Positions 1 through 64,000 of a DNA stretch of 64,000 bases are shown here, in pieces; position 1 is the stretch's first letter, and each line of letters opens with the position of its first letter. Below the pieces are notes generated by a model. It ran no database searches. It saw only the letters and a program-made list of their open reading frames with translations, and was not told where the DNA came from. Position numbers and translations under genes: made by a program. The DNA comes from Candidatus Fermentimicrarchaeum limneticum (GTDB lineage Archaea > Micrarchaeota > Micrarchaeia > Burarchaeales > Fermentimicrarchaeaceae): NCBI GenBank assembly GCA_013426015.1, contig CP058998.1, positions 248,001-312,000 on the forward strand, given 5' to 3'.

Positions 1-2
1 AG

Positions 3-623
3 GAGTTTGAATGCAAGAGCTATCTTGGGATAGACAAGCTTGCATGCACCGACTTTGAAACCTGCCTGAAAGCCTGCTCCACGCCCATATGCAGGGACTT
101 GAGGACAGCAGGGGGCGAAAGATTCATCACTTCACTCTGGGCACTCTCAAACCAGAGCTCACGCATAGATTCAGACCTCTTGGCACTTGCGGGTAAACTA
201 GGCTCAAATCCCAGGTTGGACACTCCTGAGAGTGTGGATGGGCTCACCAAGCTCTTGGACGATTTGATGGACAGCTCCGCTGAAGTGAAAGCGAATGGTC
301 TGTTCAACCAACCTGGAATCTGCTATCCTGTCGAATACGGACTGGATTACCTGGTGCAGGCGAAGAGGATACTCCTAAGGAGGCGCTTGTGTTTCGATTT
401 TCTTGCCCTGGATGAAAATGTTGAAAGGATATTCACCAACACTATGATACGGGTATCCATGAAGAAAGTCAGGGAGGAGAATGCAACGCAGATTCCGGCG
501 AACAACTCCGCAACTTCCACAGAATTTCTGTCTGGCGTGGTGAATTCACCGCTTGCGTGGGCTGTGCCCGTTCTAGCAATAGCGGCATTTTTCATAGTTA
601 AAGCAATGAGGAAAGGCAGGTGA
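3..623 (+). CDS. Partial membrane-anchored cysteine-containing protein
   Basis: The reading frame is open from the left edge, so the true start lies outside the window; a TTG at position 99 is only an internal codon. The visible N-terminal part is cysteine-rich (about six Cys in the first 35 codons), followed by a mostly helical polar region. The C-terminus is a single hydrophobic segment of about 20 residues ending in a basic tail (KAMRKGR), which looks like a membrane anchor. I do not recognise the family. Its stop codon is directly adjacent to the stop of the opposite-strand gene that follows. It could be a surface protein held in the membrane by its C-terminus, as with the next plus-strand gene, but this is inference. 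Confidence 0.6.
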   Translation, partial: EFECKSYLGIDKLACTDFETCLKACSTPICRDLRTAGGERFITSLWALSNQSSRIDSDLLALAGKLGSNPRLDTPESVDGLTKLLDDLMDSSAEVKANGLFNQPGICYPVEYGLDYLVQAKRILLRRRLCFDFLALDENVERIFTNTMIRVSMKKVREENATQIPANNSATSTEFLSGVVNSPLAWAVPVLAIAAFFIVKAMRKGR

Positions 624-905
624 TTATTTGCCGCACGCTTTCTTCAGATATGCAAGGTCGTTCTCGGCTATGATAAACCGCAGCTCAAACTTCTCGCCAA
701 GCATGTTGTAGACAACCATCACTGCCTGGCTCTTGAGAAGGGCGAGCTTCTTCTCCTCGGTGATGGATTCCACGTAGTTGAATGGAGCCTGTATCCTGAA
801 ATTAGCCCGTATCTCAAGCCCCTCTTCATGCAGAGTTATTGCCCCATTCTTGGAATCATCGTACAGTATCGGCAGAACGTCTAAAGACTTACCCAACAGC
901 TCCAT
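624..905 (-). CDS. Small conserved-looking protein, possibly PH-like
   Basis: This is a soluble 93-residue protein without signal peptide or membrane segment. It alternates short hydrophobic strands and ends in a predicted helix (DLAYLKKACGK), a pattern seen in small PH/GRAM-like domains, but I cannot confirm the family. It starts with ATG at 905. Its gene ends exactly where the upstream plus-strand gene ends, so the two are convergent. An AT-rich TATA-like stretch lies just upstream and is shared with the divergent gene at 975. Function unknown. Confidence 0.5.
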   Translation of the reverse strand: MELLGKSLDVLPILYDDSKNGAITLHEEGLEIRANFRIQAPFNYVESITEEKKLALLKSQAVMVVYNMLGEKFELRFIIAENDLAYLKKACGK

Positions 906-974
906 CCTCTCACCGCTTTATTCTAGTAAAGTCAAAGTATTTAAACGTTGCAAGCTAAACTCATTTACGTTACT

Positions 975-1934
975 ATGGACAAGAAAATCATAGTCCTTTC
1001 GGTCTTGCTGCTGTCATTCTTCTGCTCAGCTGCCGGCATAGGTGGACTCCCAAATGATACAACCTCCCTGGTGCTGGGAGAGCAGCATAACTTCACCTTC
1101 GGCGAGTCCAGCTACGTTATGCTCCTTGTCGGCATCACAGGTGACAGCGCGACCTTCATACTTTCCGGGACAAGGGTGGGGCCTGCAATAAACGAAACCA
1201 AGATTATCGATCTAACAAACGATGGAAAAGGCGATGTGGGTGTAACCCTGGACAGCATCATGCCCAACCACACAGCAAGTGTGACAGTTTCATACGGGGC
1301 TGAGGAAGGGACCGTGTGCAAACCGATCAATGACAGGTGCGCAGCACTTGATGAATGCTGCGTCGGCAAATGCCTTGGAGGGGTATGCAACTACCCCCCG
1401 AGTATTGCTGCCAATGCAACCGAGAATATTGATCTGGATGCTCCTGCGAATGCGACTCTGGGGCAGACAGTCAGGCTTAGAATCATAAGAGGGGATGGAA
1501 GCCCCGTATACGGTGCGATGCTGGACGTGCTGACCCCTTCCGAGCTCAGACTGACGCTCAGCACGAATGAAAACGGTGAGGGGGAATTCCTTGCAGTGCA
1601 GGAGGGGGTTTACAACTATGTTGTCTACGACTACATTCTAAACTCAAACAAGACTACGAACTCAAGCAGGTACATGCCTACGCCCGTCTTGCCTCCGAAC
1701 GAGAATAACACGCAGCCTCCGCAACCTTTCTGCGGTGATGGAAACTGCGATTCGAACGAGAACTGTTCAACATGCAGCAAGGACTGCGGGACGTGCATGC
1801 AGAAAGCCAATCAAACTCAAACGCCCCAGGCGAAGGGCCCGGACACCTCATGGCCCCTCTGGCTGGGTCTGATGTTCGTGGTCATAGTCTTCATACTCCG
1901 TGGGGTCCTGCCGGTATTCATAAAGGAAGAGTGA
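975..1934 (+). CDS. Secreted, C-terminally anchored cysteine-rich surface protein
   Basis: The ATG at 975 is chosen over the upstream TTG because it begins a typical signal peptide (MDKKIIVLSVLLLSFFCSA) and lies about 30 bases after the TATA-like GTATTTAAAC near 937-946, which suggests a leaderless transcript. The mature part has a beta-rich N-terminal domain and then a compact Cys cluster (CKPINDRCAALDECC, GKCLGGVC) resembling small disulfide knots. An Ig-like region follows, then a second module of the form CGDGNCDSNENC...C...C. The C-terminus is a transmembrane helix (about residues 295-315) with a short charged tail. Many N-glycosylation sequons are present. The CGDGxCD module recurs in the two giant adhesins of this window. 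Exact role unknown; probably cell-envelope structure or adhesion. Confidence 0.75.
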   Translation: MDKKIIVLSVLLLSFFCSAAGIGGLPNDTTSLVLGEQHNFTFGESSYVMLLVGITGDSATFILSGTRVGPAINETKIIDLTNDGKGDVGVTLDSIMPNHTASVTVSYGAEEGTVCKPINDRCAALDECCVGKCLGGVCNYPPSIAANATENIDLDAPANATLGQTVRLRIIRGDGSPVYGAMLDVLTPSELRLTLSTNENGEGEFLAVQEGVYNYVVYDYILNSNKTTNSSRYMPTPVLPPNENNTQPPQPFCGDGNCDSNENCSTCSKDCGTCMQKANQTQTPQAKGPDTSWPLWLGLMFVVIVFILRGVLPVFIKEE

Positions 1935-1972
1935 CCTGCAACAGATTTAAATAACTCTTGGGAGAATGGCTT

Positions 1973-2875
1973 ATGGTCGTTGAGAGAATTTTTCAGGCTG
2001 AGATGATTAAGAGACACCCCTGCCTAATTTCTGCGGTTGCTTTCCTGTTCGTCTGCATATCAGTCCTCCTCGCCGTGATGACGCACAGTCCTCCTTTAGG
2101 GTTCTTCATAATAGCCCTGACAGTAATGCCTGCAATACCATTCTTCGTGAGGATGACAATATGCGAGGAGAAGGGCGAGGAGATGCTTGTGAAATTCATC
2201 TCGGCCATACCCGCGAAGAACTTTGAGGCTGGCAAGAAGGGCCTTGTCTCATTATACAATAACCTGATAAAACTATACACGTACTTCTTCCTTGGTTGCG
2301 TCGTAGGGTTTGCATTCACATCATCAGTCATTCCCGGAGAATACTCAAAAGTTGTCTTCAGCGACATATGGCAGATCCTCTCAACAACATCCACGCAGCC
2401 TGTGGATCTAAGCTTCTGGGGGATATTCTCCCATAACTTCCAGCTCATGCTGATAATGGTTTTCTTCTCATTAGTTTACAGCATAGGAGCCATATTCCTG
2501 CTGGTGCTCAATGCTGCTATCATAGGAGTTGTTGTCCTGGGGGAAGGGATAAGAACAGTGCTGCCTGACTTAGCTTCTCTAGGATCCTTGGCATACCCCT
2601 CAGCTTTTGTTATAGGCTCTCTTGAAGGCATTGTGAGGCTGCTGCCCCACGGAATATGCGAGTTCTCCGGGTTTTTCCTGGCGAGCGTTGCAGGAGGCCT
2701 ATTCTCTGTCGCAATAGAAAGGAAAGCCTACAAGCGGATGCCTGTTTTCAGGAGGATACTGCTTGATGTTGTCAAGCTCCTTGTTCTGGCAACCCTGCTC
2801 CTTGCAGCAGGCGCTTTTATCGAAGCTGTCCTATATCCGGCGCTGGAGTCAATGCTGCCCGCTTTCTTGAAATAA
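1973..2875 (+). CDS. SpoIIM/DUF95-family integral membrane protein
   Basis: This protein of about 300 residues has five or six hydrophobic segments and the archaeal SpoIIM-like (DUF95, stage II sporulation protein M) arrangement: a short basic N-terminus (ERIFQAEMIKRHP), a first membrane helix, a soluble stretch with an acidic/basic patch, then a block of helices with small residues. The ATG at 1973 is preferred over TTG 1958 because a TATA-like ATTTAAAT at about 1944-1951 places transcription start near 1970. The family is common in archaea and its molecular function there is not established; sporulation is not implied. It is followed by an AT-rich stretch separating it from the convergent ftsZ operon. 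Confidence 0.7.
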   Translation: MVVERIFQAEMIKRHPCLISAVAFLFVCISVLLAVMTHSPPLGFFIIALTVMPAIPFFVRMTICEEKGEEMLVKFISAIPAKNFEAGKKGLVSLYNNLIKLYTYFFLGCVVGFAFTSSVIPGEYSKVVFSDIWQILSTTSTQPVDLSFWGIFSHNFQLMLIMVFFSLVYSIGAIFLLVLNAAIIGVVVLGEGIRTVLPDLASLGSLAYPSAFVIGSLEGIVRLLPHGICEFSGFFLASVAGGLFSVAIERKAYKRMPVFRRILLDVVKLLVLATLLLAAGAFIEAVLYPALESMLPAFLK

Positions 2876-2906
2876 TAAAAAGAGAAGAGAAAAAAGTAAA
2901 AAAACT

Positions 2907-3983
2907 CTAGAGATATTGGATGCTCTCTATCTCAAGCGCCATCTTGTCTAGGGCCTTCTGGTCCTCCCTTATCTTGCCCATGACGTGAGGTGATGTTATG
3001 CCTGTCATTATTGCAGTGACAACCACATCGTTACCCATCTCAGGAGATAGCCTCGCGCCCCATATGACGTTTGCATTCGGGTCAAACGCGGCTGTCAATC
3101 CCTCTCCTATCTGGGTTGCCTCTCCGAGTGTGAGTTGTGGGCCTCCCGAAATGTGTATCAATGCACCCTTTGCGCCTGTGTAATCAACGTCAAGCAGCGG
3201 GTGCTCCAGCGTGTTGTGCACGACTGAATTCACCTTGTCGGTCCCTTTGCCCTCCCCCACCGATATTATTGAAACCCCTGCGTTGCCCATTATCGCCCTT
3301 ATGTCCGCGAAATCAATGTTCACCAGGCTTGGGAACATTATTGTATCCGATATGCCTTTTACTGCTCTGGCAGTCACTTGATCCGCAACCGCGAATGCCT
3401 GGTTCATCGGAAGGTTTGGCACGTAGCTGACCAGCCTGTTGTTGTCTATCACTACAACTGTATCCGTGTTCTTCTTTAGCTGCTCAAGGCCCCACTCAGC
3501 CTTCTGTATCCTGGCCCTCTCAAGTGAGAACGGGTATGTCACTATCGCCACAGCGATGGCCCCTTGCTCCTTGGCAAGCTCTGCGACAATCGGCGCTGCT
3601 CCTGTCCCTGTGCCGCCTCCCATCCCTGCTACGATGAAGACGAGCTCACATCCGGCAATTGCCTCCCTGAGCTTCTCCCTGCTCGCCTCGGCGCACTTCA
3701 TTGCTATCTCTGGGAATCCACCTGCACCCAGCCCCCGGGTTATGCTCTTCCCGATGAGAAGCCTCTTGTCGGCCTCGGTTATCTGGAGGTGCTTGTGGTC
3801 AGTGTTTATTGCAATTGTGTCCGCGCTCTTTATCCCCATCCTTGTCAGGCGGCTTATTGTGTTGCATCCTGCTCCTCCTACTCCCACTACACATATTCGT
3901 ATCCTATCTTCCATCTTATCCCATTTTTGTTCCTCGGGCAGTTTGCCCGTGTTTCTTAACGCAGATTCGATCAAACTATCCAT
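2907..3983 (-). CDS. ftsZ: Cell-division GTPase FtsZ, second paralogue
   Basis: FtsZ is a tubulin-like GTPase that polymerises into the division ring. The tubulin signature GGGTGTG, the N-terminal glycine-rich loop VVGVGGAGCNT and the T7-loop NIDFAD needed for GTP hydrolysis between subunits are all present, so it should be an active GTPase. The ATG at 3983 gives the usual archaeal N-terminus (MDSLIESAL) and has AAGGTG 6-8 bases upstream. An in-frame ATG at 4025 overlaps the stop of the preceding 30-codon gene and is a possible alternative through translational coupling. It lacks a long C-terminal linker and ends in LEIESIQYL, unlike the upstream copy. It is the last gene of the ftsZ-orf30-ftsZ operon. 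Confidence 0.95.
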   Translation of the reverse strand: MDSLIESALRNTGKLPEEQKWDKMEDRIRICVVGVGGAGCNTISRLTRMGIKSADTIAINTDHKHLQITEADKRLLIGKSITRGLGAGGFPEIAMKCAEASREKLREAIAGCELVFIVAGMGGGTGTGAAPIVAELAKEQGAIAVAIVTYPFSLERARIQKAEWGLEQLKKNTDTVVVIDNNRLVSYVPNLPMNQAFAVADQVTARAVKGISDTIMFPSLVNIDFADIRAIMGNAGVSIISVGEGKGTDKVNSVVHNTLEHPLLDVDYTGAKGALIHISGGPQLTLGEATQIGEGLTAAFDPNANVIWGARLSPEMGNDVVVTAIMTGITSPHVMGKIREDQKALDKMALEIESIQYL

Positions 3984-4021
3984 AATAACACCTTTTTCCA
4001 TAGATATTATACCAAAAAACA

Positions 4022-4114
4022 TCATCCGCTGCTATCGTCAACTTCCTCAAGCTCGCGGTTCATGTTCTCTATCATGCTTCTCAAGGCTATTGCCTTTCTC
4101 TCCGTTATGTTCAT
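4022..4114 (-). CDS. 30-residue small protein between the two ftsZ genes
   Basis: This short frame encodes 30 residues (MNITERKAIALRSMIENMNR then ELEEVDDSSG). It has an ATG preceded by a good ribosome site (AAGGTGACC, about 5 bases spacing) in the 30-base gap after the upstream ftsZ. It is predicted to be a single amphipathic helix with an acidic tail and has no membrane segment. Its TGA overlaps the ATG of the longest version of the downstream ftsZ frame. The ribosome site, the operon position and the lack of room for anything else support a real gene, but I know no family for it. SecE, a common ftsZ neighbour in archaea, is excluded because there is no membrane helix. Confidence 0.45.
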   Translation of the reverse strand: MNITERKAIALRSMIENMNRELEEVDDSSG

Positions 4115-4144
4115 ACTGGTCACCTTAGTAAATAAAAATTAAAA

Positions 4145-5209
4145 CTAACCGATTACCTCTATGTCTGAGTACGGGGTAGACTCTCTGGTTTCCTCAAGTG
4201 GCTTGCCCATTATGCTTGCTCCCTTCACTCCGGTCACTATTGCAACTATCTCAATCTTCCCATCGTAGCCTGGTATCAGTCTGGCTCCCCACTTCACGTT
4301 GGCGTGCGGGTCCATCCTCTCGGTGACTATCTCCCCTGCCTTTATTGCGTCACCAAGGGTCAGGTCAGAGCCGCCTGAGATGTGTATCAAAGCTCCCGTA
4401 GCTCCCTCGAAGTCCACGTCAAGCAATCTGTTCTTCAAGACACCTTCGGCAGCAGACGTAACCTTGTCAGTCCCTTTTCCCTCTCCGACTGCTATGAAGC
4501 CCACTCCACCGCCACCCATTATCGACCTTACATCAGCAAAATCGATGTTTATCAGGCTTGGCTGAGTAATCGTCCAGACCAGACCGCCAATTGCCTTTGC
4601 AAGTATCTCATCTGCAACAGAGAATGCCTCATTCATCGGCAGGTTCGGTACAATCTTCACCAGCCTGTTGTTATCCAGTATGATGACAGAATCAGTCACC
4701 TTCCTCAGCTTTGCAATACCCTCGTCAGCCTTCACCCTTCTTGCCCTCTCAAGGTTGAAGGGGTATGTAACCATTGCAACTGTTATCGCGCCCTGCTCCT
4801 TCGCTATCTCAGCAATCACAGGAGTTGCACCAGTGCCTGTGCCTCCTCCCATTCCAGCGCAGAGGAAAACGAGGTGCGAGCCTGACAGCTCCTTCTCAAG
4901 CATGGGTCTGTCAATTTCTGCAGCCTTTATTCCAATCTCTGGGTATCCTCCAGCACCCAAACCCTTCGTAAGGGTTTTGCCGATGAGAAGCTTCTTCGCC
5001 TTCTCATCTATCATGTTGAGGTGCTGCTTGTCAGTGTTCACCGCTAACAGGTTGCAGCCCTTTATGCCGGCTCTTATCAACCTGTTTATTGTGTTGTTGC
5101 CTGCTCCTCCTACCCCCACTGTTACAATTTTTATCTGTTCGGTTCCGCCCAAATCGTCTAGGTTCGATGAGTCACGCTCACCAATAACGGATTTTATAAG
5201 ACCTTCCAT
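4145..5209 (-). CDS. ftsZ: Cell-division GTPase FtsZ, first paralogue
   Basis: This 354-residue FtsZ carries the nucleotide-binding loop TVGVGGAGNNT, the tubulin motif GGGTGTG and the T7-loop NIDFAD, so all GTPase elements are intact. It differs from the downstream copy across the whole length and ends in SDIEVIG, so the two are diverged paralogues rather than a recent duplication. Many archaea carry two FtsZ with separate structural and constriction roles; I cannot assign which type this is. It starts with ATG at 5209. A TATA-like GTATAAATGA on the minus strand around 5231-5240 is about 27 bases upstream, which suggests a leaderless operon promoter for ftsZ-orf30-ftsZ. Confidence 0.95.
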   Translation of the reverse strand: MEGLIKSVIGERDSSNLDDLGGTEQIKIVTVGVGGAGNNTINRLIRAGIKGCNLLAVNTDKQHLNMIDEKAKKLLIGKTLTKGLGAGGYPEIGIKAAEIDRPMLEKELSGSHLVFLCAGMGGGTGTGATPVIAEIAKEQGAITVAMVTYPFNLERARRVKADEGIAKLRKVTDSVIILDNNRLVKIVPNLPMNEAFSVADEILAKAIGGLVWTITQPSLINIDFADVRSIMGGGGVGFIAVGEGKGTDKVTSAAEGVLKNRLLDVDFEGATGALIHISGGSDLTLGDAIKAGEIVTERMDPHANVKWGARLIPGYDGKIEIVAIVTGVKGASIMGKPLEETRESTPYSDIEVIG

Positions 5210-5417
5210 ACTGATCGCCGTTCTAACTTATCATTTATACACCTTTAAATACCTTTCGGTTTTTGAATTTTTTTCCTTTTTTGCTGAAACTTTACGACGT
5301 GAATTTTGCTTAACAATTTTTTGCTGCATCTTCGCGGATTGCTTAACCACACTACATCACTCTCTGAAACGCAGAAATTCAGTCAGCTTTTTATACTGAA
5401 AAATTCAGAATAGATGC

Positions 5418-6458
5418 ATGAGTTATCTAGCCGTGAAGGAGAATACACCGTTGATGAAGACGGAGCCAACGAACCTCATGGTGAAGGAGAAAACTCCTTT
5501 TCACGAGATTGCCCCTTATAAAGGAGGGGAGCAGACAAAGGCAAGTTTTATTGTTGTGAAAGTAACACACTTTCCGGAGTCCATCGACCAGATGGTTAAA
5601 GTTATGAAAGAGAATGCTGTTAAAACTCTTGTGCTGGAAAATTCACCAGCCTCTCTTATTGATGTTGTTCAGGGAAAGAAAACAGCCCAGGAGCATGTGA
5701 GGGAATATATCCTCAAGGAGACAAATGGTGCAGTTGACCTAGAGAGAAATCCCGGCGTTCTGCTGCTGCCGCGCCTTGACTCGTATAAGCACAGGGCAGA
5801 AGTTCTTGAGAAACTTGGGAAAGAGATACCCGGTCTTGAGGTTGTGATACTTGACCCCTACTATGATAAGGAAGCAGTTGGACTGAGAGGAGAGACATAT
5901 GACGATAGGATGAAGCTCCAGCGCAGCATAACGGAAAATATCGAGGACAGAAGGAAGTACGCCCTTGCAAACAAAGATTTTGAAAGTGCTGTTGTGCATA
6001 TCCAATATGGTGCCAAGGAGCTTGCAAGGCAGCTGGCAATGACTGATGGGATGAGAGCAGCTGCAATAGCAAAGGAAATCCGTTCCGACAAGGTTGCTGT
6101 GGAGGAAGGAGAGGGGCATGACGTACAAAAACATCTAAAAGAAAGGATGAAAGAGAATCCAGTTTCTGTTACCTTCGCAAACAGGAGCATAATCGAGAAA
6201 GTTTTCAAAGAAAACGAGAACTTCCGTCATCCGCTTCTTGAGCTTGCGCAACAGTACATCACAAAGGGGGAAACAATAGATAAAAATACGGCTGATTTAC
6301 TCGCAGCAAGAGCATGCGCGGCAATGGTGATGTTTGAGCGTGAAATGCAGAGGCTTCTTACAGAAGGCAGGAAGCTGACTGCTGAGAAGGATTACCAAAT
6401 TATAAAAGCAGCAAATGAACTCTCATTTGATGACTGCAAGAAGATATGCATCGCCTAG
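5418..6458 (+). CDS. Divergent TraB/PrgY-like protein (tentative)
   Basis: This is a soluble protein of 346 residues. Residues 45-80 contain VKVTHFPES...VLENSPASL, which resembles the TraB pattern of a T-x-H-x-x-x-x-S segment followed by a strand ending in an acidic residue. Further on, DGMRAAAIAKEI and VAVEEGEGHD match the spacing of the TraB R-x-x-x-(M/A)A-x-x-(I/L) and G-x-GH segments. The key glycines are partly lost, so the call is weak. There is no membrane domain, which full-length archaeal TraB proteins often have. A TATA-like TTTTTATACTG at about 5388 places ATG 5418 at a leaderless start. It overlaps the stop of the ligase gene by four bases (convergent). Confidence 0.4.
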   Translation: MSYLAVKENTPLMKTEPTNLMVKEKTPFHEIAPYKGGEQTKASFIVVKVTHFPESIDQMVKVMKENAVKTLVLENSPASLIDVVQGKKTAQEHVREYILKETNGAVDLERNPGVLLLPRLDSYKHRAEVLEKLGKEIPGLEVVILDPYYDKEAVGLRGETYDDRMKLQRSITENIEDRRKYALANKDFESAVVHIQYGAKELARQLAMTDGMRAAAIAKEIRSDKVAVEEGEGHDVQKHLKERMKENPVSVTFANRSIIEKVFKENENFRHPLLELAQQYITKGETIDKNTADLLAARACAAMVMFEREMQRLLTEGRKLTAEKDYQIIKAANELSFDDCKKICIA

Positions 6459-8206
6459 GTCTCCTCAAGCTGGGTTCTCTTCTGCATCTTGTACATTTCA
6501 ATTATTTCTGCGACAGTTGTCGCTTCCTCCGGGGACTTATCCCCCCTCAGGTCAACCATCCTCGGGAAGCGCAATGCGTATCCGCTCTCTCCTTTTCCTT
6601 TTCCTGCAGTGTGAGTTGGCGAACGCGTTATCTCATCTGCAGCAACTGTCACAACGTACGTCAGGTCAACCCAGAAGTCCGGCTTGATTTCTGAATCGAC
6701 TCTCGCAAGCTTGTGGTCCACCTTTATCCTCCCGAGCATCTCCTCAAACTGCTTCATCTGCTCCTCAGAAAAACCAGAGCCTATCTTCGCTACTGATCTG
6801 AATACATCCTCTTTCTCGTCATAAACTGCGCAGAGCAAACCACCGAACTTGAACTTCGCTCTCATCCCCTTTCCGAGGAAGTATCCGATTATGACAAGGT
6901 CAACGGTGTCAGCCAGTTCGCCTTTATACGACCTCTTCAGCTTTATCCAAGCGAATTTTCTCGCGCCAGCCACATACTCCGCATTCAAATCCTTCGCCAC
7001 TATCCCCTCCATGCCTTTCTCTATCGACTCCTCAAAGAATGCTTCAAGTTCCTTGGGGTCGTCTGCCACCATCATTTCTGATAGTTTCAAAACATCCCCG
7101 TAAGCAATGAGCCTCTCAAGCGTTTTCCTCCTCTCGTGGTAGGGGCGTTTCGTGAAATCCTCCCCGTCCGCATAAAGGATGTCAAATGCAAAAAGCTTCA
7201 GGGGGTACTCCTCAGCCTTCTCCTTCACGCCGTACTTCCTCTTCCTCTGCATGGTAAGTTGAAATGGATAATACTCGCCGCTTGTCTCATTGTATGCGAG
7301 CGCCTCCCCCTCGAGGATTGCATCCTTTGCTCTGACCTGCTTTCTCACCCCGGCAACTATCTCCGGAAACATGTGGGTCATCCTCTCAAGCCTTCTCGAA
7401 AAAATCTCAACCTTCTCATTCTGCTTGTGAATTTGCATTCTTAGCCCATCATATTTCCGCTCCACGGCGCACTTCCCAATCTTTTCAATTATCTCTTCAG
7501 CACTTGGAAGTCTTTCCGCAAGCGCCGGCCTTATCGGGTTGAAAACCTTTATCCTGAACTTCCTTATCCCCTCAATCCCATCAGAGAAAAGAGTCCTCGC
7601 AACAAGCCCCAAATCAGAGCAGAGGTTATAAGCCCTCTCCAGTTCCTCCCTCAGACTCTTGTCGCCGGCCTTGTATGCAGAGAGAGCATCAAGTATAGTT
7701 GGGTCGCCTATGCCCAACCTCAGTTTCCCGACAGGAAATCTTGCGATGTAACTTGCTTCCTTGGGAGTTGCATTGTTCAGCAGCTCAGCCAACCTCTTTA
7801 TCTTTGCATCTTGACTGCCTGCACCGCTCGTCTTCGCCATCTTCATGAAGTTGTCAAATACCTTCTGCACGGAAAGCGGATGGGAGAAGAGCGACATCTG
7901 CTTCTTAGACAGGAGGAGCTCCTCAGCAGTTTTCCCAAGATCGCCTGTTCTCCGGTATACCTCCTCCACTTTCTTCACCTGGTAGCCGGTTGCGAGTGAT
8001 ATTGCCTCCTCAACAAACTTCTCCCCCAGCCCCACTTCTATCCCCTCGAAAGGAGGCGCGATAACCCCTTGGCTGAGGTAGATTATCTTGTCAATCTCAT
8101 CAGACTTAGCTTCCTTGAAAAGCTCAGAGAGTATGGCCATCATCTCCAATCTACCCCTCGTTGCCTCAAGCTTCTCATACGCCTCTGCAAGCACTCTGAA
8201 CTCCAT
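6455..8206 (-). CDS. lig: ATP-dependent DNA ligase
   Basis: Archaeal-type ATP-dependent DNA ligase, which seals nicks after Okazaki-fragment processing and repair. With ATG at 8206 it has 583 residues, typical for the family. The N-terminal DNA-binding domain covers roughly residues 1-210, followed by the nucleotidyltransferase domain with the adenylation motif KYDGLR (Lys251) and motif IV-like EGIVAKDL. The OB domain is C-terminal, and the chain ends in a region resembling the PIP-like tail (EMYKMQKRTQLEET). The longer frame to 8245 is rejected: a TATA-like TAATTTAAAC about 27 bases upstream of 8206 supports a leaderless start, and MEFRVLAEAYEKLE is the usual family N-terminus. Confidence 0.95.
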   Translation of the reverse strand: MEFRVLAEAYEKLEATRGRLEMMAILSELFKEAKSDEIDKIIYLSQGVIAPPFEGIEVGLGEKFVEEAISLATGYQVKKVEEVYRRTGDLGKTAEELLLSKKQMSLFSHPLSVQKVFDNFMKMAKTSGAGSQDAKIKRLAELLNNATPKEASYIARFPVGKLRLGIGDPTILDALSAYKAGDKSLREELERAYNLCSDLGLVARTLFSDGIEGIRKFRIKVFNPIRPALAERLPSAEEIIEKIGKCAVERKYDGLRMQIHKQNEKVEIFSRRLERMTHMFPEIVAGVRKQVRAKDAILEGEALAYNETSGEYYPFQLTMQRKRKYGVKEKAEEYPLKLFAFDILYADGEDFTKRPYHERRKTLERLIAYGDVLKLSEMMVADDPKELEAFFEESIEKGMEGIVAKDLNAEYVAGARKFAWIKLKRSYKGELADTVDLVIIGYFLGKGMRAKFKFGGLLCAVYDEKEDVFRSVAKIGSGFSEEQMKQFEEMLGRIKVDHKLARVDSEIKPDFWVDLTYVVTVAADEITRSPTHTAGKGKGESGYALRFPRMVDLRGDKSPEEATTVAEIIEMYKMQKRTQLEET

Positions 8207-8269
8207 GAAAGAGTATTGCGGGCGGAGGTTTAAATTATTAATCAAACAAATACAATCGGAGGGGTCAGA
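8207..8269. promoter_or_regulatory. Divergent promoter between lig and tspO
   Basis: The near-palindromic AT block GTTTAAATTATTAAT at about 8229-8243 can serve as a TATA element in both directions. On the minus strand it is about 27 bases from the ligase ATG at 8206. On the plus strand it would start transcription near 8258, just at a GGAGGGG ribosome-site-like sequence (8258-8264) in front of tspO. Confidence 0.5.
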
Positions 8270-8287
8270 ATCAAGAACAAAACTGTC

Positions 8288-8752
8288 GTGCTTATAACTG
8301 CAATCCTAATCTGCGAACTCTCAGGAGTGATCGGTTCCGCCTTTACCTACCAGTCAATCCCGGAGTGGTACAACGCCACGCTCAACAAGCCCAGCTTCAG
8401 CCCACCTAACTGGCTCTTCGGTCCTGTGTGGGTTGCATTATACCTCCTCATGGGAATCTCGGCTTATCTGGTATGGGAGAAGGGAACAAGGAAGAAGGAG
8501 GTAAGGGATGCATTGTCAATATTCGGAGTGCAGCTGGTCCTGAACACCCTGTGGTCAATCCTGTTCTTCGGCTTGCGCTGTCCTCTCTGCGGTTTTGTGG
8601 AGATAATAATCCTCTGGCTTGCAATTGCAGCAACAATAATCAAATTCAAGAGACTTTCAATAACTGCAGCACTGCTGCTCATCCCCTATATCCTCTGGGT
8701 GAGCTTTGCAATGGTCCTAAACTTCTACGTCTGGAGGCTTAACCTCGTCTAA
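8288..8752 (+). CDS. tspO: TspO/MBR (peripheral benzodiazepine receptor) family protein
   Basis: TspO-family membrane protein with five hydrophobic segments that bind porphyrins and other hydrophobic ligands in bacteria and mitochondria. Recognisable family motifs are W-Y-x-x-L-x-K-P-x-F-x-P-P-x-W-x-F-x-P-V-W (residues 25-50), the NTLWSILFFGL segment in the third to fourth helix, and the final helix with WVSFAMVLNFYVWRLN. GTG 8288 is the first accepted start. However, the strong ribosome-site-like GGAGGGG at 8258-8264 is too far from it, and an in-frame ATC at 8270 would give a better N-terminus (IKNKTVVLIT). It is convergent with, and overlaps by four bases, the pilin-like gene that follows. 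Confidence 0.9.
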   Translation: MLITAILICELSGVIGSAFTYQSIPEWYNATLNKPSFSPPNWLFGPVWVALYLLMGISAYLVWEKGTRKKEVRDALSIFGVQLVLNTLWSILFFGLRCPLCGFVEIIILWLAIAATIIKFKRLSITAALLLIPYILWVSFAMVLNFYVWRLNLV

Positions 8753-9210
8753 TCTATCTTTCCCCTTATTATCCCGGAGTCTATGTGCGAAGCCCCTCCG
8801 ATTATTGTGTAGTTGAATTCAATCTTGTTGTTGTAGAATGCATCCCCGCGTGCGCCCGTTATTGTTGATACACCGCTTATAGTGAGGTTTGCGCCAGGGC
8901 TCATGACAATGGAAAGTGCCGGGGTGGAGCCTACAAGCGAGGAGTCCTGTATTTTTATATCCGTCAGATTCACCGAAGACTGCGCATTGTTGACCAGATA
9001 AAGGGTCATGCTCCCATCGCCCTTCACCGTGAAGTCGGTTATGCCGAAAACGCTCAGCCCGATGGCCTCGTTCCTAACCGGAACCCATGCCGTTGGGTTG
9101 AAAATTCCCAGATAGAATAGAAGCATTATTATCACAGACAGCGCTACCAGGGCCCAGCCGTATGTTATCAGGTATTCGAGAGCTGTTTGTCCCTTCAATC
9201 TTATCACCAT
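8749..9210 (-). CDS. Type IV pilin-like protein with class III signal peptide
   Basis: The N-terminus MVIRLKGQTALEYLITYGWA is a classical archaeal class III (prepilin-type) signal. A short basic leader, Gly followed by Gln at the expected cleavage site and Glu at +5 precede a hydrophobic helix that would form the pilus core. The remaining roughly 115 residues are beta-rich with several N-glycosylation sequons. ATG 9210 is preferred to 9222 because the TATA-like ATTAAATATT at about 9227-9236 gives a start near 9207. It lies just downstream of the TadC/TadB/TadA-type genes, which are transcribed in the same direction, so it is a likely substrate of that machine. It overlaps tspO by four bases. 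Confidence 0.85.
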   Translation of the reverse strand: MVIRLKGQTALEYLITYGWALVALSVIIMLLFYLGIFNPTAWVPVRNEAIGLSVFGITDFTVKGDGSMTLYLVNNAQSSVNLTDIKIQDSSLVGSTPALSIVMSPGANLTISGVSTITGARGDAFYNNKIEFNYTIIGGASHIDSGIIRGKID

Positions 9211-9238
9211 CCTATTTCTCATTAATATTTAATAATCA

Positions 9239-10252
9239 TTATCTTATCAGGTAACCAAATGCCGAATTGAATACCGAATGGGTCAGGAAGAATATTGACA
9301 AGGCGCAGACTATGAATATGGGGACCAGCTTCAACCCCCTGGTGACTTTGCCGTACCTTATCTGGGAAAGGGCCAATGCGCCCATTGTCGTTGTCATGCT
9401 GATGCATGCGATGGCGAACAGGTTCACCTCGCTTGGGTTTACCAGATTGGCCTTGTCGCCCCCGCCACTTAGCAGCATGCTGAACCCTCCGCTTACTGGT
9501 ACGTCCTGCGGCATCTGCACCCTGTTCTTCATGATAGAGAGGCTCATCTCCGAGTAGTAGAGCGATGATGCAAAGAGGACCGGGGCCGCGATGATGGAGC
9601 TGAATACTATGAATATGGTATACATGAGCGTAGCGTTCATTATCTCCTTCTTCAATGCAGTCGTGCTCTTTATGTCCCTAGAAACTTCATCAAGCAGAGG
9701 TGCCATCTCGCCTCCGAGCTCTATCCCCTCCACAAGCAGCTTCACAGCCCTCTGCAGGGTGTTGGATTTTACTCTCTCACCCATCTCCTTCAGAGCCTGG
9801 GAGATGGGCTTGCCTCCGAAGCATTTGCTGCTCACTATCTTTATCTCCTCCTCAAGAGGGCCGAATTCGGGCCTTGCCCCCATCCATATCGCATTCTCCG
9901 TAGTCATGCCCGCCCTAACGTTTGCCGATATTGTCTGGAGCGCATCCGGCAGGACCTCCTCTATCTTGACAGCTCTGTTGTCTGCGGTAGCAACCAGCAG
10001 GAGGTCTGCCAGCATCACGAAAATCATCCAAACGACAACGCCGGCTATCCACGCCAATTTCGCCTCCACAAACACGAGCGATACCTGGAATGCTATAACG
10101 GCAAAGAAGAGGGACCAGAATATAGCCGAACCAAGGTACATCCTCGGCTTCATCCTCAACCCTCCCTGAGTCATGAGCTTCGTAACATTCTTGACAAACG
10201 ACTGCGGGAAGAGCAGGGAGAGAGATATGAACAATTTGTCGGTTATCTTCAT
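9239..10252 (-). CDS. Type II/IV secretion membrane platform protein, TadC/T2SSF type
   Basis: This protein of 337 residues has the type II secretion F (T2SSF) domain. A pair of N-terminal membrane helices (around residues 40-85) precedes a cytosolic helical domain containing LPDALQTISANVRAGMTTE and a typical GGEMAPLLDEVSRDI segment; further membrane helices follow at about 205-230, 270-290 and 310-330. The family forms the inner-membrane platform on which the pilus ATPase acts. It directly follows a second T2SSF protein (one base between the genes), as in archaeal Tad-like pilus clusters where two such proteins form a heteromeric base. Confidence 0.85.
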   Translation of the reverse strand: MKITDKLFISLSLLFPQSFVKNVTKLMTQGGLRMKPRMYLGSAIFWSLFFAVIAFQVSLVFVEAKLAWIAGVVVWMIFVMLADLLLVATADNRAVKIEEVLPDALQTISANVRAGMTTENAIWMGARPEFGPLEEEIKIVSSKCFGGKPISQALKEMGERVKSNTLQRAVKLLVEGIELGGEMAPLLDEVSRDIKSTTALKKEIMNATLMYTIFIVFSSIIAAPVLFASSLYYSEMSLSIMKNRVQMPQDVPVSGGFSMLLSGGGDKANLVNPSEVNLFAIACISMTTTMGALALSQIRYGKVTRGLKLVPIFIVCALSIFFLTHSVFNSAFGYLIR

Positions 10253-10253
10253 A

Positions 10254-11123
10254 CTAATCCACCGCCGGCCTCCTGCTTTTAACGAAACTTATGAAGAAAA
10301 GCTGGAATATGAAAAGAAACATGAATACTGCTGGGAAGATGCTTTTCGGCACAAGCACGTTCATGAATGACATTATGATTATCAGCATTGTTATCCCCAG
10401 CGAAGGCAGGATGACCGCAAGAACCATGTATATCATAACCCACGGATTCAGCTCCTGCCCGTACCTTTGTATCTCAGACATCCTCTCCTTTGTCAGCTCG
10501 TTTATCATCTCCTCAATCGCATTTCCTACGTCAGAACCGACTTTCAATGCGTTTGAAATCTGCCACAGCACCCTTCTGAACCTGAAGGCGGGGTTCCTCT
10601 TGCTGGCATCATTCAACACATCTGTCTGAGGAACTCCTGCATTCATCTGTTCAACCATTTTTGCAAATTCTCTTGAGACCGGCCCGTAGCCTGTGCTGAC
10701 GCTCGTCATTGCCTGGAAGAGCGGGACTCCTGACTTTACGTTTATGAGCAGCTGCCTCAGCGCAGGTATGAGGTTAGACTCCAGCGCTCTTGTTCTCCTC
10801 CTTGCTACTACCGCGGGGTAGAACAGAATCGTGAAGAATGATGATAACCCGACCACCAAACCGGCGAAAGCCCCCAGCAGAACAACATCCCTTCTCAGCA
10901 TAAAGCCTATCAATGAAATCAGCAGCGTAACAAAAAGAAAGTTCACGCTTCCGGAGATGAGGGATACGGCGGCATACCTCCTTGGCGGTATCTCAATCTC
11001 GGCCTGCATCAGTTCAAGCCTCAGGTTCGGAAGGAAGGAGGCTATAAGCTCTCCAACGCCTTCCACGTGCCTTGAAAGGCTCATCAATGCGCCTGGCGGG
11101 AGCAGGCTTAACGGTACTATCAT
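10254..11123 (-). CDS. Type II/IV secretion membrane platform protein, TadB/T2SSF type
   Basis: This 289-residue T2SSF-domain protein has two hydrophobic segments near residues 50-75 and 80-105. A cytosolic domain follows with the characteristic LIPALRQLLINVKSGVPLFQA and GSDVGNAIEEMINELTKERM segments, then C-terminal membrane helices (about 225-280). The start ATG abuts the stop of the ATPase gene (TGA then ATG), so it is translationally coupled to it. With the ATPase and the TadC-type protein it forms the core of the pilus assembly machine. Confidence 0.85.
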   Translation of the reverse strand: MIVPLSLLPPGALMSLSRHVEGVGELIASFLPNLRLELMQAEIEIPPRRYAAVSLISGSVNFLFVTLLISLIGFMLRRDVVLLGAFAGLVVGLSSFFTILFYPAVVARRRTRALESNLIPALRQLLINVKSGVPLFQAMTSVSTGYGPVSREFAKMVEQMNAGVPQTDVLNDASKRNPAFRFRRVLWQISNALKVGSDVGNAIEEMINELTKERMSEIQRYGQELNPWVMIYMVLAVILPSLGITMLIIIMSFMNVLVPKSIFPAVFMFLFIFQLFFISFVKSRRPAVD

Positions 11124-12632
11124 TCAACCACTTTTTGATTTCGTCGTCTTCGACTCGGAACTCTTCTTTATCGTCTCAAGGAGTTTCTCCTTGTCCCTGT
11201 AGAACGCCCCAACAACTTTACCCACTTCATTCACATTGCAAATCTTGTTCTTCAGCATGTAATCCAGCACTTTCTTCCTCTCCTCCATTTCCGAATCTAT
11301 CTCCTTTTTTGTCATCCCGGTGAACAGAGTCAGCTCATCCATCAATCTAACATAATCACCAACCTTCTCTATCCTGTCCTCCCTCGCATTCCATGAAAAA
11401 ATCTTGTTGACGAATGCTTTGTTATCCTGCGAAACCATCTCAGCAACCTCAAAGGTCCTTCTGATACCCGTTCTCCTCTGCCTGTACTGCACCACTATGA
11501 GGTGCAGGGCACCCAGCATGCTTTCAGGCAGGTTTATGGGTGGTGTTATAAGCCTGTTTTTGGTCTGTCTTGCATCATCTGCGTGCAGTGTTGCATAGAC
11601 GGCATGGCCTGTGTGCATTGCCTCAAACAAGACTTCGGCCTCCCTCTGCCTCCTCATCTCTCCCAGAACAATCCTGTCAGGCCTCATTCTCAGGGAGTTC
11701 ACCATCAGGTCCAGCATGGTAACCTCTCCTTTTCCCTCTGGGTTCGGCAGCCTTGTCGTCAAGGGAGTCCAGTGCAGGAACTCAGGCAGATACAGCTCTC
11801 TTGTATCCTCTATTGATATGACCCTCTGGTTCGGGGGAGTGAAAACAAGTATTGCGTTGAGGAATGAGGTCTTTCCTGAAGCAGTTCCTCCGCTTATCAG
11901 CATGTTCATCTCGTACTGGATGCACATCCACAGCAGCGCTGCAATATCTATATTGACCGTCTTTATTGACGGGTCCAGCATGTGCACTATCGTCCAGGGG
12001 TTCTTTGCGAACTTTCTTATGGTAATGCAGTTGCCCTTTGTTGAAATCGGGAAGACTACCGCGTTAACCCTGTCCCCTGTTGTGAGGTGGGCGTCCATCA
12101 GAGGGTTGAGGTTGGTTATCTGCCTGCCCACCCTCCTTCCGACTATTGATGCGTAGTTGGCAATCTGCTCCTCGCTCTTTAATGCAATATTTGTTTTGAG
12201 CCAGCCGAACCTCTTGTGGTACACCCAGACAGGTTCCTTCGAAGAATTGACAACTATCTCCTCCAGCTCGTTGTCGGCAAGCAGCAGCTCCAGTTCCCCC
12301 AGTCCCAGCATGTCATGGATGAGTTTGCCTATGAGTATCTCTTTCTCCTTGGTACTTGCATCTGTTACCTCCTTGTCGACAAACTCCTGCGCCTTCTCCC
12401 TGAACTTCCTCTTGATGTTCTCAACTTCATTCGGGTCAAGTATCTCCGAGACCTTTATATCCACGTTGCCTATGACCATCTCCTTCAGGTGCTGCAGCAT
12501 CAGCTCGGTTGCCTTGCTGAACTTCACCTGCTTTAGATCATATGTGTTCAGGTACTCCTCTTCCTTATCGCTTATTGTTATCTCAGCAGGGACCTTCTCG
12601 CTTATCACAATATACCTATCGAGTATTTTCAT
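11124..12632 (-). CDS. Pilus assembly / secretion ATPase, TadA/CpaF (VirB11) family
   Basis: The hexameric secretion ATPase powers pilin extraction or polymerisation at the inner side of the membrane. The Walker A motif is SGGTASGKTSF; it is followed by the Asp box (ISIEDTREL), the Walker B-like segment (RPDRIVLGEMRRQREAEV) and the His box (TGHAVYATLHADD), in family order. The N-terminal domain is about 220 residues. ATG 12632 is chosen because GAGGAG lies directly upstream, inside the end of the preceding gene; the longer frame to 12647 would have no ribosome site. It is followed without gap by the TadB-type gene. Confidence 0.93.
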   Translation of the reverse strand: MKILDRYIVISEKVPAEITISDKEEEYLNTYDLKQVKFSKATELMLQHLKEMVIGNVDIKVSEILDPNEVENIKRKFREKAQEFVDKEVTDASTKEKEILIGKLIHDMLGLGELELLLADNELEEIVVNSSKEPVWVYHKRFGWLKTNIALKSEEQIANYASIVGRRVGRQITNLNPLMDAHLTTGDRVNAVVFPISTKGNCITIRKFAKNPWTIVHMLDPSIKTVNIDIAALLWMCIQYEMNMLISGGTASGKTSFLNAILVFTPPNQRVISIEDTRELYLPEFLHWTPLTTRLPNPEGKGEVTMLDLMVNSLRMRPDRIVLGEMRRQREAEVLFEAMHTGHAVYATLHADDARQTKNRLITPPINLPESMLGALHLIVVQYRQRRTGIRRTFEVAEMVSQDNKAFVNKIFSWNAREDRIEKVGDYVRLMDELTLFTGMTKKEIDSEMEERKKVLDYMLKNKICNVNEVGKVVGAFYRDKEKLLETIKKSSESKTTKSKSG

Positions 12633-12633
12633 A

Positions 12634-13326
12634 CTATCTCCTCGCAAAAGTGTTTTTTACCCTCGTGAAAAACATCGAAATCTGATAATGCCACGGCTTT
12701 CTCGGGCCGAGCCTCTCCGCCTCAGCCTTCATTGTTTCAACCTCAAGTTTCTTCACCTTTTCGTGGAACTCCTTCACCTTCTTCCTCAGGCCTTTTATGT
12801 TCCTCCTCAGGTGCATCGTCACGACCTTAAGCTCTCTTGATTCCCTGAGCAGGTACTCCATGTCCGCAATCGATACTTCCCTCACCTTGTTCTCCAGCTC
12901 CCCAACTATCGCCTCGTCCTTGTCCAGTCTCTTCTTTATGTTCTTTTCAACGAATTCAAAGCTCTTCTGCGACTCCCTCAGGTCCTTGTCCAAAACCACG
13001 ACCATGCTCGCCATCTTGCCGCGTTCTTTCTTCTCCTCCACCATTTTTCCTTCTTTCTTCGTCAGATCCTTTGCAATGAGGAATGTGCCGAGCAGGGTAT
13101 AATTCACTTCTATCATTCCGCTCTCTTTGAGAACCTCGGCAAGCTCTTCAACCTGGTCCTTCTCCAGAGCCATTGCGCTCGCAGCTTCTTTAACATCAAC
13201 CTTCCCCTTTTTCTGCACGTACTCAAGCAGCCTGTCTATGACAGTCTCTACCCTCTCTAAAAGTTCCTCCGTTTCCTGAAGCGGTTCGCCCTTCTCTTCA
13301 ACGTCCTTAGGTTTCTTGTCCTTCAT
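12634..13326 (-). CDS. Winged-helix plus coiled-coil protein of the pilus cluster
   Basis: After a short charged N-terminus, residues about 25-85 form a predicted winged helix (VDVKEAASAMALEKDQVEELAEVLKE then the wing IEVNYTLLGTFLIA). Residues 100-200 are a long, highly charged coiled coil. The C-terminus is basic and aromatic. There is no signal or membrane helix. It is the first gene of the ATPase operon, overlapping the ATPase ribosome site. A TATA-like GCATATAAACC at about 13356-13366 and GGGGTGGGT before ATG 13326 support the start. This arrangement of HTH, coiled coil and secretion ATPase is seen in archaeal pilus loci; I infer a cytosolic assembly or regulatory partner. Confidence 0.6.
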   Translation of the reverse strand: MKDKKPKDVEEKGEPLQETEELLERVETVIDRLLEYVQKKGKVDVKEAASAMALEKDQVEELAEVLKESGMIEVNYTLLGTFLIAKDLTKKEGKMVEEKKERGKMASMVVVLDKDLRESQKSFEFVEKNIKKRLDKDEAIVGELENKVREVSIADMEYLLRESRELKVVTMHLRRNIKGLRKKVKEFHEKVKKLEVETMKAEAERLGPRKPWHYQISMFFTRVKNTFARR

Positions 13327-13410
13327 ACCCACCCCTACACACCCTTCTTTGGAATTGCTGGTTTATATGCCTTAACCTTCAGCCTAGCATATCTGCTGTC
13401 CTTCATAATA

Positions 13411-13839
13411 TCAACATTTGACAACGCTCCGGTTGTAGATGAACAGCTCATTATTCGTGTTGTTTATGTAAAAATCCCCGCCGCAGAGGCTGAATGGCGC
13501 TTTTTTCGTCCTGAAGCTTATGTTCGTCACCGCTATCTGGTATATGCAGCTGTGCCTCTCGTAATCGACGACAACGTTGTTGTTTGATACGCTCACGTTG
13601 TAATCCAGCCCGTTTATCTTCATGGGCAGGCTGAACTCGGAATAATATCCCCTGGAGTACATTGCAATGTTTATCAGATGCGAGATCTGCCAACATAGCT
13701 TGTCCGCCTCCAGCTTTGCCTCGGCATTGCTCCTCTCAAAATCCTTGCTGCCGGCGTATACGCTGAAAATGATCATGGCAAAGACCAGCACGAGTATGCA
13801 TATCATGAATTCAACTGCTGCTTGGCCACTGCTTTTCAT
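13411..13839 (-). CDS. Pilin-like protein with class III signal peptide
   Basis: The start MKSSGQAAVEFMICILVLVF has the prepilin-peptidase pattern (Gly-Gln cleavage, Glu at +5 of the mature helix). The rest is about 110 residues with six Cys, probably disulfide-bonded, and several sequons. Its ATG is directly adjacent to the stop of the upstream pilin-like gene, so the two are cotranscribed and probably form minor-pilin partners. It lies upstream of the ATPase operon in the same direction. Confidence 0.8.
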   Translation of the reverse strand: MKSSGQAAVEFMICILVLVFAMIIFSVYAGSKDFERSNAEAKLEADKLCWQISHLINIAMYSRGYYSEFSLPMKINGLDYNVSVSNNNVVVDYERHSCIYQIAVTNISFRTKKAPFSLCGGDFYINNTNNELFIYNRSVVKC

Positions 13840-14256
13840 CTAAGTGACCTCCGCTATCTGCACCTGCCCGCTTGAATTCATTCTGACCACAAGGACATGC
13901 CTTCCAGGAAGAGTGGGCATTGTCCCGCTAAGATTCCCCCTTGCAAGCGCATACACATCAGTTTTGCCACCAGTTGGCAGATTGAGGTTTATGTTCACCT
14001 CCTGCTTGTTGAAAGAAGCGCTGTTTATCCCAGCCGGCAGGTATATCTCAACAGTAGTCGTAGCCCCAGGTCCCTGCGCGTATACTCTGTCCGCCGAGTC
14101 GGCAATTGAATCCACCGCAACCCTTGCCTGTGAGGTCTGTCCTGCTATCTGTATATCCATCATACCGATGTACAACACCGGGACAAGTATGAAGAGAAAC
14201 AGCACTAGTACGGCAGCGTACTCGATTCCGATCTGCCCTTTCCCAGTCTCGAGCAT
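13840..14256 (-). CDS. Pilin-like protein with class III signal peptide
   Basis: The N-terminus LETGKGQIGIEYAAVLVLF shows Lys-Gly-Gln cleavage and Glu at +5, followed by a hydrophobic helix. The C-terminal 95 residues are beta-rich without cysteines and carry a stretch with many Gly/Thr. A TATA-like element (ATATATTTTTA on the minus strand, about 14283-14293) lies about 30 bases upstream of ATG 14256. First gene of a two-gene pilin unit. Confidence 0.8.
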   Translation of the reverse strand: MLETGKGQIGIEYAAVLVLFLFILVPVLYIGMMDIQIAGQTSQARVAVDSIADSADRVYAQGPGATTTVEIYLPAGINSASFNKQEVNINLNLPTGGKTDVYALARGNLSGTMPTLPGRHVLVVRMNSSGQVQIAEVT

Positions 14257-14404
14257 GATTATAATAAACTGCCCTCACTTAAAAATATATCTGAAGCAGG
14301 CATGCCGAGCGAAGTGCATAATACGTATCGCAGTTGTCAGAAATTAAACGTAAGGCTATGAGCGATCCCTGCTGCGGGTTCACTCTGAACATTCAGATAA
14401 ACAA

Positions 14405-14659
14405 TCACTCGGTCAGCAGGTAGACAACGTCACCTTCTTTAACCCTTGAATCCACCTTCAAACCTACGGACTGCCCGCTGCCGGCTTTCTCAACTGGCGT
14501 CTTCTCTATCTGCATCGATTCCACTGCCTGCTCCAAAACACCTGCAGGTCCCTCGACGGATATCCTGTCCCCATTTCTTAGCTCAGCGCTTAGCTCAACT
14601 ACTGCAACGCTTATTTTGTTAAAGAAATGTATCACCTTTCCAATGGGTTTCTTCTCCAT
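14405..14659 (-). CDS. Translation-factor-like beta-barrel protein (EF-Tu domain 2 type)
   Basis: The protein of about 84 residues consists of a single beta-barrel of the kind found as domain 2 of elongation factors. It has KPIGKVIHFFNKISVAVVEL, then GDRISVEG, then MQIEKTPVEKAGSGQSVGLK and a final RVKEGDVVYLL strand. No GTPase domain is present. Such stand-alone proteins are known in archaea and bacteria and are sometimes next to U32 peptidases; their function is unclear. ATG 14659 has GGAGGGTG upstream and is preferred to GTG 14668. Confidence 0.75.
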   Translation of the reverse strand: MEKKPIGKVIHFFNKISVAVVELSAELRNGDRISVEGPAGVLEQAVESMQIEKTPVEKAGSGQSVGLKVDSRVKEGDVVYLLTE

Positions 14660-14786
14660 AATACCCACCCTCCTATTAGATTATCTCATTCCAGTATAAA
14701 AACGTTCCCTTCCGAAGAAGATTCCGAGTAACGAACAGTAAAGCTTAAATTACCCAATAATACAAAGAAACTCTGGGTGGTGCAGT

Positions 14787-15224
14787 ATGTTCTGGATCCT
14801 CTGGTTCAGCCTTGTGGTGATACTCCTCTCATCAGTTGTGGGAGTGTTCTCCTGGAATGGGAGCTTGCTGGAGATTGTCAAGATAAAGCTGGCGAAGAAA
14901 CTTTGGGTGCTGTCAGTCATAGGAATAACACTTGGGCTGCTGCTCTTCGCATGGAGCGTGCTGGAAATAATGAACACTCCTTCCCTCGTAGCCAAGTTCT
15001 CAAGGGTGCCAACAACTCCGTCTATATGGATGTGGATTGCGATACTCCTGCTTGTCCTCGGTGGCTTCGTCGTCGGGCTGCCAACCCAGATCTATCAGCT
15101 AAAACTCACAAAACTGACAAGGGGTATGCGGCAAAACCTGTTCTACCTTGGAATGTTCCTGCTGGTAATAAGCATGCTGGTTCTCATATGGCTCCTGATA
15201 CCTGGTAACCAGCTGCCGGCTTAG
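14787..15224 (+). CDS. Four-helix integral membrane protein, unknown
   Basis: The protein of 145 residues has four clear membrane helices (about 1-20, 40-60, 80-100 and 115-140) and short loops. I do not recognise a family or catalytic motif. A TATA-like GCTTAAATTA at about 14741-14750 and GGGTGGTG before the ATG support the start. It stands alone, divergent from the small barrel protein and convergent with the next gene. Confidence 0.6.
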   Translation: MFWILWFSLVVILLSSVVGVFSWNGSLLEIVKIKLAKKLWVLSVIGITLGLLLFAWSVLEIMNTPSLVAKFSRVPTTPSIWMWIAILLLVLGGFVVGLPTQIYQLKLTKLTRGMRQNLFYLGMFLLVISMLVLIWLLIPGNQLPA

Positions 15225-15230
15225 CTTTTT

Positions 15231-15647
15231 TCATTTTCTTATCTCCCTCAGAGCTTCGTATAGCCCAACCAGGGTTATTACATCCCCGTCAGAAGGTTCC
15301 AGCCTATCCAAATCTATAATCAGATGCCCGCCAAGAGGCTTTACAATCGCTTGGTTCAGCTTTTCCTCTGCCGCGCTTTTTCCTCTCTTCAACTTCTCAA
15401 TCTGAATCTCAATTTTTTTAACCGGATTCCTGTCTGCGGGGCATACGTAGCTCCACAAACCGCTCTTCCCACCGCTCCTGTACCAGTACTCCCCTGAGCC
15501 GACCTTCTTCCTGTGAAAAGAGGAAACTTCCTTCTGCAGTTTTGATATTTCCGCATTAAATCCGGCGAGTTGTTTATCCAGCTCATTCTGCAGTTTCAAA
15601 TTTCCATTAACCCATATGGCGAGGTCCACGGCATAAACATTATCCAT
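15231..15647 (-). CDS. Small coiled-coil protein, unknown
   Basis: The 138-residue soluble protein has a coiled coil at about residues 15-45 and another at 75-100. Between them is an aromatic/Gly stretch (GSGEYWYRSGGKSGLWSYVC). A C-terminal helix follows DLDRLEPSDGDVITLVGLYEAL. I cannot assign a family. The upstream TATA-like ATATATAAAT is unusually close to the ATG, so the real start could be the GTG at 15629. Confidence 0.45.
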   Translation of the reverse strand: MDNVYAVDLAIWVNGNLKLQNELDKQLAGFNAEISKLQKEVSSFHRKKVGSGEYWYRSGGKSGLWSYVCPADRNPVKKIEIQIEKLKRGKSAAEEKLNQAIVKPLGGHLIIDLDRLEPSDGDVITLVGLYEALREIRK

Positions 15648-15693
15648 TATGATTTATATATTTAACTATAATGGATATATCCCGCTTCAGAAA

Positions 15694-16290
15694 TCAGATT
15701 TGGTAGTTGTTATCGCAGATGGTCCTTATGAGGTTCCCCAGCGCATCATCCTTCTCCATCAGTATGATCATGTAGACGTGGAATGACCTTGCCCTTATGC
15801 TCAGGTCATGCAGAAACTTTCCTAGGGACGTGGGGTCGTTGTACAAACCGAGGGAGGCAAGCCCCTCCAGTAGGAGGAAACCTCTCTTGCCCTTCGATGT
15901 ATTGACGAGCCTCTTGGCAACCTCGTAGAGCTCTATCTGAAGGAAGCTGAGGTCTGATATATCCCTGACAAACCACACGTTCTTCTCAGGCTTGTCCGTG
16001 TCGAGGAAGAACGATTCTGAAGGAGTGTGGAGGATCGGGCTGCATGCATCCACGTAATAAACATCATCGGCATTAATTCCGTTCGTGCTCAGCAGCTTTG
16101 CGTAGTAGGTATGTGGCCTGTTGATGCAGGTTATTATCCCGCTCATACCATTATCCTGAATAAGGATTTTGAAAAGCGCCAAATCCAGCTTGGGGAGGTC
16201 TACAGTTGTGGTAATTGATATAGTTTCCTCTAGTTCACTCTTCATGAGCTTTTCCTTCAGGATGTTGTACAACTCTTCTACTTCCGCCAT
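15694..16290 (-). CDS. KaiC/RecA-like domain protein without Walker A (DUF835-like)
   Basis: The 198-residue protein follows the strand-helix order of a RecA/KaiC-type fold: a strand with ISITTTVDLPKLD, a GMSGIITCINRP segment, a Walker B-like strand (KRGFLLLEGLASLGLY) and a last strand YMIILMEKDD. It has no P-loop, so it is probably not an ATPase. This resembles the archaeal DUF835 group, in which such domains occur together with 7TM sensor domains. Consistently, the directly upstream gene encodes a 7TM sensor domain, and the two genes are nine bases apart. I infer a signal-output partner. Confidence 0.55.
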   Translation of the reverse strand: MAEVEELYNILKEKLMKSELEETISITTTVDLPKLDLALFKILIQDNGMSGIITCINRPHTYYAKLLSTNGINADDVYYVDACSPILHTPSESFFLDTDKPEKNVWFVRDISDLSFLQIELYEVAKRLVNTSKGKRGFLLLEGLASLGLYNDPTSLGKFLHDLSIRARSFHVYMIILMEKDDALGNLIRTICDNNYQI

Positions 16291-16299
16291 TCTATCACG

Positions 16300-17001
16300 T
16301 CATCTTCCCCTCACGCTGTAGTACGTCAATGAAGTGAGGAATATTGTCGAGAAACTCCCTAGGCTCGGCAGGTCAATTCCAAACGGAAGCAAACCTAGCG
16401 GGACTATGAATTCAGTTAAGAATGTAACTAGGCTTGTTGCAAACACGCCTACCAGCATGTACCTTATCCTCTTCTTAACCAGCTCATTGTCGCATTTCTT
16501 GTAGAACTGGACCAGCCTGTACACAACGTAACCAGTGAATACCATCATGTAAGCAGTGAAGTACACATAGCCGTTGTAGATGCTCAGGCTCATCGGAGCC
16601 ATCATGTACACCTGGAACCTCACGGAAACATCGTCAGCAAGCAGGCCGGCCATGTTGAGAAGTATGAAAATCAGTGGTCCTAGCACCATGAGGGCGATCT
16701 GTTTTCTCGACGGTGTCCTGCTCTCCAGTGCCAGCACGAACGCCAGTGCAATAGACGGGATGCACGGCGTCGCTATGTTGATGAATTTCAGGATGAGGAG
16801 CGCCTGGCTCTTCACGCTGGCAAGCCTCATTGCAAACTCGCCCATGTTCCACCAGCAGAAGGAGAACATGAGAAGCGCGAAGAGCCTGTTGACAAGCAGT
16901 CTCTTCCTCCTGAACATGAACACCCCGAAGGATAGGTTAACTATAAACGCAAGGAGAGGCAATGCTGTCAGAATCACCTGCAACTGAGGTACGTCATCCA
17001 T
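16300..17001 (-). CDS. 7TM sensor-domain membrane protein (histidine-kinase N-terminal 7TM type)
   Basis: The 233-residue protein is almost entirely membrane-embedded, with seven or eight hydrophobic segments and short loops. It matches the pattern of the N-terminal 7TM region of archaeal and bacterial sensor kinases: a RRKRLLVNRLFALLMF segment after the first helix and a mid-protein FINIATPCIPSIALAF helix. No kinase, GAF or PAS domain follows; the protein ends after the last helix (SVRGR). The next gene is the KaiC-like output candidate. A TATA-like CTATAAATAG about 30 bases upstream supports the start at ATG 17001. Confidence 0.65.
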   Translation of the reverse strand: MDDVPQLQVILTALPLLAFIVNLSFGVFMFRRKRLLVNRLFALLMFSFCWWNMGEFAMRLASVKSQALLILKFINIATPCIPSIALAFVLALESRTPSRKQIALMVLGPLIFILLNMAGLLADDVSVRFQVYMMAPMSLSIYNGYVYFTAYMMVFTGYVVYRLVQFYKKCDNELVKKRIRYMLVGVFATSLVTFLTEFIVPLGLLPFGIDLPSLGSFSTIFLTSLTYYSVRGR

Positions 17002-17162
17002 CTAATCATTTCTAGTTTAATTGGCACACTATTTATAGATTTCTACAAACGGTTGTGGTGCGTTAATTAGGATAGACTTCTTCTGACAAATAATTTTTGG
17101 AGGGCAGCGCCAGCCTCCTTGATCCAGGAGGTGGCAAAAGACTGCTCTCCGGAGAAGATGAT

Positions 17163-17400
17163 ATGAATTTGCAGTTGGATTTAATTAGCTTTAGCTACAG
17201 CCCGCACTGCAAGAGGTGCGGGTCAGGGCTGGTTGTGAGGGATGGGAGATACAGGAGAACCCATGACAGGATATACAGGTGCAAGCACTGCGGCGCCAGA
17301 TGCATTCTTGGAAGGAGTGATTTGTACAGGATGAGGAACCACAGCCACGCTGTCTCACTGGCTGTGGAGCTGTATTCAAGAGGCGGCCTCTCATTCAGGA
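17163..17400 (+). pseudogene. Truncated transposase N-terminus (zinc ribbon plus HTH)
   Basis: The translated frame begins with a zinc-ribbon (CKRCGSGLVVRDGRY ... YRCKHCGARC). A short basic region and the start of a helix-turn-helix (AVSLAVELYSRGGLSFRTV) follow. This order is typical of the N-terminus of DDE transposases of archaeal insertion sequences. No catalytic domain follows: at 17401 the sequence switches in frame to the tail of a TnpB gene. It is thus the left part of a transposase gene cut by, or fused to, another element. The frame formally continues to 17465. Confidence 0.7.
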
Positions 17401-17482
17401 CTGTTGCTTTCAGCCCAGAACCGCCGATGACTGAGAAGACGAGGGCGGAAGCACATAATATTTAATTTATGTGCAAAGCATA
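17401..17482 (+). mobile_element. Right-end remnant of an IS200/IS605-family (TnpB) element
   Basis: These 82 bases match the last codons and right end of the complete TnpB element at 55951-57077 with only a few substitutions. The translated tail is AFSPEPPMTEKTRAEAHNI, against AFSPELPMTEQTRAEAHNI in the full copy. The match includes the terminal hairpin (GCACATAA, loop, TTATGTGC, about 17451-17474) and ends in GCAAAGCATA. Everything upstream of the tail is missing. The remnant points in the same direction as the lipoprotein gene that follows. Confidence 0.85.
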
Positions 17483-17574
17483 CAAACCACTCGCTGTTGG
17501 ATAGTTAATCCTCCTCTCAGTCAGACTTGCTTGGAGGGTTAAAGATTTATACCCCCAACTCCATAAGACGTCTC

Positions 17575-18687
17575 ATGAGGCCTCCGGTTATATTCGCTGT
17601 TGTCTTTTCACTTCTGCTGCTGGGTTGCTACTCCACCCAGAATCTGGGGGGTGGAGGGGAAGCACCGCTCATAACAGACTCCAAGAATTTCACCATGAAA
17701 GAAGGCTGGCAGGAGAATTTCAGACTGACCGTAGGGGAATCTGTTGAAACGCATAAGATATCGGTAACAAGCGTGGCTCCCAAAGCTGCAATGCTGAAGA
17801 TTGACTCAAAACCCGTTCTACTTCACATTACTGAAACCAGCCAGGTATCTCTGAGCGGAAAAACAGTCTTCGTAACTCTCAATGAAGTCAGCGAAGGATA
17901 CGCACGATTCAGCATATCCCTGTCCCAACCTGGCACTTCGCAGCCACCCAGTGGTCCATCCGCCAAAACGCAGAACGGCGGCAAATGCTCGGTGGACTCC
18001 GACTGCCAATCCAGCCACTGCAGCAACGGCTACTGCTGCGCTTCAGGCTCATGCTGCTTATCCGACTCAAACTGCTCGATAGGCAGGTGCAACACAACCA
18101 CCTACGCCTGTTTCACACCAACCGCCTTGTCGAATGGCGCTCCGTGCAACTCTAATGCAGACTGCCAGTCCAACCACTGCAATAACAGCTTCTGCTGTGC
18201 TTCTGGAAAGTGCTGCCTCTCAAACTCGAACTGCGCATCCGGAGAGGTCTGCAACACGACTCTATTCTCATGCGCGCAGCAGGGGTCTGGCTACACCTCA
18301 CTTGCCGCGGAGCAGAAGGCGAATTCCACTACGAATGGAACTCTAATGTCAAGATTCTCATCAATATTCGACTCTGCCAGACAATGTACTGGTGGAAATG
18401 AGTCTTACAAACAATGTGTGCCTAACGTCGCGACAAGAACTGAAAAGACGTCAGCATCAGTATTCAGGGTAACTTACTCCTACTCACTCACCGGAACCAG
18501 CTGCTGCCCGACTTCAGATATCCTGATTATAACAGTAGACCTCAGCACAAATACGACAACTACTCAGCGGCTTGACACTTCGCAAACATCAACCCTTGCC
18601 GATACGATGAATTTAAGCCTGCAGTCCGGCTGTGCTTCTGCGCTTCAGTACATTGCTCAAGTTCGGGGGTTAGCATGCCCATCATAG
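17575..18687 (+). CDS. Cysteine-rich lipoprotein
   Basis: ATG 17575 begins a signal peptide with a lipobox-like end (VVFSLLLLGC), so the mature protein is probably lipid-anchored. A TATA-like GATTTATACC at about 17544-17552 puts the start at a leaderless distance; the TTG at 17527 is rejected. A beta-rich domain (residues 25-130) precedes two tandem copies of a Cys module of the form G-x-x-C-x-x-x-(A/S)DCQS-x-HC-x-x-x-x-CC ... CCLS-x-SNC (about residues 135-235). The C-terminal domain of about 120 residues has two further Cys pairs. Such modules occur in many secreted archaeal proteins; the specific role is unknown. Confidence 0.7.
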   Translation: MRPPVIFAVVFSLLLLGCYSTQNLGGGGEAPLITDSKNFTMKEGWQENFRLTVGESVETHKISVTSVAPKAAMLKIDSKPVLLHITETSQVSLSGKTVFVTLNEVSEGYARFSISLSQPGTSQPPSGPSAKTQNGGKCSVDSDCQSSHCSNGYCCASGSCCLSDSNCSIGRCNTTTYACFTPTALSNGAPCNSNADCQSNHCNNSFCCASGKCCLSNSNCASGEVCNTTLFSCAQQGSGYTSLAAEQKANSTTNGTLMSRFSSIFDSARQCTGGNESYKQCVPNVATRTEKTSASVFRVTYSYSLTGTSCCPTSDILIITVDLSTNTTTTQRLDTSQTSTLADTMNLSLQSGCASALQYIAQVRGLACPS

Positions 18688-18852
18688 CTATATGCTCTTT
18701 ATTCCCTCGTAGATGGCATCCTTGTCCTTGTCAGAAGTAAAGCTCTCGATCTTTACTATAACTTTGTTGTTCTTGAACTCAAAACCCAACGAGATATCCT
18801 TTCCGTCAAATATCTCCGAAATGTTTTTATATAACATGTCCCCAATCTCCAT
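18688..18852 (-). CDS. 54-residue small acidic protein downstream of AAA+ gene
   Basis: This short frame has good coding character (MEIGDMLYKNISEIFDGKDI then a strand GFEFKNNKVIVKIES and an acidic helix). It fills the space between the AAA+ ATPase gene, which is transcribed in the same direction, and the convergent lipoprotein gene, whose stop codon it abuts. A weak GGAG lies upstream; TTG 18861 is an alternative start. It is predicted to be a soluble alpha/beta peptide. Operon position suggests a link to the ATPase. Confidence 0.5.
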   Translation of the reverse strand: MEIGDMLYKNISEIFDGKDISLGFEFKNNKVIVKIESFTSDKDKDAIYEGIKSI

Positions 18853-18916
18853 CTCAATCAACTCCGTTTTGAGGAGCTCGGGTCATCGGCGATCAAACTG
18901 GTCCGAGCTTCCTCAT

Positions 18917-20089
18917 CTATTCCTTGGCAAACAACCTTGCTATGTGGTCATTGAGCCAAAAAACATAAGATTTCCTGGATTCGTCCTTTCTTGAAGCTAT
19001 TGCATCCTGGATTCCCATCTGCCTGCATTTGGCATTGATCCTCTTAAGCTGCGTTCTTGCCGGCTCCTCGTTGATGTTCAGTGATACGGCAAGCTCCTTC
19101 ACTGTCTGCATCGGCTTCTGCGACAGCAGCTTCATCATACCGATCTGCATCTTTGAGAACTCATCCAGCACGTTCCTCTCAACTTTCCTCTCCTCCAACT
19201 TTCTCTCCTGCTTCGGAATCGCGCCGTATTGTCCAGCGTATCTCATGATATGCTCCTTGTTTATCTTCCGATTTCCTTCCTCGATTGCACGGTCTACGCA
19301 GTAGCTCAGGAAGAGCAGGAAACTCCTGGGAGCACCTGCAAATATGTCACAGGCAACTTCAACAGCAGATTCTTCGAATGGAGTGAATCCTTTCCCGCCA
19401 AAGTTCTCAATCCTCTTCAGCACGAGCTGCTTTGCCTCCTCCTTCGTAAGGTTTGCCAGCATCAGTCTGTTGACTGGAGCAACTCTGTTGACTATTGCAT
19501 CAGGAAGGAGACCTTCAACGTCAGTCTCCTGGGTCTGTATGCCGGATATTATCAGCCTGCAAGTGACGCTCATATCCACGATATCCTTTATCCTGTAGAC
19601 TATCTCCTGGGATTCGAATATATGAGCCTCGTCAAGGAACACAACAGCAATTCTGTCCTTCTTTTCAAGCTTCTCACTCAGGAACTCTGGGGTAACAAAC
19701 GCTGGTCTCCTGTAACCAAAAATTCTTCTTAGTGCCGCAAGCGGACCTTCCTCCTCAACTGCACTTATAATCCTGTAATCGACATCTCTTGCATCCTTCG
19801 GGGGTTCCTCGAAGAATATGGATGTATACCTGGGATTGGCCCTCATCTCTCCCTCAAGCCATCTGCAGATAGTTGTCTTGCCAGCTCCGACAGGACCTTT
19901 TATCAGAACATATCCGCCTCCGTTCACAAGATACTGTAGGAGAGCTCTCCTCTCCTTCTCCAAGCCGACTATCAGCTCTGGCATTATCGTCTTTGCGTCC
20001 AATGGATTGCCCTTCCACTCAAACTGCGAGTACCACCCAGCAGCCTTCTCCTCATACCCCTTCAGACTTACATCCATGAATCTCACCAT
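18917..20089 (-). CDS. AAA+ ATPase with C-terminal winged helix (Orc/Cdc6- or ExeA/TniB-like)
   Basis: The protein of about 390 residues has the Walker A motif KGPVGAGKTT (about residue 65), the Walker B motif AVVFLDEAH (about 155) and a sensor-1-like strand (CRLIISG). The AAA+ lid region contains LTKEEAKQLVLKRIE and FAGAPRSFLLFLSY. The C-terminal 90 residues form a winged helix (QTVKELAVSLNINEEPARTQLKRI). This resembles Orc1/Cdc6 in layout, but the DEAH box and lid are closer to ExeA/TniB-type ATPases; I cannot decide. ATG 20089 fits a TATA-like GATTAAAG at about 20116; ATG 20077 is possible. The upstream region carries repeated TTTGTATGG sites, so it may bind them as regulator or initiator. 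Confidence 0.7.
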   Translation of the reverse strand: MVRFMDVSLKGYEEKAAGWYSQFEWKGNPLDAKTIMPELIVGLEKERRALLQYLVNGGGYVLIKGPVGAGKTTICRWLEGEMRANPRYTSIFFEEPPKDARDVDYRIISAVEEEGPLAALRRIFGYRRPAFVTPEFLSEKLEKKDRIAVVFLDEAHIFESQEIVYRIKDIVDMSVTCRLIISGIQTQETDVEGLLPDAIVNRVAPVNRLMLANLTKEEAKQLVLKRIENFGGKGFTPFEESAVEVACDIFAGAPRSFLLFLSYCVDRAIEEGNRKINKEHIMRYAGQYGAIPKQERKLEERKVERNVLDEFSKMQIGMMKLLSQKPMQTVKELAVSLNINEEPARTQLKRINAKCRQMGIQDAIASRKDESRKSYVFWLNDHIARLFAKE

Positions 20090-20225
20090 ACAAGTTTTGT
20101 ATTGCAGACCATACAATCTTTAATCTCCTCTGTCTTGTCTTCTATTCCTATTTGTATGGTGTAGTATATAAATCTTACGGTTTTTGTATGGGTTATCCGG
20201 CATTTGTATGGTCAACCATACAAAT
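20086..20225. promoter_or_regulatory. Cluster of TTTGTATGG repeats including a perfect inverted repeat
   Basis: The octamer CCATACAA or its complement occurs at 20086, 20109, 20151, 20183, 20203 and 20216, with a degenerate copy at 20096 and one more at 20481 over the glutaredoxin start. The pair at 20202-20212 and 20215-20225 forms a perfect 11+11 inverted repeat separated by two bases (ATTTGTATGGT, CA, ACCATACAAAT). This is far more than expected by chance in 140 bases. The position upstream of an AAA+/winged-helix gene suggests binding sites for that protein, either as autoregulatory operators or as origin-like iterons. Confidence 0.7.
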
Positions 20226-20250
20226 AAAAGATGACAGAACAAGCAGTGCT

Positions 20251-20484
20251 TTACTTTATTTTCAGCTCTTTTTTGATTGCCTCCTTATCAAAACCCGTGA
20301 CGATCTTACCGTTTATGTCCAGTACAGGAACACCCGTCTGTCCGCTTTTTTCAAACATCTCTATAGCTGCCTTACGATCCTTTGAAACATCTATCTCCTC
20401 AAATCGTATTCCATTCTGTTTCAGAAATGCCTTTGCCATAATGCAGTACGGACACATGGGAGTTGAATATATCCTTACGCCCAT
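20251..20484 (-). CDS. Glutaredoxin-like thiol-disulfide oxidoreductase
   Basis: The small thioredoxin-fold protein (77 residues from ATG 20484) has the redox motif CPYC near the N-terminus (RIYSTPMCPYCIMAK), the cis-proline motif TGVPVLDINGKIVTGFD and a final helix, all typical of glutaredoxins and archaeal NrdH-like redoxins. It reduces disulfides using electrons from glutathione-like thiols or thioredoxin reductase (one is encoded at 51824). GAGGTG lies upstream of the start. The start codon itself sits inside a TTTGTATGG repeat. Confidence 0.85.
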   Translation of the reverse strand: MGVRIYSTPMCPYCIMAKAFLKQNGIRFEEIDVSKDRKAAIEMFEKSGQTGVPVLDINGKIVTGFDKEAIKKELKIK

Positions 20485-20547
20485 ACAAACACCTCGTAGT
20501 TGTTTAACCATGTGAATATATAAAAGAATATCGCCTCAGAGGTGAGA

Positions 20548-20567
20548 GGGGGCTCTTGCGAGCCCCC
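20548..20567 (-). terminator. Perfect hairpin downstream of hsp20
   Basis: On the minus strand the RNA would fold as GGGGGCTC, GCAA tetraloop, GAGCCCCC. This is an eight-pair perfect stem with a stable GNRA loop, 10 bases after the hsp20 stop and followed by T-rich sequence. A transcription terminator or 3' stabilising hairpin is likely. Confidence 0.6.
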
Positions 20568-20575
20568 GAGTTTCT

Positions 20576-20998
20576 TCACTCGACCTTTACCGCATTGCCC
20601 CCTTCGGTCTTCGCTTTCTTCTTCATCCTCACTTCCAAGATACCGTTTTTGTAGTTGGCTTTGACCTTGTCCGGAAACACCTCGCTCGGCAATGAAATGG
20701 TCCGGTAGTAACCACTGTATCTCCTCTCCCTGTAGCAATAGTCCTCACCGCTCTCATCCTTCTCCTCTTTCTTGTCAACTCTGACCTTGAGTGTGTCCGC
20801 GGTTGTGCTTACCTTTATGTCGTCTTTATTCACCCCTGGGAGTTCCATTAAGGCCACGAGGTCCTCTCCTTCATCCATGATGTCTGTGAGAGGTTCTCTT
20901 GTATCCTCCGGAACATCCATCCTTTCCATTCCCTGGCATCCTCTCATCATTCTCCTAAGCCTTCTCATCTCCCCAAACGGTCCAAACAGCTCATCCAT
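20576..20998 (-). CDS. Small heat-shock protein, Hsp20/alpha-crystallin family
   Basis: The ATP-independent holdase chaperone has 140 residues. A short Met/Arg-rich N-terminal arm (about residues 1-35) precedes the alpha-crystallin domain, with the ELPGVNKDDIKVS strand and the conserved A-x-x-x-NGILEV-x-x-K motif near the end (ANYKNGILEVRMKKK). The C-terminal I-x-I anchor is replaced by AVKVE. A strong GGAGGTGA ribosome site precedes ATG 20998. It is divergent from a winged-helix gene, which is a plausible regulator. Confidence 0.92.
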   Translation of the reverse strand: MDELFGPFGEMRRLRRMMRGCQGMERMDVPEDTREPLTDIMDEGEDLVALMELPGVNKDDIKVSTTADTLKVRVDKKEEKDESGEDYCYRERRYSGYYRTISLPSEVFPDKVKANYKNGILEVRMKKKAKTEGGNAVKVE

Positions 20999-21090
20999 AC
21001 GTTCACCTCCTATTTTGTTAATAAAATATTAATCTATTAACAATTATATAACGAAATGTTTAAATACTTAACTATTTAAAAGAATTACTA

Positions 21091-21492
21091 ATGAGAAGGA
21101 GATCAATCATTGTAATACGCAGGATTGAAACACCCGTCGAGAGAGACCCAGACAGTTATGTGCAATGGCTTTGCGAATGCCTTGGCTTCGGAAGAGACGA
21201 GCTGGCTACGCAGATTTTCAAAGATCTTCTCAAGGCAAACTACAAGGGCAGGCACCCCTCAAGTACGGAGTTGTGCAAGGGAAGGGACGTGACGAGAGCC
21301 GCAGTAATCTACCATCTCAATAGATTTATAGACCGCGGTCTTGTTGAGAGGAGAGGTAGATCCTATTCACTGAGAGATACAACACTCACCAGCACTATAG
21401 AGGAGATTGAAGAGGATATGCTGAGGTATTTCAAGAAGTTTAAGGAGATTGCAAGGAAGGTAGACACGGAGCATAATATCCCTGTTGAATAA
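21091..21492 (+). CDS. Winged-helix DNA-binding protein, divergent from hsp20
   Basis: Residues about 40-95 form a winged helix: SSTELCKGRDVTRAAVIYHL as helix 2-turn-recognition helix, then RFIDRGLVERRGRSYSLR as wing. A C-terminal acidic helix (TSTIEEIEEDMLRYFKKFKE) could dimerise. The N-terminus is basic. Several TATA-like blocks (21057-21081) lie in the divergent promoter shared with hsp20. By position it could control the heat-shock gene, as Phr does in Pyrococcus, but the sequence is not clearly Phr. Confidence 0.65.
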   Translation: MRRRSIIVIRRIETPVERDPDSYVQWLCECLGFGRDELATQIFKDLLKANYKGRHPSSTELCKGRDVTRAAVIYHLNRFIDRGLVERRGRSYSLRDTTLTSTIEEIEEDMLRYFKKFKEIARKVDTEHNIPVE

Positions 21493-21505
21493 GGGAGGTG
21501 AACAC

Positions 21506-22003
21506 ATGCAGCTGGAGGAGAAACTGGAGAGCTCAAAGTCCATACCGGACATTTTTGAAGTCGTGAAGGAAGTGGTCAGAAAGGCAACCAACTCAGAGCG
21601 GGCCGGCTTGATGCTCGGACTTGCTGAGATGGGAGGGAACGAGGGATTCTGGATTGGGGCGTTCTATCCCGTAGGCACAAACATGATAGTCATGAACAAG
21701 ACGCCTCTTAGGAAGATAGTGGAAACAAACCCCAAGCTGTTCAATGCATACTGCTTCCATATCCTTCTTCACGAGTATCTGCACAGCCTCGGAATCCTGG
21801 ATGAGAACACGACAAGAAGGGCTACCTATGAAATAAGCCGAACCGTCTTCGGTGATGGGCATATTGTAACAGAGATGGCAAAAGACATAAGGCAGTTTCT
21901 TCCGTACATAACTTACCCGGAATCATCCTGGGCCCCTCCAGGTGAATTGGATATAGAACTGGTCGAGGGATTTGACAGGTCGAGCATCACCTATATAAGG
22001 TGA
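21506..22003 (+). CDS. Metzincin-like zinc protease, HExxHxxGxxD type
   Basis: The 165-residue soluble protein contains HEYLHSLGILD at residues 89-99, the zinc-binding pattern H-E-x-x-H-x-x-G-x-x-D. Metzincins use H-E-x-x-H-x-x-G-x-x-H/D; the Asp version is known in snapalysin-type enzymes. An MAKDI segment about 35 residues later might serve as the Met-turn. There is no signal peptide, so it acts inside the cell. ATG 21506 has GGGAGGTGA upstream; TTG 21485 is rejected. It follows the winged-helix regulator by 13 bases, forming an operon opposite hsp20 and suggesting a protein-quality-control role. Confidence 0.6.
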   Translation: MQLEEKLESSKSIPDIFEVVKEVVRKATNSERAGLMLGLAEMGGNEGFWIGAFYPVGTNMIVMNKTPLRKIVETNPKLFNAYCFHILLHEYLHSLGILDENTTRRATYEISRTVFGDGHIVTEMAKDIRQFLPYITYPESSWAPPGELDIELVEGFDRSSITYIR

Positions 22004-22076
22004 CTTTCTTTATTTTTCATGGATTATGCCTAACAAATTGGCAAACTTTTTAAGCTCCTACTTCTAAACCATTCTC

Positions 22077-23117
22077 ATGAGAAATATATTCATGCTTGCA
22101 ATTCTCGCGTTGCTCCTGGGTGGGTGCACCGCGCCGGGTTGGGAGTGCTCCAAGGATTCCGACTGCCCGCATGTAAACTGTCCAGGTGTCATTTCGAAAT
22201 GCGATTTCGGCAGATGCGTCGCAACATACCAGAACGGTACGCTGGCAAACCTGACAAACTGCAATAATGTTTCAATTCCAAACCCGGCTGCAAAATACTG
22301 TATAGACGAAGGATACCAATACGGGATTGAGACTGACGCAGAAGGAGGCCAGGCAGGCTATTGCTATGTCAGCCAGAGCTCGCTGCCGGGGCACGTCTAC
22401 AAGTGCGATGAGTGGGAGTTCTACAGGGGAGAATGCCCGACATGCCAGGAATTCTGCGAGGCAATGCCCCATATAGAATGCGTTGGCTACTGGAACATAT
22501 CCGGAAAATTCCCCAATTGCAAATGCCAGTATTCCTGCTCGACAACTGGAGTATGCAGCTCAGATTCCGAATGCGCCTCCGGTTACGCGTGCTACAACTC
22601 ACGATTCTGCTCGACTATCCCAGATGACATAGTATGTGGGGATCAGGAAGGGGACCTTCTTTGCCATAAGCTCTGCGATTACAGTTCAGACTGCCCGTCG
22701 GATATGCCGTACTGCAGAAGCGTTAGTATAACGCAGGGAGACACAATCTCAATGAGAAAAATGTGCATGAAGGAGGAGTGCGAAGTTAATTCGGACTGCC
22801 CCCAGCCCAGATGTCCTGGAGTGAAGAGCATATGCTTTGAGGGGAGATGCAAGTTTGTGGACTCCAGTGGCAGCCCTGCAAGATGCACTACAAATTACAC
22901 GATGGGCAAGGAATTGTGCGAGTATTACGGAGGACACTGGAACGAGTGCGGTTCGGCCTGCACCGGCAGGCCGCCAGGAACTGCCTGCATCGCTGTTTGC
23001 ATCGCCCAGTGCGAGTGCGGCGGCATAGCCGGTTGGCAGTGCCCCCCAGGCTATTACTGCATGCTTTCCGGCTACAACGCTGACGAGCTAGGGGTATGCA
23101 GGCTCTCCACAGTCTGA
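22077..23117 (+). CDS. Cysteine-rich lipoprotein
   Basis: The signal peptide ends in LLLGGC, a lipobox, so the protein is probably lipid-anchored at Cys17 or nearby. The mature 330 residues contain more than 35 Cys, including two copies of the unit S-x-SDCP-x-x-x-CPGV-x-x-x-C-x-x-G-x-C (about residues 24-45 and 240-260) and a middle part with CQEFCEAMPHIECVGYW. It is likely a rigid disulfide-bonded extracellular protein of unknown ligand. A TATA-like ACTTTTTAAGC lies about 27 bases before the ATG. Its last 62 bases are duplicated at 28919-28980, marking the left breakpoint of the tandem duplication. Confidence 0.7.
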   Translation: MRNIFMLAILALLLGGCTAPGWECSKDSDCPHVNCPGVISKCDFGRCVATYQNGTLANLTNCNNVSIPNPAAKYCIDEGYQYGIETDAEGGQAGYCYVSQSSLPGHVYKCDEWEFYRGECPTCQEFCEAMPHIECVGYWNISGKFPNCKCQYSCSTTGVCSSDSECASGYACYNSRFCSTIPDDIVCGDQEGDLLCHKLCDYSSDCPSDMPYCRSVSITQGDTISMRKMCMKEECEVNSDCPQPRCPGVKSICFEGRCKFVDSSGSPARCTTNYTMGKELCEYYGGHWNECGSACTGRPPGTACIAVCIAQCECGGIAGWQCPPGYYCMLSGYNADELGVCRLSTV

Positions 23118-23169
23118 CCTCCAGAAACACTAATTTAATATACCTGCCCGTAATATACTCGGTGGATCG

Positions 23170-24015
23170 ATGAGGAAGGAAGTAATAGCGCTCCTGTTAC
23201 TTGTGATAGTGGTTGCTACTTTCTGGTTCTTTACAAGACCGAAGGAGGAACAAGTGATGTGCCCTGCGGTATGCAAGTACGGCTGTATCACCGGCACGGC
23301 GCAATGCAGGGAGCCACCACCGCTCGTATGTCCCTCAACCTGCAAGCTTGGCTGCAAGCCTGGAACAACTCAATGCAAGCCAGAGGTTGTTGAGCCGAGA
23401 GCGACGAGAATAACTGGATGCGGTGCGCTTAATGAAACCTCGGAGATGGTTTTCAACCTGCATTCAGATGAACAATGCCTGGTGATTCAAAGGGACAACA
23501 TAATATTGGACTGTATGAGTAACATGATCCTTGGAAATGGAAAGACGGGATCGTACGGGATTTATCTAAAAGGAAGGAAAAACGTGACAATCCAGAACTG
23601 CGTCATTGAGAATTATGGGTCAGGCATTGTTGTCGACTCCTCCTCCAACATATCAATTTTGAACGTCCGGGTGGTTGACAACCTCGATGACGGCATTCTG
23701 ATTAGCTCCTCAAAATCCGTTCTTCTCGATAGAGCACTCTCATTAAAGAACAGCAATGGACTCTTTATCATTTCCTCAGAGAACCTGGTTCTCTCTAACA
23801 ACTCTTTCTCCGAGAACGTATTTGGCATCCTAATTGTTTCATCAGAAATAGCATCATTATCAGGCAACCGCATATGTTCGTCATGGAGTATGGATATGAA
23901 GTGTGAAAATTCACAGATTATGCAGAGCGAAGGCAATACATGCGGCCTTGCGGTTGAATGCGAAGTCGAGTGCTCTCTCTGTTCTGAAATCGACCAAAGA
24001 CCGGATATAGATTAA
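23170..24015 (+). CDS. Membrane-anchored right-handed beta-helix protein, copy A
   Basis: An N-terminal membrane helix (residues 6-22) is followed by two copies of the module CP-x2-C-x2-GC-x2-GT-x2-C (residues about 36-51 and 59-75). A parallel beta-helix of NosD/PbH1 type then covers about residues 100-240, with repeating strands such as NVTIQNCVIENYGSGIVVDS. Beta-helix proteins of this class usually bind or modify polysaccharides, but no catalytic residues are obvious here. The C-terminus has a Cys cluster. It is tail-to-tail with the giant adhesin (four-base stop overlap). A TATA-like TTTAATATACC lies in the identical upstream block. Confidence 0.75.
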   Translation: MRKEVIALLLLVIVVATFWFFTRPKEEQVMCPAVCKYGCITGTAQCREPPPLVCPSTCKLGCKPGTTQCKPEVVEPRATRITGCGALNETSEMVFNLHSDEQCLVIQRDNIILDCMSNMILGNGKTGSYGIYLKGRKNVTIQNCVIENYGSGIVVDSSSNISILNVRVVDNLDDGILISSSKSVLLDRALSLKNSNGLFIISSENLVLSNNSFSENVFGILIVSSEIASLSGNRICSSWSMDMKCENSQIMQSEGNTCGLAVECEVECSLCSEIDQRPDID

Positions 24016-27000
24016 GTGTACTCTATTCCCACAACGCCGAAATCACCGCTGACGTTAGCTTTGACGAATATCCTGCCAACACCGAGGGCAGTCACGTTAA
24101 CCGCAGCCAGACCACTCGAGTTCGTAACTGCAAGATTGTTCTCTAGAACCCCACCGTAGCTCGTGTTGAAACTGACCGGAGTTGTCTGCATTGCTTCACC
24201 AGTCGTATAGTTTGTTACGTTAGCAATAACAAGGATCTTCGAGCCAAGAGTGGTGGTTGCCGGCTCTGCCGTTACGTTAACCCTAACGTTATTCGGCCGC
24301 GTAACTAGTGCTACGGTAACATTTTTGGATGTCACCAACAGAGTGGCACCGGCATACCAGCACATGATGGTTGCTGGATCCGAGAGGGCGGATAGATTCG
24401 TGCGAACCTCACCGTTGTTGTCGGTTACCAAACCAGTTGTTGGGAAGAACACCGTGTCATCACTGACGTTGCATCTAACGCTTATCCTTGGAGTGGGGTT
24501 GTTGTCCGAATCCATAAATCTAGCTGTGATAAGTGATCTGTTGACCCCATCACCGTCAATCGTATCCGGGTTGGCGGTCATGGTGGCGATTGCTGGAGGC
24601 GGTTTGAATGTCACGTTTGTGGAGTTGTATAACGCAGGGGTGTCCGTACCATTCCCATAGTGGACATGAGCTGAGAAGTTGGCATCACCAATTGTAGAAG
24701 AGTAGATATATGTTTTGTACTGGCCGTTCCCATCCGCACGTACATTGTAGCAGCCACATCCTGAATCATCGCAGCAACCCACCCCTCCGATGCTCGGCGG
24801 CTCGATGCATAACTTTGCATTGGCCATGCGTTCTCCGTTCGAGTCAAGCAATGTTATTGTTATGTTGGAGACAAAAACCCCGTCGGCATATGCCTCTTTC
24901 GGGGATGCGTCGATCAGAATCGTGGTGATGTTTGGTCCGAATACAAGGAGGGTCGAGTTTTCAACTCTCACCCATCCGGATATATTGTAATAATAGGACC
25001 AGAAAGTCAGATTGAATATCCCCGAAACATCGCTGTAGATATTCAAAAGAACCCCTCTCCCAGATGAATTCGTGTCGCTCCACCATGCACTATTATGAGT
25101 GTGACTCACTGTATACATCGGATATATCTCGGCGTAATAGAACACACTGCGGAGTGGATTGCCATCTGAACCATAGACAGTTGCTGTTGCGTTAACCACA
25201 TCGGAATAGTCTGGCTTTATGATTGGAAGCGGATCTATGATTATTTTCTGTGGAATTGGAGATACATTCAAAATTGATTGACTGGAAACAGAGGATAGGC
25301 AATTTTCCGGTGAGAACGGCTCGCCGGTGCATCTGTACCAAGTGCTCACGTTGACTGCATATAAACCAGGAGGGTAGACAGGGCTGAAATTTGCGTAGCT
25401 TGAACCATCAGTCAGAGTGATGTTGCTGCACCATGTGTGGGTTACTTGTGAGGGAGTACCGCTCACCGTGTCGCAGTTAGAATAGGCAGGATTCCAGCCT
25501 GGTCTCAAAGAGGCCCAGGACTGCCACCAAGACGTTTCCACGTAACCGCTCCCTCTCCAAACTAGAGGGTACTGATCCCAATCATACGGATCCCCGGCCC
25601 CCCTATGATACGGTATCGTGAAGTAAACATATGGTATTCCTGCAATCGGAGCTCCGGTGGCATTCCTGAACGTCGCGTTTATCACAGTTGAGCTGGTGCT
25701 GCATTTTGCGCATGGGGCTACGGGGTTTTTGGAGAAGTTTATCACAATAGAGGTTGGAATCGGATAGAATGTCACGTTTGTAGGGAGGTAGCGGATAAAA
25801 CTACCTGTTCCATTCGTGATATTCACAGTTACATTCGCAATGCCCGGAGTGCTAGACTTGAGCATGGCACACAATTTTCCGTATTCCTCACTCGGAAGAC
25901 ATTGTTTACTCAAGCCGTTCCCAAACGTCCCCCGAGTCGAATTGAAGCATACCTGAACATTGCCAAGCGCACTGTCATTCATCCCAAAGGTTGAGAAACA
26001 TAGTGAGGTGTTCGTGTAGTTGTCAGCAGGAAGCAGTGTCGCGCCAATCTCCCTCCACCTCGTATTGCCCACCTCTCCTTGGTTGTTGTAGACTGTGATA
26101 TTTGTGGTATTGGTGAAGGTATACGGGCCAGTCGTGACGTTTACCGTGATGTTTGCCGTACCGAACCAGCTACCATTGGAGGTAACATATGCCGCAGCCC
26201 GTGGATGCTGGGGGCTGGGCAGAGCTGAGCTGTCGCCACATCCTGGGGGGTAGTCAGTAGTCCTGCTGCATAGAACATCTGGTATGAGGACACCCTCGCT
26301 TCTCCATTCAACCAGCACATCATTAAGCAGGACGCCCATCTGGTCGTAAACCTGTGCGATCACCTGCAACCTCGTATAACCATCATTCGGCAGCTGCGTG
26401 CCCGTTCCATTAAATGTCCTCACAGTCAGGATTATGGCGGCCGGCTTATCAACGCATTCTCCAGTCGCCGTATCGCATAGTTGGTTGTCCTCATCCGGGC
26501 ATCCGCATCCCATGTCGCATCTTTTTGCCAGATAGCCGTTAATGCAGTACAGCGGCTTTGTTGAGGAACATGTCTCGTCAGGAGTTCCGTCCGAGCAGTG
26601 TTTTGTTCCAAATTCTGCGAGAGTTGAGTTGGAGATTGAGAGGTAGCTTGCCCCAATAGTCGCAATTCCCGGAGTGCTAGATCTGAGTAGTGGATGGGAG
26701 GTTGCAGTGGTGAAACAGCCATCCCCATAAGTTTTTGTGGTGGTGCTAGTATTCATCTTCACCGGGGTCACCCAGTGACTATAATAACCGGCAGTTCTCC
26801 ATCCGAAAACCCAGTCTCCCCCAGATTCTCCACAGGTGAGGAGGCCATCGTAGGTATCGTTCAGATCCAGAGCATAGTAATACTCCCAATCACCCGTGTG
26901 TATCTGAATGCCACCCCTCTCGAAGAATATTTTGGGGATTCCACCATTGCTCTCGCACGCCCAGATGTCTTTGGGGAAGTATCCATTTACAGAGATTATA

Positions 27001-28841
27001 ATGGATTCTCTTGCGTGGTATAACATCAAATCTCTCAATTGCGATGGGTCGCTTATGACGGTGTATTGTATACCTCTTGACGTGAGATTTGCAGTGAGGT
27101 TTCCATACAACAAAAGCGGGTTCTTCCAGCTCCATCCCCAATTAGGATTAACTGTGAAGTAGCTCGTGTTGTAGAACAGGTAAATCTTCCTCTCGCCTGT
27201 CCCATCAATCCCCTTCAGCTGAAGGTAATCCGTTATCAGCTTAGCTCCGTGCAACTCATAACCACTCCGCATATGGATCTTTACGAATTTTCCGGCATAC
27301 GCGTCAATCTCAATTGGATCACCGGTGTTGTATGACTTATTCTCCCCGAACACTTCATATCCCCAATTTGCTGGGATATTTGACAGTGGGGTGGGTCGCA
27401 TTGTTGTGAAATATGTTGTCGCCCCCCAGGAACCCGGAAAGGTCATTTTTGGAGTCCCAATATTGCTTATGAAATACCCGAAGTCTGTCAACAGATTCAC
27501 ATCTGTGTCTCTTATGGGTTCGTCGTTCGTGTTGTACAAGCAACCTGATATGTCGATCGAACCTTCGCTGCTGACATTCGCGGGACCGTTATTCCAGAGC
27601 TCAAGTCTGCCGAGGCTTGGGACGAATAGCAGATTGGTTGAATTCCAAACCCCGATTGTCCTTGCCACGAGCCTGCCAACGTGCGTTAGGTTAGAGGAGA
27701 AGTTCACGTGGGCAACTCCATTAAGGTCAGTCACAGTAGTAGTCGGCTCAACAACGGAGTTGGCGTCACTCCTCAGCATCACGCCTATTGATGGAACAGG
27801 ATTTCCGCTCGAGTTATGCACCGTCACATTAACTTCGTAAAGACTCCCAGCAGCAGCGAGTTCCGGGTACCAGCTGAAGAGTACGGTTCCATTCGGTGGA
27901 GACGAGTTGACCTGGACGACCACAATTGCAGTTGCATTCGGTCCGCATGTTGACGCATTGAGCACTACCTGCCCCTCCACTCGGGAACTGTAAGTCGCCT
28001 TAGCTTCACCACTTGAGTTCGTGACGCTGCTGTTAGCAGCCAAATCATCTGCTATGAGCAAATCCGTATCCTTGAAACCGTCAGTTCTGTCAAATATGAC
28101 GGTTGCACCTTCAGCAAACATCCCGTCCGGATAGAAAGCGGTTGCAATCAGTTTCGTGTCCTGACACTGTTCGACGGGGTTGGGATCCGCGGTGAGAGTG
28201 AGGCGTGAAACCGGGCAGTCCGGGCAGCAGTTCGTGGGATTCTCGCCAAGAACGTAGTCGCATATCCCGTCCCCGCATGCGTAGAGGGTGGGCACTGCGG
28301 GTTCCATTGGAGTCCTTATGCCCCCGCTTACTGTGTACTCCGGAGCACCGGTGCAGTTGCCAGTTTTGGCATAACCTGGAATGGCATTGCAGTTTCTGTA
28401 CCTGATTGTCAGCCTGAAGTCAAGGTTTTTTCCAATATCAGGGATCACATCATTGTCCGGTATGAATATGACGCACGACAGCGGAGTTCCTGCCTTTATT
28501 GGGTACGCAATTGGATAGCAGGTGCCGTTGTACTGCGTCTTGCCTATCTTACCGATATTCTCCACCTCAAGCGTAGTGGAGTTGGCTGGGAATAGTATAT
28601 CATACCCCAGTCCGTTCACAATCCTGTAGACGAGGACCATGCTCGCGCCATTCGGGGCATACCCGAAGCGGTAGGTCCTGCAGCTCATCGTGGGTGTTAT
28701 ATTGCAGTATGGTGGAAGCCAGTTCGGCAGGTTGAGGTAACCCAGTGAGTACATTATTATAACCACAACTAGTATGAGAAGCACAACCCATCCATAGACA
28801 GTGAGAAGCTCTACCGCAGTCTGAGCCTTTCTGCCCCTCAT
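24012..28841 (-). CDS. Giant surface protein with pilin-type signal and Ig-like repeats, copy A
   Basis: From ATG 28841 (1609 residues) the N-terminus is RGRKAQTAVELLTVYGW followed by a long hydrophobic helix, a class III prepilin signal with Ala-Gln cleavage. A beta-rich head with paired Cys follows, then CGDGICD...CCPDC near residue 200. The rest is a series of Big/invasin-like Ig-fold domains (strands such as LTADPNPV, IIIDPLP, ILIDASPKEAYADG, MTANPDTIDGDG) with a Cys-rich EGF-like insert and dozens of N-glycosylation sequons. ATG 28865 is rejected because a TATA-like CTTATAAAT overlaps it and points to a start at 28841. Most likely a pilus-associated or surface adhesin. Confidence 0.8.
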   Translation of the reverse strand: MRGRKAQTAVELLTVYGWVVLLILVVVIIMYSLGYLNLPNWLPPYCNITPTMSCRTYRFGYAPNGASMVLVYRIVNGLGYDILFPANSTTLEVENIGKIGKTQYNGTCYPIAYPIKAGTPLSCVIFIPDNDVIPDIGKNLDFRLTIRYRNCNAIPGYAKTGNCTGAPEYTVSGGIRTPMEPAVPTLYACGDGICDYVLGENPTNCCPDCPVSRLTLTADPNPVEQCQDTKLIATAFYPDGMFAEGATVIFDRTDGFKDTDLLIADDLAANSSVTNSSGEAKATYSSRVEGQVVLNASTCGPNATAIVVVQVNSSPPNGTVLFSWYPELAAAGSLYEVNVTVHNSSGNPVPSIGVMLRSDANSVVEPTTTVTDLNGVAHVNFSSNLTHVGRLVARTIGVWNSTNLLFVPSLGRLELWNNGPANVSSEGSIDISGCLYNTNDEPIRDTDVNLLTDFGYFISNIGTPKMTFPGSWGATTYFTTMRPTPLSNIPANWGYEVFGENKSYNTGDPIEIDAYAGKFVKIHMRSGYELHGAKLITDYLQLKGIDGTGERKIYLFYNTSYFTVNPNWGWSWKNPLLLYGNLTANLTSRGIQYTVISDPSQLRDLMLYHARESIIISVNGYFPKDIWACESNGGIPKIFFERGGIQIHTGDWEYYYALDLNDTYDGLLTCGESGGDWVFGWRTAGYYSHWVTPVKMNTSTTTKTYGDGCFTTATSHPLLRSSTPGIATIGASYLSISNSTLAEFGTKHCSDGTPDETCSSTKPLYCINGYLAKRCDMGCGCPDEDNQLCDTATGECVDKPAAIILTVRTFNGTGTQLPNDGYTRLQVIAQVYDQMGVLLNDVLVEWRSEGVLIPDVLCSRTTDYPPGCGDSSALPSPQHPRAAAYVTSNGSWFGTANITVNVTTGPYTFTNTTNITVYNNQGEVGNTRWREIGATLLPADNYTNTSLCFSTFGMNDSALGNVQVCFNSTRGTFGNGLSKQCLPSEEYGKLCAMLKSSTPGIANVTVNITNGTGSFIRYLPTNVTFYPIPTSIVINFSKNPVAPCAKCSTSSTVINATFRNATGAPIAGIPYVYFTIPYHRGAGDPYDWDQYPLVWRGSGYVETSWWQSWASLRPGWNPAYSNCDTVSGTPSQVTHTWCSNITLTDGSSYANFSPVYPPGLYAVNVSTWYRCTGEPFSPENCLSSVSSQSILNVSPIPQKIIIDPLPIIKPDYSDVVNATATVYGSDGNPLRSVFYYAEIYPMYTVSHTHNSAWWSDTNSSGRGVLLNIYSDVSGIFNLTFWSYYYNISGWVRVENSTLLVFGPNITTILIDASPKEAYADGVFVSNITITLLDSNGERMANAKLCIEPPSIGGVGCCDDSGCGCYNVRADGNGQYKTYIYSSTIGDANFSAHVHYGNGTDTPALYNSTNVTFKPPPAIATMTANPDTIDGDGVNRSLITARFMDSDNNPTPRISVRCNVSDDTVFFPTTGLVTDNNGEVRTNLSALSDPATIMCWYAGATLLVTSKNVTVALVTRPNNVRVNVTAEPATTTLGSKILVIANVTNYTTGEAMQTTPVSFNTSYGGVLENNLAVTNSSGLAAVNVTALGVGRIFVKANVSGDFGVVGIEYT

Positions 28842-28878
28842 CAGATGTATTGGAATTGTTTTCATTTATAAGCCTTAT

Positions 28879-28912
28879 TCATTGGTCTTTTGCTATCCTT
28901 CCAAACTTCGAG
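28879..28912 (-). pseudogene. 3' fragment of dcd (dCTP deaminase)
   Basis: These 34 bases encode the C-terminal SKFGRIAKDQ of dCTP deaminase and match 35008-35041. They mark the right breakpoint of unit A and show that the duplication once ended inside dcd. Confidence 0.85.
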
Positions 28913-28918
28913 CGAGTA

Positions 28919-28980
28919 ACTGCATGCTTTCCGGCTACAACGCTGACGAGCTAGGGGTATGCAGGCTCTCCACAGTCTGA
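28919..28980 (+). pseudogene. 3' fragment of the upstream lipoprotein gene
   Basis: These 62 bases are identical to 23056-23117, the end of the lipoprotein gene including its stop. They are the left end of unit B, lying next to the dcd fragment with a six-base CGAGTA junction. Confidence 0.85.
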
Positions 28981-29032
28981 CCTCCAGAAACACTAATTTA
29001 ATATACCTGCCCGTAATATACTCGGTGGATCG

Positions 29033-29896
29033 ATGAGGAAGGAAGCAATAGCGCTCTTGTTGGTCGTGGTCATAGTTGCTGCTTTCTGGTTCTTCACCAG
29101 ACCGAACGAGGAAGAGGTGAAGTGCCCTTCAACATGCAAATATGGTTGTATCCTTGGCACGGCGCAATGCAGGGAGCCACCACCGCTCGTATGTCCCTCA
29201 ACCTGCAAGCTTGGCTGCAAGCCTGGAACCGATGAATGCGTCCAGGAAGTCGTTGTACTCAAAACGAAATCCGTTGTAGAATGCGGCGTCCTGACAGCCA
29301 ATTCCACCATGATTTCAAATGTTTCGTCGGACAGCACCTGCTTCGTGATAGGCACCGACAATACGACACTGGATTGCGGATGGCATAAAATAACGGGAAG
29401 GAAGGCGGCGGAATCATACGCAATTAGGATAAAGAACAGGAATAATGTAACAATTAAGAACTGCATCATTGAGGATTACTCATCCGGGATATCCATTGAC
29501 TCTTCGTCAAATGTTCATCTCTCCAATATAATGGTAGAAGACAGCACTGGGAGCGGAATCTCGGTGATTTCCTCGGCTGATGTCTATATTGAAAAGGTGT
29601 CCTCATCAAAAAACACTATTGCAGGAGTTGACTTGGTGTCAAGCAGCTCTATCATACTTAGCAGAAACTCACTCTTCAATAATTACATAGGTGTTTCAGC
29701 GAAAAATTCCAACTTTTCAGAATTCTTCTATAACACAATTTGCTCAAATAACTTTACTGATGTAGACTGTGAAAATTCCGGGATACTTGGCGAAAAGGAA
29801 AACTCCTGCGGCGAATCCCAGTGCAGCATTGAATGTATTCCTTGTGATCCTCCCTTACCTGGGCATGTGAATTCGTCTGAAATTCCCGAGGAGTAG
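29033..29896 (+). CDS. Membrane-anchored right-handed beta-helix protein, copy B
   Basis: The layout equals copy A: a membrane helix at residues 6-22, two modules CP-x2-C-x2-GC-x2-GT-x2-C, then a PbH1-type beta-helix (for example NVTIKNCIIEDYSSGISIDSS) to about residue 245 and a C-terminal Cys cluster (CGESQCSIECIPC). The first nine bases after the ATG and a 74-base block over the second Cys module are identical to copy A, while the beta-helix part has diverged strongly. It is tail-to-tail with the second giant adhesin, seven bases apart. Confidence 0.75.
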   Translation: MRKEAIALLLVVVIVAAFWFFTRPNEEEVKCPSTCKYGCILGTAQCREPPPLVCPSTCKLGCKPGTDECVQEVVVLKTKSVVECGVLTANSTMISNVSSDSTCFVIGTDNTTLDCGWHKITGRKAAESYAIRIKNRNNVTIKNCIIEDYSSGISIDSSSNVHLSNIMVEDSTGSGISVISSADVYIEKVSSSKNTIAGVDLVSSSSIILSRNSLFNNYIGVSAKNSNFSEFFYNTICSNNFTDVDCENSGILGEKENSCGESQCSIECIPCDPPLPGHVNSSEIPEE

Positions 29897-29903
29897 ATTA
29901 AAC

Positions 29904-32900
29904 TCAGCCAGTAGCGTTGTATCCCAGAGGCGGGTCTATCACTCCCCAATCACCGCTCACATTAGCCTTGACAAATATGCTGCCGACCCCCCATGCAGTG
30001 ACGTTCACCGATGCATTCCCATTCCCGTTTTTGGTCACTGCCGTTGTCCTGTTGCAGCCGCAATCATCGAACTTACCACCGTAACTGGTCATAAAGGTAA
30101 CAATGGTGCCGTCGGCAACTGGATTTCCGGTTGCCTTGTTCTTAACAATCGCACTGACCAAAATGTAATTGTTGAATTTGGCATCAGTGCGGTTTGAGGA
30201 CATAGAAATATTGTATGTTCCTGTCTGCGAAACGTCGGAAACATCAATATTCTTTTGACCATACGCCCAGGTCAGGTAGTAGCATGATATCCTTGCCGGG
30301 GGCGGGTTCTCTATGGAGGACAAATTGGTGTAGACCTTTCCGTTAATGTCTGTTATCAGCCCGCTTGCGGGGAAGAATACCGTTTTCTCGCTTGTGCTGC
30401 ATACGACATTCAATCCCGGGGCAGGAGTATCCGTGCCGTCCGTGCTGTTATAGTATACCAATGTCACGTTGATTCGGGACATGCTAATGCCGTCACTGCC
30501 AATCGTGCCTGGGTTTGCGGTTATGATAAATTTGTTCGGAGGCGGTTTGAACGTAGCATTAGTAGAATTTTGAAGCTTCTTCCAGCTGGTTCCGTCTGAA
30601 TACTCCACGTAAGCAGAGACATTTGAATCCCCAGTTGATGAAGAGGTAATGCTAACCTTGTATACTCCGCTAACATCCGTCTTGCCGGTGCAACTGGTGC
30701 AGCCAGTGCCTCTGCAGCAGTCCAGCTGCCCTATGGTAGGCCAGAGTATAGTGACAGAGACATTCGGCATCCTGTCCCCGTTTGAATCGAAGACCGTGAC
30801 AGTTATGTTTGAGAAAGAAACACCATCGCCATAAACTGCGTTCGGAGATGCATTGACGATAATTGTGCTGACGTTAGGCCCGCAGAACAGTTTTGTTGAG
30901 TTGGAAACTGTAACCCACTGACTTGGAAAGGCGCCGGAGATGCTTGAATTATAGTAATAAGTTTCAAACGTCAAAGTGTAATTTCCGGAAATATTGCATG
31001 TAACATCCCTCAAAGCTGCTCTTCCGGAAGAGTTTGTATACCAACTATAGATATCCCCTTCCTGACCGGTCAGCCAGTACCTCCTGTTGTCCATATCCTT
31101 AAACATCATGCACTTGCCAGCGGTTTTATCACATGGTTGGACATAAGCCCGGTAAAACACAGCTTCAAGTGGATTGTTATCCCTGCCATAAATTGTTGCA
31201 TTAATGGTCTTTTTGTCCCGGTTATCAGGCTTAATCTGGCTTGGGGCGTCTATTATTATCCTCTTTTGTATTGGTGATATGTCAAGCATCGTAGTAACAT
31301 TTGATACACTCAACTCGCAAACAGCTGGTGAATACGGTTCATCATCGCATCTGTAATATGTAGCTACAGTTAGATTATATGCACCAGGTGGGTATGTTGG
31401 GGTGAAATTCGAATGAGCAGTCCCAGTGCTATCGGTTGTGGCGCTACAGGTATTATTTGTAAGTAAAGTGCTCCTGCAGTTCCCTCCTGGTTCGTCACCA
31501 TAGTCAACATACGATGGTATCAATTTCTCCCAAGCACTCGACCACCACCATGGGTCGACAAGCCCGTGTTGCCACCACATTATTGAAGATGGATGATCTC
31601 CTCCTATCTTAGGAATTGCAAAATATACGTAGGGTATGGGTGTAATAGGACTTCCGCTTGAATTTCTGAATGTCGCGTTTATCTTCATTATTGAAGAAGT
31701 GCATTTCGGGTAATTGGCTTTTTCGCATGGGGCCGAAACTTGCGGGTCCAATTTGATTTCAATAGAACTTGGGATCTGATAGAATGTTATGTTCTTGTAC
31801 ATCCAGAACGTAGTATTAATCAAGATGCCGCCCGTGAAATTCTCAATCAGGGCACTAACATTGGCCTGGCCGAATCTATCAGATTTCAGCTGTATGCACA
31901 TCTCTCCGTATTGATCCGTGTGAAGCAGTCCATCAGTGGCAGTGCAGTACAGGTTTTTGCCGTTGTTGAATGTCCCCAGTGTCGTATTGAAGCATAGGCT
32001 GATGTTCCCCAATGCGCTGTCGTTGAGGTTGTAAGCCGCAACGCACATTGTGGCGTTGGTGTAGTTATCAGCAGGCAGTAGTGTCGGTGATACGTCTCTC
32101 CATCTTCTGTTACCGATGCTCTTATTGGCTTCATAGACTATAATGTCAGTGTGATTTTCGACGATGAATCCGCTCATGTTAACTCTTGCGGTAACATTCG
32201 CCAATCCCACCCAGTTCTCGTTTGACTTTACATACACCACTGCTCTTGGATCCACAGGTGAAGGCTGCGCCGAGTGATCACCGCAGCCATAAGAGGTTTT
32301 ATTTTTGTCAACAGAAGGAATGCACGTGTCCCATCTGTCTATAACCACACCATTGCTCTCCCACTGCACTTCATAACCTTCTTTCGGGTTCATACTCTGA
32401 TCCAATACTTGCGCGATTACCTGCAGCCGGGTGTAGTTGTCATTTGGTATGGTGCTGCCAGTGCCGTTAAACGTCCTTAGATAAAGGAGTATCCCGCCAG
32501 GCTTCTCAACACATTCCCCTGTGGTTTTGTCGCAAAGATGTGTGCCATCGCAGTCACATACTTGGCATCTCGGGACGATGCTGCCGCTTATGCAATATTC
32601 GCCGAGTGGGTGCGGCTGGACGCACGTCTCATTTTCAACTGTGCTGGAGCAGTTCCTGCGCACAAACTCCACGCGCGTGGAATTGGAAAAAGATGTTCGC
32701 TCTAAAGTTGCGGTTATATCAGCATATCCTAATCGGTCAGAAAAGAGGAGTGGATGCTCGCTGGAAGCATCAAAGCATCCATTGGGGGACCACGTCTCCA
32801 CGATTACCGTATCATTCCTCGCGGCTGGATTCACTCTTGACGTCCCAACCCAGCCGGTGGAGGTGTACCAGCCAAAGATATTGTTGCTTGCCTCAGCACC

Positions 32901-34970
32901 ATCCTGGTTCTGTGGACTTATGCAGTTGTTATGCCTCTGGTTATCTCCTGGAAACTGTTCGTACAGCGGAAATCCGAATATCCAATTGCCCGTATGGGCA
33001 AGGACGCCTCCTCTCTGGAAGAATTTTTTGGCATTGCCTCCATCTGCTTCGCAATCGTATATCTCAGCCGGGAGCTGCCCGTTAGCTGAGATGACGATGC
33101 TCTTGTTGGCATTGTTGAGCATTATGTCAAGTAAAACATCCGGGTCGCCTATTACCACAGGGTCCGTCTTGATTATTCCCGTGGGAGGAGTGTTATTTAG
33201 GTATATTGTGAGATTCCCGTAGAACGTCCTTGCATTGACCCACTCGATATTGCAGGAAGGCTCATAGCTAAGATTATAGAATATGTAAACAGTCCTGTCT
33301 CCGTTTTCTATAGCCGTCTTGTACTTCAGATTGACGTAATCCGCGATGAACTTTGCCCTATCTCGCTCCTTCCTTGATGAACTCCCCATGTACGACATGA
33401 AGACTTTGCCGGCGTAGGCATCAAACTCAATCGGGTCGGCAATCCGCTGCATGCCATGCGAACCGCCATTCGCGCTGCCGTTGTAGCCGAATACCTCATA
33501 GCTCATGGCATCATTTTCCACCCTGTCCAAAAGTGCCGGCAGCGAGCTATTGAAGGGTACCAGGTCAGGCAACTTCTGGTTGCCCTTGTAACTCAGGAAA
33601 TAACCCCAGTCAGTTGTAAGAGTCAAATACCTCTCGTTCAACGGGGTGTTCTCTACGTCGTACAGGCAGCCGTATATATGGAAGACCCCTTCGCTTCCCA
33701 GCTCACCATTCCCATCTGAGAACAGGATGATCCTCCCTGGTGCAGGTCCGAAGTCTATATTTGTTGCATTCCAGATTCCAACTGACCTTGCTGTAATCCT
33801 CCCCACATGGGTTTTGTTTGACGAGAAATTAAGGCGAAGGACACCGCTGGCATCCGTAATGCCGAACTTTGGTTCAACAGCAGAGTAGCCGTCCGCCCTG
33901 AGGTATACGGCTGCATTCGGGACTACGTCCCCTGTGTTGTTATACACTGTTACGTTTACATCGTAATATCCTCCTGCGGGAACAACCTCAGATGGATAGT
34001 AAGTAAATACAATCGTTCCATTTGGCGGTGCAGGCCAGACAGTTATCCTCAGCGTCGTGTTTGCATTCGGTCCGCAGCTTGACGCGTTGAGTACGATATC
34101 ACCAGTAATGGCCGAGCTGTAGTTAGCTCCTGCTTCTCCAGTAGAGTTGACAGTACTGCTGTTTATCGCGGCATTCTCCACTTCCAGATAATCCGAATCG
34201 TTCCAGCCAACAACCCTGTCAAATATCACAGTTGCATTCGCAGCCGGCGACCCGTCTATATATTTTGTAGTTGCAACCAATTCTGTGATGAGGTATTGAT
34301 CAACAGGGTTGGGAATTGCTTTAAGGCTCAGACTTGAAACAGGGCAGTCCGGGCAGCAGTTCGTAGGATTCTCGCCAAGAACATAGTCGCATATCCCGTC
34401 CCCGCATGCGTAGAGGGTGGGCACTGCGGGTTCCATTGGAGTCCTTATGCCCCCGCTTACTGTGTACTCCGGAGCACCGGTGCAGTTGCCAGTTTTGGCA
34501 TAACCTGGAATGGCATTGCAGTTTCTGTACCTGATTGTCAGCCTGAAGTCAAGGTTTTTTCCAATATCAGGGATCACATCATTGTCCGGTATGAATATGA
34601 CGCACGACAGCGGAGTTCCTGCCTTTATTGGGTACGCAATTGGATAGCAGGTGCCGTTGTACTGCGTCTTGCCTATCTTACCGATATTCTCCACCTCAAG
34701 CGTAGTGGAGTTGGCTGGGAATAGTATATCATACCCCAGTCCGTTCACAATCCTGTAGACGAGGACCATGCTCGCGCCATTCGGGGCATACCCGAAGCGG
34801 TAGGTCCTGCAGCTCATCGTGGGTGTTATATTGCAGTATGGTGGAAGCCAGTTCGGCAGGTTGAGGTAACCCAGTGAGTACATTATTATAACCACAACTA
34901 GTATGAGAAGCACAACCCATCCATAGACAGTGAGAAGCTCTACCGCAGTCTGAGCCTTTCTGCCCCTCAT
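29904..34970 (-). CDS. Giant surface protein with pilin-type signal and Ig-like repeats, copy B
   Basis: From ATG 34970 it has 1688 residues. The first roughly 210 residues, including the class III signal (RGRKAQTAVELL), the head domain and the CGDGICD...CCPDC module, are identical to copy A. The remainder is collinear but diverged: Big/invasin-like domains, a central domain (KSIVISANGQLPAEIYDCEA, FFQRGGVLAHTGNW) shared with copy A, an EGF-like Cys insert (CQVCDCDGTHLCDKTTGEC) and further Ig-like domains. There are very many NxS/T sequons. The TATA-like CTTATAAA at about 34994-35001 makes ATG 34970 a leaderless start. Probably a pilus-assembled or membrane-anchored adhesin. Confidence 0.8.
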   Translation of the reverse strand: MRGRKAQTAVELLTVYGWVVLLILVVVIIMYSLGYLNLPNWLPPYCNITPTMSCRTYRFGYAPNGASMVLVYRIVNGLGYDILFPANSTTLEVENIGKIGKTQYNGTCYPIAYPIKAGTPLSCVIFIPDNDVIPDIGKNLDFRLTIRYRNCNAIPGYAKTGNCTGAPEYTVSGGIRTPMEPAVPTLYACGDGICDYVLGENPTNCCPDCPVSSLSLKAIPNPVDQYLITELVATTKYIDGSPAANATVIFDRVVGWNDSDYLEVENAAINSSTVNSTGEAGANYSSAITGDIVLNASSCGPNANTTLRITVWPAPPNGTIVFTYYPSEVVPAGGYYDVNVTVYNNTGDVVPNAAVYLRADGYSAVEPKFGITDASGVLRLNFSSNKTHVGRITARSVGIWNATNIDFGPAPGRIILFSDGNGELGSEGVFHIYGCLYDVENTPLNERYLTLTTDWGYFLSYKGNQKLPDLVPFNSSLPALLDRVENDAMSYEVFGYNGSANGGSHGMQRIADPIEFDAYAGKVFMSYMGSSSRKERDRAKFIADYVNLKYKTAIENGDRTVYIFYNLSYEPSCNIEWVNARTFYGNLTIYLNNTPPTGIIKTDPVVIGDPDVLLDIMLNNANKSIVISANGQLPAEIYDCEADGGNAKKFFQRGGVLAHTGNWIFGFPLYEQFPGDNQRHNNCISPQNQDGAEASNNIFGWYTSTGWVGTSRVNPAARNDTVIVETWSPNGCFDASSEHPLLFSDRLGYADITATLERTSFSNSTRVEFVRRNCSSTVENETCVQPHPLGEYCISGSIVPRCQVCDCDGTHLCDKTTGECVEKPGGILLYLRTFNGTGSTIPNDNYTRLQVIAQVLDQSMNPKEGYEVQWESNGVVIDRWDTCIPSVDKNKTSYGCGDHSAQPSPVDPRAVVYVKSNENWVGLANVTARVNMSGFIVENHTDIIVYEANKSIGNRRWRDVSPTLLPADNYTNATMCVAAYNLNDSALGNISLCFNTTLGTFNNGKNLYCTATDGLLHTDQYGEMCIQLKSDRFGQANVSALIENFTGGILINTTFWMYKNITFYQIPSSIEIKLDPQVSAPCEKANYPKCTSSIMKINATFRNSSGSPITPIPYVYFAIPKIGGDHPSSIMWWQHGLVDPWWWSSAWEKLIPSYVDYGDEPGGNCRSTLLTNNTCSATTDSTGTAHSNFTPTYPPGAYNLTVATYYRCDDEPYSPAVCELSVSNVTTMLDISPIQKRIIIDAPSQIKPDNRDKKTINATIYGRDNNPLEAVFYRAYVQPCDKTAGKCMMFKDMDNRRYWLTGQEGDIYSWYTNSSGRAALRDVTCNISGNYTLTFETYYYNSSISGAFPSQWVTVSNSTKLFCGPNVSTIIVNASPNAVYGDGVSFSNITVTVFDSNGDRMPNVSVTILWPTIGQLDCCRGTGCTSCTGKTDVSGVYKVSITSSSTGDSNVSAYVEYSDGTSWKKLQNSTNATFKPPPNKFIITANPGTIGSDGISMSRINVTLVYYNSTDGTDTPAPGLNVVCSTSEKTVFFPASGLITDINGKVYTNLSSIENPPPARISCYYLTWAYGQKNIDVSDVSQTGTYNISMSSNRTDAKFNNYILVSAIVKNKATGNPVADGTIVTFMTSYGGKFDDCGCNRTTAVTKNGNGNASVNVTAWGVGSIFVKANVSGDWGVIDPPLGYNATG

Positions 34971-35007
34971 CAGATGTATTGGAATTGTTTTCATTTATAA
35001 GCCTTAT

Positions 35008-35520
35008 TCATTGGTCTTTTGCTATCCTTCCAAACTTCGAGTATGGTTTGCTCGTATCGCTTTTCAGCTCCTCAAAAATAACTTGGCTGACCCTCATCCC
35101 AGCGCTTATTTTTATGCTGTTCTGTGACAGATTCACTATCTCGAGAATCTGGTGGTTCTCTGAACCAGGCTGGATGAAACTGCTGGTCACGTGTATGGCA
35201 AGGCCGAGCCTCGCGAAGCTGCTCCTGCCCTCCAGCCTACCGGCAATATTCGAAGGGAGTTCAATCCTTTCCAGCGTTTTTCCAAGCACCATCTCCCCAG
35301 GCTTCAGCTCAATTTCTTCGGCGTTGAAGTGTTCCATGGCTTCCTTGAAACCAATTTTTGAAAGGTCAATCTCACTGCCAGTTTTTTTGGGCTTCCAGAA
35401 TTCGTTGCTTAGCGTCAGGTCAACGGAGGCAGGCCCGATCTGCTCCTCCCGCGGAACTGGCGTTATCCTTATAACCCCGTTCTTCAGATGACGGCGTATG
35501 TCCGTGTCGGATAGTATCAT
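35008..35520 (-). CDS. dcd: dCTP deaminase
   Basis: Converts dCTP to dUTP (in some archaea directly to dUMP) for thymidylate synthesis. The family features are present: ASVDLTLSNEF at the N-terminus, the GRSSFARLGL loop with Ser100/Ser101 and Arg104, SSFIQPGSENHQILEI with the catalytic Glu127, and GMRVSQVIFEEL near the end. At 170 residues it is of normal length. A TATA-like GGATTTATATAC about 30 bases upstream of ATG 35520 is on the minus strand. Its last 34 bases are repeated at the end of unit A. Confidence 0.92.
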   Translation of the reverse strand: MILSDTDIRRHLKNGVIRITPVPREEQIGPASVDLTLSNEFWKPKKTGSEIDLSKIGFKEAMEHFNAEEIELKPGEMVLGKTLERIELPSNIAGRLEGRSSFARLGLAIHVTSSFIQPGSENHQILEIVNLSQNSIKISAGMRVSQVIFEELKSDTSKPYSKFGRIAKDQ

Positions 35521-35624
35521 GCAAACACCACATTGCTATTTGGAAGCAGTATATAAATCCTTTTTCACAACTGGGATAAGTTTTAATACCACAACCTACA
35601 ATCTGTAATTGCGGAGTGTTTGAT

Positions 35625-36101
35625 ATGAGGAAGGCGCAGTCGGCAATGGAATACCTGTCAACATACAGCTGGATGCTGCTCATACTGATTATCGTGGTAG
35701 GGGTTCTCGTCTATATGGGTGCATTAAACCCCCCCTCACCACCGTCCTGCGTGTTTCCGTCAAATTTTGTCTGCAGGGGATGGAAGCTGACAACCGACGG
35801 GAACCTGACCATTGACATGTATCAGAATACAGGCCATATCATAAACGTAAAGGGGGTAAACTGCACAAAGAATCCCCCCAGTGTAAACCCTATGCTCACC
35901 GCAGTTGATGTTCTCATAAGGAACAGCGACCATGAGAGAATCGCTAACGGGACAAACATCCAGTGCTTAGATGCGTCCGGAGCCGTAATGCCCGGCAATA
36001 TCGGTTCAACATACTCCGGAAAACTTCTCATATACTACATTGAGAACGACACGGCAGTGCCGCACCTCATTGTGGGGAGCATCACGGCACGTTACGAGTA
36101 G
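35625..36101 (+). CDS. Pilin-like protein with class III signal peptide
   Basis: ATG 35625 gives MRKAQSAMEYLSTYSWMLLI, with Ala-Gln cleavage and Glu at +5, close to the signal of the giant adhesins (RKAQTAVELL). The 158-residue protein has a 100-residue beta-rich head containing four Cys and several sequons. Start 35616 is rejected as it would lengthen the leader. A TATA-like GTTTTAATACC lies upstream. It overlaps the convergent gene by ten bases. Confidence 0.82.
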   Translation: MRKAQSAMEYLSTYSWMLLILIIVVGVLVYMGALNPPSPPSCVFPSNFVCRGWKLTTDGNLTIDMYQNTGHIINVKGVNCTKNPPSVNPMLTAVDVLIRNSDHERIANGTNIQCLDASGAVMPGNIGSTYSGKLLIYYIENDTAVPHLIVGSITARYE

Positions 36102-36352
36102 GCTTCCTCGGCAACAGCTTCGCTTTTCTCCTCCTTCCTCTCTCGTTTCTTCTTCCTTCCCTTTGCCCTCCTCACGATACCTTCCACTCCCTCCTCTTCC
36201 AATGCCTTCCTTATTGCATCCAGATCGTGTCCTTTCTCCCTCTCCAGCTCTTTCAATACGGATATTGCAAGCTGTTTCCTCCTGTATAAATCGGGCTCAA
36301 CCCCTTTCAGCATGTCCGAAACAGTCTGCAGGAATCTAAGCCAGCATACCAT
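36092..36352 (-). CDS. Small basic protein downstream of rtcB and nucleotidyltransferase
   Basis: The 86-residue soluble protein has two predicted helices (EPDLYRRKQLAISVLKELER and LDAIRKALEEEGVEGIV) followed by a very basic tail (RRAKGRKKKRERKEEK) and an acidic end. No family is recognised; nucleic-acid contact is plausible from the charge. GAGGTG precedes the ATG, and the stop of the nucleotidyltransferase is nine bases upstream, so it is the third gene of the rtcB operon. Its 3' end overlaps the pilin gene by ten bases. Confidence 0.55.
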   Translation of the reverse strand: MVCWLRFLQTVSDMLKGVEPDLYRRKQLAISVLKELEREKGHDLDAIRKALEEEGVEGIVRRAKGRKKKRERKEEKSEAVAEEAYS

Positions 36353-36361
36353 GTACGCACC

Positions 36362-37231
36362 TCAGTGAGTTATTATGTACCTGATGAAAACTGCCCAGTT
36401 CAGGTAGTAAACGAAAACAACTGCATCCATGCAGTACAGGATTTTATCCAGCCTCGTCCAGTTCTTGCTAACTGCCTCAAAGTTGTATTTCACCTGCCTC
36501 GCTTCCTCCAGAAACCTTATGCTGAGCGCATCCCCGAGCTTCTTCCTGAGCTTCTGTATATTGCTGTCAGTGCTTCCAAACTTCAGATCCAGGAAGTACA
36601 GCTGGTTCTCAACGGAGTAGAAGACTGCCTTGGTTGAGTATTTCATCGCTTTGTCAAATGAGATAAGGAGAAGCGGCAGCGATACGAGCGAGAGAATCTG
36701 AGGTATGAACAGCGCCTTCACCTTGTCAAGGAATACGTTCCTTACCTCTATCTCGCCCCTCACGTCCCTTCCATACACAATCTTTCCTTCGTACTTGATC
36801 TTCCTTGCCAACATGTATTTCGGGACGAAGAAGCTCCACCACGCCAAGCCGGGGTGGTTTATCTGCCCCTTCTTCCAGTCTATGTCCTGAGGGCCGACAA
36901 CCTCAAATGGTTTGTATAGCCTTAGCTCCTTCTCCACATTTTTTATCTCCTGCCCCTTTCTGTTCCTTACAATAGAACAAACCTCGTAGAATCTTGTGCC
37001 GAACCTCTTGTCCGCCTTCCAGAAAATGCTGGTTGCGGTCCTTTCAACATTCTCAACGAACTCCTGCCTCTTGCACTGTATTATCATATCGATGTCGCTG
37101 ACGCCAATTCTGAACTCCCCTCTTGCAACGCTTCCGAAAACAAGGATGAAGTCTATTCTTTTAGGACATGCTCTGACGAGCTCACTCTTGAAATACTCCA
37201 GAAACCCCTCAACTACCTTCTGGTCGTTCAT
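36362..37231 (-). CDS. Nucleotidyltransferase-domain protein (pol beta superfamily)
   Basis: The 289-residue protein has the minimal nucleotidyltransferase motif GSVARGEFRIGVSDIDMII (about residues 32-51), with the Gly-Ser and the Asp-x-Asp pair that bind metal and nucleotide. A helical region and a C-terminal alpha-helical and partly hydrophobic domain follow (LFIPQILSLVSLPLLLISF, AVFVYYLNWAVFIRYI). The specific substrate is unknown. The gene starts two bases after the rtcB stop, which suggests a shared role in RNA processing or repair, but this is inference. Confidence 0.7.
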   Translation of the reverse strand: MNDQKVVEGFLEYFKSELVRACPKRIDFILVFGSVARGEFRIGVSDIDMIIQCKRQEFVENVERTATSIFWKADKRFGTRFYEVCSIVRNRKGQEIKNVEKELRLYKPFEVVGPQDIDWKKGQINHPGLAWWSFFVPKYMLARKIKYEGKIVYGRDVRGEIEVRNVFLDKVKALFIPQILSLVSLPLLLISFDKAMKYSTKAVFYSVENQLYFLDLKFGSTDSNIQKLRKKLGDALSIRFLEEARQVKYNFEAVSKNWTRLDKILYCMDAVVFVYYLNWAVFIRYIITH

Positions 37232-37233
37232 TT

Positions 37234-40194
37234 CTAACCCTTCGCAACGCCAAGAGGGATCAGCTTGGCAACTATCCTTGATATGCCTGCAAGCTCGACT
37301 CCCTTAACAACCTCATCTATATTCTTGTAAGCGCCCGGAGCCTCCTCGGAAATTATATCCCAGCCCGTAGCCCTAAGCTGGATGCCCCTGCTTTCCAGCT
37401 TCTGCTTCACGTCGCTTCCCCTATATGTCCTTATCGCCTCATGCCTGCTCATCATCCTTCCCGCGCCGTGGCATGTTGAAAAGAAGCACTCCTTTCCCCC
37501 CTCCACACCAACAAGCACGTAGGAGGCGGTGCCCATGCTGCCCGGTATTATGACAGGCTGCCCCACTCCCCTATAAATGGATGGGATCTCCTCCCTTCCT
37601 GCAGGAAAGGCTCTGGTTGCGCCCTTCCTGTGGATGCACAGCTTCATCATTTTCCCCGCGAACTCGTGCTCCTCAACCTTCGCTATGTTGTGGCACACGT
37701 CATAAACGAGCTTCATTCCAAGCGCATCAGCGCTCTTCCTGAACACGTCCTCAAAGGTCTGCCTTATCCAGTGCATCATCACCTGCCTGTTGCAGAAGGC
37801 GTAGTTGACTGCGGAATACATCGCGCCGAAGTAATCACCTGCTTCCTGGCTACCGAGAGGCGCGCAGCACAGCTCAGGGTCAGGCAGTTTTATGCCATAC
37901 TTCTTTGACGCATTGAGCATCACCCTTACGTAATCATCGCAAACCTGATGCCCGAAACCCCTTGAGCCGCAGTGCAGCATCACCACAATTTTTCCCTGCT
38001 CCAATCCGAATGCTTTTGCAGTCTTTTCATCCATGACATTCTCGACTTTCTGGACCTCAAGGAAATGGTTGCCTGCGCCTAGAGTTCCGAACTGCGGCGC
38101 ACCCCTACTCTTAGCCTTCTGGCTGACTTTAGATGGGTCCGCCCCCTTTACGCATCCGTTCTCCTCCTGCCTTTGCACATCCTCCTCCCAGCCGTAACCT
38201 TTCTCAATAGCCCATTTTGCACCGCCTTTCACTGCTTCATCAAGCTCGCTTATGCTCAGCTTTATCTTTCCCTTGCTGCCCACTCCTGAAGGGACATTCC
38301 TGAAAAGCTTGTCCATCAGCTCCTTCAGCTTTGGTTTCACATCAGCTTCTGAGAGGTTTGTGAGGATGAGTCTGACGCCGCAGTTCGAGACTATGATGTT
38401 GTTTGCTATAAAATTGTGGTTGTCTCTGAGACTGAGGTCATAAACTTCCGCAGCCTCATCTAACTCGTCAATCTCGTCTATTCCATCAAATAGAGCACCA
38501 TAAGAATCAAGCTCCTTCTCTCTTTTTAAAACAAATTCATCAAAAGATATGAAATCCAGAGTTATTCTCTGCTTGGATTTCACGTTATCCCATAAGCATC
38601 TCTCGATAAATCTTTCATTGCTTATGTTGGATATTAGAAGTTCCTTTATCTCTCTTGCCGTTAGCCCTATTTTCTTATATTCCTTAACTTTCTCTGCTAT
38701 CTCGATTCTTTGTTTTGTCAATCTTTTCTTTTCCAGAATATACAACATTGCAATATTGGCCAACCGCTTCCTAGCATTGTTGTATTCAAAACCTATCCCG
38801 CCCCATAGTTTTAGTAGATTCTCCTCATCAGCTGATAGAAGCAGCCTGATTCGGTAGGTATCTCCAAACTTATTTATGTGCTCCTTCCTCACGCTTATCT
38901 TTGTTGCTTTGATATCAAAATCACCCAGCATATCTATAATCTGCGCAAAGAATTTTCTGCAACTCTCTACATATCTTTCATTTTTGTTCTGTGATATTAT
39001 TGGAGAATAAAAACCTGTCTTGCTAAGAGTTGAGGGACTTGACATCTCAGCGCCGAAGAAACCCGCCAAGAACAGCCTTTTTATGAACTTAGGTGCTTCT
39101 CTCACCCATCTCGGGACTCCAAAATCGTTGACTGTTTTCTTACCTGTAGGCATCCCGAGTGCGATGAATAGCTTGGAGAGGGATAGGGCATGTAGACCCA
39201 GCTCTGCGATCTTACTTCTGAATCTGTATTCGCCATAATGCGTTTTTATTCTGTAATTCCTATCCCTCATTTTCACGAAAGATTTGAAACCTACGGCAAG
39301 GAAGTCCTCTCTGAGCTCAAGCATGTCTCCTAGTTTGCCGTAAACACGGAATACGCCATCATTATTTAGATAGCCATCCCCTAGCATATACCCCAATATT
39401 TTCGCAATAATTGGTAAAGCCTTATTGTCCTCTCTAAGGGGCAGCAAGCCCCTGTCTTTTAGTACTTCTATCCCTTCTTCTGATAAACCTAATGATCGTA
39501 AACCTTCCTCATCTACAATAACTTTGTTGGATGGGTTGTTATAACGCACACCGCTAAACGGATAAACCGCTATTTCAGTTCCTCTCTCTAACTCCGATGC
39601 CTTGCGCATTCCAGTCCTAGTTAAGATTTTATGATTTCCGGTTACCTTCAACTCAAATCCATTCTGTGTCTTTATTTTCAAAACTTTGCTTTTTGAGTTA
39701 GATTTTATAAACGCAAATACTTCCTTTTCTTCAATAACTTTGTTGGTAATATTAAGCGTCATAACTTTAGTCAAAGAAATATTGAGCATTTTTGCAGTTA
39801 GGCCGCCAGAACTGACTGAGTTTTGCGAAAAATCATCCGCTATCCCGCTTATAGTTCTAAAATAGCCGAGATTAGTCAATATCTTCGAGTCTCCGGTTAA
39901 GCAGTTGATATCGTAACCTACACCTCCGGGTGAAACTACTCCATTTTCGAAATTGAAGGCTGCGACACCTCCTATCGGAAAACCGTACCCTTCATGTCCA
40001 TCGGGCATCACAAACGAATTGCCGACTATACCAGGAAGGCACGCCACATTGGTTGCTTGGTCAAAAGTCCTGTCCCTCTTCATCCTTTCAACAAGCTCCT
40101 TTGTTCCGTACACTCTCACAGGCACGTTCATACCAGCCTTGGCTTCCTTTTCTATCTCCCATTTTGCATCTGAAATTCCTTTCAGTTGGTACAT
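37234..40194 (-). CDS. rtcB: RNA-splicing ligase RtcB interrupted by an intein
   Basis: RtcB joins 2',3'-cyclic phosphate and 5'-OH RNA ends and is the archaeal tRNA-splicing ligase. The mature protein would be about 479 residues, the usual size. Extein motifs are VMPDGHEGYGFPIGGVAAF and VGYDIN before the insertion and CGVRLILTN after it. Further on come GAGNHFLEVQ, HCGSRGFGHQ and the nucleotidylated His segment STCHGAGR. The intein interrupts exactly the metal-binding Cys98, the same residue number as in Pyrococcus RtcB, so ligase activity depends on splicing. It heads an operon with a nucleotidyltransferase and a basic protein. The tRNA introns in this window make an RNA ligase directly relevant. 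Confidence 0.95.
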   Translation of the reverse strand: MYQLKGISDAKWEIEKEAKAGMNVPVRVYGTKELVERMKRDRTFDQATNVACLPGIVGNSFVMPDGHEGYGFPIGGVAAFNFENGVVSPGGVGYDINCLTGDSKILTNLGYFRTISGIADDFSQNSVSSGGLTAKMLNISLTKVMTLNITNKVIEEKEVFAFIKSNSKSKVLKIKTQNGFELKVTGNHKILTRTGMRKASELERGTEIAVYPFSGVRYNNPSNKVIVDEEGLRSLGLSEEGIEVLKDRGLLPLREDNKALPIIAKILGYMLGDGYLNNDGVFRVYGKLGDMLELREDFLAVGFKSFVKMRDRNYRIKTHYGEYRFRSKIAELGLHALSLSKLFIALGMPTGKKTVNDFGVPRWVREAPKFIKRLFLAGFFGAEMSSPSTLSKTGFYSPIISQNKNERYVESCRKFFAQIIDMLGDFDIKATKISVRKEHINKFGDTYRIRLLLSADEENLLKLWGGIGFEYNNARKRLANIAMLYILEKKRLTKQRIEIAEKVKEYKKIGLTAREIKELLISNISNERFIERCLWDNVKSKQRITLDFISFDEFVLKREKELDSYGALFDGIDEIDELDEAAEVYDLSLRDNHNFIANNIIVSNCGVRLILTNLSEADVKPKLKELMDKLFRNVPSGVGSKGKIKLSISELDEAVKGGAKWAIEKGYGWEEDVQRQEENGCVKGADPSKVSQKAKSRGAPQFGTLGAGNHFLEVQKVENVMDEKTAKAFGLEQGKIVVMLHCGSRGFGHQVCDDYVRVMLNASKKYGIKLPDPELCCAPLGSQEAGDYFGAMYSAVNYAFCNRQVMMHWIRQTFEDVFRKSADALGMKLVYDVCHNIAKVEEHEFAGKMMKLCIHRKGATRAFPAGREEIPSIYRGVGQPVIIPGSMGTASYVLVGVEGGKECFFSTCHGAGRMMSRHEAIRTYRGSDVKQKLESRGIQLRATGWDIISEEAPGAYKNIDEVVKGVELAGISRIVAKLIPLGVAKG
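38383..39903 (-). other. Intein in RtcB with LAGLIDADG homing endonuclease
   Basis: The 507-residue intein starts with Cys1 (CLTGDSKIL, block A) and has the block B motif ELKVTGNHKIL. Two DOD-type endonuclease motifs follow (ILGYMLGDGYL and KRLFLAGFFGAE). It ends in DNHNFIANNIIVSN, followed by extein Cys+1. The penultimate residue is Ser where most inteins have His, so C-terminal cleavage must work without that helper. The insertion is at the RtcB active site, a known hot spot. Confidence 0.93.
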
Positions 40195-40222
40195 AACCCA
40201 CCTCTAATAAACTATGTCAAAG

Positions 40223-40268
40223 TAAATTATTTAAAGTAAGACGTATAAATTATTTAAAGTAAGACGTA
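40223..40268. repeat. Perfect 23-bp tandem duplication in the lemA promoter
   Basis: The 23-base unit TAAATTATTTAAAGTAAGAC plus GTA occurs twice back to back (40223-40245 and 40246-40268). Each copy carries a TATA-like ATTATTTAAAG, so the lemA-htpX operon has two potential promoters 23 bases apart. Confidence 0.85.
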
Positions 40269-40293
40269 TAAAATAGCGAAAAGGTGATAATGT

Positions 40294-40884
40294 ATGATAC
40301 TTCAAATCGCGTTTGGTACTGGTCTGTTTGGGTTTAGCTGCATTCTGGTAGTCATACTCCTCGTAGTGCTGGCCTTTGCTGTGTACTACTACAACAGGAT
40401 AGTTGTACTCAGCAACCAGGTTGACAACTCCTGGTCGCAGATAGACGTTCAGCTCAAGAAGAGAGCGGACCTGGTGCCGAACCTTGTTGAGACTGTGAAG
40501 GGATACATGAAGCATGAGAAGGGTGCTATCAAGATGGTGACTGACGCTAGGGCGAAGATGATGGGTGCAGGGACGGTGGATGAGAAGATGAAGGCAAGCG
40601 GTGAACTCACAAGAGCGCTCAAAACAATCCTGGCCCTTTCCGAGAACTACCCCCAACTCAGGGCGAGCGAGAACTTCAGGCTTCTTCAGGAGCAGCTTGA
40701 TGGGATTGAGAGCAAGATTGCATACGCAAGGCAGTTCTACAACGACTCCATCCTCAGATACAACAACATAACATCCACGATACCAGGAGTCTGGTTCGCG
40801 GGCTTCATGGGCAAGGCACACAAGCCGTATTTCGAGATTGAAGAGAAGGAGAGAGAGCCAGTGAAAGTGAAATTCGATGAGTAG
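40294..40884 (+). CDS. lemA: LemA family membrane protein
   Basis: The 196-residue protein has an N-terminal membrane helix (about residues 12-33) followed by a long helical-bundle domain. The LemA motif is NQVDNSWSQIDVQLKKRADL VPNLVET (residues 46-72), and a second conserved stretch is FRLLQEQLDGIESKIAYARQ with FYNDSILRYNN. LemA proteins are of unknown biochemical function and often adjoin HtpX proteases, as here: htpX follows without a gap. AAGGTGATAATGT precedes ATG 40294. Confidence 0.93.
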   Translation: MILQIAFGTGLFGFSCILVVILLVVLAFAVYYYNRIVVLSNQVDNSWSQIDVQLKKRADLVPNLVETVKGYMKHEKGAIKMVTDARAKMMGAGTVDEKMKASGELTRALKTILALSENYPQLRASENFRLLQEQLDGIESKIAYARQFYNDSILRYNNITSTIPGVWFAGFMGKAHKPYFEIEEKEREPVKVKFDE

Positions 40885-41784
40885 ATGGAAAGGATAAGCT
40901 TCTACGACCAGATATCAAGGAATAGGAGAGATTCCATACTGCTCATCCTGGTTGTTCTTGTTTTCATGATCGCCCTCATATCCATCATAGGAACGGTATA
41001 CTCCCCAGAGAGCAGCTTCTTTTTCTTGACAATTGCCTTGATAATAACGCTGGTTCACATTTTTGTTTCGTATAACTACGGTGACAGGATCGTTCTCAGC
41101 AGCGTCAATGCCCGACCCGCGGATGAGAAAAAGGAAACCTATCTGATAAACACGGTGGACGGTCTTGCCATAGCTGCAGGCGTGCCAGCGCCAAAGGTGT
41201 ACGTAATAAATTCACCTGAAATGAATGCCTTCGCAACGGGCAAGGACCCGCAGCACGCCTCAATTGCCGTTACAACCGGCTTGCTGCAAAGGCTTAACAG
41301 GAGCGAGCTTGAGGGAGTCATCGGGCATGAGATGTCCCATGTGAGGAATTATGACATACGGTTCGCTACGCTCGTTGCCGTTCTGGTAGGCCTGGTTGCC
41401 ATACTGAGTAATCTATTTGTCAGAAGCTTTTGGTTCAGGGGAGGGAACAGAGAGGAGAGAAGGGGCGGAGGGATCTGGGTACTGCTGGTAGTAGTGGGCA
41501 TTCTCCTAGCCATACTCGCTCCGATATTCACAAGGATAGTGCAGGCAATGATTTCAAGGAGAAGGGAATACTTGGCGGATGCAAGTTCTGCAGAGCTTAC
41601 CAGATACCCCGAGGGACTGGCCAACGCTCTTGAGAAAATAAAGAATGTTAATACAGGAAAGATGCAGGTCAGCGAGGCAGTTTCCCACCTCTTCTTCGTT
41701 GATCCGACAAGAAGCGCTCTGGACTCGCTTTTCGCGACACATCCACCGATTGACAAGAGGATAGAGATTCTCAGGTCCATGTGA
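40885..41784 (+). CDS. htpX: Membrane zinc metalloprotease HtpX
   Basis: M48-family protease that degrades damaged membrane proteins. Two N-terminal membrane helices (about 20-40 and 47-65) precede the protease domain with the zinc motif HEMSH (His148, Glu149, His152) followed by VRNYD. Two further membrane helices (about 155-210) come next, then the third ligand segment RREYLADASSAELTR. The end FATHPPIDKRIEIL is typical of the family. The ATG abuts the lemA stop. Confidence 0.94.
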   Translation: MERISFYDQISRNRRDSILLILVVLVFMIALISIIGTVYSPESSFFFLTIALIITLVHIFVSYNYGDRIVLSSVNARPADEKKETYLINTVDGLAIAAGVPAPKVYVINSPEMNAFATGKDPQHASIAVTTGLLQRLNRSELEGVIGHEMSHVRNYDIRFATLVAVLVGLVAILSNLFVRSFWFRGGNREERRGGGIWVLLVVVGILLAILAPIFTRIVQAMISRRREYLADASSAELTRYPEGLANALEKIKNVNTGKMQVSEAVSHLFFVDPTRSALDSLFATHPPIDKRIEILRSM

Positions 41785-41795
41785 ATTAGAAAAAT

Positions 41796-42302
41796 CTAGA
41801 GGAGATCCGCGCTCTCAACCCTCACTTCAGATGCCTTGAGTATTCCGTCAAACAGGTCATAGTGCGTCTGCTCGAACTCTGCCAGCCTCTGGAAAAACTT
41901 CCTTCCCTTCTCGTCCTTTATCATCCTTGAGAACTCCTCGTAGAAATCCTTCGCCTCACGTTCTGCTCTTGCCGCCCCAAGCAATATCCCCACATCGCCG
42001 GAGTCCTCCCTTACTGCTGGCGAGCCACTCTCTTCATACAGCTTCGGTCCCTGGGGCTTCCCAAGCTTGTCAGTGCTTATCCACCCCTTCTTCTTCGCAA
42101 GGTTCTGCTTAAGTGTCTCAAGCTCCTTCAGGTGGGTTGTCTCCTCCTTTGCTATGAACCTTAGGAGACTCGCCACATCCTTGCTCTCCATCTTCTTGGA
42201 CTTCTCGGTGTAGTAATCTATGCTCTTCTTCTCCAGATCAATTGCAATCTCAACCCCTTTAGCAATGTCAATGCTCCCCAAGCCGAAAAATTCCTCGAAC
42301 AT
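41796..42302 (-). CDS. Ferritin-like (rubrerythrin-type) diiron protein
   Basis: The 168-residue protein forms a four-helix bundle. The iron ligands can be placed at Glu in GVEIAIDLEKKSIDYY, the EETTHLKELE segment (E-x-x-H), Glu in AARAEREAKDFYEEFS and EQTHYDLFDG at the end (E-x-x-H). It is not a classical rubrerythrin, since no rubredoxin domain follows. It could detoxify peroxide or store iron. GAGGTGGGAG precedes ATG 42302. It is convergent with htpX and divergent from thrS. Confidence 0.82.
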   Translation of the reverse strand: MFEEFFGLGSIDIAKGVEIAIDLEKKSIDYYTEKSKKMESKDVASLLRFIAKEETTHLKELETLKQNLAKKKGWISTDKLGKPQGPKLYEESGSPAVREDSGDVGILLGAARAEREAKDFYEEFSRMIKDEKGRKFFQRLAEFEQTHYDLFDGILKASEVRVESADLL

Positions 42303-42412
42303 CTCCCACCTCTCCTATTGAGTATTGTTAAAATGAGTTTATATACCCTGCTTCACCGCTTTTCAATGCTAAAGTTTTATAATAGCCCTCAACAAATGCT
42401 TAGTGGATAGGC

Positions 42413-44287
42413 ATGAGGCTGCTAACGATACATTCGGACTTCATGGGGTACAAGCCGCTTCAGAAGGCAATAGCCAAAGCAGAGGAAGTGGAACTTGTTG
42501 AGAAAAGGATAGATGACTGCCTGGTCATCTTTGTGTCTGTCGAGAAGGAGGACGAGGACAACCCTGTTGCAGTGGCCGACAGAGCAGTTGCAGAGATAGA
42601 GGGCGTTGCAGGGAAGGTATCCGCAACAAGACTCGTCGTATACCCCTGGGTCCACCTCACATCGAATCCTTCCTCGCCAGATGCCGCTCTCTCAATACTG
42701 AAGGATATTGAAAGCAAATTAAAGGAGAAGGACAGGTACGAAGTTACCCGAGCTCCATTCGGCTACTACAAGCAGTTCACAATAAAATGCAAGGGGCACC
42801 CCCTCAGCGAGCTATCAAGGGAGATAAGGGCAGGCGAGCTGGAGAAGAAGCCTGTGAAGAAGGAGGAGAATGTCTCGGAATCCCTAAAGCTTGAGGAGAA
42901 GACAAAGAGAGAATTCTTCATACTCACTCCGGAAGGAGAGCTTGTCCCGCCTGACAAGTTTGATTACACCGGCATGCCGAACTTCAAGACTTTTGTGAAA
43001 TATGAAACTGAGAAGGTCCGCGCCTATGAGACAGAGCCTCCTCACATAAGGATAATGAAGGAGCACGGCATAGCTCAATATGAACCGGGAAGCGACGCGG
43101 GGAACTTCCGCTGGCCCCCCAAGGGCAGGCTGATCAAGAAGCTGCTTGAGAAGGCGATAACCGATTACTGCGTGGATTACGGGGCGATGGAGGTTGAGAC
43201 TCCAATAATGTATGACTACGAGCATCCTGCTTTGAAGAAGTACCTGAACAGGTTCCCAGCAAGGCAGTATTCCGTAAAGTCGGATGACAAGGAGTTCTTC
43301 CTTCGCTTTGCAGCGTGCTTCGGACAGTTCCTCATGACGCACGACATGGTCATTTCCTACAAGGACTTGCCCCTCAAGATGTTTGAGTTGACACGCTACA
43401 GCTTCAGGAGGGAGCAGTCCGGTGAACTGGCAGGCTTGAAAAGACTCAGGGCGTTCACAATGCCGGATATGCACACCCTCTGCGGCAACATCCAGCAGGC
43501 AAAGGACGAGTTCAACAGCCAGTACCTGAAATGCTACGAATGGATGACCATGCTGGAGCTGGACTTTGAGACAACGTTCAGAGCCCAGAAGGAATTCTTC
43601 CAAGAAAATAGGGAGTGGTACATGGGAATGATTCAGAAGGTGGGAAAGCCCGTTCTTATCGAGCTGTTTGACATAAGGTACGCTTACTTCATAACCAAAT
43701 TCGAATTCAACTTCGTGGACTTAGCAGGAAAGGCGTCCGCGCTTTCAACAGTGCAGATAGACGTTGAGAATTCCGAGACCTATGAGTTGGGCTACACCAG
43801 TAGGGAGGGCAAGAAGGAGCAATTCCTCATATTGCACACGTCAATAAGCGGCAGCATTGAGCGCGTCATATATGCATTGCTTGAGAAGGAGGCCAAGAAG
43901 ATAGCAGACAAGAAGGTTCCCATGCTTCCGCTCTGGCTCTCCCCCACGCAGGTCAGAGTAGTCCCGATAACAGACAAGCACGTGAAATACGCCGATGAAA
44001 TAGCCGACCAGCTTGAGCTTGAGAACATCAGATGTGACATAGACAACAGGACTGAGACTCTTGAGAAGAAGATACGGGATGCCGAAAGGGAATGGGTCCC
44101 GTACATACTTGTGGTAGGCGACAGGGAGATGGAGAGCAAGAAGTTCAGCGTCAGGGTGAGGGAAAGCGGTGAGAGGAAGACCATCAGCATGGAGGAACTT
44201 GGCGTTATAACCAGAAGCAGGCTGAAAGGAAAGTCGTTCGACAAGCTGTCGCTCTCGCGTTACTTGAGCAAGAGGCCGATAATATAG
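42413..44287 (+). CDS. thrS: Threonyl-tRNA synthetase, archaeal type
   Basis: Class II synthetase charging tRNA-Thr, 624 residues. The N-terminal domain (about 1-140) is the archaeal editing domain related to D-aminoacyl-tRNA deacylase (MRLLTIHSDFMGYKPLQKAI), not the bacterial TGS domain. The catalytic core has motif 2 TRYSFRREQSGELAGLKR LRAFTMPDMH and motif 3 GSIERVIYALLE. The anticodon-binding domain is at about 510-610 (LPLWLSPTQVRVVPITDKH). A TATA-like AGTTTTATAATAG about 35 bases upstream supports the start. tRNA-Thr (CGT anticodon) is encoded at 53545 in this window. Confidence 0.95.
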   Translation: MRLLTIHSDFMGYKPLQKAIAKAEEVELVEKRIDDCLVIFVSVEKEDEDNPVAVADRAVAEIEGVAGKVSATRLVVYPWVHLTSNPSSPDAALSILKDIESKLKEKDRYEVTRAPFGYYKQFTIKCKGHPLSELSREIRAGELEKKPVKKEENVSESLKLEEKTKREFFILTPEGELVPPDKFDYTGMPNFKTFVKYETEKVRAYETEPPHIRIMKEHGIAQYEPGSDAGNFRWPPKGRLIKKLLEKAITDYCVDYGAMEVETPIMYDYEHPALKKYLNRFPARQYSVKSDDKEFFLRFAACFGQFLMTHDMVISYKDLPLKMFELTRYSFRREQSGELAGLKRLRAFTMPDMHTLCGNIQQAKDEFNSQYLKCYEWMTMLELDFETTFRAQKEFFQENREWYMGMIQKVGKPVLIELFDIRYAYFITKFEFNFVDLAGKASALSTVQIDVENSETYELGYTSREGKKEQFLILHTSISGSIERVIYALLEKEAKKIADKKVPMLPLWLSPTQVRVVPITDKHVKYADEIADQLELENIRCDIDNRTETLEKKIRDAEREWVPYILVVGDREMESKKFSVRVRESGERKTISMEELGVITRSRLKGKSFDKLSLSRYLSKRPII

Positions 44288-44295
44288 GTGATTGT

Positions 44296-45645
44296 ATGGA
44301 AACCAGGTTGAGTATCATGTTGCTCCTTGCACTGCTTTTGCTTGGTTGCAATGGTAAACCCAATGATGGAGACGGCAGTAAAACATGCCCTTCGACATGC
44401 CAGTACGGCTGCCTGCCGGATAACGTGACATGCGCTTCGCCTCCAGCAAACCTCTGCAAGAACGTCACGTGCTTGGACAGATGCGAGGATGAGAACGTAC
44501 TTGATACAAATGGTGAGTGCGACAACGCTACTGGCAGCTGCACTTATAGGAAGAGCATATGTGTGTTCGGATGCGAGAATGACACCTGCAGGAAGGCTCC
44601 GCTGTGTCCTGAAACATGTCCATTCGGATGCGAGCCCGGAACTGACGTCTGCAGAAGTGCAGTATGTCCAGATTACTGCAGGTACGGCTGCATACCAGGC
44701 ACGATACAGTGCAACTCCGAGCCCCCAAGCAGCGGCATAAAGAACGGTGATTTTGAGGAAGGCCATACTGGATGGAACGTTACTGGGATTGCATTTGGTT
44801 CAGCACCCTCAGACGGGGCTTTGGTTAACTCTAGGGGGCTTTACCAGAACGTCCCGTATTCTGGCTACAGTGGTGCCTACTTTGCGTCAAGCTACCTGCC
44901 CAACATGGACAAGAGGGCGATGGGCAACATAACCTCTGAGCCTTTCTTCATCAATAAAAAATACCTTGAATTCCTTGTCATAGGGCAGCTTTCTGGGCAG
45001 ATTTATGTTGAACTTGTAGTCAACAAGACTGTTGTCCACCACTTTGAACCCGACAACCCCTTCTCGCCATTCAGGAGGGTTGTATGGAATCTTTCTGCCT
45101 ACAGTGGTAAAAGCGGGGTGATAAAAGTTGTGGACTTGTCAAACAGAAATTACATAGAGGTCGACGATTTCAGGCTTGTTGACACCCCCTCACCGAATGC
45201 AGGCGAGCGATATGTGGACCGAAACAGGAATTTCTCGGTTATACCCCCTCTCAACTGGGTTGTTGGGCCCGGAACGCAGCAGGGGCAGCTTTTCATGTAT
45301 GGCTCTAGAGAGAACAACTACACGAACCAGATAACCATCATGTCGGAAAATGTTGATGCTGGTGAGACAACCGAAAGCTATTTTGCCAAGTGCAAGACAG
45401 GGCTGGCACTGCTTCTGCAGAATTACTCTGTGATCTCTGAAAGCAATGTGAACATAGGGGGCCTGAACGCAGAGCAGATCGACTACACCTATGTCCTGAC
45501 GAACATAACCCTGAGAAGCAGAGAGGTATTCTTGGTCCATGATAATGTCGGGTACAAGATAAGTGCTATTGCTGCAGAGAAATCATTTGCAAGGCATTCC
45601 GACGAGTTTGACGCTTGCATAAAGAGCTTCGAGCTTGCTGATTGA
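44296..45645 (+). CDS. Lipoprotein with CPxxCxxGC modules and PsbP-like C-terminus
   Basis: The signal peptide ends in the lipobox LALLLLGC. Three modules of the form CP-x2-C-x2-GC-x2-(G/D)-x3-C appear (about residues 34-50, 100-115, 120-136), the same module as in the beta-helix proteins. Then NGDFEEGHTGWNVTGIAFG starts a jelly-roll carbohydrate-binding-like domain (about 147-295). The last 150 residues (RNFSVIPPLNWVVGPG onward) resemble PsbP/DUF1795-type domains. ATG at 44296 follows the thrS stop by eight bases, so it is cotranscribed. Possibly a polysaccharide-binding surface protein. Confidence 0.65.
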   Translation: METRLSIMLLLALLLLGCNGKPNDGDGSKTCPSTCQYGCLPDNVTCASPPANLCKNVTCLDRCEDENVLDTNGECDNATGSCTYRKSICVFGCENDTCRKAPLCPETCPFGCEPGTDVCRSAVCPDYCRYGCIPGTIQCNSEPPSSGIKNGDFEEGHTGWNVTGIAFGSAPSDGALVNSRGLYQNVPYSGYSGAYFASSYLPNMDKRAMGNITSEPFFINKKYLEFLVIGQLSGQIYVELVVNKTVVHHFEPDNPFSPFRRVVWNLSAYSGKSGVIKVVDLSNRNYIEVDDFRLVDTPSPNAGERYVDRNRNFSVIPPLNWVVGPGTQQGQLFMYGSRENNYTNQITIMSENVDAGETTESYFAKCKTGLALLLQNYSVISESNVNIGGLNAEQIDYTYVLTNITLRSREVFLVHDNVGYKISAIAAEKSFARHSDEFDACIKSFELAD

Positions 45646-45652
45646 GCAATTG

Positions 45653-46321
45653 CTACTCTCTGACAGCGTTCGCCATCTCGAGCAGCATCGCTTTCGGGTC
45701 TTTTGCCTTCACAAATGCAGAAGCAAGCAGCACCCCGTCAGCGCCCAGCTCCACCGCTTTTCTCACGTCCTCGCCGTTTGAAACCCCTGCGCCGCACAGC
45801 ACAGGGATGTCCTGAATATTTTTAACCTCCTTCACGGTGTTTGTTATAATTTCTGGTTTTGCTTTTGACACGGATATCCCTGACCCTATGAGTTCGGGTG
45901 GCTCAACTGCTATGTAATCAGGCTTGAATTGTGCGATCCTCTTCGCTTCATCAACAGAATCGGCGCATACGAGCGTCTTTATCCCTGCTTTTCTCGCAAC
46001 CTCAATTGCAGCCCCCATCTTTTCAAAAGGTATTTTCTTCTCTGAATGGTTGAGCAGAGTCCCCTGGCAACCGGCCTCCTTGACAGTTTCGGCAGTGATG
46101 CTGCCGGTGAATGCACCAGGCTCGTTGAAGTCGATGTGCTGTGCGAAAACCGGGATGCTGACAGCCTTGGAAATTCTGTACAGATCCACATTCTGCGGTG
46201 CAACGATTATTGATGTTCCTGTGCTTTTTGCGACTTCATCGGCAATTCTGCATAGCGCAAGCCCCCTCTCTCCGATAGATTCTCTATAAGCTTTCAGATT
46301 AAGAGCAATTAGAGGTTTCAT
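45653..46321 (-). CDS. tpiA: Triosephosphate isomerase, archaeal type
   Basis: Interconverts dihydroxyacetone phosphate and glyceraldehyde 3-phosphate. The 222-residue length is typical of the compact archaeal enzyme. Catalytic segments are ALNLKAY (Lys near residue 8), AQHIDF (His) and AVEPPELIGSG with the catalytic Glu. GAGVSNGEDV near the end is the phosphate-binding loop. The longer frame to 46345 is rejected: a TATA-like TTTTATATGG on the minus strand (about 46343-46352) puts the start at ATG 46321. That promoter lies at the edge of the decayed tnpB directly upstream. Confidence 0.93.
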   Translation of the reverse strand: MKPLIALNLKAYRESIGERGLALCRIADEVAKSTGTSIIVAPQNVDLYRISKAVSIPVFAQHIDFNEPGAFTGSITAETVKEAGCQGTLLNHSEKKIPFEKMGAAIEVARKAGIKTLVCADSVDEAKRIAQFKPDYIAVEPPELIGSGISVSKAKPEIITNTVKEVKNIQDIPVLCGAGVSNGEDVRKAVELGADGVLLASAFVKAKDPKAMLLEMANAVRE

Positions 46322-46344
46322 AAGAACTTTTGTGACATGCCCCA

Positions 46345-46847
46345 TATAAAAAGGTGTGGGCTTCTTCCTTCACAGACGCAGCTTTTGCTGCATTTCCAGA
46401 AGCGTTACTTCCCCCTTGCCCAGGGGTAGCTCTTTTGAGTATAACACGTGCAGCATTTAAATCTCTGTCGATATTCAGACCGCAGTAGGAATTGATTTGA
46501 ATCGTGGAAAACCACATTTTATACTCTTCTTTCTCAGCTTGAAAACTCGCATAACTGCATTGTGAACTCTGTGCGCAATCTCCTGTTGGGTTTGAGAATA
46601 CAGACCATACCTCTTCACCATCAGCTGGAGTGTGTTCTTTGTTGGGAAGTAACCAAAGTCTTTATACATCTGCTTGCACTCTTCAAGCAATTCATTCCAG
46701 AGATTCTTTGCTAGCCAGAGATGTTTGTTCAGAAGCTCCTCCTGCTTCTTCGAGGGATATATCCTGAATTTGTAGGCTCTCATAGACGTTATTTACGTCG
46801 ATTTTTCTCTTTATAAACGTCATGAAGGGGGGTAACTTTCCAGTGAA
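46345..46847 (-). mobile_element. Internally deleted IS200/IS605-type TnpB element
   Basis: The left end GGGGTAACTTTCCAGTGAA (46829-46847) is identical to that of the complete TnpB element (57059-57077). The frame starts with MRAYKFRIYPSKKQEELLNK and runs through the N-terminal TnpB domain to PRFKS. It then jumps, in another frame, to the C-terminal CGLNIDRDLNAARVIL and a final SVKEEAHTF. The whole RuvC core between them is missing. A hairpin (GACGT, AAATA, ACGTC) precedes the tnpB ATG at 46783. No clear right-end hairpin remains near 46345, so the right boundary is approximate. Confidence 0.82.
46475..46783 (-). pseudogene. TnpB N-terminal fragment (interrupted)
   Basis: The 102-codon frame covers the N-terminal wedge/recognition domain of a TnpB-type protein (YKFRIYPSKKQEELLNKHLW, NLWNELLEEC) and stops shortly after the deletion junction. 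The matching C-terminal piece, with the zinc-ribbon-distal CGLNIDRDLNAARVIL, lies in another frame at about 46345-46490. The protein cannot be a nuclease. It is from a different TnpB group than the full copy at 55968, since their N-termini differ. Confidence 0.8.
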
Positions 46848-46992
46848 AAGAAATCAGTAATCCTCACTTCGTCTATACGCCTTCGGATGTATGCATATTA
46901 TCCGCTTTCACAACATCTCTAAAGAATGTGGAATTTTCTACTCATTTTAAAAGAGTTAGGGTTTTAAACTCGCCGTATATAAAATTATTTGT

Positions 46993-48801
46993 ATGGAGAC
47001 CCTACAACGCGAGCCCGAGGAAGGAGTGGACTTCCTAGTGAGCAACGGCCGTGGGATGTTCCTACTCATCCCAGCAAAACAGTGCAGAAATGAGAGACAG
47101 AGGGAGAAGGAGGTCCAGAATCCCTCCAAGTGGCACGGCCTTTTCATCGGAAGCAACAAAGTACTTGAGGGATGGAATTCGCAGCTGGGGTCGGTCGTCC
47201 TCTCTCCTGACAACCAGCTTTCCTTTGAAACAGACCTGACCAGCGTCGTGAGGAGATTTGAGGTGGACGGAGCAGAGGTTGTCGAGCAGGTGTTCATCCC
47301 AAACGACTCCTTCTCAATGAGCATAAAGTACACGACACCCAAGCCTCTTATTATTCAGCCGGAGTTTGACATACGTTTCAAATACTCCGAGAGGGGCGGG
47401 CCGTACGAGTCCTGCCTGATGGGGGAGGATTTGCTCGTGAGCGGCCCACTCTACGCGGTTGCCGGCGGCGGCAAGGCGCGCATGGAGGAGCAGTACAGAT
47501 ACAAATTCTACCCCGAGGACTGGAAGAGGAAGGATACGAGCGAGAGATGGGTTTACGCTCCTGCAAAGTTCGAAACAAAGCAGCTATTCCTTGGCTTCGG
47601 CGAGAGCAAGGAGGAGGCGATATCCAACTTCGCGAAGATAAAGAACTACTACCTAGAGCTGAAGCTTGAGAAGGAGAGCGACATCGCCTCTCTTTTTGAG
47701 AGGCATAAGCTCGATTCAAACAACAATGAGCTGAGCCTTGCCTACAAGCTGGCCGTGCACCAGTTCCTGAAAATTCAGTATGGCAATTTCCTGCCGGCAT
47801 CTGGTGACAGGTGGTTTGCCGGTGATGAGGGATGGGCGAGGGACACTGCAGTTGCGCTTGAGGCGTTATTCGAATTGGGGCTTTTCAACACGGCAAAGAA
47901 GATTCTTGATTACTGGATTGACGCGGGGAAGCAGAGGGGTGACGGCAGGCTGCCGAGCAGGATGCAGCCTCTTTCGTACAACTCAAGCGACTCCACGCTG
48001 TGGCTGTTGAGGAGGCTCGCGGAGTATGTCGAGCTGACAGGCGACATGGAGTTCTTCAACCTCAAGAAAAAGGTGGTCAGGAACGCCTTCGAAGGGCTTC
48101 AGAAAGAATACCTAAGCATTGACGGCTTTGTGAGGAGCAACGTGTTCGAATCCTGGATGGACACCCAGTTCACACCGCGAGAGGGCTTCCCAGTAGAGAT
48201 ACAGGCGCTCTTCATCAAAAACTGCGTGCTGTATGCAAATCTTTTTCAGGGCGACTTCTCGGCAAGGCTGGCGAACCTGGGAAGGCATGCGATGAGTTCC
48301 TTCGGCAAGTTCAAGGTGAAGCACGTCATTGCCGGAGTTGAGAAGTCCTTCATGCTTGCGGATTCAATCAACTTCAACGGGGTGAGGGTTAACAAGCTTA
48401 CCCCCAACCAGCTTGTGGCGGTGGACTGCGGGATTCTCGAGAATGATCTGGAGAGGAGCATACTGGAGATTGTCAGGGAGCATCTTGCAGGAATCGGCAT
48501 ACGTTCCCTCTCCCCCGAGGAGGTGGACTACTTCGACGAATACACTGGAGACCAGAGCTACCACCGGGGGACCCAGTGGCCTTGGCTGAACTATCTTGCC
48601 GTGAAGGCAGAGGTGCGAAATGGAAATAAAGAAGTTGCATACAAGAAATATGTGGAGTCTCTTATGAAGGTCATCCTCACCAGAAACTGGGGCGGGGTAA
48701 GCGAGATTTATTCTGGAAACAGTAAATCATGCATCTGCCCGCACTACCAGACGTGGAGCCTCGCTTCTTTCATAATCGCCGCGAAGCATATCAGCAGATG
48801 A
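46993..48801 (+). CDS. Glycogen-debranching-type amylo-alpha-1,6-glucosidase (GH133-like)
   Basis: The 602-residue protein has an N-terminal beta-sandwich domain (about 1-230, with VDFLVSNGRGMFLL and HGLFIGSN resembling the GDE N-terminal domain). A C-terminal (alpha/alpha)6 barrel follows, with FAGDEGWARDTAVALEALF, GRLPSRM, WMDTQFTPREGFPVEIQAL and YHRGTQWPWLNY, the conserved active-site segments of the GDE C-terminal family. It removes alpha-1,6 branches of glycogen or similar polymers. A TATA-like GTTTTAAAC at about 46960 fits ATG 46993; a second AT box lies closer. The start codon is inside a TTTGTATGG sequence like that at the AAA+ and glutaredoxin genes. Confidence 0.88.
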   Translation: METLQREPEEGVDFLVSNGRGMFLLIPAKQCRNERQREKEVQNPSKWHGLFIGSNKVLEGWNSQLGSVVLSPDNQLSFETDLTSVVRRFEVDGAEVVEQVFIPNDSFSMSIKYTTPKPLIIQPEFDIRFKYSERGGPYESCLMGEDLLVSGPLYAVAGGGKARMEEQYRYKFYPEDWKRKDTSERWVYAPAKFETKQLFLGFGESKEEAISNFAKIKNYYLELKLEKESDIASLFERHKLDSNNNELSLAYKLAVHQFLKIQYGNFLPASGDRWFAGDEGWARDTAVALEALFELGLFNTAKKILDYWIDAGKQRGDGRLPSRMQPLSYNSSDSTLWLLRRLAEYVELTGDMEFFNLKKKVVRNAFEGLQKEYLSIDGFVRSNVFESWMDTQFTPREGFPVEIQALFIKNCVLYANLFQGDFSARLANLGRHAMSSFGKFKVKHVIAGVEKSFMLADSINFNGVRVNKLTPNQLVAVDCGILENDLERSILEIVREHLAGIGIRSLSPEEVDYFDEYTGDQSYHRGTQWPWLNYLAVKAEVRNGNKEVAYKKYVESLMKVILTRNWGGVSEIYSGNSKSCICPHYQTWSLASFIIAAKHISR

Positions 48802-48808
48802 ATTTCAT

Positions 48809-48913
48809 GCCGGGGTGGCGGAATCTGGCAACGCGCCAGACTCGAAATCTGGTTGCCCTTCCGGGCAGTATGGGTTCAAACCGAAAGGTTGCCCAAAAAT
48901 CCCATCCCCGGCG
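48809..48913 (+). tRNA. tRNA-Ser (CGA) with a 19-nt insertion in the T-loop
   Basis: Acceptor GCCGGGG pairs with CCCCGGC (48906-48912), with discriminator G. The D-stem is GCG/CGC. The anticodon stem is CCAGA/TCTGG with loop CTCGAAA, anticodon CGA. The long type II variable arm has stem GCCC/GGGC. The T-stem ATGGG (48870-48874) pairs with CCCAT (48901-48905), but the loop between is 26 bases instead of 7. Removing 19 bases, for example AACCGAAAGGTTGCCCAAA (48879-48897), restores TTCAAAT. In the precursor TGGG can pair with CCCA (892-895) leaving an AAA bulge at the 3' site, a relaxed bulge-helix motif. It is followed by a T-run. Confidence 0.9.
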
Positions 48914-48977
48914 CTTTTTCTTGCCGCAGAATCATGTATTTATATAACCTAACAGAAATTCATAAACGGGTGGGAAT

Positions 48978-49124
48978 GTGCAAAGGATATGCCCCAAATG
49001 CAACATGGAGAGTTCCATAAGCGTCAAGTTGCGCCTGGATGAGAAAAGCGGCGAGTATGTCTGCCCGCGCGACCAGACTCACAGGTTCAAGCTTGATGCA
49101 GCCGGATGGCTGGTATCTCTATAG
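48978..49124 (+). CDS. 48-residue zinc-ribbon protein
   Basis: GTG 48978 with GGGTGG just upstream and a TATA-like TATTTATATAACC at about 48938-48950 start a 48-residue frame. It has CPKC (residues 5-8) and a second half CPRDQTH (residues 29-35) that could complete a metal site as C-x2-C...C-x4-H. The C-terminus HRFKLDAAGWLVSL is a beta hairpin. No known family; small zinc-ribbon proteins of this size often bind nucleic acids or ribosomes. Confidence 0.6.
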   Translation: MQRICPKCNMESSISVKLRLDEKSGEYVCPRDQTHRFKLDAAGWLVSL

Positions 49125-49138
49125 AACTAGCCTCCTGA

Positions 49139-49792
49139 CTAATGTCTCTTGGAGTAGTAGTCACGCAGCCTGCTTATCAGCATAGAACATTCCACTGCAT
49201 CGGATTCTATGCTCTCCATCCTCTGCGGGACGTCAACCATTATGACAACTACGTTATTCTCTATGTGCTGCATGAGCCTCCTTATCCTCTCCTTAATCTC
49301 CGCCCTCTCGATGTTCATTTCCTTCAGCTCCTTTATAACCGGGTCTAAGGTGAGCTTCCTCCCCACCTTCTCCCTGACCTCCTCCAGGATGCCCATCAAC
49401 CTTCCTTCCTCCATGCCGGCGAATTTCTCAACGCAGGCAGTTTCACCGCACAGGGCAGCAGTTTCAACCAGATGCGGCCCAAGCACCTTTACAAGCGGCT
49501 TCAATCTTCTATCGGCTCCTCTCTCAAATTGGCTGTCATACAGGGCCGCATCATGGCAGTCTATGTGGATTATCATATCGGCTTTGCTTGTTGATGCGTT
49601 GTAAGAAGTTAGAACGAATGTCACCAGTCCGTACAGTGAATCCCTTGTATACGGAACGCGTTTGATCAGGAATCCGCCATCCTTCATCAGCTCATGGCCA
49701 AGCCTGTCCGCAAACCCCCCGGCTTCATCCGAGCTTATGCTAACCAATGCTATGAAACGCTTAGAGTCAACGCTAGAAGATATTCCTAGCAC
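49139..49792 (-). CDS. Conserved-looking soluble protein, unknown
   Basis: The 217-residue alpha/beta protein has strands RFIALVSIS, MIIHIDCHDAALYDS and VVVIMVDVPQRM separated by helices, and a helical C-terminal half (IERAEIKERIRRLMQHIE). The HIDCHDAA segment could be a metal or active site, but I cannot assign a family. GTG 49792 with GGGTGGGTGAA and a TATA-like GAATATAAC about 25 bases upstream is the likely start. Confidence 0.5.
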   Translation of the reverse strand: MLGISSSVDSKRFIALVSISSDEAGGFADRLGHELMKDGGFLIKRVPYTRDSLYGLVTFVLTSYNASTSKADMIIHIDCHDAALYDSQFERGADRRLKPLVKVLGPHLVETAALCGETACVEKFAGMEEGRLMGILEEVREKVGRKLTLDPVIKELKEMNIERAEIKERIRRLMQHIENNVVVIMVDVPQRMESIESDAVECSMLISRLRDYYSKRH

Positions 49793-49842
49793 GTCGGTTC
49801 ACCCACCCAGTTATATTCTGTAGCCTGTTCTATAAAATTGTT

Positions 49843-49862
49843 AACTTTACCAGATTAAAGTT
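49843..49862. terminator. Inverted repeat between two co-directional genes
   Basis: AACTTTA, CCAGAT, TAAAGTT forms a seven-pair hairpin downstream of the gene at 49885-50400 on the minus strand. It could be its terminator or part of the following promoter region. Confidence 0.35.
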
Positions 49863-49884
49863 GGTAATTTATAGTGAAGTTGGC

Positions 49885-50400
49885 TCACTTTTTCTTGACG
49901 ATAGTCTGCTTGAAAATCTTGAACTCTTCAAAGCTCTGGCTGTTGTACTTCGCCCATGGCTTTGCGGATGCGAACTCCTTGTAGAGCGGATACAGTGAGG
50001 AGAACCAGTTCAGCTCCGAAGCAATGAGGCTGGGGAGCGTATCGCCGCGCGAGAACTTCCGCTCGCTGGGTATTGCGAACTGCGCCTTGTCACCTGCGTA
50101 AACAGCGAAGACGGACGTGAACGAATTCATGCCGTCAAATTCGCATTCATCTCTGAACATCACTCCGTAGCAGGCCAGCTCCTGGTTCTCGCTTCTGAAG
50201 CTACCAAGCTCCCACACGTGAAGCACCTCTCCCTTGAACTTATCCTTTATTCCGGACATCACTGCCGGGTGGTTTTTTCCAAAATTTGGCTCTACTGCCG
50301 GCTCCTTCTTCACCAGCTTGTCCTTCACGGTGTCCATTGCAGCCTGCGCTGCCTTCTTCCACCATGGTTCTTCGGCTTCTCCCAGGCAATCACCACCCAT
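49885..50400 (-). CDS. Soluble protein of unknown function
   Basis: The 171-residue protein has an N-terminal helix with Trp/Lys (EPWWKKAAQAAMDTVKDKL), a beta-rich middle (EVLHVWELGSFRSENQELAC, SFTSVFAVYAGDKAQFAI) and a Trp/Tyr-rich C-terminal helix (ELNWFSSLYPLYKEF). It has no signal peptide and no recognisable motif. It is divergent from the membrane protein at 50504, with a TATA-like region between them. Confidence 0.45.
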   Translation of the reverse strand: MGGDCLGEAEEPWWKKAAQAAMDTVKDKLVKKEPAVEPNFGKNHPAVMSGIKDKFKGEVLHVWELGSFRSENQELACYGVMFRDECEFDGMNSFTSVFAVYAGDKAQFAIPSERKFSRGDTLPSLIASELNWFSSLYPLYKEFASAKPWAKYNSQSFEEFKIFKQTIVKKK

Positions 50401-50503
50401 TTATTCATGGCACAGTGCCAAACTTACCACCAGAAACATAAATTTAATAAGTGGGGTATTATATACCTTTAGAGCGCTTCGCTCAATAAAAAGAGGTGGT
50501 TGG

Positions 50504-51193
50504 ATGGGATTGGTTGGTGAGACTACAATCAATTTTGACATTGCAATAAAGAACAGTGTTGAGAAGATAATAGTTGACACAGTGGTTTTCCTGCCCAGGC
50601 TGCTTGCAGCAATCCTGATTTTTGTTGCAGGTTGGATCATAGCATCGGTATTGAGCTGGATTGTTGAGAAGATCCTGCTTTACATCGGGCTGGAAAAATT
50701 CCTGAAGAGGCATAAGCTCGAGGACTCGCTTGGCAAGGTAAAGTTGAGTAACGTGTTTGTCAAGCTTAGCAAGTACTACGTGATGCTGATCTTCCTCCAG
50801 GCAGCGGTCTCTATACTGAACCTTGGCACAATAACGGAGTTCATATCCGCCGTGCTGCTGTACACCCCAGTATTCATAGGTGCCCTGCTGGTAGTTGTTG
50901 CGGCTGCGGTGCTGGGAGAGCTCCTGAAGGAGAAGATAAGGGAGATAGAGCCAAAATCCAAGACATTGGCATGGCTTGCCGATGCAACAAAAGTAATAGT
51001 GGTGTTCTTGGCTATAATAATGGGCCTCGGCACAATGGGCTTCGACACTGTTATAATAGCAAGCTCCTTCATCGCAATACTGCAGGGACTGGTATACGGA
51101 ATAGCTCTTGCATTCGGCTTGGCTTTCGGGCTGGGCGGGCAGGACGATGCCAAGGATATAATAAAGATTGTGAGGAAGAAGACAAACCTCTAA
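50504..51193 (+). CDS. Integral membrane protein with conserved TM-helix repeats (MscS-associated type)
   Basis: From ATG 50504 (229 residues), with GAGGTG upstream. The start FLPRLLAAILIFVAGWIIAS is the conserved TM helix found N-terminal to many MscS-type channels. Similar helices recur at about residues 70-130 (two in a row) and 165-215, ending in FGLAFGLGGQDDAKDII, a glycine-rich pore-like helix and signature of the family. No MscS beta domain follows, so it is a short channel-like or accessory protein. Confidence 0.75.
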   Translation: MGLVGETTINFDIAIKNSVEKIIVDTVVFLPRLLAAILIFVAGWIIASVLSWIVEKILLYIGLEKFLKRHKLEDSLGKVKLSNVFVKLSKYYVMLIFLQAAVSILNLGTITEFISAVLLYTPVFIGALLVVVAAAVLGELLKEKIREIEPKSKTLAWLADATKVIVVFLAIIMGLGTMGFDTVIIASSFIAILQGLVYGIALAFGLAFGLGGQDDAKDIIKIVRKKTNL

Positions 51194-51274
51194 TCCCTTT
51201 GTTTTTTCTTTTCTTCCTCCCTTATGTATTTATAAAGGTTGGACTGTTAATAGTAGGGGATTTCAGGTGTTTAG

Positions 51275-51823
51275 ATGAACCTTTGGCATGACCTAGGGGC
51301 TGGGGATGACGTTCCAGACGTAGTCAACGTAATAGTTGAGATACCGAAGGGCTCCCAGAACAAATACGAGTACAACAAAAGGCTGAATATAATCACGCTG
51401 GACAGGGTGCTTTTCTCACCTTTCCACTATCCCGGTGATTACGGCCTCATACCCGGGACCATGTCTGAGGACGGCGATCCGCTAGATGCGCTGGTGCTTG
51501 TCACCAACCCAACTCATCCGGGAATATTGATAAAGGCTAGGCCTGTCGCGATGCTGAGGATGAGCGACGTGGGAAAGATAGATGACAAAATTCTGTGCGT
51601 AGTCAAGGATGACCCACGGTTCAAACGGTATAATAATATAACTGATCTTGAGGAGCACCTGCTTAAGGAAATTATGCACTTCTTCCAGGTCTACAAGGAG
51701 CTTGAAGCCAAAGAAGTGAAGATGATAGGCTGGAAGAATGCAGAAGAAGCGAAGAAAATAATAATGGAATCTGTTGAAGCCTACAAAAAGAAATACGGAA
51801 GCAAGAAGCTCGATACGGAGTGA
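51275..51823 (+). CDS. ppa: Inorganic pyrophosphatase, family I
   Basis: Hydrolyses pyrophosphate and drives biosynthesis. The family I signature EDGDPLDALVL (the metal-binding D-x-D-P-x-D) is at about residues 66-76, preceded by YPGDYGLIPGT and by IPKGSQNKYEY with the active-site Lys and Tyr. The KDDPRF segment follows. 182 residues is a normal length. It ends directly at the convergent trxB stop. Confidence 0.95.
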   Translation: MNLWHDLGAGDDVPDVVNVIVEIPKGSQNKYEYNKRLNIITLDRVLFSPFHYPGDYGLIPGTMSEDGDPLDALVLVTNPTHPGILIKARPVAMLRMSDVGKIDDKILCVVKDDPRFKRYNNITDLEEHLLKEIMHFFQVYKELEAKEVKMIGWKNAEEAKKIIMESVEAYKKKYGSKKLDTE

Positions 51824-52753
51824 TCAGACATCCCCCACGTGCTGTATGTCTTGGTTTTTCAGGTAGCTATATGCAGAGTGTGCAGCCTTAACGCCGTCTC
51901 CTGCCCCCACTATTATCTGTTTGAAAGAGGAGTTTGTCACATCGCCGGCTGCAAAGATGCCTAGGACATTTGTATCCGAATTTTTGTCAGTCAGTATTTC
52001 TCCCCTCTCATTCAGCTTCACACCCAGTTTTGCTGCAAGCTGCGATGAGGGCACCCTCCCCACGTATATGAAAACTGCATCGACTTTCAATTCCTTCTTT
52101 CTCTCGTACTCCTTGTCAAGCATCATGCTTTTTACGAGTTTGTCTCCTCTTATCCCAACAACACTCGTCTTTGTTATTAACTTTATTTTTGGGTTTGACA
52201 TAACTCTCTTCAGGTTGTACTCCTCAGCCCTCATTTTCTCTCCCCTGTAGATTATGTAAACCCTGGTTGCGTATTCCGCAATAAGAAGCGCCTCCTTTGC
52301 AGCGCTGTCGCTCCCGCCAACTACTGCAACAACCCTGTCCCGGTACAGAGGACCATCGCATAATGCGCAGTAGTGCACCCCCTTTCCTTCAAATTCCTTT
52401 TCCCCCGGAACTCCAAGCTTTCTAACCTCGCTTCCAGTTGCAAAAACAAGCGTTTTAGCTTCGTACGCAGCGGAGCCTGTAGTGACCTTGAATCCATTGG
52501 AAGTGCGCTCTGCTCCTTCAACCCTCTCCTCCTTGAACTCAACTGAGTATTTTGAGGCATGGGATTTGAACTTCTCAGCAAGCTCCATGCCGGTTGTGCT
52601 CTCGATTCCAGGGTAGTTCTCAACCAGGTGTGCGAAATTCATAACTCCCCCCATCATCTCTCCTAGGAGGAGAGTCTTCAGCCCAAGCCTTCCCCCATAC
52701 ATCGCGGCAGAGAGTCCCGAAACCCCGCCGCCGATAACTATCATGTCGAACAT
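51824..52753 (-). CDS. trxB: Thioredoxin reductase
   Basis: FAD- and NAD(P)H-dependent reductase of thioredoxins, 309 residues. FAD-binding GGGVSGLSAAMYGG is at the N-terminus. The redox-active CALCDG (Cys129 and Cys132) lies in the NAD(P)H domain after GVPGEKE. The nucleotide site is VVGGSDSAAKEALLIAEYA, and the second FAD motif LGIFAAGDVT is near the C-terminus. It may reduce the glutaredoxin at 20251 or other redoxins. A TATA-like TATAAATTAT lies upstream of ATG 52753. Confidence 0.95.
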   Translation of the reverse strand: MFDMIVIGGGVSGLSAAMYGGRLGLKTLLLGEMMGGVMNFAHLVENYPGIESTTGMELAEKFKSHASKYSVEFKEERVEGAERTSNGFKVTTGSAAYEAKTLVFATGSEVRKLGVPGEKEFEGKGVHYCALCDGPLYRDRVVAVVGGSDSAAKEALLIAEYATRVYIIYRGEKMRAEEYNLKRVMSNPKIKLITKTSVVGIRGDKLVKSMMLDKEYERKKELKVDAVFIYVGRVPSSQLAAKLGVKLNERGEILTDKNSDTNVLGIFAAGDVTNSSFKQIIVGAGDGVKAAHSAYSYLKNQDIQHVGDV

Positions 52754-53025
52754 ATGAATACTCTTTGAGTTGTATAATTTATATAAATGTGTCCGTTAAG
52801 CTACGCGAGATGAAGGAACGCGATATGAGCTGCCCATAATGAACACCCTCCTCCCCCCTATCTGCTATGACTGAATGCATTTTTGGATTTACAATTTATT
52901 AGCCTATTTTTGTAAATTTTACAATAATTTAGGTATATAACTATTAAAATTTGGAAAGATTGCACATTTTTCCAATAAAATTATAAATATAACCTAGTTC
53001 TAATCCGGTACGGGTGGTGGAGCAC
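52754..53025. other. AT-rich intergenic region
   Basis: This stretch holds the promoter of trxB on the minus strand and of the small zinc-ribbon gene on the plus strand. I see no further gene or stable RNA in it. A partial C/D-box-like pattern between about 52807 and 52875 is too weak to call. Confidence 0.4.
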
Positions 53026-53151
53026 ATGAAAAAATGTGCATGGTGTAAAAAATTGTTTGACCCTGAAAGGGACAGGTCTTTAGTGTATTGTGGGAGTTGT
53101 ATCAGAGATGTGGAAGAGATACTCGTCGGCCCTACAAGAGTTGAGAGCTAG
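53026..53151 (+). CDS. 41-residue zinc-ribbon protein
   Basis: ATG 53026 follows GGTGGTGG and a TATA-like TTATAAATATAACC (about 52980-52993). The product has CAWC (residues 4-7) and CGSC (22-25), spaced as a small treble-clef or zinc ribbon. A short helix follows (DVEEILVGP). It is too short for any enzyme. Function unknown. Confidence 0.6.
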   Translation: MKKCAWCKKLFDPERDRSLVYCGSCIRDVEEILVGPTRVES

Positions 53152-53243
53152 CAGCATCTAGTAAAAAGTGAGTTCTCCTCTTTAGCGTGAACCATCCAAA
53201 AGACTCTTATACACCTCATTAACAAATATCCTCAGGTGATGGG

Positions 53244-53543
53244 ATGGACCTGAAAAAGCTTATATTCAACTTCGTGGTCAGACTCTTCCCGGACTTGCCG
53301 AGAAAGCTTGAAACGAGCGGGATGAACATAAATCCTGAGGATTTTGTTGCTAGGACCTTTCTAAACGCTTTTGGGATGATGGTAAGTGTGACTTTTTTTG
53401 CAGTCATTCTCGCGCAATCTTTCAGTTTCAATCTCACATCTCCGCTCATCCTGATAATCGCACTCGCAGCATTCTTTGTTTTCTTCATGATAGGTATTGG
53501 CGCAGTTGATGTAAGGCTGAGGCAAATGAGGAAAAAGAATTAA
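53244..53543 (+). CDS. Short T2SSF-related membrane protein (N-terminal part only)
   Basis: The 99-residue frame encodes FPDLPRKLETSGMNINPEDFVARTFLNAF followed by two adjacent membrane helices (about residues 48-68 and 70-90) and a basic end. This is the layout of the N-terminal part of archaeal TadB/TadC-type T2SSF proteins, but the cytosolic F domain and later helices are missing. Either a truncated paralogue or a small stand-alone accessory protein. It ends one base before the tRNA-Thr gene on the opposite strand. TATA-like CTTATACACC lies upstream. Confidence 0.55.
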   Translation: MDLKKLIFNFVVRLFPDLPRKLETSGMNINPEDFVARTFLNAFGMMVSVTFFAVILAQSFSFNLTSPLILIIALAAFFVFFMIGIGAVDVRLRQMRKKN

Positions 53544-53544
53544 G

Positions 53545-53632
53545 AGCCCCAGGAGGGATGTGTCCGGCTTCTTTGGACCCCCGACCTACTGTTTACGAAA
53601 CAGTCGCTCTAACCAGGCTGAGCTACTGGGGC
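53545..53632 (-). tRNA. tRNA-Thr (CGT) with a 13-nt intron in the T-loop
   Basis: On the minus strand the acceptor GCCCCAG pairs with CTGGGGC, with discriminator T. The D-stem is GCTC/GAGC. The anticodon stem is ACTGT/ACAGT with loop TTCGTAA (anticodon CGT). The variable loop is AGGTC. T-stem GGGGG pairs with CCCTC, but the loop between (53558-53577) is 20 bases. The precursor forms a helix GTCC/GGAC with a 3-base bulge ACA on the 3' side and a loop on the 5' side. Cutting two bases after each helix strand removes the 13-nt AGAAGCCGGACAC (53560-53572) and leaves the 7-nt T-loop TCCAAAT. Confidence 0.9.
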
Positions 53633-53655
53633 ATGCTATAGCTTACGTAGTTCTA

Positions 53656-54888
53656 TTATTTTAACTTTTCTTGAAAAAGCTTTGCTGATTGCTTCAGCAC
53701 TTCTATGCCCGGCAGCGGCTCCCCACTCATGAAGGCAAGCACGGCCCCCCCTGCAGTTGAGATGTGGTCAACCCTTATCCCCAAGTCGAAAGCTATGTTG
53801 CCCATGTGGCCTCCTCCAATCAGTGAATAAGCGGGAGAATTCTCCATTGCAATCAATGTCCTGACAGTTCCCTTCAGGAATATTGGGTTCTCGTAAGCTC
53901 CCATAGGACCTTTGCTTATAACCGATTTTGCACTCTTCATCGTATCTGTAAATTTACGTATGGTGCTCTCCCCAATGTCCATTGGAATGTATCTCTCGAG
54001 CCTTGGGTCTCCAATGGGTGCTTCCTCCCTTCCTCCGAAGGATATTGCTATGTCCTCCGGCAGCAGTATCCTGTCCTTGTACTTCTCGTCAAGCTTTCTA
54101 GCCTTCTCAACAAGCTTTGCCAACTCATCCCCTTTCTCTTCCATCACGCTCATGCACTCCCTTGGGACAAGCCCCCTGACGTGAAGGAACGCATGCGCGA
54201 CAGCTCCCCCTACAAGAACTTTCTCAACCGTGTTGTTTGAGAGAGTGACCTCCATAACTTTTATCACTTCCTTGAACTTCTTCCCCCCGATGCAATACAC
54301 TGCAGGCCTCTTTTCGGGCTTCACCGCCTCGTACATGGCTTCCATCTCCTTGGCCACTACAAGACCGGCGCAGGAAGGCAGGACCATCGGGAAGCCAACC
54401 ACAGATGCCTGAGAACGGTGCGACACAGAAAAGGCATCATTTATGAAGTAATCAAAGTGCGGAGCAAGAGTCTTTACAATATCGCTCTCCTTGTGCTTCT
54501 CAGGGGCGGCGTTCTCGTTGTCCTCAGGCTGGAAGCGGGTGTTCTCAAGCACGACAACCTCTCCGACTCCAACCTCATCGATTGCCTTCTTCGCCTTGTC
54601 TCCCAGCAAATCATTGACGAATGTAACTTTCTGGTCTATTGTTTCTGCAAGTATCTGCGCATGGTTGTCAAGAGACACGCAGTCCGGGTTGCCGAGCCTT
54701 CCCTGGTGGCTTATCGCGACCACTTTGGCGTTCTTCAGCTTGTCAAACGTCTTTTTGTACACCCTTATTCTCATGAACTCCAGTATCTCCCCATTCCCTC
54801 CCAAAGGAGAGTTGAAGTCGCATCTGACAAGCACCTTCTTCCCTGAGAAATCGAAATCGTCCATTATACAAAATCCCTGCTCATTCAT
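53656..54888 (-). CDS. pgk: Phosphoglycerate kinase
   Basis: Transfers phosphate between 1,3-bisphosphoglycerate and ADP. From ATG 54888 the protein has 410 residues. N-terminal substrate-binding segments are LVRCDFNSPLG, SHQGRLGN and the FVNDLLGD/VLENTRF region. The C-terminal nucleotide domain has VYCIGGKKFKEV, KGPMGAYENPIF and the hinge-proximal SLIGGGHMGNIA. GGAGGTTGGTGAT upstream of 54888 supports the start; the longer TTG start at 54900 is rejected. It is cotranscribed with gap upstream. Confidence 0.94.
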   Translation of the reverse strand: MNEQGFCIMDDFDFSGKKVLVRCDFNSPLGGNGEILEFMRIRVYKKTFDKLKNAKVVAISHQGRLGNPDCVSLDNHAQILAETIDQKVTFVNDLLGDKAKKAIDEVGVGEVVVLENTRFQPEDNENAAPEKHKESDIVKTLAPHFDYFINDAFSVSHRSQASVVGFPMVLPSCAGLVVAKEMEAMYEAVKPEKRPAVYCIGGKKFKEVIKVMEVTLSNNTVEKVLVGGAVAHAFLHVRGLVPRECMSVMEEKGDELAKLVEKARKLDEKYKDRILLPEDIAISFGGREEAPIGDPRLERYIPMDIGESTIRKFTDTMKSAKSVISKGPMGAYENPIFLKGTVRTLIAMENSPAYSLIGGGHMGNIAFDLGIRVDHISTAGGAVLAFMSGEPLPGIEVLKQSAKLFQEKLK

Positions 54889-54910
54889 AGAGATCACCAA
54901 CCTCCAAGCT

Positions 54911-55921
54911 TTACTTTATCCCAAAGGACTTGTTCGTCTTCTCAATCGACGTCTTGGCGTCGCACAGGTTAAACATCGCCCTTATGGCATCAACATTCTC
55001 AGGCACAACATTCGCCTCATTATGCACTGCCTGTATGTAAGCGAGCTCGTTGCCATTTACATATATGGAATCCTCCCAAATCATTATCTCCTGCATGTCG
55101 TACCTGTACCTCCCCAAGTCCCTTGCGTAGTCGATGAGTTGCGCAGTTGACTGAAAGCCGTCTGCCGCATTGAACAGAGCAATTCTTGTGGTATTGGCGA
55201 AAACATTCTTAACGTCCTGCACTGTTGCCGCCTTCTTCATCTTCACGAAGGCAACATGCACGTGCATCAGGGTTGTCGGGACCTTTATTGCAACCGTCTC
55301 AATTGGTATAGGCAGAACGGTTTGAACGTCCGGCCCTTGGTGCGATGGTATCTTAGTCTCAGGAACAATTGCGTTTATCGGACCGGTTTTTATGTCATTC
55401 GGGTCTGAAGCCCTCCTTATGAGCACAACCTTAGAGCCCTCGATGCCAAACGCATCATTTACGGCTCCCAAAGTCCTGCAGAGGCCCGTTGTGTTGCAGG
55501 AGACAACCCTAACGTAGTTCTTGTTGACTGCCTTATCATAGTTGCATTGGGCAACAAATGAAACATCGGCAACGTTATCCTTCTCCCCACCCTCGAATAT
55601 TGCCTTCAGCTTCCTCGGGAGATAGATGTTCTTCTTGTTCTCAGCACCCATCTTCGCAGGAGTACAGTCCACCACGACATCACAGTTTGAAAAGAGGTTA
55701 TCGTGCAGCCCCTCGCAAGGGACATTCGCCTTTTTGAAGAGATCAATGCTTGCCGCATCCGGCACATATATCTTATAGCCTTTTTTTATTGCCAGCTTCG
55801 CCTCATAATTCGGACTCGTCTTCACGACACCCATCAGCTGCATGTCGTCCTGCTTTGCTACCGCGTCAGCAACTCTCTTTCCTATAACTCCGTAGCCATT
55901 CAGAGCAACTCTCACAACCAT
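54911..55921 (-). CDS. gap: Glyceraldehyde-3-phosphate dehydrogenase, archaeal type
   Basis: Phosphorylating GAPDH of the archaeal family (336 residues). NAD(P)-binding NGYGVIGKRVADAVA is at the N-terminus and the catalytic Cys142 is in VVSCNTTGLCR, with HVHVAFVKM later in the catalytic domain. It supplies the substrate for the downstream pgk gene, from which it is separated by about 20 bases. GGGGTGGGGAA precedes the ATG. A TATA-like ATATTTAAATT (about 55966-55976) lies inside the right-end hairpin of the upstream TnpB element, so that element may provide its promoter. Confidence 0.95.
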   Translation of the reverse strand: MVVRVALNGYGVIGKRVADAVAKQDDMQLMGVVKTSPNYEAKLAIKKGYKIYVPDAASIDLFKKANVPCEGLHDNLFSNCDVVVDCTPAKMGAENKKNIYLPRKLKAIFEGGEKDNVADVSFVAQCNYDKAVNKNYVRVVSCNTTGLCRTLGAVNDAFGIEGSKVVLIRRASDPNDIKTGPINAIVPETKIPSHQGPDVQTVLPIPIETVAIKVPTTLMHVHVAFVKMKKAATVQDVKNVFANTTRIALFNAADGFQSTAQLIDYARDLGRYRYDMQEIMIWEDSIYVNGNELAYIQAVHNEANVVPENVDAIRAMFNLCDAKTSIEKTNKSFGIK

Positions 55922-55950
55922 TTCCCCACCCCCTTTAACTTAGTTATTGC

Positions 55951-57077
55951 TATGCTTTGCACATAATTTAAATATTATGTGCTTCCGCCCTCGTCTGCTC
56001 AGTCATCGGCAGTTCTGGGCTGAAAGCAACAGCCCCGTCTTGGAAGATATGCTTCCAAGACCTCTTCAGGATATTCATTGCACCATTATAATCTGCATTT
56101 GCCTGGTATTTGCAGTTAGGGCATTTGAACAAACCTTGTTTTATTCTTTTCCCTTCCTCCCCGCATCTGCTGCAGGTTTTGCTGGTGTAATGTTCTTTCA
56201 TCTTAACAACTGCAATCCCCTCCAGATGTGCCTTGTATTCAATGAAGAAGGAGAGCTTGTTGAATGGGAAGGAGTTGACTATCCTGTTGAATCTCTTTCC
56301 TCTGTCGTCTCTTCTTATTCCTTTCAAATCCCCTAAAACAATTACTGAATTGTTCCTCTCTGCCAGCTCTACAATCTCTTTTGACACCTCATGCAGAACC
56401 AGTTCAACCCTCCTTTTCTCCTTGCCTCTCATCTCTTTCAATTTCTTGAACAATCCTCTTTCCTGCAGCCTCTTTCTCAGCCAGGCATGGTGCCTCCTAA
56501 TCCCTCTAACCTCCCTGCCAAGGAAGATTGGTTTGCGTACACTGGACAGCACGGCCGCCGCTATCACTTTCTCGCCAACATCCAGAGCAAGTACGGAAGA
56601 GTATGAAGTCTTGAGACAAACCTCTTTTCTGATTGTGATGTAAATCCAGAAGTCCTTCTTTCTTTTGAACAGTTTTGCTTCCCTTATCTCCCAAGTGAAA
56701 TCTATCTCCTCATGCGGTTTTATCGGAAGCCAGATGCCTCCCCTCTTTCCATGAACAGGAATTCTGAACCAGTAAGGAGTGAGCTTGTGGTTTGTGATTT
56801 TGAATTTTGAAAAATGATGATTGAGAGGCAGCGGTTGCTTCTTCCTTCTTGCTTTTCTTTTGTATCTGAAATCAAATGTTGCTTTACTTGCAGAATATAT
56901 CCCAAAGTCCCTTCCAGTTCTTACATAAATTTGAAAGTTTGAATATTCGTGATTTAGCAGTTGTGACTTCTTCTCTGTTGGGTTGAAAACCTTGCATCTA
57001 AGAGTTTTTGAAATAAGCATGATAAACTGTCAATTTCCGTCCTTATAAACCTCTCTAAGGGGTAACTTTCCAGTGAA
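55951..57077 (-). mobile_element. IS200/IS605-family element encoding TnpB only (IS1341 type)
   Basis: About 1.13 kb, read on the minus strand. The left end TTCACTGGAAAGTTACCCC (57059-57077) is shared with the decayed copy at 46829-46847. The right end has a strong hairpin (GCACATAAT, loop, ATTATGTGC, about 55957-55980) followed by GCAAAGCATA and is shared with the remnant at 17401-17482. No TnpA gene is present. Exact ends are inferred from where the copies stop matching. Confidence 0.85.
55968..57020 (-). CDS. tnpB: TnpB (RNA-guided nuclease family), RuvC-II Glu not evident
   Basis: The 350-residue TnpB has the N-terminal domain (1-140) and RuvC-I ALDVGEK with Asp147. RuvC-II reads SVIVLGDLKGI, with Gly230 at the position where the catalytic Glu (as in VxEDL) is usual. 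The zinc ribbon is CSRCGEEG...CPNC (Cys283, 286, 300, 303), and RuvC-III is ANADYNGAMNIL with Asp310. The family uses a right-end-derived guide RNA to cleave DNA. The Glu change may mean a dead enzyme or a variant group. Codon use and length look intact, with no frameshift. Confidence 0.88.
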   Translation of the reverse strand: MLISKTLRCKVFNPTEKKSQLLNHEYSNFQIYVRTGRDFGIYSASKATFDFRYKRKARRKKQPLPLNHHFSKFKITNHKLTPYWFRIPVHGKRGGIWLPIKPHEEIDFTWEIREAKLFKRKKDFWIYITIRKEVCLKTSYSSVLALDVGEKVIAAAVLSSVRKPIFLGREVRGIRRHHAWLRKRLQERGLFKKLKEMRGKEKRRVELVLHEVSKEIVELAERNNSVIVLGDLKGIRRDDRGKRFNRIVNSFPFNKLSFFIEYKAHLEGIAVVKMKEHYTSKTCSRCGEEGKRIKQGLFKCPNCKYQANADYNGAMNILKRSWKHIFQDGAVAFSPELPMTEQTRAEAHNI

Positions 57078-57176
57078 CTGAATCTAAGTGCAAAAGCCTT
57101 TGTGCTAGATACATTTTTAAATATACTCACTTTATTATTTACAATAATTTATAAGTGAGTTTTGACAGTATACTAC

Positions 57177-57737
57177 GTGATATCTGTGCCATACGATCTC
57201 AGCGAAGACCCAAGTTCAAAAATCATAAGGTTGAGCAGGAGGAAGGTAATAAAGAAGACGCTCAGGGCAAATGTCATACTGCTTTTTGTCGTTGTTGTTG
57301 CGGTGCTGACCTACCTCCTCTACCCAACGCTTATGCGTGAGACGCTGCGACCCATCGTTGAAATCGAGGACATAGTGCTCCTATTCATAGTCATAGCAGT
57401 CGTACTGGTCTCTCTAGTCATAAACATCCTGTACCACTACCTATACTACAAGACCTATTATTACAATATAAAAGATGACGTGCTTGTGATAAGGAAGGGG
57501 ATCTTCATACCCGATGAGATATCCATCCCGTACAACAGAATCCAGGATATATACGTAGACAGGGACACGCTGGATCTGCTTCTGGGCCTGTATGATGTCC
57601 ATGTCTCAAGCGCAACCGTGCAGTCCGGCAAGGATGCCCACATAGACGGCGTGAAGTACGGCAGCGCGACAAAGCTTAAAGAGATGATTCTCGAAAAGGT
57701 AAAGAAGGCGTCAGTCAGTAAGGATATTGGACTTTAA
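57177..57737 (+). CDS. Membrane protein with bacterial PH domain (bPH2/YdbS-like)
   Basis: The protein of about 186 residues has two membrane helices (about 33-52 and 64-87) followed by a PH-like domain with YYYNIKDDVLVIRKGIF and ISIPYNRIQDIYVDRD, typical of the bPH2 (DUF304) family. The domain ends in VSSATVQSGKDAHIDGVKYG. GTG 57177 is chosen because a TATA-like ATTTATAAG at about 57147 puts transcription start there; TTG 57162 is the alternative. The next gene follows by 12 bases with GAGGTGGGAGG, so they form a pair. Confidence 0.75.
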   Translation: MISVPYDLSEDPSSKIIRLSRRKVIKKTLRANVILLFVVVVAVLTYLLYPTLMRETLRPIVEIEDIVLLFIVIAVVLVSLVINILYHYLYYKTYYYNIKDDVLVIRKGIFIPDEISIPYNRIQDIYVDRDTLDLLLGLYDVHVSSATVQSGKDAHIDGVKYGSATKLKEMILEKVKKASVSKDIGL

Positions 57738-57749
57738 TGAGGTGGGAGG

Positions 57750-58067
57750 ATGGAGAGCAGAGTTTATGAATGCGACACACAGCAGATAGGCAATCTGAAG
57801 AAACTATTGGAAAGCGACCCGTATGCGGATAAGAGTTTTGCCAGACAAGGTTACAAACTGAAAGATGGCGGGGTGATAGGCGCTGACAAGAGCAAATCCT
57901 ACCTTTACATAAAGGCCGATTCCGATTTCTTCAAGTCCGCAGAGGAGAAATTCAAGGAAGTTTCGAGTATGAAAAGGTCCGAGAAGAAGCTTGGGGAGAC
58001 TATAATAATGAGGATTGAGGAGGAAGAGGGGTCCGCAGAGCAGGGTTTCGGCGCGATATTCGGCTGA
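57750..58067 (+). CDS. Small soluble protein paired with the PH-domain protein
   Basis: The 105-residue protein has helix ESRVYECDTQQIGNLKKLLE, strand YKLKDGGVIGADKSKSYLYI, helix FFKSAEEKFKEVSSMKR and strand GETIIMRIEEEE. It has no signal or membrane segment and no known motif. GAGGTGGGAGG in front of the ATG is strong. Cotranscribed with the bPH2 protein; function unknown. Confidence 0.55.
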   Translation: MESRVYECDTQQIGNLKKLLESDPYADKSFARQGYKLKDGGVIGADKSKSYLYIKADSDFFKSAEEKFKEVSSMKRSEKKLGETIIMRIEEEEGSAEQGFGAIFG

Positions 58068-58109
58068 GGCTCATATCAATTTATATACTGCTTTTTTGAA
58101 AGTAGGATT

Positions 58110-60284
58110 ATGGCTATCAAACCCCATCTTCTGCTTTTACTACTATTCATTACTCCGCTCGCAGCCGGCATGGACACGAGGCTGGTTAACTACATGAACC
58201 TAACGGTTCTGCAGCAGGGTTCCGTGAGGGCTGTGGGCGGGGAGCTCAAATATGTCATAATGAACCTCTCCGTACCCACCCAGACGGATTACCAGACAGC
58301 TGTTACTGACAGACCCGTCACCAAGCTTGATGACGGCAACTCAATTGTCACAATTGAAAGCAAAAACCCAACAAACCCATTCGGCTACAAGGTGATTTCC
58401 TATGTTGGCGTCAATGCCAGGAGTACCGCATACCTTCCATCAAACTACCAGCTTGACTACTCTGAGTTGAGATACACGCAGCCCAGCTGGAGGGTCCAGA
58501 GCGATGACGAGCAGGTGAGAAACTTGGCGCGCGCCATAACAACCAACTCATCAGATGATTTTGAGAGGATATCCAAGCTTGCAGTATGGGTGAACCAGCA
58601 GCTCACATACGACCTGAAGATTGCCGGCCTTCTCAAAGATACCAGGTGGATTCTGCAGAACAAGAGGGGGGTCTGCACGGAGTACTCGACACTCTTCATT
58701 GCCCTTTCCAGGTCCATCGGCATACCCGCAAGATTTGTGAGCGGCCTCGCGTATGACGAGGACAGAGGAGGCTGGGTCGGGCATTCATGGGCAGAGGTAT
58801 TCATAGGCAGATGGGTTCCAGTCGACCCGACATGGACCCCTGTTGAGGTGGGGTATCTTGATGCAACCCATCTTGAAATCTCCAAAATGCTTGATAATGA
58901 GACTTTTGACAACGTCTATGCGCTGACAAGCCAGAATGCGCGCCTTGAATGGCCGAAGCCCGATACGAGCAGAGGAGCGGATATTGGGATAAACTCCTTT
59001 GATGAAGCCGAGGTGAATTCCAATTACCAAATGGAGAGCGCTGCAGAGAAGATTGGGTTCGGGGTGAAGACGTTAGTCATCGCAACAGTTTACTCCGATG
59101 AATACCAGGTTGTCAGCCTCAACCTGACTTCATGCACCAGCTCAAACGAGCCTCCATGCAATGCGGCACAGATAATAAAGGTTGATGATGGTGCTAGGGA
59201 GGTCGTCCTCAGACCCGGGGAACGAAAGATAGTGACATGGGTGGTGAACTCCGACCCAAGACTCTCAAGCAGTTGCTGGTACCGCTGCCCGCTTGTCCTG
59301 AACTCGGACAGGCTGAAGCCCAAGACCGTTGAGATACAAGCCGTTTCTAACGCCCAGTCAATAAACTTCAACGCATTCCTGGAGAAATCAGAGCTGCGGC
59401 TCGGAGAGAATCAGACCGTGTACGTGGATGTGGGGGCTGCAAGGAAGTACGAGGGAAGGCTTTACGTAACTCATGACGATTACTTCAACTTCCAGCAGAT
59501 AACCAAGAGCGGCAGATACTCGTTCTCCGTGAAGCCGACCAGAATAGGGCTGAACAAGCTTTATGTTGCAACAAGCCTTGGCGGCGTGAAGGAGCTGGAG
59601 TTCTTCGTGACCGAATCCGGAGGCATAGGAGTGAATGTGAATGTCCCGCAGTTCATACCCGCAGGAGCAAGCGAAAAAATATACGTGAACCTCACAAGCA
59701 ACGAAACAGGTAGGGGAATAAGGATAACTGCTTCTGCCGGCAGAAGCAAGGAGGCAAAGCAGATTTCGCTCAACGGAAACGCATCCGTGGAATTTCCTTT
59801 CAATTTTTCAGACTCCTCCACCCGCAATGTCACGGTTTCTGTTGAATCAAGCGGGTTCTTGAGGGAGTTTGTCAAGCCGGTTACCATATACAACATACCA
59901 AACGTCAATCTCACAAAAATGTCATTCAAGGCCGAGAATGGTTCGGTGAGGGCGGATCTGCTTTTCTCAATAAAATACGAGGCAGAAGAACTAATTGTCA
60001 GTGTTGACGGCAGTCCGGTTGCCGTCATGCAGGATGGAAGCGCCTCGGTGGTTCTAACACCCGGCACGCATGTGCTGAGAGTGAACTATTCAGATGTTGG
60101 CGGGCTGAAATACGGATACGCGCAGATACTTGACGTTCCGCTCGTATCAGAGAATGGAGATAAGAATTGGGAGACGTACATAAACTATCTTATTGTCATC
60201 CTTCCGGTGGTGCTTTACTCCGGCTCTCTCCTAATCCTGGCTATAGCGGTGGTTGTGCTGAAAAAAATTGAAAAGGATCAGTAG
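58110..60284 (+). CDS. Secreted transglutaminase-like protein with Ig-like domains
   Basis: The signal peptide (LLLLLLFITPLAAG) is followed by a domain of about 110 residues and then a transglutaminase core. The triad is Cys189 (RGVCTEYSTLF), His225 (GWVGHSWAEVF) and Asp239 (WVPVDPTW), so it may act as a protease or crosslinker. Residues about 300-690 form several beta-sandwich domains with Cys pairs (SSCWYRCPL), and the end is a membrane helix (about 698-720). It is a cell-surface protein. A TATA-like TTTATATACTG about 25 bases upstream supports ATG 58110. It overlaps the convergent gene by seven bases. Confidence 0.78.
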   Translation: MAIKPHLLLLLLFITPLAAGMDTRLVNYMNLTVLQQGSVRAVGGELKYVIMNLSVPTQTDYQTAVTDRPVTKLDDGNSIVTIESKNPTNPFGYKVISYVGVNARSTAYLPSNYQLDYSELRYTQPSWRVQSDDEQVRNLARAITTNSSDDFERISKLAVWVNQQLTYDLKIAGLLKDTRWILQNKRGVCTEYSTLFIALSRSIGIPARFVSGLAYDEDRGGWVGHSWAEVFIGRWVPVDPTWTPVEVGYLDATHLEISKMLDNETFDNVYALTSQNARLEWPKPDTSRGADIGINSFDEAEVNSNYQMESAAEKIGFGVKTLVIATVYSDEYQVVSLNLTSCTSSNEPPCNAAQIIKVDDGAREVVLRPGERKIVTWVVNSDPRLSSSCWYRCPLVLNSDRLKPKTVEIQAVSNAQSINFNAFLEKSELRLGENQTVYVDVGAARKYEGRLYVTHDDYFNFQQITKSGRYSFSVKPTRIGLNKLYVATSLGGVKELEFFVTESGGIGVNVNVPQFIPAGASEKIYVNLTSNETGRGIRITASAGRSKEAKQISLNGNASVEFPFNFSDSSTRNVTVSVESSGFLREFVKPVTIYNIPNVNLTKMSFKAENGSVRADLLFSIKYEAEELIVSVDGSPVAVMQDGSASVVLTPGTHVLRVNYSDVGGLKYGYAQILDVPLVSENGDKNWETYINYLIVILPVVLYSGSLLILAIAVVVLKKIEKDQ

Positions 60285-61702
60285 TAGTAATAGTTTGTCA
60301 CGGTGTAGGTGTACTCTATCGTTCTGCTCTCCCCCTTGTTCAGCGTTATCTTCCACTCCAGCTTGTTCTGCTCCTTTCTCTCCGCAGTTGGGTTGGATGT
60401 CAGAAGCGTTACAACATCGCCAGAGTTCATCCAGTCCCTCACTCTCAGTTCAACTCTCTCATCCTTGCGGTTCTCTACGTTCAGGCTGACTTTGTAGGTG
60501 GTTGTTCTCGCATGCTGGTATTCCTGCCCGCTTGTGCTATTCACCAGCTTCTTGACGACTATTTCCGGGACATCCGCGACAGTCACCTCCGCTTCCTTCA
60601 ATTTCGGGGTGTATTTTATGCTGTCCTCGCCAATGAACTCTCCATTGAGGTATATTCTTGCAGTGCCGGCAGCCCAGCTCTGGTCAAGCGAGTTGTTCAG
60701 CTTGTAAACCTTGTGCGGCCTCTCCCATGCGGTGTCCCATATGTACTCCCTCTTGAATTTCACCGCGCCGTCGAAAAGCGGGAGGTTCCTCGTCTCCCCG
60801 TCGTTGATGGTTGCAGGTTCCGACAGGGTATAAATGTAGTATTCACCAACGAACGCGCTCACGAAATCGCTGATTATGGCAGGGGCGGCTTCAGACGCAT
60901 AGGCCATTCCGCCCGCGTTTGTGATCTGCTTTCTTGTGTAATCAACTAGAGAACCGTAGCTCAGCATGTGCGGATAGCCGACCGCAACCCTCAGTTTCAC
61001 ATCTTTCCAGTCCTCCCCGGCATTGTTTGATATGCCTGCCCAAGCCTGCAGCGTCCCCTCCCCCGTGTCGGTGTCCGAAGTCATGTAATACTTGTAATTG
61101 GCGCTCCAGCTCACGCCGGGGTTGAGGTAGCTGACGGAAATCTTGTGCGACCCTGCTGTTGACAGCTCATCTATCCTCAAGCCTTTTTCAGTCTCGTTCA
61201 CTTCAACATCCTTCTTATACTTGGAAATCGGCGCTTCAAACTCCTCAATATCCTCAAATTTCAATACTGTAAACTTGTTTCCAGCGGTTATGCCCAGCCT
61301 GTCGGAGCCAAACCACGAGAGCACGCCGCCCTTTAATCCGTTCTTTGTCAATGCGGTGACATTGCTCCCGATGCTTTCATTCAGAATTTCCTCAAACGTG
61401 AGGTATTTCGTCTCGTTTTTGGTCCTCACGTTACTGTATCGCGCAATCTCCCTTACGCTGCCCTTGTCGTCACTTACGGAGACGCTTTCAACAACCGCAG
61501 ATGAGGTGAAGTTCTTTATGAGCAGCGACAGCTCGCCCGCGGTTAGGTCAAGCGACCTGTCCCTTTTCACAAAAGCAATGCCGTTCGAGTAGACTGTGAC
61601 GTCTGTCACGGGGACCTGCACGGACACATTCAGCCTCTCAGCAAAGGAAACTGAGAGCAGCATGAGCAAAACGCACGCGACGTTTAGGATTTTTCCTCCC
61701 AT
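60278..61702 (-). CDS. Secreted DUF4139-domain protein
   Basis: A signal peptide (VACVLLMLLSVSFA) precedes a region of about 185 residues, then the DUF4139-type domain with VSWSANYKYYM, WKDVKLRVAVGYPHM, AWERPHKVYKLNN and the late VSLNVENRKDERVELRVRD. It ends in WKITLNKGESRTIEYTYTV. The domain is found in mucoidy-inhibitor-like proteins with no defined function; in archaea they are surface proteins. No C-terminal membrane helix is visible, unlike the neighbouring transglutaminase protein, so it is probably secreted. Confidence 0.72.
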   Translation of the reverse strand: MGGKILNVACVLLMLLSVSFAERLNVSVQVPVTDVTVYSNGIAFVKRDRSLDLTAGELSLLIKNFTSSAVVESVSVSDDKGSVREIARYSNVRTKNETKYLTFEEILNESIGSNVTALTKNGLKGGVLSWFGSDRLGITAGNKFTVLKFEDIEEFEAPISKYKKDVEVNETEKGLRIDELSTAGSHKISVSYLNPGVSWSANYKYYMTSDTDTGEGTLQAWAGISNNAGEDWKDVKLRVAVGYPHMLSYGSLVDYTRKQITNAGGMAYASEAAPAIISDFVSAFVGEYYIYTLSEPATINDGETRNLPLFDGAVKFKREYIWDTAWERPHKVYKLNNSLDQSWAAGTARIYLNGEFIGEDSIKYTPKLKEAEVTVADVPEIVVKKLVNSTSGQEYQHARTTTYKVSLNVENRKDERVELRVRDWMNSGDVVTLLTSNPTAERKEQNKLEWKITLNKGESRTIEYTYTVTNYYYY

Positions 61703-61787
61703 GCTTAGTGATTGGAAGAGGCTTTATTTAAAAGATTTGTTTTTGTTTGGGATATACGAATATATTTATATGGGAAGAAGAATAATT

Positions 61788-62303
61788 GTGGAAAAAATCC
61801 TTCAAATTGCATTGGCATTACTAATATTTTCCAATATCGCGTATGCGGATGTCCTTTCTCCTGAGGCTCTTTTTGGCAGACCTCCTTCTATCACCGATTT
61901 TGTGATTTCGCTTATACTGACCCTGATAGTTGAGCTTTCAGTATCGTATATTTACATACAAAACCACAAGCTTCCTCAAAAAATCCTTATAAGTGTTACA
62001 ATTGCGAATATAGTTTCACTGCCTTTCATATGGGTTTTTGTGGTAATCTTCCAATCTCTGATACCCATACTATGCGGCATTCCTCTGCTATTTGCCGAGA
62101 TGGGCGTTACATTGCTAGAGTTCGCAGTTATATATCTCATGAATAAGGAATGCCTCAACCAAAAAGAGGCGTTTACAATAAGCTTGATGAATAACCTTGC
62201 CAGTTTTATCTTATGGCTCATAATCGTGTTTTTCAGAATCTATCAGGAGGTAGAAGTTATATACAAAAACATACACCTTATGAATAATTACACGGAGGGA
62301 TGA
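61788..62303 (+). CDS. Multi-helix membrane protein, unknown
   Basis: From GTG 61788 (171 residues), chosen because the TATA-like ATATATTTATATG at about 61760 overlaps the earlier ATG 61770 and points to a start near 61788. The N-terminus MEKILQIALALLIFSNIAYA is a signal peptide or first helix, followed by four more hydrophobic segments (about 27-50, 55-80, 90-110 and 130-150). Similar small membrane proteins of unknown function exist in methanogens and related archaea, but I cannot name a family. Confidence 0.55.
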   Translation: MEKILQIALALLIFSNIAYADVLSPEALFGRPPSITDFVISLILTLIVELSVSYIYIQNHKLPQKILISVTIANIVSLPFIWVFVVIFQSLIPILCGIPLLFAEMGVTLLEFAVIYLMNKECLNQKEAFTISLMNNLASFILWLIIVFFRIYQEVEVIYKNIHLMNNYTEG

Positions 62304-62345
62304 AATTTTAAATTTTTATGCTCAATTAATTAGCTGGTGTTTTGC

Positions 62346-63758
62346 ATGCACGAGGAACTTGCTGATTTTGCAGTGAACTATGCTGTTGGGAAAGGAGCTG
62401 ACTACGCTGAGGCAAGGGCAGAGCATTCAGAAGGCACTGCGTTCTCAATGAAGAACGGCGTCCTGCACGCCGCTGGATTTGAAAAAGAGGATGGAGTTGG
62501 TATAAGGATCATAGTCGGGGGTGCAATGCAGTTCGTCTCCACCAATGAACTTAGCAAGAAGGTTTTGAGAGGCATGCTAGACAGTGCCGTCAGGGCAGCA
62601 AGGAAGTCTGCTAGAATCGCCGCAAGGATAGACATGAGCGATGCACCAGTTGAGAAAGCCAGGTATGAGGTGAGGCAGAGGGTCAGGAGCGGCGAGGTTG
62701 ATTCACGAGGAAAAATTGAGGAGCTGTTTGACATTGAGTCCGAGCTGAAGGAAAGCAAGGTGAACATCCCCGCAAGGTTCTTCTCGCTTTGTGATGAGGT
62801 TGTTTACAAGTATTTCTCCAACTCGCAAGGCAGCAGGATAAATTCGGTTATTCCCTACGTTGGTTTTCATTCTCTTATCACGATTTGCGAGGGCGGGCAG
62901 ACCGCACAGAGGAGCATGCAGCTTGACGAGACCGGAGGATGGGAGATAGTGAAGGGCTGGAACCTCCCCTCCAGAGTTCTGGAGGAGGCAAAAGCTCTTT
63001 TCAACAACTTGAAATACGGCAAGCCCGCCCCGAAAGGCAGGGTGGACGTGGTTGCCGCCCCAGAGGTTGTCGGTATCGCAATGCACGAGAGCGTCGGCCA
63101 CCCCTATGAAGCTGACAGGATACTGGGGAGGGAGGCCGCGCAGGCTGGCGAGTCTTTCATGACTCCGGAAATGATCGGGAGCAGGATGGCGAAGGAGTTT
63201 GTAAACGTGGTTGACGACCCTGCGGTGCCTGGAAGCGCTGGTTACTTCATTTTTGATGATGAAGGGGTTAAGGCGAGGAGGAAGTACCTGATAAAGGACG
63301 GGGCCATAAACGAGCTGTTGCACAACAGGGAGACAGCATCCTCGTTGAAGACAATCAGCAATGGTTCTGCGAGGGCGATGAATTACGAGTGCGAGCCGAT
63401 AGTCAGGATGTCGAATACATTTCTGCTGCCGGGGGAACTTTCCGAGGAAGAGATTATTGACGATGTTAAGCTTGGAGTTTACATTAAGAGCTTTATGGAG
63501 TGGAATATAGACGACAAGAGAGTGAACGAGAGGTATGTCGGATGCGAATCATACCTAATAAAAAACGGCGAGATAACGCATCCTGTTAAGAAGCCGGTGC
63601 TTGAGACTACTACATTCGACTTCTTCTCCTCAATAGAAGCAGTTGGGGATAGGGTGGGTTACTACGCCGGCACCTGCGGGAAGGGAGAGCCGATGCAGGG
63701 CGTGCCCGTCTGGATGGGAGGACCTACGATAAAGCTTGGCAGAATAAGACTTGGGTGA
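62346..63758 (+). CDS. tldD: TldD-type zinc metalloprotease
   Basis: Peptidase U62 family subunit that acts with TldE/PmbA. ATG 62346 is preferred to GTG 62337. The active-site segment is GIAMHESVGHPYEADR (H-E-x-x-x-H), at about residue 240, followed by EFVNVVDDPAVPGSAGYFIFDDEGV and the C-terminal CGKGEPMQGVPVWMGGPTIKL, all typical of TldD. Next gene is the TldE partner. At 470 residues it is of normal length. Confidence 0.93.
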   Translation: MHEELADFAVNYAVGKGADYAEARAEHSEGTAFSMKNGVLHAAGFEKEDGVGIRIIVGGAMQFVSTNELSKKVLRGMLDSAVRAARKSARIAARIDMSDAPVEKARYEVRQRVRSGEVDSRGKIEELFDIESELKESKVNIPARFFSLCDEVVYKYFSNSQGSRINSVIPYVGFHSLITICEGGQTAQRSMQLDETGGWEIVKGWNLPSRVLEEAKALFNNLKYGKPAPKGRVDVVAAPEVVGIAMHESVGHPYEADRILGREAAQAGESFMTPEMIGSRMAKEFVNVVDDPAVPGSAGYFIFDDEGVKARRKYLIKDGAINELLHNRETASSLKTISNGSARAMNYECEPIVRMSNTFLLPGELSEEEIIDDVKLGVYIKSFMEWNIDDKRVNERYVGCESYLIKNGEITHPVKKPVLETTTFDFFSSIEAVGDRVGYYAGTCGKGEPMQGVPVWMGGPTIKLGRIRLG

Positions 63759-63762
63759 GCTT

Positions 63763-64000
63763 ATGGATTTTGCGTTGCTTGAAAGGATAGTGGGAAGGGC
63801 GGAGGAGCTGGGAGCTGACGATGTTGTTGCGATAGGCGAGGAAGCCCGAGCATGGCAGACAAAATTCGTCAACAACAGGATAGCAACCGGCATGAGCGGC
63901 TATGACAAAGAAGTCTCGCTGTTTGTTTCAAAGGACAGAAAGATTGGCGTAACAACAATAAAGGAATTCTCACGAAGGAGCATAGAGGAATCGGTATCAA
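63763..64000 (+). CDS. TldE/PmbA-like partner protease subunit, 5' part
   Basis: The frame starts with ATG 63763, four bases after the tldD stop and with GGTGAGC upstream, and runs off the window. The start ERIVGRAEELGADDVVAIGE and the following VSLFVSKDRKIGVTTIKEFS match the N-terminal domain of the TldD/PmbA family. Only about 79 residues are visible; the adjacent position suggests the non-catalytic partner TldE. Confidence 0.8.
   Translation, partial: MDFALLERIVGRAEELGADDVVAIGEEARAWQTKFVNNRIATGMSGYDKEVSLFVSKDRKIGVTTIKEFSRRSIEESVS

Follow-up and report, generated by a model that had tools for sequence, protein, structure and literature searches.

A predicted 19-nt T-loop intron in the tRNA-Ser(CGA) gene of Candidatus Fermentimicrarchaeum limneticum, probably one copy of a small mobile intron family

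Introns in the T-loop of tRNAs are known from Thermoproteales, where they occur at positions 56/57 and 59/60, as in the tRNA-Pro(UGG) of Pyrobaculum islandicum (56/57) (PMC4090602). The canonical splice geometry is comprised of a 4-bp helix and 3-nt bulges (PMC4090602), and relaxed HBh'-type motifs, as well as 56/57 introns, have been described (PMC4090602, PMC6379350). It was also reported that tRNA introns transpose in Thermoproteales (Fujishima 2010, as cited in PMC4033280 and PMC4090602). On the enzyme side, the epsilon2 endonuclease of ARMAN-2 (Micrarchaeum acidiphilum) is broad in specificity (PMC12397907, PMC6379350), cutting BHB and relaxed BHL substrates alike and needing its catalytic triad and ASL residues for cutting (PMC12397907). 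The cleavage assays consulted had pre-tRNA-Ile and pre-tRNA-Cys as substrates, with no T-loop intron among them (PMC12397907, PMC6379350).

The tRNA-Ser(CGA) gene considered here lies in a stretch of 64,000 nt (the window, G000:C1:248001-312000) of a 1.2-Mb archaeal genome, and its T-loop carries a 19-nt insertion. This insertion resembles the T-loop introns of Thermoproteales in position, shortness (11-129 nt range), BHB/hBH/HBh' motif and, by prediction, removal by the archaeal endonuclease (PMC4090602). It differs from them in sequence and in its host: theirs are crenarchaeotes, which have an (alpha-beta)2 enzyme, and here it is a micrarchaeote whose enzyme is of the epsilon2 type. As in the transposition known from Thermoproteales, near-identical introns are found in non-orthologous tRNAs of one genome, whereas the phylum is another one and a single build (GGGU:GCCY, UCR, AAA) recurs here in nine isoacceptors. 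Very probably, the insertion is a protein-spliced archaeal tRNA intron at 56/57 of tRNA-Ser(CGA), with an HBh'-like motif, and is one copy of a small mobile family.

The gene has the acceptor stem GCCGGGG/CCCCGGC followed by G, the anticodon loop CTCGAAA, a long variable arm and the T-stem ATGGG/CCCAT, which encloses a T-loop of 26 nt, TTCAAACCGAAAGGTTGCCCAAAAAT. Its Rfam tRNA match, obtained in a search of its own genome, spans G000:C1:296809-296867. Removal of 19 nt from the loop leaves TTCAAAT and restores a canonical tRNA; registers shifted by 1 to 3 nt within the A-run yield the same product, which gives four registers. The initial annotation had proposed both the insertion and the restored loop, and both proposals hold: the cloverleaf parse places the insertion, and orthologs without an intron carry exactly the predicted spliced sequence. 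On that strand, a GDE_C gene (glycogen-debranching-like) has its stop 7 bp before the 5' end of the tRNA gene (window 48801-48809), and a Pfam scan of the neighbours detected no splicing gene nearby. A group I intron was considered and rejected, as the insertion is just 19 nt against a catalytic core (P3-P8) of >200 nt, and no Rfam group I match was found in the window. The features are listed in Table 1.

Table 1. Features of the two T-loop-interrupted tRNA genes of the window (positions counted from its first nucleotide)
Feature	Position	Strand	Basis or remark
tRNA-Ser(CGA) gene, class II, T-loop interrupted	48809..48913	+	cloverleaf parse, Rfam tRNA match, conservation in genus
Anticodon CGA of tRNA-Ser	48843..48845	+	cloverleaf parse
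T-stem 5' strand ATGGG (positions 49-53) of tRNA-Ser	48870..48874	+	
Central helix 5' strand GGGT (G51 G52 G53 U54)	48872..48875	+	minimum pair probability 0.94
5' bulge TCA, predicted cut TC/A at 48877/48878	48876..48878	+	
Predicted 19-nt intron AAACCGAAAGGTTGCCCAA of tRNA-Ser between 56 and 57	48878..48896	+	register from BHB geometry; empty-site orthologs
Inner hairpin AACC-GAAA-GGTT of tRNA-Ser intron	48879..48890	+	
Central helix 3' strand GCCC, within tRNA-Ser intron	48891..48894	+	minimum pair probability 0.94
3' bulge AAA, predicted cut AA/A at 48896/48897	48895..48897	+	
T-stem 3' strand CCCAT of tRNA-Ser	48901..48905	+	T-stem unpaired in the predicted precursor
tRNA-Thr(CGT) gene, the other tRNA with a T-loop insertion	53545..53632	-	Rfam/cloverleaf parse
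Predicted T-loop intron of tRNA-Thr, 13 nt, AGAAGCCGGACAC; register 58/59 fits best	53560..53572	-	helix GTCC:GGAC, bulges AAA and ACA

In the unconstrained RNAfold minimum free energy (MFE) structure of the Ser precursor, UGGGU pairs with GCCCA (GGGU:GCCC plus one U-A pair) and is followed by a 3-nt UCA bulge and the AACC-GAAA-GGUU hairpin. The central helix GGGU:GCCC, of 4 bp with one U.G pair, joins the 5' exon (its T-stem strand) to the intron. The initial annotation was right in seeing a BHB-type motif with an AAA bulge on the 3' side, and the inner hairpin that it described is returned by RNAfold unprompted (helix h', AACC:GGUU, pair probability 0.71-0.91). Its register, in which TGGG:CCCA leaves a 4x1 internal loop, was discarded for GGGU:GCCC with a 3-nt bulge; because U54 pairs with G, the larger 5' internal loop vanishes and the UCA bulge has no unpaired base opposite. 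In a canonical BHB the cut falls after the second base of each bulge, and cutting at these points restores the 7-nt loop in Ser. The outer exon-exon helix h amounts to 1 bp only in the 56/57 register, and thus the motif is relaxed and HBh'-like rather than a strict hBHBh'.

Across the genus (five genomes), the central helix of the Ser and Leu precursors has a probability of 0.74-0.95, with the exception of one Leu precursor (G003, 0.56). The inner hairpin survives both an A-to-G change in G002, which leaves a wobble pair, and a change within the loop in the Leu intron of G003. When the Ser intron was shuffled, an equally good motif (helix and inner stem) arose in 211 of 200,000 trials (0.1%). 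Since the intron takes up the 5' strand of the T-stem, the T-stem is absent from the predicted Ser precursor. In the Ser precursor, and even in the mature form, RNAfold gets some of the pairing in the D and anticodon arms wrong, so the absolute folding of this GC-rich tRNA is unreliable, and a protein or a modification may change the competition between T-stem and intron.

The sole tRNA_int_endo gene found in the genome encodes 386 aa and aligns over its full length with the epsilon2 enzyme of ARMAN-2 (phmmer 1.5e-142, 4fz2/9w2k), with the catalytic triad (Y235/H250/K281) and the ASL residues (Y159/K160) all in place. By its sequence, it is an epsilon2 (ARMAN-type) endonuclease, i.e., a single three-unit protein with a Tyr-His-Lys triad and an ASL Lys, and it probably can cut out the Ser intron. 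We infer that the gene is transcribed and that its precursor is cut and ligated as follows. Briefly, G51-U54 of the T-stem and T-loop would pair with the intron GCCC to yield the 4-bp central helix, which would be flanked by the AAA bulge and by the UCA bulge closed by the inner hairpin, the outer helix being absent. The endonuclease would cut after the second base of each bulge, a ligase would join the exons to UUCAAAU, and only then would the T-stem form.

The geometry was also assessed across the class: in 42 distinct T-loop-interrupted arms, all registers that leave a loop of 7 nt were tested for a strict 4-bp helix. A perfect helix is present in 35 of the 42, whereas shuffling the introns gave 6.9 +- 2.3 (at most 13 over 300 rounds), and loop lengths other than 7 nt give fewer arms with a perfect helix. 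After removal of similar introns (clustering at 70-80% identity, 55% being too lax), 24 of 31 arms retain the helix, against a null of 5.4 +- 2.1. Three registers occur among the arms, namely 59/60 (UUCA:UGAA; Ala), 58/59 (GUCC:GGAC; Thr) and 56/57 (GGGU:GCCC; Ser, Leu).

The T-loop of tRNA-Thr(CGT) is 20 nt long, of which 13 nt are insertion, and its MFE structure contains GUCC:GGAC with a 3-nt ACA bulge. This helix reads TCC..GGA in the window's genome and G002 and TTC..GAA in G003 and G004, both sides having changed, while the ortholog of G001, of the same genus, reads TCCAAAT, with the T-loop intron absent and an anticodon-loop intron present. The tRNA-Ala of the genome has a canonical 59/60 intron (UUCA:UGAA) with the T-stem as outer helix. 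It had been claimed that Ser and Thr are interrupted at the same place; this is not supported, as the best registers differ (56/57 for Ser and Leu, probably 58/59 for Thr, 59/60 for Ala), with some ambiguity left by the A-run.

The 19-nt intron is present in tRNA-Ser(CGA) and tRNA-Leu(GAG) of all five genomes of the genus, and empty sites are found outside it. Two other genomes (G012 and G015) have GTGGG-TTCAAAT-CCCAT in tRNA-Leu(GAG), where the genus has GTGGG-TTCAA(19 nt)AT-CCCAT. Likewise, the tRNA-Ser(CGA) of G103 (L059) reads ATGGG-TTCAAAT-CCCAT, and TTCAAAT is seen in tRNA-Ser(CGA) of other class genomes. Within the window's family, the T-loop of tRNA-Ser(CGA) holds the 56/57 intron in one genus, whereas that of G006 holds an intron that is unrelated and of the 59/60 type, and that of G007 holds none; judged by these orthologs, T-loop intron turnover is fast. 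A search of 84,980 species with the intron matched only the genus and one unrelated Flavobacterium stretch outside any recognisable tRNA. The matches among named genomes are the MAGs Sv174 and Sv368 and two Lac Pavin MAGs, all Candidatus Micrarchaeota, and viral contigs gave no intron match.

Relatives of the intron were sought in 301 class genomes with a pattern made of its 3' end and the T-stem, with CCC required after the intron. The pattern matched 27 places in 15 genomes (reversed control, 0), of which 22 are T-loop introns with GGGU:GCCY and UCR and AAA bulges; the T-stem sequence common to these 22 is partly ascertainment, as the pattern demanded CCC. They are distributed over five families and nine isoacceptors, with anticodons read by eye: Ser-CGA, Ser-GGA, Ser-GCT, Leu-GAG, Leu-TAG, Leu-TAA, Leu-CAG, Ala-CGC and Thr-CGT. 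The Ser and Leu introns of the window's genome are 100% identical, with 5' exons at 69%; the Ala and Ser introns of G026 are 95% identical versus 55% for the exons, and the Ser and Leu introns of G008 91% versus 57%. Near-identical introns in non-orthologous tRNAs of one genome, the mark of a transposed intron, thus occur in these three genomes, and in G002 the same A-to-G change is found in both the Ser and the Leu intron. Such introns in differing tRNAs fit movement or conversion between tRNA genes. We infer mobility from these comparisons, which fit reverse splicing and recombination equally well: the Ser intron looks like a member of a family able to move from one tRNA gene to another. Further members would be the identical copy carried by tRNA-Leu(GAG) and, elsewhere in the class, introns of other tRNAs that share its ends.

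With about even confidence, a wider proposal can be made, that Micrarchaeia carry their own mobile family of 56/57 T-loop introns, unreported as far as could be searched, which inserts only at GGG T-stems and borrows that strand, so that the T-arm could not fold until splicing. The 19-nt copies of the genus would then be the minimal form of longer introns that contain, in other families, a repeated element of ~50 nt. A literature search found no paper on T-loop introns of Micrarchaeota, a weak negative given its limited coverage.

Some other observations were made on the introns of related genomes. A ~50-nt repeat, AGC-U(4-6)CUUUC / GAAAG-A(4-6)CC-UY-GG-A(4-6)GAAAG, has 24 matches (L215-L238; reversed control, 0) in G008, G013, G020, G030, G052, G062, G093, G098, G119, G121 and G166, and none in the window's genome. 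It is located in T-loop, D-loop and anticodon introns, inside an apparent 23S rRNA (L223), directly 3' of tRNAs (L216, L217, L226, L227, L232) and directly after the apparent end of a splicing endonuclease ORF (L231). In ~20 of the 24 copies, three runs co-vary in length (6/6/6, 5/5/5, 4/4/4), one of pyrimidines, one complementary to it and a mirror-image one of purines, as if three strands were coupled. Rfam searches of the long introns of relatives gave chance matches only, apart from tRNA. In addition, tRNA-Ser(CGA) and tRNA-Leu(GAG) of G011, from a different family of the order, share an unrelated 52-nt T-loop intron at 59/60 (L054, L087; 88% identical), and a search of G011 with this intron returned the Ser/Leu pair only, with no expanded family.

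With regard to other explanations, a real intron might be cut in register 57/58 to 59/60 with the T-stem kept, as in tRNA-Ala. All four registers give UUCAAAU, and introns at 59/60 that pair UUCA:UGAA and use the T-stem as outer helix occur commonly in the class, the genome's tRNA-Ala included. However, neither Ser nor Leu offers a 4-bp central helix in registers 57/58-59/60, the T-stem has a probability of <=0.003 in the Ser and Leu precursors of the five genomes and costs 3.0-6.6 kcal/mol when forced, and the 22 related introns repeat the GGGU:GCCY helix with its UCR and AAA bulges, so this reading is unlikely.

Far less probable still is that the insertion stays in mature tRNA-Ser as an expanded T-loop, given that orthologs of related genera have the standard 7-nt loop and that the BHB geometry is conserved at the 7-nt register; a T-loop of 26 nt would also cost the T-loop/D-loop elbow. 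A decayed pseudogene that took up an insertion is as improbable as a retained loop. Annotation tools do miss the gene (ARAGORN reported no tRNA in the window, tRNA-Ser included), but it is the sole Ser(CGA) gene detected in the genome, all its stems are intact, and it is 98-99% identical in the four other genomes of the genus, where the flanks are 59-80% identical. A spliced 56/57 intron accounts for the gene best.

The Rfam tRNA covariance model marks 44 places in the genome, or 45 counting tRNA-Val(GAC), which it missed. T-loop insertions are found in only four of these ~45 tRNAs, Ala-TGC (23 nt), Thr-CGT (13 nt), Ser-CGA (19 nt) and Leu-GAG (19 nt), and the remaining ones, all read, have 7-nt T-loops. 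The suggestion that many tRNAs of this organism carry T-loop introns is therefore not upheld; the absence from the other tRNAs counts against that generalisation and leaves the Ser intron itself untouched. Genes for tRNA-Pro(GGG) and tRNA-Arg(CCG) were not found among the genome's tRNAs, so the count of four could rise slightly. Counting all positions, introns interrupt about half of the tRNAs, several of them at 29/30. Introns in the anticodon stem (about 29/30 or 30/31) were seen in Arg-TCG, Val-TAC and Val-GAC, the last of which has a normal T-loop; the two Val introns resemble each other, and tRNA-Asn appears to hold two introns (L023, L030, L031, L242). The long intron of tRNA-Trp (L034, G000:C1:769626-769792) looks as if it contains a box C/D RNA, an arrangement found in other archaea. 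A tRNA-like place (L037, G000:C1:1044451-1044537) has a good T-arm and no matching 5' acceptor strand, and may be a pseudogene, a fragment or a multiply interrupted gene. Outside the window, three identical 401-bp stretches near G000:C1 342639, 368628 and 394617, spaced by exactly 25,989 bp, each contain a 25-nt copy of the 3' end of tRNA-Val; contig C2 is 25,511 bp, and the stretches may reflect an integrated element present in tandem or an artefact of the assembly.

The position, the relaxed motif and the spread of introns are already known from Thermoproteales, and relaxed cutting is known for epsilon2 enzymes; a new intron family behind the Ser intron is plausible. T-loop introns explain why standard tools miss tRNAs in such genomes. 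Intron-bearing and intron-free orthologs form a natural series for dating intron gain and loss, tRNA-Thr differing even within one genus. Finally, these introns would supply the ARMAN-type endonuclease with defined substrates in the T-loop, where splice motif and T-stem are predicted to compete.
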